This document shows positions 1-64,000 of a DNA stretch of 64,000 nucleotides, piece by piece. The first letter of the stretch is position 1. Every line of letters begins with the position of its first letter. This DNA comes from Clytia hemisphaerica (Eukaryota; Cnidaria; Hydrozoa; Leptothecata; Clytiidae). The notes under the pieces were generated by a model. It was not told the origin of the DNA. It was given only the letters and a program-made list of their open reading frames with translations, and did not search any database. The position numbers were made by a program, and so were the translations under genes. The stretch is taken from the NCBI GenBank assembly GCA_902728285.1, contig CACVBU010000758.1, positions 1,116,001 through 1,180,000 on the forward strand, in the 5' to 3' direction.

Positions 1-2478
1 ACAAAAGTTAGGGGGAAGAAACCAATGTCAATCAAGGATATCCCAAAGAACCTAACTAGAAGACAATGTGTATCAAAGGTGGCAGAATTGTATGACATCA
101 CAGGAAAGATAACACCCATCACAGCAGGTATGAAACTGGACCTACACAAACTTGTGGATAGAGGTCTTGGATGGGATGACAGAATTCCAGATGATTTCAA
201 ACCAATTTGGGAGTCCCATTTCGCTATGATGGAAGAAATTTCAAATGTGAGGTACAGAAGAGCTTGCATTCCAGAAGATGCTGCAAGCCTTGAACTAGAT
301 ACAATCGACACTGGTGATGCATCCAAGCATATTGCATGTGTTGCAATATATGCACGATTCAAAGAAAGTCTGGTGGATATTCAAGTCAACTGGTTTTCTC
401 GAGATCAAGGCTCGTACCAGTGGCACCACACAACCTCGAGCTGAACTATATGCTGCAACTCTGAACGCCCATACTGGTGAAGTTGTGAGAAGAGCATTTC
501 AAAAACATCATCAATCTTCACTAAAGCTAACAGACAGCCAAATTGTGCTTTTCTGGCTTCATAGTGACAAACAATTGAAACCCTATGTTCGCAACCGTGT
601 CAACGAAGTTCATCGCTTCACAAATCCTGATGACTGGAGGTTTGTCAAAAGTCAAGACATGATTGCTGATATCGGGACAAGAAAAGGTGTATCCTTGAAT
701 GAAATTTGTCAAGATTCAAAATGGTTCAATGGTTTTCCATGGATGAAAGAATCAGTGGAAACCTTCCCAACCAAGACTGTTAATCAAATCAAGCTCAATC
801 AGGATGAAGTCAAGGATATTGAGAGAGAGCAAATTATATCAACAATCAGTCCACAGAGCATGTTGTCAATGTCATACTTGTCAGAAGCTCAAACTTGCCA
901 TTTGTCATCATCAGCACAATCAATATCTGATCGATACAGTTTTTCAAAGTACATCATTGATCCTAACAAATATGGTTGGAAGAAAGCCACTTCAACTCTT
1001 GCTCTTGTGATCAAATTCCTGAAACTCAAGTCGTGTCTACCAAAACCATCTTCAAAGGATAACAACACGTTGGCACAGGAATATTTCTTTATGAAAGCAA
1101 CCCAAGAAGTGAAGAAATTTACACCATCAAAGAGATTGGCAAACATTTCATCTGAGAAAAATGGAATTCTTTACTACAACGAACGTATCCTTCCAATCGA
1201 AAAAATCACATCAACTGGAAAGCTCACCAATGCAATGTTTGACTTGTCCTCGTCAACCTTCATTGTCCCAGTTGTCGACAGATATTCGCCAATCGCTTAC
1301 AGTATTGTTAACTTCATTCACTGGCACCACCCGGTGGCTAAACACAAAGGAGTGGAAACAGTGTATCGCTACGTTCTACAGATCGCATATATCATCGATG
1401 GACGAGATCTAATTCGTACTATTAGAAGGAATTGTCAAAGATGCCGCTACCTGGCCAAGAAAGCAATCAACGTTGAAATGGGTCCAGTATCCCAACACAG
1501 TCTCAATATTGCACCACCATTTTATTCAACTCAAGTGGATCTATGTGGTCCATTCAGTGCATATTCAAGTTTCAATAAGCGAAAGAGTATAAAGATTTGG
1601 TTGGTGGTTTTTTGTTGTACAACAACATCAGCAACAAAATACATGTTATGGATGACTACAGTACACCATCATTCATCCTATCGGTTATCAGATTTTCAAG
1701 CAACGTTGGCTATCCCAAGTATTTGTTGCCAGATGAAGGCAGTCAATTAGTCAAAGGATGTGATTCTCTCCGACTCAACTTTAAGGATCTTCAAAACCAA
1801 CTTCATCGCGACACAATGATCGAATTTGAAGTATGTCCAGTTTCAGGTCATTTCATGCACGGAAAGGTAGAAAGGAAGATTCAAGAAATAAAGAAATCAA
1901 TCGAGATGAATTTCCACAACCATAAGCTTTTCTTAATGCAATGGGAAACTGTTGCAGCACAAGTTGGAAATACAATCAATGACATGCCACTTGCTCTTGC
2001 TGGACAGACTGATTACGAGATATCTGATGTCTTAACACCAAATCGTCTGCTACTGGGCAGAAATAACGAGAGAAGTCCAACCTTTCCTGTTGATGTTAGC
2101 ACAAAACCTGATAAATTCATCAGGTTGAATCAAGAGATATTTCAAGCGTGGTTCGAAACATGGCTCGTTGTCCATGTGCCACGGCTAATGCATCGACCAA
2201 AATGGTTCAAGAACGAATACGACATCAAAACCGGAGACATTGTCCTATTTGCAAAGCGTGAGAATGCACTCTCAAGCACATACCAATATGGAATGGTGAA
2301 AAGTGTCGATAAAAGTACAGATGGAAAGATTCGAAAGGTATTGGTGAAGTATCGAAATCATAGCGAAAATGTTGATCGTGAAACGTTTCGTGCAACTCGT
2401 GGCTTGATCATGATTCACCCGTATGATGAATTGAGTATAAGTGAAGAATTGGCATTTGCTGGTTGTATTAATGAATAA
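1..2478 (+). mobile_element. BEL/Pao LTR retrotransposon, 3' part of pol, frameshifted
   Basis: This is the downstream part of a retrotransposon polyprotein, open to the left window edge. The first frame (to about 385) has the Pao-type block after the reverse transcriptase (LTRRQCVSKVAELYD, then GLGWDD). A second frame (from about 390) carries the RNase H-like stretch (PRAELYAATLN) and the integrase zinc-binding region with paired His and CQRC near 1320-1445. The integrase core follows: first Asp in QVDLCGPF near 1535, second Asp in LPDEGSQL near 1730 and Glu in HGKVERKI near 1860. After the core, residues such as LTPNRLLLGR and the GDIVL segment are typical of BEL/Pao C-termini. The reading frame shifts near 390 and again near 1640, so this copy is dead unless those are sequencing errors. 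Gag, protease and most of RT lie outside the window. Family assignment is by recognised motifs. Confidence 0.88.
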
Positions 2479-3230
2479 ATTTTGCATCGTGTCTTTGGGC
2501 AGTGTAATTTGACCAATATTGAACTTATTGAACTGCAAAATTTACCAATATCTCAAGTTTGATCTCATTTTATCTTGAGTCTCTTCCATTTGTTTTTTGT
2601 GTCTATTCTGGTTTCTTTTAAGTGCATTTTTCAGTATTTTCAGTGAAAACCAGGTTTTCTGCATAATTTATGATAATTTATTTGTATTTTCTAGTTTATA
2701 TCAATTTTAGTTTGATAGCCAACTTGGTTCATCATATTTACATTTCCTAGCTATTTTTCATAATTTTAGTATTTATGGCCAACTTGGTTTAGATTTTCTA
2801 TAAATATGGCAGCTTGTCCACTTTCCTTCAGAGTTCAGTTGACATGTAGCACTCAGAGAGTCAACACCTCAGGACTTAGTCATTTTCTCAACATAAATTT
2901 CAAATAAACATAAGTCAATCAATGATAGTCTTCAAATCATTTTGACATTTTGGATTCTCCTTCACAGTTCTTTCACTCTGGCAAGCTGGTAAGCATTATT
3001 TATTATTTACTATTCAATATATTTCCTCTTGTTTACTTTAATGTATCCTCTCTTGTATGTATGATACCCTAGTCTCATATACTCTAGACTTTGTTTGATA
3101 TAGACTTAGTCTTAGAATTTATTCATTTTTGTTTTTTCATATAAACTAATTTTGGATCTTTGTATCTATTTAGTTTGAATCCTTGATTACAAATATACGT
3201 CAGTACGAGAATCCTCAGTGGTGAACTCCA
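2479..3230 (+). repeat. probable 3' LTR or 3' flank of the BEL/Pao element
   Basis: Non-coding AT-rich sequence directly after the pol stop codon, where a BEL/Pao element would have its 3' LTR. An AATAAA lies near 2904, followed by a T-rich stretch. I could not find the matching 5' LTR (outside the window) or a clear polypurine tract, so the LTR edges are not defined. Confidence 0.35.
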
Positions 3231-3850
3231 TGCAACAGCATCGATTATAAATCGATTATGCATTGATTATAAAATTAATTAGCGGGTTGGGGACGCTTAT
3301 TATATTAGGTACCCGAGAGTACCATATCGGCCATTTTTAAGCCGGGCCCCTCCGCTTTTTTAAGTTCGGAGCTAGGGCTCAGGCGAAATTCCGTAATCTA
3401 AACCTTCCAGCAGATGTTGAAAGTTTCCCCGACCTTTTCCCAGAGCTTGCTTAGCGTGTCGAAAGAAAATTTCTACATCGGGTGCCAGATAAGTACCGAT
3501 AAGTAAATCCGGTTTGACGCCATTAGATCGATATGGATCGATTAATCAATATAAAAAAACGGTCGATATTTTGATTGGATCGATAGAGGTGTCGATAGGT
3601 AATCGATAGGTGTCGATAGGTGTCGATAGGTAATCGATAGCGAGAAAGATCGATTAATATTAGAGCTCGATTTTTAGAAAGAGTCGATAGGGTCGATAAA
3701 AGATCGATGATAGATCGATGATAGATCGATGATAGATCGATAACTAATCATAAGCTTAAAAAAATCTTGAGTATCGATCCTCTATCGATCTCCTATCCGG
3801 ATCGATAAGTAATCCATCGATCACATATCGATGATCGATCCAATCGAGCG
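3230..3850. repeat. ATCGAT-rich repeat block
   Basis: Dozens of overlapping ATCGAT / TCGATAG / GATCGATAG words occur within about 600 bp, some in short tandem arrays (for example near 3590-3640 and 3705-3740). The words are palindromic. No coding potential is seen. The block adjoins a GC-rich stretch (3295-3380) and a region of inverted duplications. Confidence 0.7.
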
Positions 3851-3884
3851 CGGGGGTCTGGTTAAAATGAGACAAATGACACCG

Positions 3885-6025
3885 ATTGCAAACGTGCAGC
3901 AGCCAGAATATCAACGCACCAAATTTTGTCATTCAATTCCCGAGACAGCCTTCAATTTTTAAGGCCCTGGTTATACATTAAAGTAGAAATAATTCCGCAC
4001 ACGTAAATGGGTCAGCAACTGGTACCTACAAATAGTCTTTTTGGCCAGGGGCCACCTACTGAGCTAGGGGGGGACCTAATTTTTTACATAATGAACTGGG
4101 GGCTAAATCCTGATTGAGTATAATGAACTGGGGGCTAAATCCTGATTGAGTACATTTTTTCAAAATTTGTGTGTTTGCAAAAACTTTCTTTAAAAAAGAT
4201 GAATTTATTCGAATGAAATCATTGCATTGCATTTGCTAGCACAATGCGCTGCACACAGCTATCGTTGTTGGATGATTCAAATGAAGATGTTGCATTGAAA
4301 TTCGAATCATCATTGTGATTTCAAAATGTAAACAAAAATAAAAATCTTTTACAGAAAAAAGTTTTCGCATTATGAATGATAATTTAACACTCTTTATTTT
4401 TTTTCAGAAATGTTAGTAGTAATTAAGATATGTAACAAAAATATTTGATAAATATCAATACTCTGCTATCAACACGGTGGCTCAATTCTGAAAAGTTTAG
4501 TCTCTTACACTGCTTAGAATAGATAATAACTGTCTGGCAAGGGATTTGCAACCCAACTTACAGTTAGTCACACTAGCGTCCCGCCAAAATGCATATCAAA
4601 GATTAATGCTGCGAAAGCGCTATATCGTTTTCTTGATTCTCAAGCAAAAAAATGTGCCGCAAAACTTCTAAAGGGATTCATGAAAAAATAACCCAGCGCT
4701 TTTTAATGAAATTAACATGTTCAAAAACTTTGAGAAATTGCCTAAAATTTGAGCCATAGATGAAAAAATTTGAGCCAAGCCAACCTTGAAAAATAATTTG
4801 AAGATCAACTTCCCAAGAAAAAGATCTACGGGGGAGACGGAACCCACCTAGATCCGCGCACCGCCGGATAGGCTATCTCCCGGAAATTTTGCCGGACCTC
4901 AAACAATGACCCATTTACATGTGCGTAATTGTTTTACTTTAGCGTATAAACAAGACCTTAAAAATCGAAGCGCTGTCTCGGGAATTGAATGACAAATTTT
5001 GGCTGGTTGATTTTGGCTGCTGCACGTTTTATTTTGTTTCTAACTTTCAAGTTTTAATTAATATTGTCTTGCAAACTTGATTCAGGTAACTCTCATCCTT
5101 GTTGTTGAAATGCATCCTGTAGTTGACTGATGTTGTTTTTTCTGAAAGCTTAATTTCCTAGTGTGACTAACTGACTTACAAAACCTTGAAACCTCTCGCA
5201 AACCTTTTTCCATAAAAAACTTTAGTGATAAACTTTATTTTCTTTTGTTTGCCTTTAAGTAGCTATTTTTAAAACTGTTGTATTTAATTACACTTGACAA
5301 AAAAGAAAGTTTTTCTAAAAGTATATCTACGATTTCAATTTTCAGCTTTTTTCGATTTTTGAACTTTTAGGGGCCACCTAGAATATTTTTCCAATAGGGG
5401 CCACCTAAATCCTAGGGGGCACCTAAATTCTTAGGGGGGACCTAGGACCTGCTTATAAGCCATGACACTGTACTGTGACCTCCGACCAAAAATGGCACAT
5501 GTAATTATAAACAAAGTCAAAATGCCGCGAATGCGATAGAAATCACTCGCAAAACATTGGAAATAATGAAATTTTTGAACGAGGGAGAAAAAAAGTCCGA
5601 CAAATTTACCGACTCACTGACTCAATTCTACTCAATTTTTAAGAGTCTGTCAGGCGACGCGAAATGAAGATATTTGTGATTGCTCCTAAGGTCCTGCAAA
5701 ATTTCCAGGAAATAGCCTATCCGGTGGCTCGCGGATCTAGGTGGGTACCGTCTTCCCCATAGATCTTTTTCTTGGGAAGTTGATCTTCAAATTAGTTTTC
5801 AAGTTTGGCTTGGCTCAATTATTTTTTTCTATTGCTCAAATTTTAGGCAATTTCTCATAGTTTTTGAAAATATTAATTTCATTAAAAAGCGCCGCGGTTA
5901 TTTTTTTGATGAACCCCTTTAGAAGCTTTGCGGCACATTTTTTTGCTTGCAAGTAAAGTAAACGATATAGCGCTTTCGCAGCATTAATCTTTGATACACA
6001 TTTCGATGGGACGCTAGTGTGACTA
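3885..6025. repeat. nested inverted duplications (foldback-like structure)
   Basis: Two pairs of inverted arms are visible. About 3890-4020 matches the reverse complement of about 4905-5035. About 4565-4895 matches the reverse complement of about 5692-6025: both share the word AGTCACACTAGCGTCCC, a stretch encoding 'gctgcgaaagcgctatat' and a GGATCTAGGTGGG-type word. Short direct repeats of GGGGCCACCTA occur near 4040 and 5370-5440, and a 35-bp unit is tandemly doubled at 4087-4155. Probably decayed mobile elements; no transposase is seen. Confidence 0.7.
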
Positions 6026-6397
6026 AATGTTATTATATGATGATAAAGTACAAACAGTTCTGGATCAACTCTGGTTTCAAAGATAGTAAAAATTCTATAA
6101 AGTGCATGCAAGAGAGCTTATACCCCAGAAACAAACAACTGTTTAATATGTTTGCAGGAGAGATTTGAGATTGCTACCTATCCGGTTCAGAACTTGTTAG
6201 ATAAGTGAACTGAAGTCATCGCCAAATGCCGTCCCAGACAGAAATTTTTCCTTGAGACTCTCAAATGAATTTTATTTTGAATTGACGTCAGAAAAATAGG
6301 GAATGTCCGCATAGAAGCTTCTACACTTTGCTACGCAAGATTTTCAAAACAGTGCTAATTTAATTATTACATCAAAATGTTGTTTTTTATATTACAG

Positions 6398-9300
6398 GCT
6401 TTGTGAATTCAAAGAACGACCAATAAATGCTGGTAGCCAATCTAAAAGAAGGAAAGATTATTTGGAAAGACAAAAAAGGTTGGTGTAAAATGCAATGGTT
6501 CCAATAACCTACTTCTTTAAAATAACAAAATATGACTTTTCATAATTTTAAGTGCCTTTAAGGCTAGGGACACTAGAAGTTGGTGCAATGGAGTGCAATG
6601 CAACATGCTCCATCCCACCAAAACAAGAAAAAAAGTGCGTGTCCCATGGTTTCTTTTGCTGTTTCATGGGACAGAAAGTGATGGAAATACCCAAAAGACA
6701 CGCTGATTTTGTCCCAGGGATAAAACTGAGAGACACACAAATGTTACTAAAAGTGATGTTGATTTAATGATAGAAAGAAAAATGGGCTGGAGACACGAAA
6801 AAGCGTTTCAGGTTGGTGAGTGGGATGGGTGAAAACTTCTTGTGTATTCCCAAACCTTTATGATACGGAAATATCATACCGTACATCCTGTGCCCAAGTT
6901 CAGGAGTTGCCATAAAGCCATTATGGTAATAACCGGGAGGGCACATTACTATACATATGATACGGAAATAAATATCAATGTCAAATGTTTTATGATTTTC
7001 ATCATTCTTTAGTAAAAGGTATGATGCGAGGAATTATGCGAGGAAACTTGCAGAAGGTGACTTGGATGAAGATGATGCCAACGAAATTGGAATGGAAATC
7101 TCCGCGGAAAAGGTTTCTTGTTTCCTATTTCATATATGGAAGCTTCTCTTCTCTACTGTACTGCTCCCTTTGGAATTAGTCCAGGGACAGTCTATGGTTT
7201 CTTAATGAAGTTAAAAAGGGATACACCACTTTAGTGACGGTACGTCATATTATTATCAATAAGTGGCTCCGTTTTTCAATTACACACTAAGGGGGCACTA
7301 AGGTTCTCAATTTTAAAAGGAATTTGATTAGAAGATTAATTTATCTTTTTGATGTTTTTATAGGATGAAAAAGCCAAGGAAAAGAAAAGTAAAGTGTTCC
7401 GTCCATACAGAAATCAAGTAAGTTTTCAAGCGCCTCGTTCTTTTTCTTGTATTAATAATTTCTATTTTTGAAAAGATTCACCCAATTGCAGTTAGTAGCT
7501 TGTAGTCAATTAAAATCCGAACTACTACTACTAGCAACTTTATGCAGTTTACGACCACGAACAGCCAATTCCCGCCTCTGTCGTAAGAAATGCGCCATAT
7601 ATAATCTTGTTACACTTTTTTTATAGTGGAGAACACATATTCAACAGCCAATGAACAAATAGAATTTTAAAATACAAAGTAGTTGTTCAACAAAATTACA
7701 TTTCCCAAATTTCAAGACTTTCCAAAACAATTAAGTAGAACATCTTCTAATTATTTTTCATTGCTTTCTTCAAAGTTGATGTTATCAGAATGGGTGGTGG
7801 ACCCACCGACAGACCTGGTGAACGACTGGACCATGGTTGTTTGTCCCACTGGAAAACGTGTTCTCGTTGTTGCGCACAAGGTAACCAATAGATTCTCTAT
7901 ATAATCTGCTTCAGAAACAAACAAAAAAGCTTTTGATAGAATCTGAAAGATTGCGGTTTTGTGCTCACTGAAAAGATTTTCAGTTGGGTATTATCAGATA
8001 TTAAGAAAGATTACCCAGTCAAAAGACGAACAGTATTTTCTCACACTGTTGATGCTCTAAAATTCTAAGAAAATGAAAATTGCAAATTCCTTTTTGCAGC
8101 TCTGTTTTGTCTCTGTTTGTCTTTTTAGATAAAACATATAGAAAGCTAGTCTCAGATTGCTCCGCTTTCGGCGCTAAATCTAAATGCAAATATGGTATAA
8201 AGAATAGACAAACATTACAAGATAAGTGTCTTTTTGTTGCTGATGTACTCTGCTTCACTACCGTCCAACAATTCTAAGTGATTCGGGCTCACTAAACGCA
8301 CTTGGGTACTGAACCTCAAATTATTTTTTCCAGGGTCAGACGTCAATGTATGCGAAGAACGGTTTTATGCTGAAGAAATTTCCTTCTCTACTGCCCGGTG
8401 GTCATCGTGCAAATCAAATACAAGGTTAAAACTGTAATCATTGTTTTCAATTCTGCATTATGAGAAGATCAATATGATAGATTATATGTTGTTTTTTTAT
8501 AAGCATTGCACTTATAAGCATATCTAGGCTCAGATATGGGGAAAAATTAAGCATATGGCAAGCATTACTTGAGCCTACGAAAAAAAATTTTTTCCTGATT
8601 TTGGCTTTTTTTGGCTGGAATTTTACGGATTTTCAGTATTTCCCTAAATTTATGCTTTAGATTTAAGCATCCCCTCAAGCATTTTTCAGCCTTATTAAGC
8701 TTTCGACTTAAGCATCTCTGAGCCTGTTTTCGGATTTTTGTATGCTTATAAAAAAAAAACATGTATTATATGTTGTTTTTTTATAAGCAAGTGTCTGCCC
8801 CTATGCCATGCTCGCATTATGCTTACTATTCTATTGTTCTGATCCTACATATGCTTATAAACGTTATGCTTATAAAAGAAGAAACATGTATGAGTTCATT
8901 TGGTTGGTACCTTACACCAGAATCTTCGCTGAAAAATGTAGCAAAGCAAACGTAGCATGGTGTCAAACAAAAGATTTTTCAAATCATAAAAAAAATTACA
9001 ATTGACGCTCTCTAATTCGACGTTCTACTATTCGATAGGCTCTCTTATTCGAATAAATTTTTTCGTACTCTTGAAGATCGAATTAGAGGTGGATACAGGA
9101 GCGCTTGCATACCTTTTTCCATAATAATTATTATTCATAGGTAATAAGTAGGTTTTTAAAACTCCTCGTTTCCAGGATTCCATTCCACTATTTTGGATTG
9201 TGTTTATGACGAAGCGAATGGTTGTTTATTTGTGCTGGATATGATGTGTTTCAGAGGATATCCTCTCTACGATTGTGAGGTAAAACTCTTTCTTCTCAAT

Positions 9301-12300
9301 CTTCAAATATGCATATTATATTGGCTTCTTTTTCTCATTACTTTGTGGGTGATACTACCGAGTTTATGTATGTGTGTTTTTCTGCGACGGAGACGGTAAG
9401 GTTCTAATTTGACTAGATCATGACCAACTGAGGACAACGGTAAATCAGCACTTTTACCGTCCTCGATTTTGAGGGTCAGAACTGCGGGTTATTCCAAATC
9501 GCTTCAGTCACTTTACCGTCCTCAAAAGTGCAAATACATAAACTCACTGCTGATAAGGAGAGATGGCCGAGTGGTTCAAAGCAGGAGAGTATTCGTTGTT
9601 CGAATCCCTACTCCTTGAATAGCCGAACTAGCTTCCCGTAGACTGTAGACTATCGAGAGACTGTAGACTATCGAGAGACTGTAGACTATCCCGTAGACTG
9701 TAGACTATCGAGAGACTGTAGACTATTCCGTAGACTGTAGACTATCGAGAGACTGTAGACTATCCCGTAGACTGTAGACTATCGAGAGATTGTAGACTAT
9801 CCCGTAGACTTTAGACTATCGAGAGACTATAGACTATCCCGTAGACTGTAGACTATCGAGAGACTGTAGACTATCCCGTAGACTGTAGACTATCCCGTAG
9901 ACTGTAGACTATCGAGAGACTGTAGACTATCCCGTAGACTGTAGACTATCGAGAGACTGTCTAAAAGTCTTGGTTATCCGCGTAAAATATCGACTCTATC
10001 TATAAAACCATGTCTTTTCTCTCTATCTTTGTTTATTTTGTTGCATTCTTATTTCTTGCTCTTCTTTCTTTCAGACCAGTTTTCGATTCTTTTGGATTCA
10101 AACGAAATTATTCAACGAAAGTGAAAATGACATCCAGAACATCTCCAGATACAATAAGGTAACTTCCATTGTAATCCTGTTCTGTATTCGTCACGTTTAA
10201 TGAACAATTTAAAGGTTTTGTTCTTAAAGAAAGAGTGATATCGTTTGCTTACTCATCAATTTTAATTTACAAGCTTTTTCACACATTGACACAGATGTAG
10301 AGTATGACTGGTCTGAAAAAGGAATTAAGAAAAAAAGGCAGACACTGTCCTGATGTCAAATATGTGTCTGATATGAAATATGTGTCTGATATGAAACGGA
10401 AACAAAACAAACCTTAAAAGCATAAATATAAGAAAAGTCTTCTATAATAATAGCATCAAAATTCTTGAAATGTCTTTTTTGAGCCTTAAAGTAATTATCA
10501 TATCAAAGTCCTAGGTTTTTAAGCTTAGGTTTGCGGAAGGGACCCAATTTTTTCCACAAATGAAAATACGATGTATACATCCTACTTCTTCTTTGGTTAC
10601 AATTTTTCAGTTCAAGTTTATTCCATGTCCAAGTGTGAAATGTGAAGAGGCTTCGATTATTGACATGGTCACAGCTATGCACGAATTCCAGGTATTATTA
10701 TTATTATTTCTAAGCGCAATTCATAACCAAAATACGTGATGGGAAAGGCATTAAAATTAAAGACCATATGGAAAGTTCCCAACCTCCAAATTAAATATTA
10801 ACGAATTGCCCATTCCCCACGAGTCAAAAATTATGAATTCAAATCCAATTTTCAAAATTAGCAACAACAACTCGAACAATTGTTAACTTGATATCAAAAA
10901 ACTTAGATGAGATACATGAAAAAGGGAAAGTGGAATTAAGAAAATGATAGCTGTACAATATAAGATTTAAATTTTTAATAAATAATTTGACAAAGGAAGA
11001 CGATAAAAAATATTATTGTTGATTATATACAATGTGTTCCATGGTGAAGAAAAGGACCTTTAACAGAATGTGTTTTCGTTGGATCATTTGCGTGACTTTT
11101 TCCAGAATTGCATTGGAGTAGAAATTTGTCTATTGTTGGCTTGGTTACGTCGTTTTTCGACACCTTTGGTGTGTTCTCTATGGTCCATTTTTCGGTCACG
11201 GTTGTTACTCCGTCCGTCACATTTCTGTTGTCGGTTACCGTTCATTTCTCTGGCGCACATGTTCTTCTGTTCGGTCCAGGCCCCTTGCTTGTTGGTTCGA
11301 TTCTTCACTATCTTCATCTTTCGTCCAAACGTTTTCCTTTCAGTCATTTTTCGGTCTCGGTTCAATTTCTCATCTACCATTTTTGATTTCTTGGAACTTT
11401 CTTTGCAAACTTGTTCTTCTAGTTTCCGTTTCTTTTGATTCTCGGTCGCTTCTTGACGAAGTGTGGAAATCATGTCACTAATTTCTTGAGGAATCTCTTC
11501 ATCTGTAGCAGACGAACTAAGAGCACTTTTACCGGAGCAATCCAAGTATCCGGTAAGCTCTATCTCGTATATCTTCACGCTTGGAACGAGTTTTTCTTTT
11601 AAAGAAACACAATCCTCGTTTTGGCAGATTTGTACCGTTGGTTCCTTTAACTGTTCGGGAAGTTCTTCTCCACCACCAGGACCCTTTCGTTGGCATGATT
11701 TGGAGTCGTCAAACACAGACAGTTCACCGAAAGCAAACGACAAACGATCGATTTCAGGCGAAGGTTCTTTGTACACCGAATCTTGACTGTCGTTTATTTT
11801 CTCCAGAAATTCGAGGAATTGCTTCGGGTTATAATTCACCTGAGATTCAATAACCTTTGATTCTGTTGATTTATCCAACGAGGAGAACTTCTGAAATTTG
11901 TTTTTGTTCATGCGATGTTTTTTAAGGTCGTTGAGATAAGGGTGGTATATTTTTGCAGTCTGTTTCTTTGTCGAGAAGAAAGTTTGTAACTTGGGTTTCG
12001 AAAAATTCTTCAATTTGTTTTGAACGAGGGATGGAACATTGGAATGGCGATACATTCGATATTGAACCTGACCAATCATCAAACTCGTTGAGAAACCTTC
12101 TTCGCAATCAAAAAAGTCCATATTTTCACTGATCATCGCAAAATCAGCTGATCCGGAACTCATCAGGATATGGAGATTTTCCATTTTGAAAACCAATTTC
12201 TGAAATTCCAGCATTGACTGTAGATAACATGTTATCATTGGTTTGCTACAAACAACCATCTTGTATTTCCAATTTTCTTTCACAATATTATAACGATTCA

Positions 12301-13805
12301 ATAACAATTCTCTTAGAGCGCACTTACTCTAAGCAAAAGAGAATTCAAATAATTTGAATGCAAACTTTCTTTAAAAATCGAAGTTGAGATATTGCTTCGA
12401 AAAGATATTTGACGTCAAAAAAAAATTTCGATATTGACGTCAATTGCTTATAAAAGTTTCGAACCCGAACGGTAAAAATTCTTTGTTCGAACTATAATGA
12501 AATTCGAATTATAGTAAGTTTTTTGAGGTGGTTTCCCCTTGACGGGGACTTGAAACAAGTTCGAACTATAGAAAGATTCCAATGAGCGGCAGTTTAATGT
12601 ACTTAAGAGGAGGGTATGGATTGAAGCTAGACTGGGCCTCCTTGAAGATGAATTTTTTGCCCTAAGGAAGGTTATCTAAACGAAAAATTTTCTTTTCAGA
12701 AATACACGCTTTTTTTTTTATAAGAATGGTGTTTTTTCATTTCATCATGGATATTCTTCAATTTTTGGCGAAAATCATCCAAAAATATTCTTACGGTATT
12801 CTTAGGTTAAGATCGAAATTGGCAATCTACAGGTTAAAATGCATTAAAAATGGCATTCTTAGGTTCAGTTGCTAAATTCCACGATGGTGATATTCTTACC
12901 ATATTCTTAATTTTTTGGCCATTTTCATCATGGACATTCTTATAAAGTGTATTCTTATATAAAAAAAGCGTGTAAGAGAAAATATTTCTCTGAGCGCGTT
13001 AATTTTTTCCCGTAAGTTACTCATTCGAATTTCCATGTAAACAAAACCTACCACTAGTTTTCGAAAATATGCCACTCGAGAATAAAGATACCGTCAAATC
13101 CAATCCGTCAAGCTAACTGCGCCGCTCTGCTAAAAAATAAATAGAAATTTTACTTTTTTCGTGTGTCAGAAAGATCGAGGCAGGCTCTTTACTAGGCTCC
13201 GGCTTGAAATTCATAGTTCTTTCATCTTTAAACAAATATCATGGAGAAAATAGTTTTAGAACTTTCCATCAAATTACCCCCCATTCCATCAAATTCTAAG
13301 TATCCATTTTAGGGCTTAAGCTCACAAGAAATTAACAAATTTCGAAACTAAGAATTTCCCTCGGGTTCCCAAAGGGTTTTAATATTCGAAAAAAGGGGCT
13401 GAAATTTGGTGAAAACCGACCATAAAGAATTTTATATGTAAGGGTCAATTATCACGCCACCCCTCCCTAAAGAAAAAAAGCCCGGCTAGCTGGTCACGTG
13501 ATTTTCCTTTTCCTACTCTTTAGGTCGATGGTTTACTTTTTTACCACAATCAATGTCATTACACACCTGGCAGAACTCCGTTGGTTGGTTGGCTCAAACC
13601 CTTCATGTTACCAGAAATTCTAAACATACAACCTCCATCGAGTTATCTCGATTCCGATCAAAATATTGATTTCAATCGGACAATTCTAAAAGCGGCAAAT
13701 GAAGATTTACAAAAAACTTCGAGTGATCGATCGATTTATAAATTGAAACTGAACTCATCGATAGCATCGAATGAATCGAAAAATGAATCGAATATGGAAA
13801 CGTAG
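6398..13805 (+). CDS. SNUPN: snurportin-1 (m3G-cap snRNP import adaptor), 5' exon missing
   Basis: Snurportin-1 binds the trimethylguanosine cap of spliceosomal snRNPs in the cytoplasm and couples them to importin-beta for nuclear import. Nine coding exons with GT-AG borders join in frame: 6398-6478, 7019-7112, 7364-7417, 7776-7880, 8334-8424, 9176-9279, 10075-10158, 10611-10691 and 13524-13805 (324 codons plus stop). Exons 1-2 give the basic importin-beta-binding region ([13 protein letters not shown], then [14 protein letters not shown]). The cap-binding domain follows with [52 protein letters not shown] and VDGLLFYH, ending with [16 protein letters not shown]. The tryptophans of SEW and FFW match cap-contacting positions of the human protein. 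The exon with the initiator Met lies upstream and was not found. The C-terminal tail is short and Ser/Asn-rich. The last intron (2.8 kb) contains an ORF on the opposite strand. Intron 5 and later introns carry MITEs. Confidence 0.95.
8485..8763. mobile_element. MITE with ATAAGCAT termini
   Basis: Starts with ATGTTGTTTTTTTATAAGCAT and ends with the inverse (TATGCTTATAAAAAAAAAACATG). Internal words such as 'aagcat' and 'gagcct/aggctc' are also inverted. It lies in a SNUPN intron. A second, shorter related element follows at 8768-8889, so two copies lie head to tail. A relative is seen at about 45860-46160. Confidence 0.7.
9001..9095. repeat. short inverted repeat with CTCTAATTCGA ends
   Basis: The word CTCTAATTCGA near 9009 has its inverse TCGAATTAGAG near 9079, with several TTCGA words between. 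Similar sequence occurs at 33800-33965 and 58185-58335. Probably a small MITE family. Confidence 0.45.
9555..9616 (+). tRNA. tRNA-like relic (Leu/Ser-type A and B boxes, shortened)
   Basis: The sequence has an A box (TGGCCGAGTGG) and a B box (GTTCGAATCCC) like a class II tRNA, and closes with CTCCTT pairing to the 5' AAGGAG. At about 62 nt it is too short: the anticodon arm and variable arm are mostly missing. It is best read as a tRNA pseudogene or SINE head rather than a working tRNA. A minisatellite starts about 20 bp downstream. Confidence 0.55.
9636..9962. repeat. minisatellite, 18/19-bp units
   Basis: Tandem units alternate between CGAGAGACTGTAGACTAT and CCCGTAGACTGTAGACTAT, about 17 units with few changes. 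It lies in a SNUPN intron just downstream of the tRNA-like relic. Confidence 0.93.
10209..10418. mobile_element. MITE, TTAAAGGTTTTGTT family, copy 1
   Basis: About 210 bp with ends TTAAAGGTTTTGTT and its inverse (AACAAACCTTAA). The interior shares GTTTGCTTACTCAT, ACACTGTCCT and ATGAAATATGTGTCT words with the copy at 27069-27264. It lies in a SNUPN intron. Confidence 0.75.
11084..12259 (-). CDS. nested uninterrupted ORF, unknown nuclear-type protein
   Basis: I do not recognise this protein. From the first ATG at 12259 it has 391 residues without an intron. The frame stays open another 72 nt upstream, and that stretch ends near a possible acceptor (CTCTAAG), so a coding exon further upstream is possible. 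The first 90 residues look globular and hydrophobic-rich. Residues 88-95 read KPKLQTFF, which fits a PCNA-interacting (PIP) box with Lys in place of Gln. The rest is charged and low-complexity, and the last 100 residues are very basic with many KK/RK clusters (likely nuclear localisation), ending [11 protein letters not shown]. It lies on the opposite strand inside the last SNUPN intron. The long open frame and non-random composition suggest a real gene, perhaps a retrogene. A role in replication or repair is only an inference from the PIP-like motif. Confidence 0.6.
   Translation of the reverse strand: MVVCSKPMITCYLQSMLEFQKLVFKMENLHILMSSGSADFAMISENMDFFDCEEGFSTSLMIGQVQYRMYRHSNVPSLVQNKLKNFSKPKLQTFFSTKKQTAKIYHPYLNDLKKHRMNKNKFQKFSSLDKSTESKVIESQVNYNPKQFLEFLEKINDSQDSVYKEPSPEIDRLSFAFGELSVFDDSKSCQRKGPGGGEELPEQLKEPTVQICQNEDCVSLKEKLVPSVKIYEIELTGYLDCSGKSALSSSATDEEIPQEISDMISTLRQEATENQKKRKLEEQVCKESSKKSKMVDEKLNRDRKMTERKTFGRKMKIVKNRTNKQGAWTEQKNMCAREMNGNRQQKCDGRSNNRDRKMDHREHTKGVEKRRNQANNRQISTPMQFWKKSRK
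12703..12974. mobile_element. MITE with TACACGCTTTTTT termini
   Basis: About 270 bp. The left end is TACACGCTTTTTTT followed by ATAAGAATGG; the right end is the inverse (CATTCTTATA ... AAAAAAAGCGTGTA). Internal 'attctta' words repeat. It lies in the last SNUPN intron, upstream of the nested ORF. Related sequence is seen near 39240-39370 and at the ends of the 25187-26562 element. Confidence 0.75.
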
Positions 13806-14251
13806 CAATGGAGTGTTTGATAGTATCGATTAATTCTAATCAATCCATTGATAGTGAAGCAGAAGAGGTGAATATTATTGCATGTTCAAATTGCTTTAAC
13901 CAATGATTACCGAAGCTATAATGAGTGAAATGCTGAAAGTTCATTTACGAGTCGAACAAAAACAAAAGAATGAACAAATGTCTGAAAGAGTGAGGTTTTC
14001 GAGCGACATCCCGAAAAGTTTAGACTTTTAAGATATGTAATTTACTTTCTACCTACTTTCTCTACCACGACAACGTGATGAGTGTATGAGGAGCCTGGTG
14101 TTCGTTAGCAATCATTGAACTTCCAAAATTGTCGAGTCTTTCAGCATATAATTTTGGAAATCTACCTTACACAGAACCTTTTTATAACTGTATTTTTTAA
14201 ATATATTTCTTTTGATTTTTAAGAATATTTATTTTACAAGAGGGATGAAAA
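13806..14251. other. intergenic, tail-to-tail between SNUPN and GPCR
   Basis: A short AT-rich spacer between the converging SNUPN and GPCR genes. No further gene is seen. A minus-strand AATAAA at 14228-14233 probably serves the GPCR transcript. Confidence 0.6.
14228..14233 (-). terminator. polyadenylation signal (AATAAA) of the GPCR gene
   Basis: The plus strand reads TTTATT, giving AATAAA on the minus strand about 20 nt after the GPCR stop codon. Confidence 0.5.
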
Positions 14252-15193
14252 TTATCTGATAGTTCGATGGGTGGTGGATGGGTGGTGTCTAACAAATGTC
14301 TGTAATAATGTTAAAGTAAAACTTCCACGTCGCCTCGTTTCGACAGTCTTGCAGCAAAGAATTCGCTTCGCATTTCGTAATTTCAAGTTCAAAGCCTGAC
14401 GAATCTTGCGGACGTAAAAAATATAGAATAAAGCATCAGACGAATAACCAGCACAATAGAAAATATTGAAAACTAAAGTCACCCATGTTGGTATATCATT
14501 GCCAGACATTTCCAGTCCAAAATAGATTAATATATAAACCAGATTAATCAAAGTCCAACATATCAGATATGAGAAAACAATCAATTTCGGTAGCAAGGTC
14601 ACTTTCTTCATTCTACGTTTATATCTGGTCGATTGCGCGTGTAGTAAATCTCGACTCCGACGTTCTATTGTTTTGACAATCGAATAATAACAAGCAATGA
14701 ACGATGTCAGAATCAAAACATCCGAGGATGGCCAGAAATACAACATTGTTACCAAACCGAAACGTTGAGGAGTTCTTTGCGTAAAATACAACACCATAGC
14801 AACGATTATTGAAACAGAGACATTAAAAACGAATACAAAATTAGTGACGTAATCGACTTTTCTCGATTCGTATCGGATATTTAATCGAACGAAAATTGCT
14901 CGATCAATTGTCATTGAAACTAAGATCAATGTTATCATGGTTCCAAAGAAACCCGTTACCATGACACTAACACCAAAAGTAACACTACCGTAATGTGCAA
15001 CCAGGGGGTACACAATATCATGACATATTAAGACTAGTTCGGTGAAACTCAACCATAACAAATATCGTTTCTGTATTCTTTGCCACAGTGTTTTGAAATG
15101 GACAATAAATAATAAGTATATACCAAGTATGTGACAGACGAACGGTATAGAGTATGTTAAAATGAAAATTACAGTCTTCAAGTCACTGGTCAT
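14252..15193 (-). CDS. rhodopsin-class G protein-coupled receptor
   Basis: A 313-residue single-exon membrane protein with seven hydrophobic segments at about residues 8-31, 44-66, 72-96, 116-137, 149-172, 200-225 and 236-259. The start is the ATG at 15193; the frame stays open a little further upstream but without another ATG in a good place. Class A marks are present but altered: the DRY motif at the end of TM3 is DRA (residues 97-99), TM6 has CWTL instead of CWxP, and the NPxxY motif in TM7 is replaced by SDALFYIFY. The intracellular loop between TM5 and TM6 is basic (RYKRRMKK). The tail is short with a Cys pair at 280-281 that could be palmitoylated. Intronless genes of this type are common in invertebrate expansions. 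Ligand unknown. SNUPN converges on it from the other side. Confidence 0.85.
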   Translation of the reverse strand: MTSDLKTVIFILTYSIPFVCHILGIYLLFIVHFKTLWQRIQKRYLLWLSFTELVLICHDIVYPLVAHYGSVTFGVSVMVTGFFGTMITLILVSMTIDRAIFVRLNIRYESRKVDYVTNFVFVFNVSVSIIVAMVLYFTQRTPQRFGLVTMLYFWPSSDVLILTSFIACYYSIVKTIERRSRDLLHAQSTRYKRRMKKVTLLPKLIVFSYLICWTLINLVYILIYFGLEMSGNDIPTWVTLVFNIFYCAGYSSDALFYIFYVRKIRQALNLKLRNAKRILCCKTVETRRRGSFTLTLLQTFVRHHPSTTHRTIR

Positions 15194-16020
15194 GTTTCTC
15201 GTGTGTGATCTATTCAAGTCTATATAAATTCTTTCGAGTATTCTTTGCTACCATTAAACGATAAAACTTTTTGGAAAGATTATATGACCTTCTCTCATTT
15301 GATTAAGTTCGTCTGTAGACAGACTTTGTACTATCTGTCTCTATCCAATAAATCAGCTATTGTGCATAGTAAGAAAATTCCAAAATGTCTGTCTGTCCAG
15401 CCAATTTGTCTTTTATTGATTTAATTACGCGATAACAAAAATTCAAAGTATTTCTGACTTCAATTACCCTTCCATTTTAAGTAAAGTTTAATACTATTCC
15501 CCGTGAAATAACTCCTGATCAGATTGCTTAGAGTTTTTTAATTCTCTAGTAAGTGTTTATGTTTATCTGTTCTTCGCAAAGTTCTTGAAACAGCAATGTT
15601 ACAATTTTCTTCTGCAATATGTTAGATTCATAAACAAGCAAGCTGATAGCGATTGTTGATTGATACTAGTTATCCTCGTTGTTGAGTACCCATTACCCCA
15701 TTATCTCTAATTAATTATATTAAACATTAATTTGTTGATTGATAGCTATATGCAAAGAGTACTTAACGAGCGGACAAATCTGTTTTGCTAAAATAAAAAC
15801 AGACCATCATAGGCAGGAAATATTATATGAAATCGATATAATGGTTTCCTATGTGTTTGTCACAGAGGGGAATATTTTTATGTGGTTTTATTTTTTGATT
15901 ATATCCAACAGGGAACTTTTAATTTATATATCCCATTTTGTTGATCAAGATATCGAATTGATTAAACTTTATCGCGACCATATTGAATAATAAATGTATA
16001 AAAGTCTATCTCAATACACC

Positions 16021-16199
16021 TTTTCGATTGTAGTCGCGCGGTCAGGCGCATGCCATTTTATTATTTAATTTGCCACCCTAAACTCGATCCAATCCTTTTT
16101 TTACACTTTTTTCTATTGTGAAAAAAATTGGGACGGTTTTAGGGTGGTAAAACGAACAAAAAAATGCCTGCGCGGCAATTGGCGGCTACGGTCGAAAAT
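16021..16199. repeat. imperfect palindrome / hairpin element
   Basis: TTTTCGATTGTAGTCGC at the left is answered by the inverse GGCGGCTACGGTCGAAAA at the right. Inside, TGCCACCCTAAAACCG-type sequence pairs with its inverse (CGGTTTTAGGGTGGTA). About 180 bp, no coding potential. Confidence 0.65.
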
Positions 16200-18079
16200 G
16201 TATATAATCTGCAGCGGAAGCTAAAAAAAAACGGGAACTTTTGATAGAATTCAAACTTGTGTTCGTTGGTAAGATAATCAAGAGTGAAATATTAGACTAG
16301 AGGATATAGTGGGGGTAAAAATAACGGACTAAAACTGAATGGAGGCTGATATTTCCATTTTTTTTTGCTGTGGATTTGGTATTCTATTGTTTTTAAGTCA
16401 GAAGATTCAGTGGGGATGGGAAAACAACAAAATATTTTGCAGTGAAGATTTATTTATTTGATTATTTTCATTAAAGATAAAAATTGGAGTACAACTTTCA
16501 ATTTTCCACCGAGGGTTTTATTTTGGCTAATTCTTCCAGTGGGAGGGAGTCCCACCGGGTCTGTGAGAAGGGGTGTATCACAGAATCACTACTGGTGTGA
16601 AAAATGATAATCATAACACAGTTATTATTCTGTTCTTCATTTCGATTTTGATTGAAAATGACGTCATGAACTACAAAACGATCTAAATAAAATGTTTTTT
16701 TTCCTTCCTTTGCACGATCGCATAATAATCTCAACAATATTTCAACTTTTCGTTAGGATGTCTGCAAAGAATTGAATCAATTACCTTAAAGGATTTAACT
16801 GAAATCTGCTAAATTATGATCCACAAAACTTTGATTTTACCCCCTGTATTTTAAATTCCCGCTCTTTAAGGCCTTAAAAGACCTTTCTTGCTTTTTTAAG
16901 ATTAATTCTTGGACAAAAATATTTTACAACTGCTAAATTTTCCACCCCCCCCCTGCAAAAATGTTTTTATTTTTTATTTTCTTGTACGAAAAAAGCTTTC
17001 AATGTCAAGGTAATGTACTCTTCTTCGCAAAAGTCTTCATTTTCTTAAAACATGTAACAAACTTATTCTTTCGGACGTAGATTACAAGACGCGCTTCGAT
17101 AACCTGATAACAGATTGTGTATTTTCTGGCCCAGTACGCTGAAGCTCTAAAGATTTGGGCGAAAATATAGTTTTAGCGATCTTTAGAGCTTCAGCGTGTC
17201 ACGTTAAGAAAACTCCACAACTGCTATCAGGTCAATGGATACCTTTGTTCTTAGATTTTGATCGATGTTTTCAATTCCGCCTTTTTTCCTTTTTTTCTTT
17301 CTTTCTTTTCTTTTACTTCACGAAAAGGAGGCGTATTTCAATTCATTTTCAAATATAAATTCATTTTTATTCATTTTCAATTTCATCACCAATAAAGTCA
17401 GAATCTGATTTTCCATCATTGCATTGGATCAAGTTATTCAACATATCCTTAGCATTGACATAGTCCTCGATTCAATCTTTCCCCTTTGAAGATATTGGAT
17501 GGGAATATTGAATTTATCGCGATTTTCAGCTGCGTCTTTAATCAACTAAGTTTAAGTCGCTGAATGACGGAAAGGTGCCTAGTGGTAAAACTTTCAAATT
17601 AATTCGCTAGAGGACAGAATCAAGTAAAACAGGGCCAAATTTTGAGGTTCTTGGATCACTCGTTGACCAAAAATGGTAAAAAACGGTCAAAATCTCAAAA
17701 AATGTTCTTTGACTTTTTGACTTAAAATCTCGCTGGAAAGACTCACTTTTGAATTTTCTCTGCTTGACGTGTTAAACACAATCTAATTCCCCCAAGCCTC
17801 CACGCTGTGACAAAATTTATATATACTTGAATAGGCTTCAAATTACCTTTATACCAAAAACAAGCTACATATGCTGAATGAGCATACCCCGGGGGAGGAT
17901 TTGCATACCATAAAAAGTCATTTATCTTTTGATCCAGTTCTCTAATCTTTACCTAATATGGATTAAGGATACCAGAAAGTTTGAAATCAAACTTTGACAT
18001 TACCATTTCAATATGGCTTCCACAAAGTGCAGATGTCTTGAATTTGGAACTTTGGATGTCAATATCTTAGGATAGAATC

Positions 18080-18366
18080 TCGGGGGGGAGGGGGGGTACT
18101 AGAGCAAAATGGGTTACGGGGATGCGCCGCTGGTCAGGGTACCTTTTTCAACCTCCACGAGTCCCATGTAGGATCACAAAAACACCAAAATAGAAAAATC
18201 AGTCCCTCGTAGGGTGCCTTTTTTGGAAAATTTGGAGAAAAAGTAGAAAATTTTAGAATTTCAGTCCAATTCAGGGTCATTTTTTTCGCGAAACCCCCTT
18301 AGGGTCCATTTTTCGAACCTCAGCGGAGCACCCCCGTCGGTTGGCAAGGGTAGTAACCCCCCGGGA
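18080..18366. mobile_element. poly-G-ended MITE, copy 1
   Basis: Starts CGGGGGGGAGGGGGGGTACTA and ends with the inverse (GTAGTAACCCCCCGGG). The interior carries several 'agggt(g/c)..tttt' words with TCAGTCC-type repeats. Related elements at 20388-20570, 40164-40508 and, partly, 36655-36965 and 46438-46510. Confidence 0.75.
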
Positions 18367-19000
18367 GCATACCTAAAGATTGATGTAATTAGAAAATAGG
18401 AAAATTTGGCAATAATGCTAAGAAAATGCTGACCTAAAAAATAAAATACCGATACTGTGTATCATAGCGTTTTCCAATCTTTGACGTAATATTCAAAAAG
18501 CTTTGGATGTCGAGTTTGTTAGCATTAAACTAAACCCTCTAATAGTTCTAGTCTGTAAAATCCCAATAAATCAGGTGAATGGATCAAAACAATAAAATTT
18601 TAATCTGCATTATCATAATTATATATTTCGCTGGTCAAAATTCTAATAAGTTTATAGTCCATTGTCAAAAATCTGAATCTTTTGGTTAAAAGATGGCAAG
18701 GGAAACCAAATTAAGATTAAGGGCAAAGCGAATAAACTTTAGAATATCAGTTTGTTCTTCTAAAAAATCCTGCATTGTAACACGCATGCGTAATTTGTTG
18801 TTCTTTTAACCATATGTATGAATTCGTAAGCGTGGACAAACTAACCTGATAGGGGTTGTGAACAGTGAAATTTGTCATTCTTTTTGTCTATTTTTAGTAA
18901 ATGTAGGATTCTTTAGTAACTAGACGAACTATTCTAAATCTAATTGATTAGAATTACAATTGATTCTTCAAACATTTAACAATTGGATTTGGTGACATGG

Positions 19001-22000
19001 TCACATAGAGACTTTAGTTCTTCGTTCCATTTCTGCCAGTGTAACATCAGAATCCTTTGGAAATGTAAATGGGCCCTTAGCTTTCAAACAAGCGGGGTTT
19101 TTATCACCATACTTTGCTTCATAGTACATCATAACATAGAAAGTACACATTTCATCTTTGTGAGTTTGTCTGAAAATGGAGATAATTCAAAGTTACTCTC
19201 AGGGGCCTAACAAACTTTCTATCAGTTGTGGAAGGAGATATTCCAGACTTTAAAAACGTATTGAAAAGAATTTAACTTATTCAATTTCTCTCCAAGGGTA
19301 AAAAAACCAGGGACCCGACATCAGAAATCGAAACAATCAGCAATTAAAAATCCTTCTTTTCAAAGGGTCGAAATTTGTAAAAACATTTTGCGTTTGGTTG
19401 CGATTTTCGATTTTTGACTTGGCCATATCCACCAACTGGGAAATTCATTATCCTTGCACCCACACCGAACTCTCCATACTAGACAAAAAATATTCAACCG
19501 ATTTAAAACACAATTGTCGTTTTTCTTTACCCATGTTTTGTGATTCTGTTTCTTTCCATTGAGTTATACGTGCATTGTGCTACCTGAAAGTATCAAATGA
19601 GTAGATCATTGAATCTCTCATCTAGACTGCACTCCTTACCGAGACCTTGCCAAATAGACTGATCGTGAATTTGCTAATATATGAATTAATCAATTTAATA
19701 GGAGTGAAACTTGAAGAACACTTTAAAAAACACTCTGTTGTGTTGACTAAACTAACTTTCTTAGGTACCAGAATGGTATTATGAGCCGAAGCAAATGTCT
19801 TTGGTTGGAATAAAAAAGGAAGAAAATATACCACAATGTCACCATCTTGAATGTCCACTTCATTGTCCACTTTGTTGAAAGCCTGTAAAATAAATCATCA
19901 ATTCTTGACTGTAAACATTTTCCCAAGCAACACAGCGTTAAAGTTTCAGAATATTTCAAAGTGAAGATGCTTTCTTATGAGGTATAAGGGGTAATCAATT
20001 AGACCGAGATTTTTTGGAGGGGGGAGGGGGAGTGAGTGGAGTGGAGGGAGGGGAGTAGATTTTTCGCCTGTAGATTACTTCGATGGTTCTGAGCAAAAGC
20101 TTTAAATCTTTTTGTCTAACTCAAAGCCAAATTTGAGATAAACAAATTACAAGATTTTGACTTTTAGCAAGAAAACAATAGAATTTTGATGTAAGATCCG
20201 TGTAAATTTCAATTTTGATTTTTATTCATCCAAATTATCGTATTTCAACTTTTGGAAAGACTTTCGGTTTTGCTCAGAAAAATGGAAGGAGAATCTAAAG
20301 ACAAAAAAGTTCCCATCATCTGATTCAAGACTTTATATTCGAGGATCTCTGTAGTTCGAATGAATCTTGTCCCCATCAAAGCTCAAGTCCCGGGGGCAGA
20401 TGAGGGGTATGTGCGGATGGGGCCTCCAAAAACTGACCCTTAGAGAGACTGATTTTTGCTGAAAAGGTGACCCTTGAGAGACTTTGAAAGGTGAAAAAAC
20501 CGACCCTTACCGTCCGCACATACCCTAGGCCAGCACCAATATTTGCTTAAGTACCCCCTCCCCCGGGCTCGAGTTACAGAGGAAGGAAGAGAATTATTTC
20601 ACCTGTGGTCTTTGTGGATCACCTTTACCAATCAAGGTGTATTTTCCATCGCGCAATAAGTAACCGCTAATAACGGTTCCTGAAAAAATGAAAATATAAA
20701 TTTTGAAACTCAATCCGTGATACAAGGTTTTGGACACACTAACTAAAGTCTGTCCAGATATAATTGGCAGTGGAAACAAGAATGCCTGTAACTTTTGATA
20801 GTCAAATATAATTATGGAAATTTTTTTTGCTTGTTTTAGAGAATCAAAAGTGCTATATTGGAATGTATTTTTGGCTGAAAAATTCGCGATTTTAAGCGGT
20901 TAAATTTGCGATTGCAAAAATTGAGCTTTTTTTCTACTTATGCTATAACGTTCATTTTTACACCAGTGGTAGTTCAACCTTAGGTTAAGAAGTTTGTTAA
21001 ATTTCAAGGCAAACAGAAAAGTCCTTCGGAAGATATGGGACCCGAAATACCCCTTGGTAGCACTTTTCTGTGAAATATCGAATCTTATTACTAAAAACGG
21101 GGGTTATGTTATCTTTTTTGAACAGCGCAATTAAAAGTTGGAAAATGTTACGATTCCTGAAAATAATTCTATTCATTGTCACTTTTAATAAATCTTTTAA
21201 TTCATTTAATAACCGTTTTCCTTTTTATGTCGTCATTTAAAAAAATATTCTTTTTTAGCAAAACATTTTAAAACTTTTTCGTACAATTATTTTTAAATTG
21301 TACTCGTAATGAACCTATTTTGCCTACTAATAATTTTCAATTCAATAATATATAATGTATGCCTACTTTAATCTGAATTTTAGAATTTTTGACCAACTTG
21401 GTTTCATGAAAATTTAGCTCGTCAATTTATGGTACATTATATATTATTGAAAAAGTTAATTAACTCGTAAGATTAAGGTGCACCATAAATTGACGAGTTA
21501 ATCAACTCGTCAGTTTAAGGTGCACCATAAATTGACGAGTTAATTAACTCGTAAGATTATGGTGCACCATAAATTGACGAGTCAATTAACTCGTAAGATT
21601 AAGGTGCACCATAAATTGACAAGTTAAATTATCTACTTGTGACGTCATAATTTCCCATTTTTGACGTCACATTTAACGTAACTCGTGTTTTTTAACTCCG
21701 TGTTTTTAACTCGTGTTTTCCGAGCCTCGTTTGCCAGCTATCTTTCTTCCGTTAGAGTTTTTTATATGTATAATGATTCACTCGATTGGGACACACAGCG
21801 TGCGAAACTGCGCAAACAGCTGGTATGCTTTAAATGCATAACCAGGTTGGTCCATAAAAGTATCACTTGTTTTGTTTAAAAATGCTGTAAGCAAAATGAC
21901 CAGATTCTACTGTTTTTACTTATTCTAAGTAAGGATTTGAGGTAGAATCTGATCATTTTGTTTCTTGTTTTAAGAAAACTTTTACTTGTTCTAAGTAACG

Positions 22001-25000
22001 ATTTGAGGTAGAATCTGATTATTTTGTGTCTTGTTTTAAGAATATTTTTACTTATTCTAAGTAACGATTTGAGGTAGAATCTGATCATTTTGTGTCTCGT
22101 TTTAAGAATATTTTTACTTATTCTAAGTAACGATTTGAGGTAGAATCTATTCATTTTGTGTCTCGTTTTAAGAATATTTTTACTTATTCTAAGTAACGAT
22201 TTGAGGTAGAATCTATTCATTTTGTGTCTCGTTTTAAGAATATTTTTACTTATTCTAAGTAACGATTTGAGATAGAATCTGATCATTTTGTGTCTCGTTT
22301 TAAGAATATTTTTACTTATTCTAAGTAACGATTTGAGGTAGAATCTGATCATTTTGTGTCTCGTTTTAAGAATATTTTTACTTATTCTAAGTAACGATTT
22401 GAGGTAGAATCTGATCATTTTGTTTCTCGTTTTAAGAATATTTTTACTTATTCTAAGTAACGATTTGAGATAGAATCTGATCATTTTGTGTCTCGTTTTA
22501 AGAATATTTTTACTTATTCTAAGTAACGATTTGAGGTAGAATCTGATCATTTGGTGTCTCGTTTTAAGAATATTTTTACTTATTCTAAGTAACGATTTGA
22601 GATAGAATCTGATCATTTTGTGTCTTGTTTTAAGAATATTTTTACTTATTCTAAGTAACGATTTGAGGTAGAATCTGATCATTTTGTGTCTCGTTTTAAG
22701 AATATTTTTACTTATTCTATGCAACGATTTGAGGTAGAATCTGATCATTTTGTGTCTTGTTTTAAGAAAACTTTTACTTATTCTAAGTAACGATTTGAGG
22801 TAGAATCTGATCATTTTGTGTCTTGTTTTAAGAATATTTTTACTTATTCTAAGTAACGATTTGAGGTAGAATCTGATCATTTTGTGTCTCGTTTTAAGAA
22901 TATTTTTACTTATTCTAAGTAACGATTTGAGGTAGAATCTGATCATTTTGTGTCTCGTTTTAAGAATATTTTTACTTATTCTATGCAACGATTTGAGGTA
23001 GAATCTGATCATTTTGTGTCTTGTTTTAAGAATATTTTTACTTTTTGAAAATAGTTCCATTCATGTATGGAATATGCTGTGAAAATTTTAGAAAAACAGC
23101 TTAACTGAAACTGAAAATATTAAGCTTTAAAGGTATTTTTCTCCTATATATTTTGCAAAAAAATGACAGAATTTTCCGTTTTTGAGCTCAAGCTAATAGG
23201 AATGGAATTCCAAGATTTTTTGCTGTTTCTCATATTTAGAATTTTCGGTTTTATCAATGCTGATTCTAGGGCTCCAAAATACTGGTTGACCTTTAAGATG
23301 CTATATCTTTTACCCATCCTCTAAAGTCATAGATGTATCTGCATTTTCTGAACAGTATTAGGTGTAGAAAGTTTCCTATACCCCATTTCCATTATATATT
23401 TTCAATATCCAAGGAGCTAGAGTGAGTTTTATGCAATTTTTATCTAATTTTGGTGTTGAAATATTTCCTTCAGACGCAAATATGTTATTTTGAATCAAAA
23501 ACATGCTCATTTTTAAGCATGACTATCATTCTTTCAAAATAAACAAAAATTTTCTAATTCTGATAAATCTACAGTTCAGAATCCTCACTTTAATGACAAC
23601 CTACGTTTTGGGGGCCGTCTCCGTTTTGGGGGCCATATACAGTAACGATTAATTAATCAAACATTTCATTTTTATGGGGATATTTTCTTGATCGAAAGTT
23701 TACCGTAAGGTGAACTTCCTGTATTTATGTCCGCATTGAATTTATACCGGTTTCAATACTTGACCGGAAGCTCCTTTTACACCGTAAATAGGTAATGCAT
23801 AATACAGAGCTCTTCCGAATGTCACCGTTTTGTTCGTAAAATTATGCTCAGTCAACCCTAACATAAAGATTTAAATGGATTTCTGAAGATTAATTAGTTG
23901 AGACAAAAATTAATAGCTCTGGCTATCTATCATTTTTTGAAGCACAGCGTAATCTCTTCGATGCAAAAATTTCCACCATTTNCGAAGATTATTCTTTGCA
24001 TCGTACAACCATGTATGGTCGAAGTTTATTCTTTGCATCGTACAACCATGTATGGGCGGAGATTTATTCTTTGCATCGTACAACCATGTATGGGCGGAGA
24101 TTTATTCTTTGCATCGTACAACCATGTATGGGCGAAGGTTTATTCTTTGCATCGTACAACCATGTATGGGCGAAGGTTTATTCTTTGCATCGTACAACCA
24201 TGTATGGGCGGAGATTTATTCTTTGCATCGTACAACCATGTATGGGCGAAGGTTTGCGTTACTATTGTGACGGTTCCAGAACCTCAAATCAACACCTTCT
24301 GTTTTTTCATCATTGACTTTGATCAGAACTCCGTAATTTGGTGCACCTTCTGCCCAAGCCTTCATTGATCCAGTAACGTCGAACGCTTGCCAAGAACTAG
24401 GTGTCAAAGCGTAGATCGTGGTTTTCTTACATTCAGGCTCATTGACAGCATCACGCCCGAGATCCAAATACGGTGCGTACCAGGCACGGTGTGGGCAGGA
24501 TTGGCATCGGTATCTTGGTCGGGCGTAACTCTCTTGCCAGGATCGCTTGATACGATGAACATCGATTTCGTAATCGAGCCACGGCGCACTTGAAGGTTTA
24601 TGCCAACTGGCACGATGACGTCGCACGAAATACATGTAAACTCGGGCCCATTCAATCTTGCCAACGGGGCAAACACTTGCTGGGAGACTTTCGAATTGGA
24701 TGAGGGTTCTTTTGATTGGATATTGAGGATGTTTGCCAATGAGGTTCTGCCCGATGGAGATTCTATCATAAGAGACGCCATATCTTTCCAAGAAGGTATC
24801 TGCGACAGCATTCAACTTGTATAACGGTCCTCGGCCTTCGTCATGCTTGGTGTAGCAATGGACTTGGTAAAGTACCAACAGGCACAACACACCTTTCAGA
24901 TACATTCCTATAAAGATGAAAATAAAAATTGGATTTTATTTGAACAGCTTTTGTAGTATTTTTTGTGTTTTTTTTTGCAAAGCATTAATTGAACGGTTGT

Positions 25001-28000
25001 GGTGAGCAGAAAGTCGTATTCATATATTGTAAAGGCTATCAGAGTCAATGGAGCAGAAAAGATTAAGAGTCTTTAATTAACTATTTGAAAACCTCCACTG
25101 GCCATCCTATACATGAAACTGTCAGTATGAACAATTCTGAGAATCTGGAAACCTTCTTATGGAATGCTTGACAATAAAATTATGAGTACACGTTTTTTTT
25201 TTACTAGAACCTAGTTTATAAGAACATATAGGCTGAAATTCGTCGAAAAATTAAGAACATCTTAAGCTAAGGGGACACGGAAACAATTTTTGTGCAATTG
25301 CAACAAAAACAAATTGTCGCAATCGCAATGAAATTTTACACCGTGTCGTATAGGCCTAGCACACAAAACAAAATCATAAAAATGAAATCAAAGCAACTCC
25401 ACCATTTTGAACGCATGTCTTGCGTGTTGAAAATGGGAAGATTATGTCATAATTTGTTTTGAGTTGTATAAACGAATTTAATTGGCTAAATGAAGAAAAT
25501 GTTTCAAGGAATCTTCTCAAGTTGAGGGGACACGAGGGTTTTTGTATGATTCTCATTTGCAACATGAAAATTTTGTTGCAGAAACAAAAATAAAATTCAA
25601 ATCGATTTGAATTTTATTTTTGTTTCAGCAACAAAAACTTTGAGTGAAAAAAGTTGCCAATCAAGGAGATTTAACGTGGGGACACAGTGAAACATATTTA
25701 TGCGATTGCAACAAAAAAATGTTTTTGTTGCAATCGCATAAAAATTGTTTCCGTGTCCCCGTAGCTTTAAGAACATGCCCAGCCTCAGTTTGGAAAAAAA
25801 TGACAAGAAACTACAATTTTTTTCTCTTTTTAAGCAGTTTTAATCGAATTTAAGCTAAGGGGACACGGAAACAATTTTTGTGCAATTGCAACAAAAACAA
25901 ATTGTCGCAATCGCAATAAAATTTTACACCGTGTCGCATAGGCCTAGCACACGAAACAAAATCATAAAAATGAAATCAAAGCAACTCCACCATTTTGAAC
26001 TCATGTCTTGCGTGTTAAAAATGAGAAGATTATGTCATAATTTGTTTTGAGTTGTATAAACCACTTTGATTGGGTAAAATAAAAAAATGTTGCAAAAAAT
26101 CTTCTCAAGGTGAGGGGACACGAGGGTTTTTGTATGATTCTCAATTGCAACATGAAAATTTTGTTGCAGAAACAAAAATAAAATTCAAATCGATTTGAAT
26201 TTTTTTTTTGTTTCAGCAACAAAAACTTTTAGCGAAACAAGTTGCCAATCAAGGAGATTTAACGTGGGGACACAGTGAAACATATTTATGCGATTGCAAC
26301 AAAAATATGTTTTTGTTGCAATCGCATAAAAATTGTTTCCGTGTCCCCGTAGCTTTAGGGGTGGATCTTCAAAAGTCGAGAGTCAAATACTGTCCAAATT
26401 TTGCCAAATTTAAGTGCTCTTTATTTTGTATCATATTGTCGATTTAGAGTAGTCTGAAAAATTAAGAACGCACTTAAGAACATTTTAGGCTGAAAATTGC
26501 TAAAAAAAATAAGCACATCCAGGCTCAGCCAAATTTTAGGTGTTCTAATAAAAAAACGTGTAGCTGAAATGAACTTACGTTAAAAATTATGCGATTCTTG
26601 TTGTGTTCTTCTTATGTTTACTTCTGTTGAAGGTTGAAGATGTTTGATGATTGATTTAACATTTTCAATCCCTTTTTATAGAGAAAGAAAATACCCCGAA
26701 ACTGAGTATTGTCAAGAAAACTTCTCAGAACATCTTGCATATAATTACTGATCTCCCATGCGGTTTTAATTCGAGCAAATGATTAGTCTAACCCTAAATA
26801 GTTTTCGAAACAGTTTCGATCTCTTGCCTCGTGTTTTGTTAATGAGATTGCTTCCGTCACTATAATTATGGGCTGTTTAATACGTCACAATTGAAAGGCG
26901 CATTGCCTGTTGTTGTTCTATCCCTCTTTACTGTATATACAGCACATGACCAGAGCCTACTCACATTTCTACCCAATTTCAGTTGGTAAATGAGTACCAC
27001 TAGCACTCCTGCAATTTTTGGGTCAATCACGGATCTTCGGCGACCAGGTTGCACTGTTTTAGCTTCGCTTAAAGGTTTTGTTTTTAAATAAAAGTGATAC
27101 CGTTTGCTTACTCATAAAATTTAAATTTACAAGCTTTTGACATTGGATCGACACGGATTTGGAGCAGGACTGGTCAAAAAAAGGAAAAAGAAAAACACTG
27201 TCCTAATATGAAATATGTGTCTTATTTGAAACGAGAATATTTATGTAAAAATAAAACCTTTAAGTCTGTTAACGAGTTAGATCTTCTATAACCCTATAAT
27301 TGTCAATGTCAGGTTTTATATAGGGAGGGTTGAGAAATAAGGGTATTTTGAATTTGAAATCTGCATTTTCTGTTCGAAGTTGAGGGAGAAATATCGGGGA
27401 GAAATTAAAATTGCTATTTTTTATTTGTAAAATGTGGAATCAAATGAAAGGTACAAGTTTAACCCTATTGGCCCCAAGCTTTTTTGACTTTGGTATCCCC
27501 AGGGGGGGGGGGGGGTAGAATCTACCACCCTCGATTATTTTTGATCTAGAAGAGCTATGGTCATGAAATTTGGTACAGATGTTCTCCATCATGAAACAAA
27601 TTTCCAGGAAGAAAAAAAAAATTGATGACGTCATTCAAAAACCGATGACGTTATCACAAAATGTCCACCTGTCGGAAAAAAAGCCCAAATATATGGTTTA
27701 CTAAACTGTCTATTACAATCGAACCAATAAAGATATTTAGATTCTGTTTAAAGATTCAGAAAGCTAAAAGGTTGTTCTTTAACATAATTGACGGTTTTGA
27801 AATTTCCATGAAGACTTTTTCTTAAAATCTATGCTGAAGATGAGTAAAATTTTCAAAATTTGATGACGTCATAAATGATGACGTCATCATTTTCAATTTT
27901 TTTTTTCAATTTTTCAAATTTATATTGTCAATGCCTATCACGTGTCAAAATTTGAAAATGATTGAATAAATAGTTCAGAAGTTATCAGCACTTTTAAATT

Positions 28001-31000
28001 TTGAGTTTTAAAGCGGTTTTAGCTGGGTTTTATGTCATGTTTCACAATAAAGTCGTAAAACCTGATCTGAACAACCTATGACCCTAAAATTTTGCAAAAA
28101 TACTGTCAATAAGATTTCGTTAAAAGTCAGAAAGTTTCAAGTCGTTTGAAAAATTTTTCTTAGAGATATTCACAAAAGAACTCCAGCGTGGTAGATTCTA
28201 CCCCCCCCCCTGGGGCTAATAGGGTTAATCTCCTCATAGTTAATTCTGTTGAGACGCCTTTTACCTGTTTTCTATGTCAGAATTAAAGAGCGCGATATCA
28301 ATCGACGTATGACAATACATTTTATCTAGACTACGTCAACGGTTCAGTAAAATGTGTTGCCAGTTTTCAACAATAGTTGCATTTCTGCAACTATATGGGG
28401 CTTTCGAATCTGAGCTAGATTCAATTACTCTCTTCAGTTTTGGCTTCAATAAGGAACATACAAACTAAACCTAGTATTTCCATAGTTATGAATGATCGAG
28501 GCTCCGATTTTTCTTCAATTTGTAATAATTTTTATTATTTTATTTTTTTATTTTTTTTTTTTTATTAATTGTCTTTCAGGCTCTTCCATATTTTACAATG
28601 GCTATTCGTCCTATGTAAAAATAATCATATTTAAATAAAAAGAATTATATTCTATGAAAAAAATATGCTGTAGAAACAAAACACACAAAAAAAAACTCAA
28701 GAATACTGACAGAGCTCACAAAATTACAGATTGTAAAACCGTAAACTGTAGAAACAAAACACAAAACAAAACTCAAGGATACTGACAGAGCTCGCAAAAA
28801 TTGCAGAAAAAAAAAACAGAAAGTATAGCTTGTTGGTGTTGTAGTGGTTAATTAGGAAAAGTTCGGTTGAGTTGTAATAGTATTGAAGTGGCTAATCCTG
28901 CGAAAATTTCAGTGTTGATCAGACCACCAGACTAAAATATCAAGTAAATATTGTAAGGTAAATATTAATAATATAACCACTAGACCTCATGATCATAGAA
29001 TCTACAATATATTGGCTTGAAATAGGATAAAACTGGCACGACCCGAAAAATGTTGCTAAGACTTGAACATGATGAGAAATTGTAGAGTTGAATACTGCTA
29101 ACTCGAACGAAGAAAACTATAGATTGAGTAATGTATAGATTGCTGTGAGGTTACCGATTGTAGAAAAAAAAATTAGATATAACGTGTATAAAATATTGCC
29201 AGACTACGATCTAATAAATACTTTTTTAAAATATTGCGAAATTTTTTGTGATCAGGTTCTTCCCTGATCGCTTTTGGAATATCATTCAAAAGGCGACTTG
29301 CCTTGCCAACAAATAATTTTTCCGATACATTAGTCTCGTATTTAGATTCAACTTCCTCAACATTACGAGTATTACGTCCAGCGACTCTTAATTTAAAACC
29401 TTTTAAGTACGATGGAAACTCATCCTGGTGAATCGATTTGTGTGCGAGTTTCAAAAGTTCAAAATTAATTTGCTGCTGGATCGGTAACCAACCAAGCTGT
29501 ACTACATCCTCGATTGTAGAATATCTCAACGTCACAAAAGCTGCAATTCTGCATAGCAGTTTATCAAGTTTTTTCAACTGGATTTGTGGCAGGTTCCAGA
29601 ACAATGAACAACAGTAGTGTAACTTCGATATAAGAAGGGCTTCGGCCAGTTGCTTCCGCAGACGAAAAGTTGCTGTACGACGAAGATAGCGTAGCACGTA
29701 TAATTTTGCGTAAACTGATTGACAGAGTTTATCGATATGAGTTTGCCAATTTAGATTTTGATCGAATTGGATGCCAAGAAGTTTATAAACGGTAACTCGT
29801 TCAATCAGTTGGTCTGTGTGATAGATATGAAAGGTTGCGTGATCGGGGTTCATGAAATCGTGAAGGTTTGACATTCTCAGTGTTGACAGTAGCATGATTT
29901 TGGTTTTTTTGTTATTAAACGCCAGATTATTAGTGCTTGACCATTCTCTAAGTTGGTTTAAACGATGTGTTAAGTTGACGATTGAAGCTGGGAGGTTTAC
30001 TGTCTTACAGTGTTCATAGATAGTAGTGTCGTCTGCATATTGGTTTTTACTCCCACCATCAACGTTATCTTGTAGGTCGACGGTATAAAGGTTGAATAGA
30101 ATTGGTCCAAGTATAGAGCCTTGAGGTACCCCAAACGATACAGTTCCGTAGTCAGATTTTTTGTCGTCAATCTGGACGAATTGGCGACGATTACATAAGT
30201 ACGAAAGCATAAGCATGGCAGCACTGTTCGAAAAGCCTATCTTTCGTAGTTTTACCAGTAGCGTTTTGTAATCGACGGTATCGAAGGCTTTGGAATAATC
30301 GAGAAAGGCGGCTAGTGTGACTTCGCTTTTGTTCATCGCACCAATGATGTCGTCTCGTATCTTCATTAGGAGCGTTTCGGTAGAATGACGCTTGCGGAAA
30401 CCAGACATGGTTTGTTGATATATCTGGTTTCTTTCGATGTACTCAACGATCTGCTTTGCCATTAAACGTTCGTAAAGTTTTGATAAGATAGGCAAAACAG
30501 TGACGGGTCTGAATTGGTCAGGAGTGACGGACTGTTCAGTTTTTGGAATCGGTGTTACTTTTTACCGATTTTCCATTGCTGATGGAAAGTGGTTTGAGCG
30601 ATCCCTGTGTTTATGATGTGAGTTAGTGGTGACGCTAGATGGTCGGCGATAGGTTTGATCAGCGATACTGGTAGATTGTCATACCCGGCAGAGCAGTCAC
30701 TTCGAAGATTCTTTATCTCTTTGACAACTTGATCATAAGTGACGGGTTGAAACTCAAATTCCTGATCAACCTCAGTGACGAAATTTCGAAGAAGATGTTG
30801 GATTTCTTCAGTGGAAGTTGGTTGCGATCCAAGGATTCTTGGTGCCGTGGATAGGTAATGTGCATTTAGTACGGATGGTTGGATATTTATCACACTTTTT
30901 GTTGGATTGAGAATTCGATGAATCAGCCTCCAGATTTCTTTTGGTTTTTTCGATGAAAGAAGTCTGCGGTAGAAAGTCTTTTTAGTGTGTTTTATCTTTC

Positions 31001-34000
31001 TTTTTAATGCATTGCGAGCGTCACGAAATTCGTTCCAGTTGGAGTCTGATTGAGTTCGATGAGCAGCGATGCGCTTCTCGTGGCAGCTTTGCTGTAGATC
31101 GTTGATTTGTAAGTCTTTCATCCAGGGTGCTTGCGGACGAGTGACTTTGATTCTTTTTAAGGGTGCGTGGCGTTCGACGCACTCAAAGAGTAGATGATTG
31201 AGTGTGCTTAGACTATCATCTGTACAATCAGTTGCATAAACGAGATTGAACGGTGGGGTGGAAGCATCAGCTACGTATGTAGGTAAGTTGAAGTTTCTCA
31301 TGTCACGTATTACTTTGTACCGTGGTTCGAATCGGGCGACACGAGTATTCAAGTAGGCAAACACGGCATCATGATCACTGATTTCTGGTGTTGGTAGAAC
31401 TTCGCAGAATTTGACTTTGCATGACGAGTTGGTCGAAATGTGGTCAATGAGCGACACTCCTTTACGTGATGGAGATTTGACATGCTGGGTGAGGTCGAAC
31501 GAACGAAGGGTTTCGAGATACGAATCTTTTATTTGAGAGTTCGATAATAGATCGATATTAAAATCACCCATTATTACCACGTTTCCCGTCCAGTCAAGAA
31601 TAGCTGTTCCAACGATTCTGTCGAAGCTTTCAAGCCAATCCGCTTTTTCTTGGTTCGTGAAGTTCGGTTGATACGCAACATTGAGGAGTAGTTTAGAATG
31701 TTTGTTTTTTCCTTCAATTTCAACCCATAGATGTTCGAGGGCTGGGTTGATGTTGGTGATATCTTTGCGTATTTTGTGCTTGATGTCATCTTTGATGTAT
31801 ATGCCGACACCGCCACCACGCCTGTTGTCTCGGTTATGATAATAAAGTTTGTAACCTTCAATTTTAACATAATCAAGCAAGAAAGGATTGTCTTTTAGCC
31901 AGGTTTCGGTGAGTGTTACCGCATCGAATTTGTATTTATTAACAAAGAGCACAAATTCATCGAACGTGGATACCATGGACTGTGTATTGATGTGAGCGAT
32001 GCTAAACAAATGTCTATTTTCATTGAGTTTTTCGAATTGTAGATCTTGGAATTGTTCTTGTTGGATCTCTTGATCAATAAGCGAAAGATCTCGTACGTTG
32101 CAGAATGGTAATACAGATGGTAAGCATTGGGAACACATCCAACCAGTGATTGTCGAATTGCGCTTCGGGTCGACGCATCGAAGATGGGTCTTTTGTTGGC
32201 AGCGACAGCAGGTCACAAGTTTACTGTTTTTGCGTACTGTTTTGGCACACAAAGTACATAGAGATGGCCCAGGATTGGATTCAATATCACCTGACAAAAG
32301 GATATCGGTACCTGAGATGTTAAGCTGGAACGAAGCAATATGGTTGGCATACAAACGGATCGGTGCACAGAATCTATGTTTGTTGTTATTTTTCGAAGCA
32401 GCAAATCTCGATCTGTTGGGCGAATTTTCCGATCTGTGCGACAAAAAATATACCAGGAGAAGCAGCGTGACAATCTTCTTCTTTTGATGCATATTTGAGC
32501 ACTCTAAACTGCAAATTCGTCAAATATTTAGAGAAAAACTTCTTGATTTTTACTTTTTGAACGTCAGTTGCAAAAAAAACGTCAGTTCGTTACAGAAGCC
32601 GTTGCAGTGTATAAGGTTGACGCGAAAATTGAGCCAAGTCGTTTACTTTTTGTATCGATCTTCTTTGGTTGGATTAATTTCGTGTCTCGCTTTATTGTCC
32701 CTCCAGTTTTCTGGGAGAAACGCTTCCGAAATGAAATATCTCAACAAACGGGGCGATATCTAAGTTTGGTACAGACACGAGTACAAGACTTTCTTTCTGA
32801 ACTTCCGCGTCCATTTTTCCTTTGATTGACACCACCTGGATGACGAATTGCGAAATGATTAGATTTTAATAACCATGCTTTTTGATTTCTTATCTCTTAA
32901 TTTGTCATATTGTTTCGTTTCGGCAGAAGTGGTTCCTTTGTCTGATCATTTTTTCAGAAAAAGTTACATTGTTTGCATGTTTATAAGAGTCAGAAACAAT
33001 CATAGAAAATACGACTCCGAGGATCCGCCACCTTACACCAAGTTTTAACTTTTGAAGCGTACGGGAATTGACGTCAATTGTAGTCTCAGTCGCAGAATTC
33101 TGCATTATAAAGAAGCACCAATCCGTTAGGATGATGATGATGTGAAAACGTTAAAATCTTTTTTCATTACGGCAAACTTTTTCTCTTTATCTACTTTATC
33201 TCCAGTAAAGATCTTCCTGAATGAAAAACTTGAAAGAAAAAGAGCAAAAAAAGTAGACTGCAAGCTGAAATATATAACACTTAAACCATTGGAAAACCAA
33301 CGGCTCCGGTGAGACTGGTTCGTGTATACGAGTTCAAATATTTCCAAAGTTATTAAATTTCTTGAGTCTTAAAGTGTTAAATATCCACTGGAAAATTTGG
33401 CGAAAATTTCGTCCCCGGTGGGAAATATACCCTAGAATTTCAGCCCCGCTGAGAAATTGACTTTGATTTCATTCTCATTCGAAACTCATTGTTTAGATAT
33501 TGCACTCCAAAACCATCCCCATTGGATTTTTCTGACCTTGAAACAATAGAATGTTTATCCCCATTGAGATTTTAATCGAAATTTTAATATCTGCTGTAGG
33601 AAAAGGTTTCACCGGGGCTGTGAGACAGGAGTGTTCTTATGAACCCCTCTGGCAATTATTTACCATAGCAGTATTTTGAAAACGAGATAAGCGTTGCTCG
33701 TGACGTAATTTATGAAAAGGTCAATTCCCACCAATGTCACCAGGTATAGTTTGAAATGAATCCATGTCTACTTTTTTTTTTTTTTCGACTTTCAAAGGGA
33801 ATTGGATTTTCATCGAATAATGGAGCCTATCGAATAGTAGAGCGTTGTTTATGAGAGTTTCTTGTTGTCTCTGGCTTTCAATATTATCGATTAATGGATC
33901 GTATCGAATAGTGTCGTTTATAAGAGTTTCTTGTTGACAGTACAACGTCGAATTAGAGAATTGCTGCAACATATGAATTAGACTCTGGACAGCTAGGCTT

Positions 34001-37000
34001 ATTAATTGCGATTCTTCACACAAATAGACTTACCAATTTTGTGTGAGTGTACACGGAACCGAAAAGCATGCATTTTCATCCCTTCTTTGTTACGGTACCG
34101 GCATTCTGCACTCATGTGGAACTCTATGAGTAAAGAAAGTTTTCTTTGTTACATTTCTTCCCCTCAAACTAAAAATCGTCTCGTTAGAAAAATACAACTG
34201 AAAATTTCACTTCATCGGAAAATAAATCCATGACATGGCGCCATTAATCAGTGGTCAAAGCAGTTTTTTTCTGTGAGACGGAAAAACTTTTTAATAGAGA
34301 TATTTTGGTACACAGTGACACCCGCAGGGCCCATCATGGTTAGGGCCATGTAAAATCAGCCATAAACACAGTTTTAATACGAGATATCTTTCTGATAGAA
34401 TTATTCTAGAGGATAAAATCAATATTTCTTGCTAAAATAACCATTTCTAACTGAGACAGAAACTTTGACAAAAATTTCTGTGAGACGGAAATCCGTCTGA
34501 GACGGAAGAACTTTGATCACTGAATTAATACCCCCATCAAAATAATGAAGGATATTTTTGAAAAACTAATTTTCGTAAAAAGTAGAACTTAAATCCATAA
34601 CTCGAGGGGCTTTGAGGGGCTAGAACAGAGGCTAAATAATGGTTGGCTGGTAAAATGAATCCTTTTGAAAGCCACTGTTATAGCCCCTCTAAGCCCCCCC
34701 CCCCGATTTTGCAGTCTAAAGGTCGATGATTAATCAAATAGAAATAAAAAACTTACTTTTTTGATGAGGTGGTATGGAAGTGTGCATGTTTTGAAGGAGG
34801 TAAATGCCGGCAAAATATTTTGGTCTGAAATACAAATTCAGTGTGATTCTTAATCTCAGAACAGATTCTGATTACTCTGAATATATTAAGAACAAGTTAA
34901 GAACCACAAGAGGCTTCACAGACTCTAAAACACCAAATATCTTAGGAAACGGTTAAGACTCACAAAATGGTGAAAATAAGAACACTTTAAGAACAAAAAC
35001 TTCAAATTTAAGAACATCCGAATGCCTTCCTACCTTTTCGAAGTTGTTATGAATGTAAATCCAGAGTGATCTTTCGTTTTTCCATCTTTCATGAAAAAGA
35101 GAAAACATAATGTTAAAAGAATGACAAATCTTCAGGAAAAATCGTTTGAAAAAATTGCTTTCCTCAAGAATTTCACTGGATTTTATTTTCCCACTTGGAA
35201 AATATTTCCATCGGAGCAGGGGAATACATTTTAGACAATTATTTTACAGCGATTTTCTTACTGTATAAAGGAGATTTAAAATTCGTTTCTATATCCCTGG
35301 TTAAATAAATAAATAGGTGAACTGAGCATTTGGTGATACCTTTGAAGCTATCCACGTGTAAGTAGTGGACCTCCAAGACCAAATATTTTGCTTTCGACCT
35401 TCCACCAATGTGAAAGGCTACATCTGAATAATTAAAGTAGAAAAGTTCGAAATTAAATACAGGTCTGTTTTAGCTTTGCAACTGGTTGGTAGAACAATGT
35501 ATACTTAGTTCGCTGTTAACCCAGGCTAGGATAATTTTGGTGAAAAAAACGCATATGCTGCATTCCTAAAGTGAATATCGGTGATCTAGTGTGAATCAGA
35601 TTTTGAGCCATATCTAGTTAATGTCATCTGAGCTTTGAAGGTATCTACGGAAATTTCAAATGTCATTGCCATACTACGCAACGTTATACGTGAGACACTT
35701 TGGTATAGAGTTAAAGATAGGTGGGAAAGATAAATAAAAGCTTTAATTGCAATATTCCGTATAAGTTTCATAAAAGTCGTTCGAAGAAATGTAAAGTTTC
35801 AAGAGAGATATACCTTTCGGCATTTGAAGTGGAGGAGCGTTCTTTCCCCAAGCATATTTGATTTCTGCCCTATATCCATCCTTGCATACTTTTGGATGCC
35901 CATGCCCGTTGTCCCTAAAACGTAAGAAAATACGTAGCAAAGTGAAACTTTTTCTGATAAGTACTTACCTAAAACAATCCAAAAGTAAACAAACAAACGA
36001 AAACATTTCCGCCGAAAATTGAAACTCCCGAATAATTCGAGAGACGAACCAAAGGTGACTGACTTTAAAAAGACTCTGCAATCTTCTTGAAGTCTATCGT
36101 GGATAAAGCACCTGGGTGAGCGCACTCGATTCAAAATGACCGTACGTGCGGCCCAAAACTAAGCCTTTGGAATCGATAGATAAAGCACGATGATGGACTT
36201 CTTTCAGGCTACGGAACTTTTCTACAAGTTAAGCGGAAAACAAGATAGACCTCACGACGAAAAAGTCAAGTGGAAATTCGTTCTAGAAGCAAAGTTTACT
36301 TCTTTGCTGGGTAAGCCTGTCTAGCTTTCGCTCTCAAAAATCAAAAGTTTGAAATATTCTACCGTTCGCTTGACGAAGATTCTTACCAAATTTTGTCTTT
36401 CAAGAAAGGTTCTTCGCAACTGAAGATCATCATGTGGTGTGCTACTCTCATGTTTCCTATTGGCTCAAATCTGACTGAAAATGGAAGAAATTTTCGCATT
36501 AAGGGTCAGTAGAAAAAGAATTGTTATATTTGCTTTATCAATGTTTTGTTGATATTTTAAAACAAGTTACTTTTCATCCAAGTTGACTGAGATCTCTTTG
36601 GATCGGGTGCGAGTGGTGGCGAGTGATAATTTTCAAGTTTATATCTTTGGATCAACCGTCAAGATTTAACCTGGGGGTGGTATTCAGGCAAATTGACCGA
36701 CGGGTATATGTGGTAGTTAAGGGTATGTTTTTCAAGATAGTATAAATGCACTGTAAGGGTGGAATTTTGATAAAGCCATGAAAAATTGCAAATTCTGTCC
36801 CGAAAATCCTTTTTTCTATAAGGGTTGAAAATTTTAGAAAAATGCATATGGGTATGAATTTCACCGATTTTTTTGCTGCACTTTAAGGCTGCGATTCTAA
36901 AAGCCATTTTTTTCGCCGCACATACCGTCCGTTGGTAAACCCCTCGCCCCGGTAGATTTAATGAATGATAAACTTACTGATATAGAGATCTTGATCTGGC

Positions 37001-38005
37001 ATTTTCATTGCATAGCTTAACACTGTATCTGGCTGGGGAATGGGGAAAAATAAGATATTAAATTAACATTTTGTTGAAACAAATTTGGCACACTAATTTA
37101 CTTTGTGTTAACACGTCTTATTTCTATACCCCTGGTTTGTAACTCAAGTTTGCGAGGTGCAAGGTATGTTCGAACCTTGGAAAATCTTTAAGTCCTTTTA
37201 AACCTATTTTGCCTTTTTTTTCAAAGTGTCAACATCCCTACGCATTATCATATCCCAGCTGACACACAACGTTGTTTCGACGTTCATTTAACGTTGTATG
37301 GACGTTGTGAACGTTAGATAAACGTTGAAACAACGTCGTGTGCCAGCTGGGATACTAAAACGATGCTTGCGATAAACTGATTTAAAATACATTCGAAATT
37401 TTCAAAATTTCAAATCTTCATATCCCTACTCTTCTGGGGGGGGGGTCAATTTGCTATTTTTCGGAAAAAATCACCCCAATAGTAATAGTATTTTATAATG
37501 ACCCCCACCATTTTCCTGCAAAAGTGCTAAAACCTTCATTTTCCTAGAGAGGTTTGAGGTTTTTAGGAGAAACACTCAATAATCACTTAATATTGACCCC
37601 CCCCTATTTTATGACTTTTCTCCCTAAAGTACCAACCCACCCACCCCTATACTACAAGCATAGAAGAGTACATACTAGAATGTTCTCAAATTCTAATTGC
37701 GGGATTTCTGATATCTTGCAACCTCCTTGGGAGATTGTGAACCAATTCGAATGGCAATTGATTTAAACGACGTGATAAATGTCTGACTTCTAGCTTTTGA
37801 ATTCGAGCTGAAGAGAATTTAAATATTATCAACACAGACAACAAACCTTCTGTGGTGACACTCCTGGCATCACGATTTTATGTCGCTTCAAATCCGGTGA
37901 GTCATCGAAGTCTTCCATTGTATTGTCAACAAAATCCTCCACAAAATCAGCACTGACAACAAACCAACATAATGCAAAGATGACCAAGTTTGAAAACATC
38001 GCCAT
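19001..38005 (-). CDS. PHM: secreted monofunctional peptidylglycine alpha-hydroxylating monooxygenase
   Basis: This copper enzyme hydroxylates the alpha-carbon of C-terminal glycine in neuropeptide precursors, using ascorbate and oxygen, inside secretory granules. Twelve exons join to 348 codons: 38005-37847, 37032-36978, 36474-36387, 35914-35814, 35423-35340, 35085-35034, 34824-34757, 34123-34034, 20679-20603, 19882-19832, 19583-19531 and 19169-19001. The first exon encodes a signal peptide (hydrophobic residues 4-18). Copper ligands are all present: the His pair of AHHMMIF, His of LEVHYL, His-x-His of RVHSHK, and Met of DEMC. Two sites differ from the mammalian enzyme: Gln of VLQVHY (Gln170, rat numbering) is Glu, and Asn of DEMCN (Asn316) is Thr. 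The protein ends soon after DVTLAEMERR, with no PAL domain, so the product would need a separate PAL. Length matches the PHM-only enzyme of insects. The 13 kb intron between exons 8 and 9 holds another gene and a LINE. Confidence 0.93.
20388..20570. mobile_element. poly-G-ended MITE, short copy
   Basis: CCCGGGGGCAG at the left and CCCCCTCCCCCGGG at the right. Inside, GGGGTATGTGCGGA is answered by TCCGCACATACCCT, and ACTGACCCTTAGAGAG-type words repeat. It lies in a PHM intron. Confidence 0.7.
21455..21630. repeat. 42-bp palindromic minisatellite
   Basis: GGTGCACC recurs at about 21478, 21519, 21561 and 21603 (period 41-42). Each unit contains the near-palindrome GACGAGTTAATTAACTCGT followed by AGATTAAGGTGCACC. 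Four units, in the large PHM intron. Confidence 0.88.
21893..23045. repeat. 66-bp satellite, about 17 units
   Basis: Highly uniform tandem units of 66 bp (example start CTTATTCTAAGTAACGATTT). Because 66 is a multiple of three and the unit lacks stops in one minus-strand frame, it produces a 394-codon open frame with a 22-residue repeat. The frame has no other support as a gene. It lies in the large PHM intron. Confidence 0.95.
23983..24258. repeat. 37-bp minisatellite derived from the 3' end of the nested gene
   Basis: Seven units with a period of 37 (TCGTACAACCATG at 24001, 24038 and so on). The unit nearest the gene contains the last codons, stop codon and AATAAA of the DNRLRE-like gene at 24216-24905; the other units repeat them downstream. 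An undetermined base (N) lies at 23982, at the array's far edge. Confidence 0.93.
24216..24905 (-). CDS. secreted DNRLRE-domain-like protein, nested in PHM intron
   Basis: A 229-residue protein with a clear signal peptide (MYLKGVLCLLVLYQVHC). The body resembles DNRLRE-type beta-sandwich proteins: ISIGQN, RTLIQFE, then a strand run WARVYMYFVRR, VHRIKRSW, FDVTGSMKAWAEG, NYGVLIKV and DLRFWNRH near the C-terminus. Cysteines at CQSC (near residue 132) and CKK suggest disulfides in an extracellular protein. The ATG at 24905 follows a good acceptor (TTTATAG|GA), so an untranslated first exon probably lies upstream near 26579-26650. The stop codon overlaps an AATAAA, and both fall inside the first unit of a 37-bp minisatellite. 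The gene lies within a 13 kb intron of PHM on the same strand. The family call is from memory of the fold pattern and moderately sure; the function is unknown, perhaps matrix or cell-surface. Confidence 0.62.
   Translation of the reverse strand: MYLKGVLCLLVLYQVHCYTKHDEGRGPLYKLNAVADTFLERYGVSYDRISIGQNLIGKHPQYPIKRTLIQFESLPASVCPVGKIEWARVYMYFVRRHRASWHKPSSAPWLDYEIDVHRIKRSWQESYARPRYRCQSCPHRAWYAPYLDLGRDAVNEPECKKTTIYALTPSSWQAFDVTGSMKAWAEGAPNYGVLIKVNDEKTEGVDLRFWNRHNSNANLRPYMVVRCKE
25187..26562. mobile_element. composite MITE: outer element with two nested GGGGACACGG elements
   Basis: The outer ends are TACACGTTTTTTTTTT and its inverse (AAAAAAACGTGTA), with 'aagaacat..aggctga' words just inside each end. 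Inside lie two copies, 25262-25770 and 25850-26357 (each about 509 bp), of an element with ends TTAAGCTAAGGGGACACGG and the inverse CCGTGTCCCCGTAGCTTTA. Both inner copies have the same internal inverted repeats (GATTGCAACAAAA pairs, and an ATTCAAATCGATTTGAAT palindrome). The whole lies in the presumed first intron of the DNRLRE-like gene. Confidence 0.8.
26579..26680 (-). promoter_or_regulatory. putative core promoter and untranslated exon of the DNRLRE-like gene
   Basis: On the minus strand a TATAAAA box (plus 26674-26680) is followed after about 30 nt by an A-rich leader, which ends at a good splice donor (GTAAGTT, plus 26572-26578). The acceptor at 24908 just before the ATG would complete a 5' UTR intron. 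Inferred from spacing only. Confidence 0.4.
27069..27264. mobile_element. MITE, TTAAAGGTTTTGTT family, copy 2
   Basis: Same ends and internal words as the copy at 10209-10418, about 196 bp. It lies in the large PHM intron. Confidence 0.75.
27459..28228. mobile_element. 770-bp piggyBac-like MITE with TTAA flanks
   Basis: Both ends show TTAA followed by CCCTATT(G/A)GCCCC, then a long G run and GTAGAATCTACCAC; the right end is the inverse. TTAA target sites and CCCT-type termini are typical of piggyBac elements. The interior has no transposase and contains TGATGACGTCAT words. In the left end about 26 bp separate the two TIR blocks. Confidence 0.75.
28530..32510 (-). mobile_element. CR1-like non-LTR retrotransposon, nearly complete
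   Basis: The ORF starts at the ATG at 32492 and runs to 29173. Domains in order: a hydrophobic N-terminus (IVTLLLLVYFL), a 2A-like motif, a PHD finger of C4HC3 pattern (residues 79-123), an AP endonuclease domain (HINTQS near 168, TETWL near 195, GDFNID at 309-314, SDHD at 372-375), and a reverse transcriptase in the downstream part (DYSKAFDTVD, GVPQGSILGP, YADD). One frame change near 30555, in a run of five A, splits the ORF into 645 codons and a 440-codon RT part. The 3' end appears to be an A-rich tail near 28530-28575. The element lies in the same orientation as PHM inside its large intron. CR1/L2-group assignment rests on domain order and RT motifs. Confidence 0.88.
32265..32288 (-). 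other. 2A-like ribosome-skipping motif in the LINE ORF
   Basis: Residues 69-76 of the LINE ORF read DIESNPGP, which fits the 2A consensus D-(V/I)-E-x-N-P-G-P. The preceding residues (GTDILLSG) are of the kind seen upstream of active 2A sequences. It lies between the hydrophobic N-terminus and the PHD finger. Such motifs are documented in non-LTR elements of sea urchins and other animals. Activity here is inferred. Confidence 0.85.
34249..34522. mobile_element. MITE with AGTGGTCAAAG termini
   Basis: Left end CAGTGGTCAAAGCAGTTTTT with CTGTGAGACGGA just inside. The right end is the inverse, with TCCGTCTGAGACGGA and CTTTGATCACTG. About 274 bp, in a PHM intron between exons 7 and 8. Confidence 0.78.
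34601..34708. repeat. short inverted-repeat element with GAGGGGCT ends
   Basis: CTCGAGGGGCTTTGAGGGGCTA at the left is answered by TAGCCCCTCTAAGCCCCC at the right, about 108 bp. It lies in the same PHM intron as the MITE at 34249-34522. Confidence 0.6.
36655..36965. mobile_element. degraded poly-G-type MITE
   Basis: Contains CCTGGGGGTGGTATTCAGG at the left and CCGCACATACCGTCC with CCCCTCGCCCCGG at the right, like the poly-G family but with weaker ends. PHM intron 2. Confidence 0.5.
37251..37354. mobile_element. 104-bp MITE with CCCAGCTG termini and AACGTT repeats
   Basis: Ends TATCCCAGCTGACACACAAC and the inverse (GTGTGCCAGCTGGGATA). The interior is made of AACGTT / ACGTTG words in both directions, so the whole folds into one hairpin. 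PHM intron 1. Confidence 0.82.
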
Positions 38006-39239
38006 ATTTGATTGAGGTTATGAAGAACTGGCTTCTATTAAGTTTTGTAAAGTTCTATTTGTAAAGAAGAAATAGAAAAGATAATATTGAAGGTCTTTAA
38101 AGAGAAATAAGATTCGAGGTTGTTTTCTAATGTTCGGAGTCTCTGTAAAGCTTTTTACAGCTCAACACCGTGGAATAACTCGAACATTCACAATGAACAC
38201 AAATTTGTTCGAGTGACAAAAGTTTCAAGTTATGGAGTAAGGTCAATAAGGCATTATTAGCAAAAGGAACCAGAATGCTCGTTCAATTGAAGGAGACATT
38301 CGAATTGTGAAGGTTCAAGTTAAAGAGGCTCCAGAGTGTCTTCTTGACTCGAGCAAGTCGTTTCGTCCCTTCATTTAACAAGCCTTAATAAACAAATCCC
38401 CACTATTACAAGACTCAGACATTATAAAAGACGAACTTTGTTTTGTTCGCGTTGTGGAGACCCGCTGTACTTTTCTAACTGTATTAGAAAACCCTTCGAA
38501 CCATCGATGTTCGAACGTATATAAAGGAGGACTTTGAGAGGTGAGTATTTGAGCCAAACCTTTTTTTCTAAAGCCTGTCTCAATGTAAGCTACAAGGAGA
38601 GACAAAAAATGGCTTCAACTTTTGATAGAACTTGTTGGAATATAATCAGGAGTGAAATATTATCAAAAAGAAAGAATCCAAAATTTTTTTTTTAAATATA
38701 AAGAAAAAATCTACTTCCAGAAGAACAATATACTGTAGTTTCAGTTTTCACAAGATAGTGATTCTTTGATCTCATATTAGAATCATACCTATACTTAGAA
38801 AATCCTCAATCTTCAATCCTCAATCCTCAATCTTCAAAATTTACAAAGATACAGCCGAGAGCTTATCACTGATTAAAAATCATCAAAATACAGCAAAAAA
38901 GACATATTTTATAGTCTGAGACAAAAGTTCTAAGCTGTTTTTTTGACAGAATGAATATTTTTTGAACTTGTTTTTCAGTAATGACGATTTCTTGATATGA
39001 TATTTGTTCCCTTTATTTGATAAAATGGCTATATTTGCAACTAGCACAAAAACTACACCACTGCTGCAGATTCTAACGAGACTTTCACTAAAGATGTTTA
39101 CTGTCCACAATCCGTCGTTTTAACCACAGCCTCCAAATGATTTCATGAAAACAAAATCTAAACATAACTCAGAATAAACTTGAAAGGTTGGTGGCACCTT
39201 GGTCTCTAACTGTTAAGAACAAATAAGAAGAACAAAAGT

Positions 39240-39370
39240 TACACACTTTTTTATAAGAATGCATTCTATAAGAACATTCATGATGTAACTGGCAAAAAAA
39301 TTAAGAATATGCTAAGAATCATGTAATTTGTCATTAGAACCTAAGAATGCCATTTGGATAATCTTTTCAC
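39240..39370. mobile_element. fragment of ATAAGAATG-type MITE
   Basis: CACACTTTTTTATAAGAATG and following words (AAGAACATTCATGATG, TAAGAATATGCTAAGAAT) match the family at 12703-12974. A matching right end is not obvious, so this copy is likely truncated. Confidence 0.5.
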
Positions 39371-39535
39371 AGTAAATTACCAATTATCCTACAGTAAGGC
39401 ACAAAAAGGCCATATTAAGCTTCAAGTGATTATCAAATGCTAGATTTAGGTTGAATTTGGATCCTTATTTTAGGGTGACTTTAATCAAAAAGTTATAAAA
39501 TTCTTAACAACATCGTCTATGCTTGTTTACCCGAG

Positions 39536-39578
39536 CCGCACTGATGAGTCCTGGGAAGGACGAAACACGTGTCTGCGG
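39536..39578 (+). ncRNA. type I hammerhead ribozyme (minimal stem III)
   Basis: All conserved parts are present and in order: stem I 5' strand CCGCA, core CTGATGA (39541-39547), stem II GTCC / GGAC closing the loop TGGGAA, core GAAA (39562-39565), a very short palindromic stem III (ACACGTGT, with two- or three-pair arms and a tiny loop), cleavage-site C at 39573, and stem I 3' strand TGCGG. All core bases match the consensus. The tiny stem III is typical of ribozymes in animal retrozymes and Penelope-like elements, which tend to cleave as dimers. No Penelope reverse transcriptase is seen nearby. Confidence 0.9.
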
Positions 39579-40163
39579 ATAGATGTATCAGATCCTTATA
39601 TGAAAATGTGAATTAAAGTATTCCTGAATATTTCTCTCCTGTTCTGAGTACATTTTAATAAGATTAATTTGACATTATAATTAAATCACGGTGAAAATCT
39701 CTTCCTGCTGGGATCGAATAAAAATTTTTCTTTCCCAATAATTCTATTGCAATATTAATATTCTACTTAACTTAAATTGATGCATATTTCTTATAAAAAC
39801 TTTTCTAGTAGTTTTGAGGCCAATTTTGAAATATTTTTGAAGATGTGCTAGGGAAACTTTTGATTGTTTGTTTGCAGTAACGAAGAACGACTACAAATAA
39901 CATTTCCAAACTTAAAAAGTATAAGCATTTAAGCCTTAGTCTTTCAAAAGTTGGCATGGAGCACCCACAAAGGGTGATAACAATTAAATTTGATTTTTTA
40001 CGATACTGCAAAGACAGAAAGTCTCATTAATAGTCTCATTGTTTTCTCATTTTAGCGTCCCATGGGTATCATTTTAGATTTTTACACATTGTTTCTGTAA
40101 ATTTCGATTTTAGAATCCTCATTCTGTATTAGATTTTTACTCTGAAGATGACCTCTTGTGAGT

Positions 40164-40508
40164 CCCGGGGGGGGGGGGGGGGTACTTAGGCAATTGGAGG
40201 GTACGGTATGTGCCGCCCTTAAGGGTACCTTTTTTGGACTTCCAAAGTCCCGCTAAGGGTCGGAAAAATCAGAAAATCAAATTTCAGTCCCAGTAAGGGG
40301 TCGGAAAAATGGGAAAATTTCAACTTTTTACCCCCTGAAAGATCGAAATTTGGTCAATATTGGTCAAATTAGTCCCGCTAAGGGTCGTAAAATTCCAAAA
40401 ATTTTCCTTTGTTTTCTCCTTTTTAGTCCCGGTAAGGGTCCAAAGTTCGAAAGTCGGGCGGCACCCCCCCCCCGTCAGCTCGCAACCCTAGTACCCCTCC
40501 CCGGGTTG
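40164..40508. mobile_element. poly-G-ended MITE, long copy
   Basis: CCC followed by 16 G (40167-40182) and GTACTTAGG at the left; the inverse (CCCTAGTACCCCTCCCCGGG) at the right. Inside, GGTATGTGCCGCCC pairs with GGGCGGCACC, and AGTCCCGCTAAGGGTCGGA-type units repeat at least four times. Confidence 0.83.
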
Positions 40509-41728
40509 TGAGTGAGGTCGAATATATAGTTTTTAATAAAAACAAAAGATGCTTCTAGTTATTTTGTTTGTCATTAAGCTGTTAGGCCAACGAAACATAT
40601 TTCAAAGACAGAAGGATGAAAAATGGAAAATAAATTTCCCAAAAAATTCATGACAGGCAAAAACTATTTGTAGGTAAAAAAGTGACAAAATTATTGGCCA
40701 CAAATTTTTGACTGATAAAAATTAAATCTCTTGTAAAGAGGTCGTTCTTCCTCAAACTGTGTTAAAGAGCAGAACAGCAACCATAGTTAAAAAAAGAGTA
40801 CAAAATATAAGAAAAAGAGATAAAAAATTCCATCATTCCTACAACTGGTTAAATGTAAAAAATATTCATCCTTATGGAGCAAAGAAATTGAATTTTTGAA
40901 AGCAAATAAGCATGAAATTTTCATCGCGTGCCGATTTCAATAAAACTCTAAAGAAATAATTTTGCCGTGCCATGGTGATATTTTGAAGTTGTTTATATTT
41001 GATATTTACCCTTAAATATATTATTATTGACCTAAGTAAAAATGAAAGCGATTTGGCAATAAAGAATGGTATAAAAGACTTAAAAAAGATCTATCTATAA
41101 AACGATATCAAATATTTTCTCTAAAATGCGATTACGACTAAAAAATCATCTATTACTTTTTCAGCCATGTTGACGCCGGCCCTTTTGACGCCAAACCAGT
41201 AGCGTGGTGGGTGGACCAAAATTCGGGCAGAATAGGGAGGTAATCTTAGATTTTTTTTTAATTTTGGCGCCCCCTATAAAAAGTCAATATGCTTCTAAAA
41301 TTTAAGAGAGCGAAGCGAGCACGAATTTTTTTCGGGTATTTTCTTTCTTTTTGGTCTAAAACTGCCAATTCTAAGATGTAAAAAAGCAAAAAGGTGCCGA
41401 GTATAGACCAATATAGGCCGTTTTTAATCGAGTGCCCCTCCTCCCCCTCGGGACTACTTTTCGCTTATATAGACCCTTACAGTGCAGAGAATATTAAGCA
41501 ATCTTTTGTTTAAACAGGCATTGGGTGGCGGTTTACATCTGTAGGAGAGAATCGACCCAATCCATATAGGCCATACAACTATTAAAAGCACGAAGTTGTC
41601 GTTAATGATGCCAACAACACTTTTATATAGAAGCGCTTATGCTCGAAAACTATGGTAAGAGTTGTGTCGAATCGAATCCAAAACTCCATCGACATCCACG
41701 TCATCATCATAATCATCATGATTTTCCT

Positions 41729-51873
<10,145 letters not shown>

Positions 51874-53105
51874 GATACAATAATTTGTTTGCTTCCTCTA
51901 TCATTTTGTTTATTTTTTTGTTTTGTTTTATTCTTTTTCTAAAAAAAAGTATGTAAAGTAAGTAAAATCCCCTAATTCAACCACCCATCAACTCTAATGC
52001 CACATGGTGGTTTAGATTTACTATATAGGGAGCGAATAACTTCAATGTCACAAATATTAAAAATATTTATTTTTCATGGTTCTGGCAAAGGGGTTGTATA
52101 ATAGAGCTGGTTAATCCAAGGTAAGATCCTATAAAATCAAGTCAGGTCTAAAATCTAAGCTAAGAATTGCGAAGCGATCGAGGGATCGCAAGTTGCTAGC
52201 TAAAGGTTATGAAAGGACACTCCAATCAATTCATGAAATTTTCAAAATTAAAGCAAAACAAAGAGTAATTGAAAAGTCAAGTTATTTTCTCCATATATTT
52301 CTGTTACTAAAAATAATAATGCCCAATTAATATTTACAAATTCTGGTTGGTTATAATATTATCTGGTGAAAGGCTTTAAAGAGATTTAACTGTTAGTGTT
52401 ATGCCTTTAGTGCAGTTCAACCATCAAGATATAGACGAGGGCGAGGGTCGTATCTTATATGCGTGATACTCATCATCAGAATTCGAAACAAAAGTATGAA
52501 GGAAAACAAAGGAAAGAAGTCAGACGCACATCTAAAGCATCAATTTTACTTGTCTAGGAAAGGTTAAAGATTCCTCTCTAGCCTTCGGTTATATCTGATT
52601 GAATTCGACAGCAGAAAAGGAACAAAAGGAACTTAATCTTTTTAGGATCCATGGCTGTTCTACACAAATATTTCTTTTGGAATTCTTGATGACGTAATCA
52701 TAACTATTATGAACGATCGATTTTATCTTAAGAAATAAATACTATAATAAATGGATACTAAAAATCTGCCAGTAATGCAAAAAAAGGTCAAAAATGCAGA
52801 AAAAAAACTGAAAATCTGAAAATTGATTTCAAACATAAGAGTCAATAAAAAGGGGTAATAATGACCCACCCACAAACATAAGATACCCATTACAAAGTTA
52901 TACACCCAAAATATTAGTTGCAGATAGAAAACTTAGTGCAATTTTGCCGGCAGCCGAATTTCAAATAACCATGGTCATTTGTTACGTCAGCCGACAAGCC
53001 TAATGTTGAGAATCCCAAATGCATTAATCTACCCATAAATATATTCCAATCGAAAACCGAACTTGCATTGTCTCTTCCAGCCTCTCCCTCTACTCCTGGA
53101 TTCCA
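51874..53105. other. intergenic spacer between RNF180 start and PAM end
   Basis: About 1.2 kb, AT-rich, with no gene visible. It should hold the RNF180 promoter and the PAM 3' UTR (both genes on the minus strand). No clear TATA box. Confidence 0.55.
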
Positions 53106-56100
53106 TTATGGTCTAGTCTTCTGGGCTTGTTTGGAAGCAAACTTAATCACTCTGTTAGGTCCAATCTCTGAAACGTAAATTTCATTATCATCCTTGCTGA
53201 CTGCCAAATCATGAGGACGTCCGAAGCCCTGAAAGGGAAGATAGAAACATTAAATTAAAGATAAAACTATAAGATACGATCAAATCTCTTTTCATAACTA
53301 ATTTGAAAAAATCTTACAGCAGGAGGCTTCCAAGTTGTGATAAATGATTTGGATTTCAAATGGTAAGTGTATCCTGATGTCTTCTTTGGGTCTACATAAT
53401 TAGTCGTTACAGCGTGCAGGACATTATCTAAAAACACGAAAAGATTCTTCATTCAGCTGTGATAAGGATCTCTAAGTTTTACAGGTTACTTTAAGTTTCA
53501 GCGTATCTCTTTTGAGTAAATGAACGAACGAACGAACGAACGAACGAACGAACGAACGAACGAACGAACGAACGAACGAACGAACGAACGAACGAACGAA
53601 CGAACGAACGAAACGAACGAACGAACGAACGAACGAACGAACGAACGAACGAACGAACGAACGAACGAACGAACGAACGAACGGTGAATGTAAGTAGAGA
53701 GTTCTTATGGTAGTTTTGAATAACTGAAGATTTATATTTGCACCTTTCTTATTGACAGCTACAGCGTATACTGCTTCTTTAAATGCAATCTGCCAAACGT
53801 AGTCACCATCTTGGGAGTTGAAAACCAGGACTCGATTATTTTCTCGATCAGCGACGTACAGGCGATTGTTTTCTTCATCGAAAGCCAAACTGTGTACGAT
53901 CCGCATGGAAGGTGGATTCAAATGACCTAAAGAGTAAGCATTGAAAAACTTGATTCGCTATCAGTAGATTTATGACTGAAGCTACGCCACAACGATTTGG
54001 GTACGATGTCACAGGAAGATGTCAAATACCTGTCGAATTGGGATCTCGACCTCCTGGATGAAAGTCAAAATTGAGCCTCACTATATTACTCCGCCTTAAT
54101 AGAAGGTTTGCTTTGTGTATGTTAACTTAGTTACCTAACGAATGATTAAAATGACATATATTAGTATCTATACTCTCTAACCAGGATGCAAAGAAAAAAA
54201 ACTCACTGATTGATTTGGGCGATATTTCCATCAGCATTTTGGAGCCAGTTTTATCGAACTTCACAACTCGTTGATTACAATACCTGGAAAGAGAAACAAA
54301 TTGGTGCAAACAGATTTACAATGCTGAGAATTGAGAGAACAGAATTGACTTAACAAATTGACTAAAACATCATGTTCGAAACCAAGAACAATGAAGGGTT
54401 GTCTATATAAAGGATTTATGATACTTCAAAATTAGCAACGAAAATATTTTCCAATGAAGCATCCAGATAAAGATGTTGGATTTAGAAGATCATCAAAAAG
54501 ATGGTATCCATCCAGCTGGCATTGATTCTGATATGAAATGTTGTCGAAATACCTTGCTTTCCTCAAGTTCAATTGAGAATAGAAGGTCAATAATAGAATG
54601 AAGGTAACAAATAGTTTACCCGTCTGAGACAAAGAATTCTCCGGTTTCTTGGACAACAACGACATCGGTTGGTTTACAAAAATGTTTGCCATCATCTCCT
54701 GGTACAAACCGTTCACCGACCACCAACAATACTTTCCCTTCTGGTGATAACTTGAACACCTGCGAAATAAAACAAAGGAAAGAATTTTGAATTCATGATA
54801 TGCACCACTGCAACGACTTCACGAAATTATGCAACTTTTCTGTTTTTGTTCCACCCAATACATCACTTTTTCTTTTTTTCAAGTGACGTATTGGGTGGAA
54901 AATTTTAAAAGTTCTCAGAAGACTCTCCAGTGGTGCATATTATGAATTGTATTAAATGTCATTACTTCGTAGCTTCAAACTTTCAAATATTCTTTGATTT
55001 CAAATGCGCGTTCATGCCCCAACTAAGAAAAAAATGCCAGTCTTGACGTAGTTTTTGTTTATGATGATAACTTCGCAAAAATGAATTGTACCTGGTGGGC
55101 TCCGACATCAGTTAACCAGATGTTTCCCGATTGGTCCAACGTGATGCCGTGTGGCATGTAGAATCTATGATTGAAAATAAAATACTTTGTCGATAAGAGA
55201 ATTATCACCGTAGAATTAAGCACGCAATCAAAATATCTTTTAGATGATTTCCGATTATTTTCACTGGAAATCTTCGTGATTTCCTAACATAAATATTTGT
55301 GATTTGGTTCCAGTTAACCAGGGTCGAAGGGCGTTATACGTTACCAGCCCTTTTTACGCCGGCCCGTATTTAGCGATGGTCCTTTTTACGCCGGTCCTTA
55401 GTACGCAAAAGCTCAATCTCTTCCATTTTTAACCCAGCCCTCATTTAATTCCGATCCCTTACGCCCGGCCTAAAAAATAATGACGAAAAATTAACGTAAA
55501 TAAAGGCACCGGCGTAAAAAGGGTCGATAAAGTACTATAAAAGAAATTTAACATTGGCATATGCTTTCAACTACTATGTACGAGAGTGTATCCCACGTTT
55601 ATCGCCTCTACGGCAATGAATTTTGAAATAAGCCGTAGATATTGGGTTTGTGTACAGACAAGCTTCCAACAGGTAGATTCGAAGTCGTCCAACCCTTATT
55701 TATTAGAAGGTATTCTCATTCCGCTTTTAAAAATGTTTCATAGACTTACAAATGAGCACCCATGGATTTGACGAATTCACCAGTGTGGCGATCCAACCAC
55801 ACCAATGTGTCATCAGAAATTGGTTCCTGAAGAGCTGACGCCAACTTGTTTTGAGCATCAAAAGAACTAATGAAAAATAGGAGAATCATTAGAAAATTTT
55901 GTAAGTTAAGGCTCGATGGAGGCTCGAGGGAAAGGCTCGAATCCGGTTCGAAGACCCGGTAGGGCTTAACGTAATAACATACTTTGAAGTTTAGGAGAAA
56001 AAGTTGTTTTTGTTGTTGGTTGTTTTTGGATAATTCAAATTAAGTTACGTTAAACGTTAAAAGTTACATGTAAAAGAATTTTTCATTTAAAGTTCTCACT

Positions 56101-59100
56101 TTTGATCCCACACAGTAAATTGCACTAAAATGAGCTCAGGTGTAGTAAAATAGTTTTTTTCTAAGTTCTCACTTTTGATCCCACTTTCGTCCACCACGAT
56201 GGAAAATGATCACGTGATCCTTGTTCACTTCGACGCCGGCAATTTGACCAACTTGACCAGCTTTCAAACCTTTAGGCCAACCATCAACCTCTTTGAATGA
56301 ATGTTCTGAAATGGAAGAAGATCTCAAGGATATCAATAGTTAACTGTAATTAACTGTATCTTCTGTAAATAAATGACGAACATTTGCAAAGGAATTGTAA
56401 ATATATGGGGCTGGAAATGACCATAAAAAGTTAAGGGCTACATATATTACACAATAAATTATCCGGGATTATTATCCATATAGCGGTCATTAAGTAAGCC
56501 ATTAAAGATTCGAACGGCGGGCGGTATTGAAAGGTTCTATGACTCAAATAGTCATACCCGCGCTGAGAAAACTAAGGCGTCGCGCTTCAGAGGGCTGAAA
56601 TATCATTAATCGCCCTGGTTATAGGGCGATAACGTCATTTGCGGCCCGCTCGGAACTTTATCGAAGTCGTTGCATTGAAGCGAAAAGACTAAACTAACGT
56701 CAGAAAAAAACACTTTTTGGTCATTTGCGGCCCGCTCGCAAGGGTACTCAAAACTTGTTAAAGTCATTGCATTGAAGCGAAAACACTTGGCTGACGCTAG
56801 AAAAAAACGTTGTTTGAATGTCCGATATGAATAATAATAGTAATAGCGTTAAGCTTTCGTTCGCTGTTGTCATTAATTCTGCCCTTGCAGTTTGATTATT
56901 AGCCCTCTAGTGCCATTTGCGCCCTCCGCTTCGCGTCGGGCCCAAATGACACTCTCGGGCTAATAATCAAACTGTGCGGGCAGAAAATAACAACAACGAC
57001 CTCAAACTGAACGCTATTGTTATAATATATTGATAGTACATTGCTGCATACCAGCAATATATTGAAAAGGTGTCCGCAATATATTGTCAGCTCGATTTGC
57101 AATATTGTGGGATTGTTTACAGAAAGAAAATTTATTTTTATAACAGAACTTCATTGTCGAATATTGCTCACCAATATATTGTGTAGTCTAAGTAGCCCTT
57201 TAAATATCATAAGTAAGTTTGATAAGGAAGTGCATTTTATCAAAAATAAGTGCACACAATAAAGATACAAAGAAAACACGAACAAACAAGGGTTTAAATT
57301 TTTAAATAGGTTATTATTTTTACAGTTTAAATGATTGGTTAAGAATTATTATTATAATTATTAATTACACTACTGACTTAAAATCAACTAAATTATCAAT
57401 TTATGTAATTATTATGTTTTATGACACCTTTGGGTTTTAATTTCCTTTTAGCTTGAAGTTGCGCCATCTTCTGTTTAAACCGTTTTTCTGAAATGAATAT
57501 TCAATTATGGAATAAAATGAAAATTCAAAACAAAATATACAGAAGCTAAAAATTTGAGTCCCATGGTAGAAGCTCTTAGCCCTGGTTGCATATTGTAGAA
57601 TGGAATCAGTATGTTATTATATAGGTTTATCACCTTAAAAATAATCATCAAAATATTTAACATTCAGGGCCCACGCCACCGGGGGAAGGGGGGGGGCATT
57701 TTTGCAAAGTAAAAATTTTTGGTTGCGCCTCCTTTGTCTCTATATTCATTGCCCCCTCCCCCACTTTCATGACGTGGGCCCTGTCATTAGCTGTACAATG
57801 TGTGAAAATAGCCTAATGCAAGTTGTCTCTCAATTTTGATTCCACCCATCCATTTATGGATTGATCTTAGTAAAACATACCACTTAAAACCAGATAGGTG
57901 CCAGAAAATCATTGTAAAGAAAAAACTTTCCATAGAACATACCGTGAAGATACATCGATCCTTTGCGTTCCATTTCAGCTAGAGTGACGTCAGAATCGTC
58001 TGGGTAACTGAATGAATCCGTGGTCTGCATGCACCCTGGGTTTTGATCACCATAATCTGCCTTGTAGAACATCATGATGTAGAAATTACACATTTCATCT
58101 TTGTGTGTGGCACTAAAGTGGAGAAGAAAATAAGAAAAATATAATCTATGCAAAAGTCATCACAATCAACTCTCTCTGAATCGAACCTCTACTGTCCGAA
58201 TCTTTTTTATAATTCGAGCTAAAATATTAGTCTTCTCGATTACAAATTAGTATAAAATATTTCTGTAATTCGAATCTTTCTCTAATTCGAAGAAATTTCT
58301 TGGTCCCTCGAAGATCGAATTAATTTAAGAGTGAGTCAACTGTATCACACTACCGAATAGGCAGCAATAACAATAAGCCGAGACAAATAATGTAATATTG
58401 AAATGTCAAGTAAAACAAGCAATGTTACGTCCATTCATCAGGCTTTTACCATATACCATCCATTTTCGTTCCAAGGGGGTAAGCTTTGATATGTGGCGGA
58501 ATTCCATAGGGCGATACAAAAATCTGTAGAAAATAACTGGAATTCCATGGGGGTAGATTTATAAATCCTACTAAAATTCACAATTCCAGAGGGGTTTAAA
58601 CCTGAAATTGCCTCGAATTCCAGGGGGTTACAGCATTTCCAGCCACAGAGGGATGGACCTCCTCAACAGGGGTATACAGTTTTTTCAGGAAAAACCCATT
58701 GTCCGTTATACTAAAATCTGAAAATATGGGGGAAAATTTTACAAATGAGTGTTACCCAATATTAGTGACTGTATCCCTTGACGTTGAGTTAAAAGTACAT
58801 CTTCCAATCTGAAATACAAAATACAAAACATAGGATACCATACAACAAACTCATTAGTGGGCATTTCCAAAAATCTATTTTCTTGGGGAATATAGTCAGA
58901 AGGAAGAATCATAAATCACAGTTCAAATAGAATCTTATAGAAAAAGATCTGAAACAAGTTAAAAAACTTAATTTCTTAATTAATAGACACTTTCATAAAT
59001 TACGTCACGAACATCACTTGCCTCGTATTCAAACAATTACAATGGTGATTATGTCCCTTGAGACATAAAATAATTTTTTTATGAATAGAAAGTAGTTTCA

Positions 59101-61280
59101 ATAAAATCCGCCGGGAGTTAATCACCATGGCAATAATTTCAAAACGAGGCAAGTTTTCTGCAAGATTCTATGAAAAGAAATTCCTCCATACCACATCATC
59201 TCCATCTTTAATGTCCAAATCATTGTCCACTTTGTAAAATGCCTGAAATTATAATAATAAATAACAGCTTTTTAATGTCAGATTGTAATTGTAAGTTAAC
59301 ACAGATGCTTTTTCGCCATAGAATGTACCTCGAGTATAAGAACTTTTTTACATTATTTCATGTTTTTTTCAATGCAACTAAGAATTATTGGACGCGTTCG
59401 GCAGTCACACCTCACTAGTTTTGGATTGAATATGTTGAGTAGGGAACTAGTACCATATAGCACTCAAGAGGCGATATATGACTTTACAAATAATGGGCTT
59501 TACAACCTCATTGGCAATAGTTTCGTTAACACTAATTTTATCACCGAGCAAATTGTTCGTCACTTTTGACGACGAATTTTCCGATTGGTTGCATATTGTA
59601 AATGAAGACATAAACGAAACATTACTGATATGTTTAAAACGATTTGTTTTTGAAGAAACAAAGCATCACCTGTGGTCTTTGAGGATCTCCTCGCCCAATG
59701 AGTGTGTATTTGCCATTTCGTACGCGATAGGCAGTGATAACAGCACCTAAAGTAGAAAAAATGTACTATCATTCTCAATGATTGAAATGGAAAAGAAGTT
59801 AATTAAATTCATAACTTTGTTTTGATTTCAATTTCAATTGTAGATTTCCAAATTGCAGCAATAGTTCTATTTCAACCAATTTAAGGAATTCATCTCCCGT
59901 TTGGACTTAAACAGCAAGAAACGAGGTTTTTCGATCTTTGATGCAACTTCTTGGGAAAGATAACTATATAGCTGAGATCAGGATGTTTCAAAGTACCTTG
60001 TACCAAAAATTAAATATCTGCAAAGAATAGAAAGTTCATTTTTTCTTTTCCATTGTTCATTTTCATTTTCTTTTTCTTTTCAACGGTATATGTTAGGGAG
60101 CATTGGTTGGAAAACGGCAAACCATACAAAGATTAGTGCACACTTAATGTGAATGAACTTTAGTCATCATTAAAAGTTATTTAATTGATTAAATTCACAT
60201 CGCATAAGAACTCACCTAGCTTATGAGCATGTACACGAAACCTGAAAGGATAAATCTTCATCTGTTTGGAACTTTTATAACCACACTCCATATCCATATG
60301 AAATTCTGAAATTATAAAAAGAAATTCAACAGCTTGATCATACATTCCAGGAAATGTATCTATTGTTATTGAAAACTCTTTTTTTAGATCCATTAAAGAT
60401 CTGAGATGTAAATTGATTCTAGACAAAAATTACCATTGATTCATAGACCTCTTGTTTGGAAATTAGTTATGGCTCACAAAAAGTTTTCGAAAAGAAATTC
60501 ATGCAAATGAAAATCACTCACTGTCTTTATGCGGTGGAATAGGTGGCCATCCAGCAGCAAGCAGGTAGATACCAGCAAAATATGATGGCCTGAAAAATGA
60601 ACATAAAAGAAAAGAGTTTCAAAGCCATCGAAAGAATTTACAAGCTGAACAATTTAAGCTGTATGATAATATATGTCTCACCTCTGCAAAGATCCTAAGA
60701 TATCTAAAAATTGTCATCAATCACAGCCAGCAATTTAGATTTTGTTACTTAAAAGTTGGCACATGACTTCATTCGAAATAACAATAAAAAATTATATTGT
60801 GCGGGAATTATCAAGGACTGTTCACGCAAAATAAAGCACTGAGTAATGGCGGTAATACATACTTCTGTGTAGTTGTGGTGTAAATCAAACCAGAATGATC
60901 TTTAGTCTTTCCATCTAAAATCATAAAACACTATTAGTTAATACCAAGTAGCTTCCCTTCAGATTTCATTTTTCCTGACATGTAATTGAAAAATCTGCTT
61001 TTGAAAGCACTATAAATTAATGTGAAGGTAAACAAATCGAAGTTTATTTAGCATGTACCACTGCTACCTGAAAAATTATGTAATCACAAAAATTATAACA
61101 GCGTGTTTTTTCCTTATAAGAAGTATGGCTAAAGAAAACTCTCTCTGTAATAGATTTTGAGCCTTGCCATTCAGGTCATATATGAAGAATAAATACCTTT
61201 GAAGCTGTCAACATTGAGGTAATGAACTTGTAAAACCAAATATTTCACAGGAGATTTTCCACCAACATGAAACGCAACAT
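53106..61280 (-). CDS. PAM: peptidylglycine alpha-amidating monooxygenase (PHM + PAL), 5' end outside
   Basis: Bifunctional enzyme: PHM hydroxylates the C-terminal glycine of prohormone peptides and PAL cleaves it to the alpha-amide. Seventeen exons in the window join to 549 codons: 61280-61197, 60914-60863, 60589-60522, 60305-60216, 59746-59670, 59242-59192, 58808-58756, 58113-57953, 57487-57428, 56305-56173, 55866-55750, 55164-55092, 54759-54620, 54283-54207, 53926-53744, 53427-53318 and 53228-53106. PHM residues seen: VLQVHY, RVHAHK and DEMCN (Cu ligands and Asn316 kept). A basic 20-residue exon with KR and RK pairs links to PAL, a possible convertase site. PAL has FHRGGRKW, FYMPHG, DGYCNQR, IVHSL, ADRENNR and RPHD, keeping the three Zn His, Tyr654 and Arg706 of the rat enzyme; Met784 is Arg. 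It stops after PAL, with no transmembrane segment, so it is probably soluble. Signal peptide, His-His copper site and first exons lie beyond 64000. Confidence 0.95.
53520..53683. repeat. (CGAA)n microsatellite
   Basis: About 40 CGAA units with one slip near 53610. It lies in a PAM intron between the fourth-last... PAL exons 53926-53744 and 53427-53318. Confidence 0.97.
54790..54948. mobile_element. hairpin MITE in PAM intron
   Basis: AATTCATGATATGCACCACTG at the left and its inverse (CAGTGGTGCATATTATGAATT) at the right, with a central pair TTCCACCCAATAC / GTATTGGGTGGAA. The 159 bp fold into one long hairpin. Confidence 0.82.
55345..55528. mobile_element. MITE, CCCTTTTTACGCC family
   Basis: GCCCTTTTTACGCCGGCCC at the left and GGCGTAAAAAGGGTC at the right; internal TACGCC words. 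Related to the element at 44944-45302. PAM intron. Confidence 0.7.
56625..56800. repeat. two direct repeats with GTCATTTGCGGCCCGCTCG
   Basis: Two units of about 85-90 bp, each with CATTTGCGGCCCGCTCG, GTC(G/A)TTGCATTGAAGCGAAAA and GACG(T/-)C..GAAAAAAAC. They lie in a PAM intron just before the inverted-repeat element at 56838. Confidence 0.7.
56838..57024. mobile_element. inverted-repeat element with about 65-bp arms
   Basis: TAATAGCGTTAAGCTTTCG and GCAGTTTGATTATTAGCCC at the left are matched by inverses GGGCTAATAATCAAACTG and GAACGCTATTGTTA at the right. About 187 bp with a GC-rich centre. PAM intron. Confidence 0.75.
58185..58335. repeat. AATTCGA-rich inverted segment
   Basis: Several TAATTCGA / TCGAATTA words in both directions, like the segments at 9001-9095 and 33800-33965. 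PAM intron. Confidence 0.45.
58440..58700. mobile_element. MITE, TGGGCTTTTCCAG family, copy 2
   Basis: Same interior as 47744-48022: TTCGTTCCAAGGGGGTAAG, four GGAATTCCA-type units, and GGACCTCCTCAACAGGGG at the right. The left end is damaged. PAM intron. Confidence 0.8.
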
Positions 61281-61540
61281 CTGATAAAAAGATAAAATAC
61301 AAGAAGGTTTTTAAATGCGGATTGGTTACCTCACATTAATTTTATTTCATAAAATCTCCGTCGATTTAAGATTGGATAATCGAGACTAATCTCTATAACC
61401 TCCATCAGCCTTGATCGTTTCTTTTCGCAAACCACAAAGAAGGAAGCAGATGTACCTCAAAACTAAATCAACAAAAATCAAAGCTGGGAATCTAACCTAA
61501 TCCAGCTTAATCATACAAATCGATCAATAGCTCTGAGTTA

Positions 61541-61900
61541 AGCATGGTGGAACCAACTGAGGAGGCATTGACAGAGGCTACAAACCCTGTCATTGACCCA
61601 GAAGACACTGAGCCCTCTGGAGAAAAACTACCTCTACAGGAAGATGAAGCTCCTTCAAAAGCCATTTCTTTTAAAAGAAGAAGGTTGGAACCAGAAGCTG
61701 AGGACGCCATATACGATTGGCAACTGCAAGAGGAAATGAAATTACGCTCGCAAGTTTTTTTCTACAATTTGTAAAGGAGAAGGAACTTAAAGACAGTGTC
61801 TCCAAGAACAATCCTATCCCTAAAATTTTTTTGTACAAGGCGCCAAAAATGGACGAACACTTTAGAGAATTAGTACTAGTAATCTCATGGTTATGAGGGA
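61541..61900 (+). pseudogene. fragment of an acidic retroelement-like protein, frameshifted
   Basis: An acidic frame (VEPTEEALTEATNP ... EDAIYDWQLQEEMK) breaks in a run of seven T near 61757. The following frame continues with FVKEKELKDSV and PKMDEHFRELV. This order resembles N-terminal segments of repeat-encoded proteins in invertebrate genomes, but I cannot name the family. No initiator region or promoter is evident. Confidence 0.4.
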
Positions 61901-62611
61901 AATTCGGTATAAATTTCCCAAGGGTAATTTATCCAGAATTTCACGAAAACAAGCATGAGATTCCTGGTTAATCTCATGGTTTGGATTGAAATTCTGAAAA
62001 TTCTGGAGGACGTCAATTTAAAGGAATAGTGTATTGCTACAGTTGAACTCGACAGCAAAGAAACTCGCTCATGTTTTTCCCGCAAAAAGTAAAACTACCC
62101 GAGTGAGTATTTCCCGTCAAGGGCGCGAGAAAACCGAACGAGATTCTAGTCTTGCTCAAAAAACGAGCTAGAAGAAAATGGCGACTGGAAAATCTTTATT
62201 GAGAAAAACTGTAATGTTTACGAGATCTTTATTGATCATTTTGTGGCTGAGCAGTGTTAATATTAACTGAAATAGGTCATATTATTATTGAACTATCATT
62301 ATGGAAAGTTTCAAAGCATATTTTTCAGTGATGCTCGAGATTCGGCTGGATATGATTTTTAATGTGAAACTTTTAAGTGTCAAGCAAATAGGTAAAGCAC
62401 CAAAATCATAAAGTGTTTTTATTCAACTATCTTTGTGCAAAGTTTCAATGTTTATTTTTCTATGATGCTGAAGATACAAGAAGATATTTAATATCAAGAT
62501 TGAATTCTTTTGCTAACCAATTTATACAGAACTATCTCTTCTCTTGCTTTCAGTTAAATAACAATGTAGTCAATTTTGAACACTCAAGAGGAGAAAGAGA
62601 TTTCTATTTTC

Positions 62612-62760
62612 TCTCGAAAGTGTGCATATGGATCTGAGAAGTGAAATGAAACTCATCAACAAGACAAGAAAGACTTGTTCATCTCTCGAAAGTGTGCATA
62701 ATATATGGATCTGAGAAGTGAATGAAACTCATCAAGACAAGAAAGTCTTGTTCAAAGAAG
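62612..62760. repeat. tandem duplication, about 74-bp unit
   Basis: CTCTCGAAAGTGTGCATA occurs at about 62612 and 62684, each followed by TATGGATCTGAGAAGTGAA and GACAAGAAAG.CTTGTTCA. Two units. Confidence 0.85.
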
Positions 62761-64000
62761 ATTTTCATGGTTCGTACTTCAAAATATGGGACATTTTTGT
62801 TCATCCAATGACTTGAAAAATCAACTCTGGAGACTGTAGTCTACATAACTTCAGAATACTTCGATAGAATCATGGAACGCGGATATTATTTTCTCGATAA
62901 AAGCACTGTATCATGTCATGAGATTTTGCACGAACCAAATAAAATGAAGCGAAAAGTAACTCTACGATGAACGAAAAACTCTGGTTCTGAGCATCATATT
63001 GTACTGATTTGGAATTTTATGAAATAATGTTGAGGAAGTAGCAGTAGGACACATTGATTTGATTAAATTTAAAATCCTGTAACTATCATTGAAAATTAAG
63101 ATCAAACCATCGATCAAGGGACTTTGTCTTCTTGTGCTTCTGGCATGGTTCGACTCTGAAGCTACATATCTCTGCATCCTTTTTGAAAGTCCTCGTACAT
63201 GCTATGATTTGGGAACAGTTGAACATATTTTTCATGTACCAGTTTGTTTCGTTATGGATGGACATAGCTGCATTTTTTACAGTGGTATGGATATGCTGCT
63301 GTAAGAAGAACTGTTTACATTCTATTTACGTTGTTAACTTGAGTGAATGTGGAATATTGTGACTGGTGTTGTATGAAGTGACGATAAATACATAAAACTC
63401 AATGATAAAATTTTAAGATATTAAAACATTTTCTGCTAAAAAAAGGAAGTATTTTTTCACCAACAGTTTTGATAAAATTTTATTTTCTAGGTAACTTTTT
63501 TCCCTATGAAGTGCTACTGTGTGAAAAACTCTGAGGGTGCTTTAATTGAGAATTTTTTTTTGAAGGGAAAGAAATATTTTGGAAGGCAACTTCAAAGAGG
63601 AGGTCATATTATTATTCAAATACTTTTGCATCACTCTTGATAAAAGTGAAGCCATAAAGAATTTGTAAATACTTATATAGTTTTCAAAATCCAAATGTAT
63701 ATACAGGAATTTTGTAATGTGATGTTATTATTTTCAAAAAATGTTTTATGCATTATTTACTATTTGTTATTTTGTTCATCTGCTCTTGATGAAACACAAA
63801 GAACACAGGAAAACAAAAAAGAACTGTTTATATCTTCTCATCTCACAATCTCTTTGTGTATAGAAAAACTCATGTGTAGTATTTACATTTGTGAATCAAT
63901 TTTGGCATAGCAAAACAAAAAATTTCCTTCATATAAGTATGATACAAGACAGAAGAAATTACACGAAAGATTTTTCATTCCCCTCCCAACTTTTTTATGT

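Follow-up and report, generated by a model that had tools for sequence, protein, structure and literature searches.

The minimal type I hammerhead motif in a 64,000-nucleotide stretch of the Clytia hemisphaerica genome (contig CACVBU010000758.1, positions 1,116,001 to 1,180,000; here called the window and numbered from its first base) is a real motif in an ordinary copy, and what is informative is its family, a retrozyme variant with Penelope-type ribozymes. We favour, as the probable explanation, a retrozyme-like element that carries a Penelope-type minimal hammerhead and is copied by a reverse transcriptase starting inside the RNA, the window motif being the 3' end of a 5'-truncated copy. 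The extent of the element in the window (about 39507-39587) and its many relatives elsewhere were not visible to the author of an earlier note, which had been made from the window sequence alone.

The hammerhead motif

The motif occupies 39536-39578 on the forward strand, as do all elements listed here, and each of these can be read directly at the place where the earlier note had put it, in agreement with an alignment to the full Rfam model. Stem I is formed by CCGCA (39536-39540) and TGCGG (39574-39578), followed by the core CTGATGA (39541-39547), by stem II with GTCC (39548-39551), GGAC (39558-39561) and a TGGGAA loop (the stem also being seen in the model alignment), and by the core GAAA (39562-39565). 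Stem III, supported by direct reading and fold prediction, is the loopless palindrome ACACGTGT (39565-39572, that is A39565-CACGTG-T39572), and C17 is position 39573. The motif thus has the core CTGANGA..GAAA..NUH, three helices and the open stem I of a type I hammerhead, with stem III present only as a loopless palindrome, and self-cleavage is predicted to occur between C39573 and T39574 from alignment of the motif to the model. A 12-nt tail, TGCGGATAGATG (39574-39585), leads from the cleavage site to the usual 3' end of the element as defined by the 3' ends of aligned copies, and its end is presumed to be the start of reverse transcription.

Rfam Hammerhead_1 (RF00163) matched 39534-39580 over model positions 1-45 of 45 with 30.4 bits (E 1.4e-5 in a search of 501 bases), and the same motif was found with E 0.0018 when the whole window was searched. 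The Infernal check proposed in the earlier note thus returned a full-length match that stays below the gathering score of 34, and a scan of the window at that score gave 0 matches. That note had also called the motif canonical and minimal; the second term is justified but the first is not, since by eye nothing similar to the loop I-loop II contacts of canonical type I hammerheads, as described in PMC7229834, is seen beside the plain 5-bp stem I and the loopless stem III.

A bare core (CTGATGA..N6-30..CGAAA) is not rare: shuffling the window yields it 0.37 times on average, and it turns up in 31 of 100 shuffles. An accident can nevertheless be excluded for the window motif because of genome-wide pattern counts (417 Mb assembly, 951 contigs): the pattern CTGATGAGTCC-N4-9-GGACGAAA occurs 80 times and the 26-mer ACGAAACACGTGTCTGCGGATAGATG, the 3' half of the motif, at 173 places with at most 3 mismatches, versus 0 for the reversed control in both searches. 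By string count, about 53 of the 80 occurrences have loops like those of the window element's family (family 1), and 27 resemble a second family (family 2, see below).

Because ACACGTGT is a palindrome without a loop, a single molecule can hardly form stem III, and the best predicted monomer fold of the window motif is not a hammerhead. For two molecules, a fold of -35.9 kcal/mol is predicted, with an 8-bp stem III shared between them, as compared with -12.4 per monomer, so that the joint fold would be favoured by 11 kcal/mol over two monomer folds. This agrees, at the level of folds, with the earlier claim that the ribozyme works best as a dimer. When the six inner letters of stem III were shuffled, the mean dimer gain fell from -11.1 to -5.4, and 12 of 200 reorderings (which can include other palindromes or the original order) equalled the original. 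CACGTG is present in 31 of 44 parsed copies. Stem III is predicted to pair between two RNAs or two units, and the predicted dimer is the double-hammerhead form known from newt and viroid RNAs (PMC6155905).

A family of 5'-truncated copies with a common 3' end

A BLAST search with 241 bases around the motif yielded 40 scored places (of 245 candidates), namely the query itself and 39 others which match only its middle, over 65-114 bases. The copies read (49 segments, 52 loci) represent one non-coding family. The longest copies start with (TGCG)GATAGATGTATTACGC, repeating what also stands 3' of the hammerhead cleavage site at their 3' end (TGCGGATAGATG), and the unit is therefore 202 nt from cut site to cut site (copy L049). 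In a full copy, the unit is followed by a second occurrence of its first 12-13 nt. The GC content of the unit is 0.48 in L049 and 0.47-0.49 in five others. Across the 52 matching loci that were retrieved, uninterrupted stretches in common extend no more than about 139 bases upstream of the 3' block, leaving aside pairs from the same locus or from segmental duplicates.

When aligned to L049, the 49 distinct segments (47 when L052, a near-duplicate, and L089, a member of family 2, are left out) have in most cases a common 3' end, GATAGATG, which lies about 12 nt past the cut and reads GCGGATAGATG, then TA or flank. Their 5' ends are scattered (1, 1, 5, 10, 12, 13, 19, 25 and so on to 148), and the flanks differ. 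Two of the copies read start at the cleavage site, L049 with TGCGG and L043 with TGCAG, the latter with one extra C before it. Exact target-site duplications of at least 7 bp (7-16 bp) flank 21 of the 49 and are absent from 28, while re-pairing controls (n=200) gave a mean of 1.9% and a largest value of 13%; with mismatches allowed, a score of at least 10 was reached in 18 of 47, versus 2.2% of mispaired flanks. The flank as cut starts with TA in 25 of 47 cases, and TA also follows GATG in the unit, as if a primer had paired with the TA after GATG.

In the window, the 3' third of the element lies at 39507-39587 on the forward strand (BLAST and alignment to genomic copies, 93.8% to L049). This copy, about 80 nt long, corresponds to element positions 135-215, counted from the cleavage site in L049, and its last two bases (TA) may belong to the flank. 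It has no clear target-site duplication, as a 9-bp repeat 38 nt away was equalled by 148 of 2000 random pairs. It is a truncated remnant of a 5'-truncated insertion, which, having one hammerhead, should not by itself yield unit-length RNA. The suggestion in the earlier note of a solo retrozyme unit or remnant is thus borne out by the genomic copies, their shared 3' end and the Penelope-type palindromic stem III. Recent mobility, which it also raised, is plausible for the family, with 36 of 48 other rows 92-96% identical to L049.

A different arrangement is seen in locus L074 (1475-1667), where two family-1 hammerheads, both with the variant CCCAGCCCGCA, lie 135 bp apart with non-unit filler between them. 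The arrangement resembles a pair of linked, truncated copies or the outcome of a local duplication.

The 5' boundary at the cleavage site

The scattered 5' ends pile up to the cleavage site and then nearly stop: 33 places reach its last 14 nt and 3-4 cross it. Positions 36-55 are carried by 68 places in the genome (5 in the reversed control) and positions 9-27 by 33 (control 0), while the sequence of the cut site itself is matched within 3 mismatches at 8 places. Of the 33, 19 keep letters 9-11, and 6 of these reach the first four positions, three of them being tandem junctions. The density of 5' starts is thus 30-35 in positions 15-36, 14 in positions 10-14, 13 in positions 5-9, 3 in positions 1-4 and 3-4 beyond the cut, these values being pieced together from pattern counts and matched strings; the patterns differed in length and in the mismatches allowed, and flank letters can match by chance. 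The tandem copies that the earlier note had proposed to look for may be represented by three clear unit-to-unit junctions with 1 mismatch (on C495, C789 and C928, all among the 33) and a weaker one with 3 mismatches (C224:2663405), but the copies read are mostly single; six other rows of the junction search were taken, by eye, as copies with a chance unit-like flank.

If truncation were even, the rate of approximately 1.5 starts per nt seen at positions 15-36 should have left about 300 copies that end in the next unit, compared with the 3 or 4 that cross. With so few crossings, the RNA that was copied would mostly have ended at or within a few bases of the ribozyme cut, or else would have been a circle traversed once.

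The second of these is a variant of our preferred explanation, and both can hold together. Here, the reverse transcriptase would copy a closed 202-nt RNA for one lap and stop near its own start, so that the 5' boundary reflects the lap and not a cut end. We regard this as possible, if short of probable. Retrozyme circles are abundant in coral, mussel and axolotl according to PMC7229834, and the inferred starts are dense at positions 10-14 (14 of 33) and 5-9 (13 of 33). Only 12 nt separate the cut from the point where copying presumably starts, so that one lap would give the same 5' boundary, and for this reason family 1 does not distinguish a cut linear template from a circular one. However, the family-1 copies L049 and L043 reach position 1, which is beyond one lap.

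Family 2, which was brought in by an Rfam search of the genome, bears on this, its copies usually ending about 70 nt beyond the cut. It is unrelated to family 1 and has 300-bp units with the hammerhead CTGACGAGTCCCAATAAGGACGAAATGCATA, a similar layout, and a stem III that is also a loopless palindrome (ATGCAT). In 22 of 31 aligned loci (one of which, L035, is a family-1 locus, while the end reported for L022 is an alignment limit) the 3' end falls between unit positions 65 and 79, counted from the cut, whereas the 5' ends vary; other 3' ends are at 83 (L083), 57 (L033), 59 (L092), 39 (L089), 19 (L032), and elsewhere in L036 and L091. Nine of 19 places with positions 74-101 are without positions 54-81, and seven of the remaining ten lie inside known arrays as inner units; this count speaks for one or several laps of copying around a circular template, but was made by ungapped matching across a TATATA tract of changing length, where indels could mimic the result, and only L029 of the nine was read. 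L029 itself is close to exactly two laps.

Unlike family 1 with its mostly single copies, family 2 forms arrays. One of these (L022-L025, C226:201077-205024) has four family-2 hammerheads and seems to have entered in one event, as the 12-bp direct repeat TGTGGTATATAT stands, by eye, on both sides of it. The array is directly followed by a degenerate reverse transcriptase fragment (RVT_1 at E 0.011, under the cut-off).

A third hammerhead-like family, CTGATGAGCTCTGATATTGAGCGAAAC, accounts for 5 of 11 pattern places, with 5 close variants in addition. In L007, its hammerhead (1501-1527) is located about 0.9-1.1 kb upstream of open reading frames at 2430-3027 (+), which we take to carry Penelope-like reverse transcriptase motifs; the one frame scanned gave no Pfam match. 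The genome search with Rfam resulted in 65 matches, none over the cut-off, among the 74 candidates scored of 48,628; the rows are a sample that omits the window copy, and 11 of 14 control genomes also give sub-cut-off hammerhead matches, so that weak rows alone mean little.

A proposed life cycle

For family 1, the preferred explanation would operate as follows. A multi-unit copy would be transcribed, and the loopless palindromic stem III would let two hammerheads pair and cut the RNA between units, as the predicted fold suggests. A reverse transcriptase would be supplied in trans, most likely by a genomic GIY-YIG (Penelope-type) element. It would nick AT-rich DNA and, to judge from the common 3' end, begin synthesis at an internal site of the RNA about 12 nt downstream of the cut, then run upstream through the hammerhead and drop off anywhere up to the upstream cleavage site, which would account for the observed distribution of 5' ends. 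The products would be single-hammerhead copies, presumably dead, with duplications of 7-16 bp where these are clear (21 of 49), and the window copy would be one of these.

By analogy, a Penelope-type enzyme appears to us the most likely mover. GIY-YIG matches are present in the genome (150 scored of 401 candidates), several within open frames of 773-1006 aa, which, to the extent that a GIY-YIG match identifies them, are near the length of 830-842 aa given for Penelope frames in PMC3846280. An additional match (C760:2755057-2755260, minus strand) lies in an open frame of 2145 aa, far longer than the Penelope frames of that study. Of 100 listed family copies, one is within 10 kb of any of the 150 scored hits, with 0.7 expected. 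An autonomous Penelope parent next to the tandem copies was considered and rejected, as none of the 150 scored hits (of 401) is near the four junction places.

The enzyme of a Penelope element from Anolis (PAc) initiates reverse transcription at an internal position of its template, and this accounts for the 'tail' seen in genomic copies (PMC11167929). In the same report, the PAc hammerhead cleaved only with the protein present. The RNA used in vitro was mainly uncut, mutation of the hammerhead did not lower insertion relative to wild type, and RNA-seq reads with their start at the cut were absent. These last three results speak against a need for cleavage, and the 5' boundary of family 1 is a reason to re-examine that need in another system.

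We put forward, tentatively and as a weaker claim than the reading of the window copy, that minimal Penelope-type hammerheads define a second class of animal retrozymes, where a Penelope-type enzyme starts a fixed distance past the cut and in vivo cleavage sets the 5' end of the copied RNA, so that genomic copies would document how the element moves. If true, the scattered 'orphan' motifs of the minimal type in animal genomes would be a fossil record of germ-line ribozyme cleavage, represented here by at least two unrelated families. A fixed 3' end past the cut combined with rare crossing of the upstream cut would allow genome sequence to test where copying starts, and the same pattern could reveal whether the RNA serving as template is a substrate of the ribozyme.

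Relation to known elements

Metazoan non-LTR retrozymes are described as 150-450 bp repeats with known RNAs of 170-400 nt (Cervera & de la Pena 2020, PMC7229834). Family 1 resembles them in its short hammerhead unit, a GC content below 50%, target-site duplications of more than 4 bp and the lack of any visible LTR. It differs from that description in its minimal, loopless hammerhead which, by eye, has no loop I-loop II contacts, and from the tandem retrozymes in that the copies read are nearly all single and mostly 5'-truncated, with 3-4 junctions as against 173 motif matches. In coral, more than 6000 hammerheads have been reported, 1508 of them canonical and in tandem retrozymes, the rest resembling the minimal Penelope type (PMC7229834).

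With Penelope-like elements as described in PMC11167929 and PMC3846280, family 1 shares the minimal hammerhead, a unit the size of a pseudo-LTR (pLTR), 5' truncation and duplications near 10 bp, and its 3' end a short way past the cut is reminiscent of the Penelope 'tail'. Unlike those elements, the family-1 copies read have no reverse transcriptase or GIY-YIG frame alongside, and units join to units. The scattered minimal type I motifs in non-coding DNA of animal genomes, whose role is called a mystery in PMC7761336, are similar in kind, whereas here they are resolved into families whose 3' ends are defined and some of whose copies have duplications. Among titles and abstract openings in the literature, we found no element that is non-autonomous and combines a minimal hammerhead with fixed 3' ends and target-site duplications; the key papers on minimal hammerheads (Cervera & de la Pena 2014, Lunse 2017) may contain part of this. 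An exact search of viral contigs with one hammerhead pattern gave no match.

An alternative that we consider unlikely is that the 202-nt unit is the pLTR of an autonomous Penelope-like element, the scattered copies being its 5'-truncated insertions. Some minimal hammerheads are located in the pLTRs of Penelope elements (PMC7761336), the pLTRs of Adineta are of similar size (193-218 bp) and come with 5' truncation and duplications of 8-10 bp (PMC3846280), and long GIY-YIG frames are available in the genome. However, none of the 49 segments continues upstream into sequence shared beside the element, though six start at positions 1-13, and no alignment between copies passes through the element into common upstream DNA. 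Also, four copies (L060, L076, L086 and L095) abut other repeats which in other loci are located away from the element, and the cut-site junctions found are unit-to-unit.

It is still less likely, and in our view improbable, that family 1 is a SINE which acquired a hammerhead and is mobilised by a LINE. Size, variable 5' ends and target-site duplications would fit, and the schistosome elements Sm-alpha and Sj-alpha (PMC8490949, PMC6155905) are precedents for a short, SINE-like retroposed element with a type I hammerhead. Unlike these, family 1 has no tRNA-like head or pol III promoter as far as tRNA and A/B boxes were examined: no tRNA was found in the loci of six full or near-full copies, and the best matches in the L049 unit have 4 mismatches to the B box and 2 to the A box, so that a SINE with a tRNA-type pol III promoter was rejected. 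The copies printed also have no poly-A or simple-repeat tail.

A conserved ribozyme with a host function at the window locus, as all core bases are present, is extremely unlikely, because the core diverges like its neighbouring columns and the window copy belongs to a large set of similar insertions, most of them truncated. The earlier note had seen in the intact core a possible sign of selection, which is not supported: among 25 copies identified through sequence similarity, the 13 core columns vary by 3.4%, the other hammerhead columns by 3.9%, the rest of the 3' block by 4.0% and the body by 4.5% (core versus rest of block, permutation P 0.30). All 13 core letters are kept in 15 of the 25 copies, so that an intact core requires only moderate age, and copies seem to decay evenly after insertion.

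Other features of the window

As the earlier note had remarked, no Penelope reverse transcriptase is seen nearby, there being no Penelope frame among the 10 window ORFs scanned against Pfam (34 ORFs listed). A LINE reverse transcriptase is present at 42440-44476 (RVT_1), which is not a Penelope element; several of its relatives also carry PF03372, and the named ones among the best 120 of 289 relatives include Clytia hemisphaerica (55% identity over 98%), then Hydra vulgaris (35-39%). A GPCR-like ORF has three homologs. Two 45-nt arms, 89% complementary and 14 nt apart, form a palindromic MITE-like repeat at 37251-37354. A 461-bp tandem repeat (49381-50418, 2.2 copies, 93% matches) contains no hammerhead at Rfam E 5. 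Positions 1-2478 represent a BEL/Pao retrotransposon remnant, with Peptidase_A17 in its first ORF, and at 21913-23043 a 66-bp tandem repeat (17 copies, 96% matches) lies inside one open frame of 394 aa.
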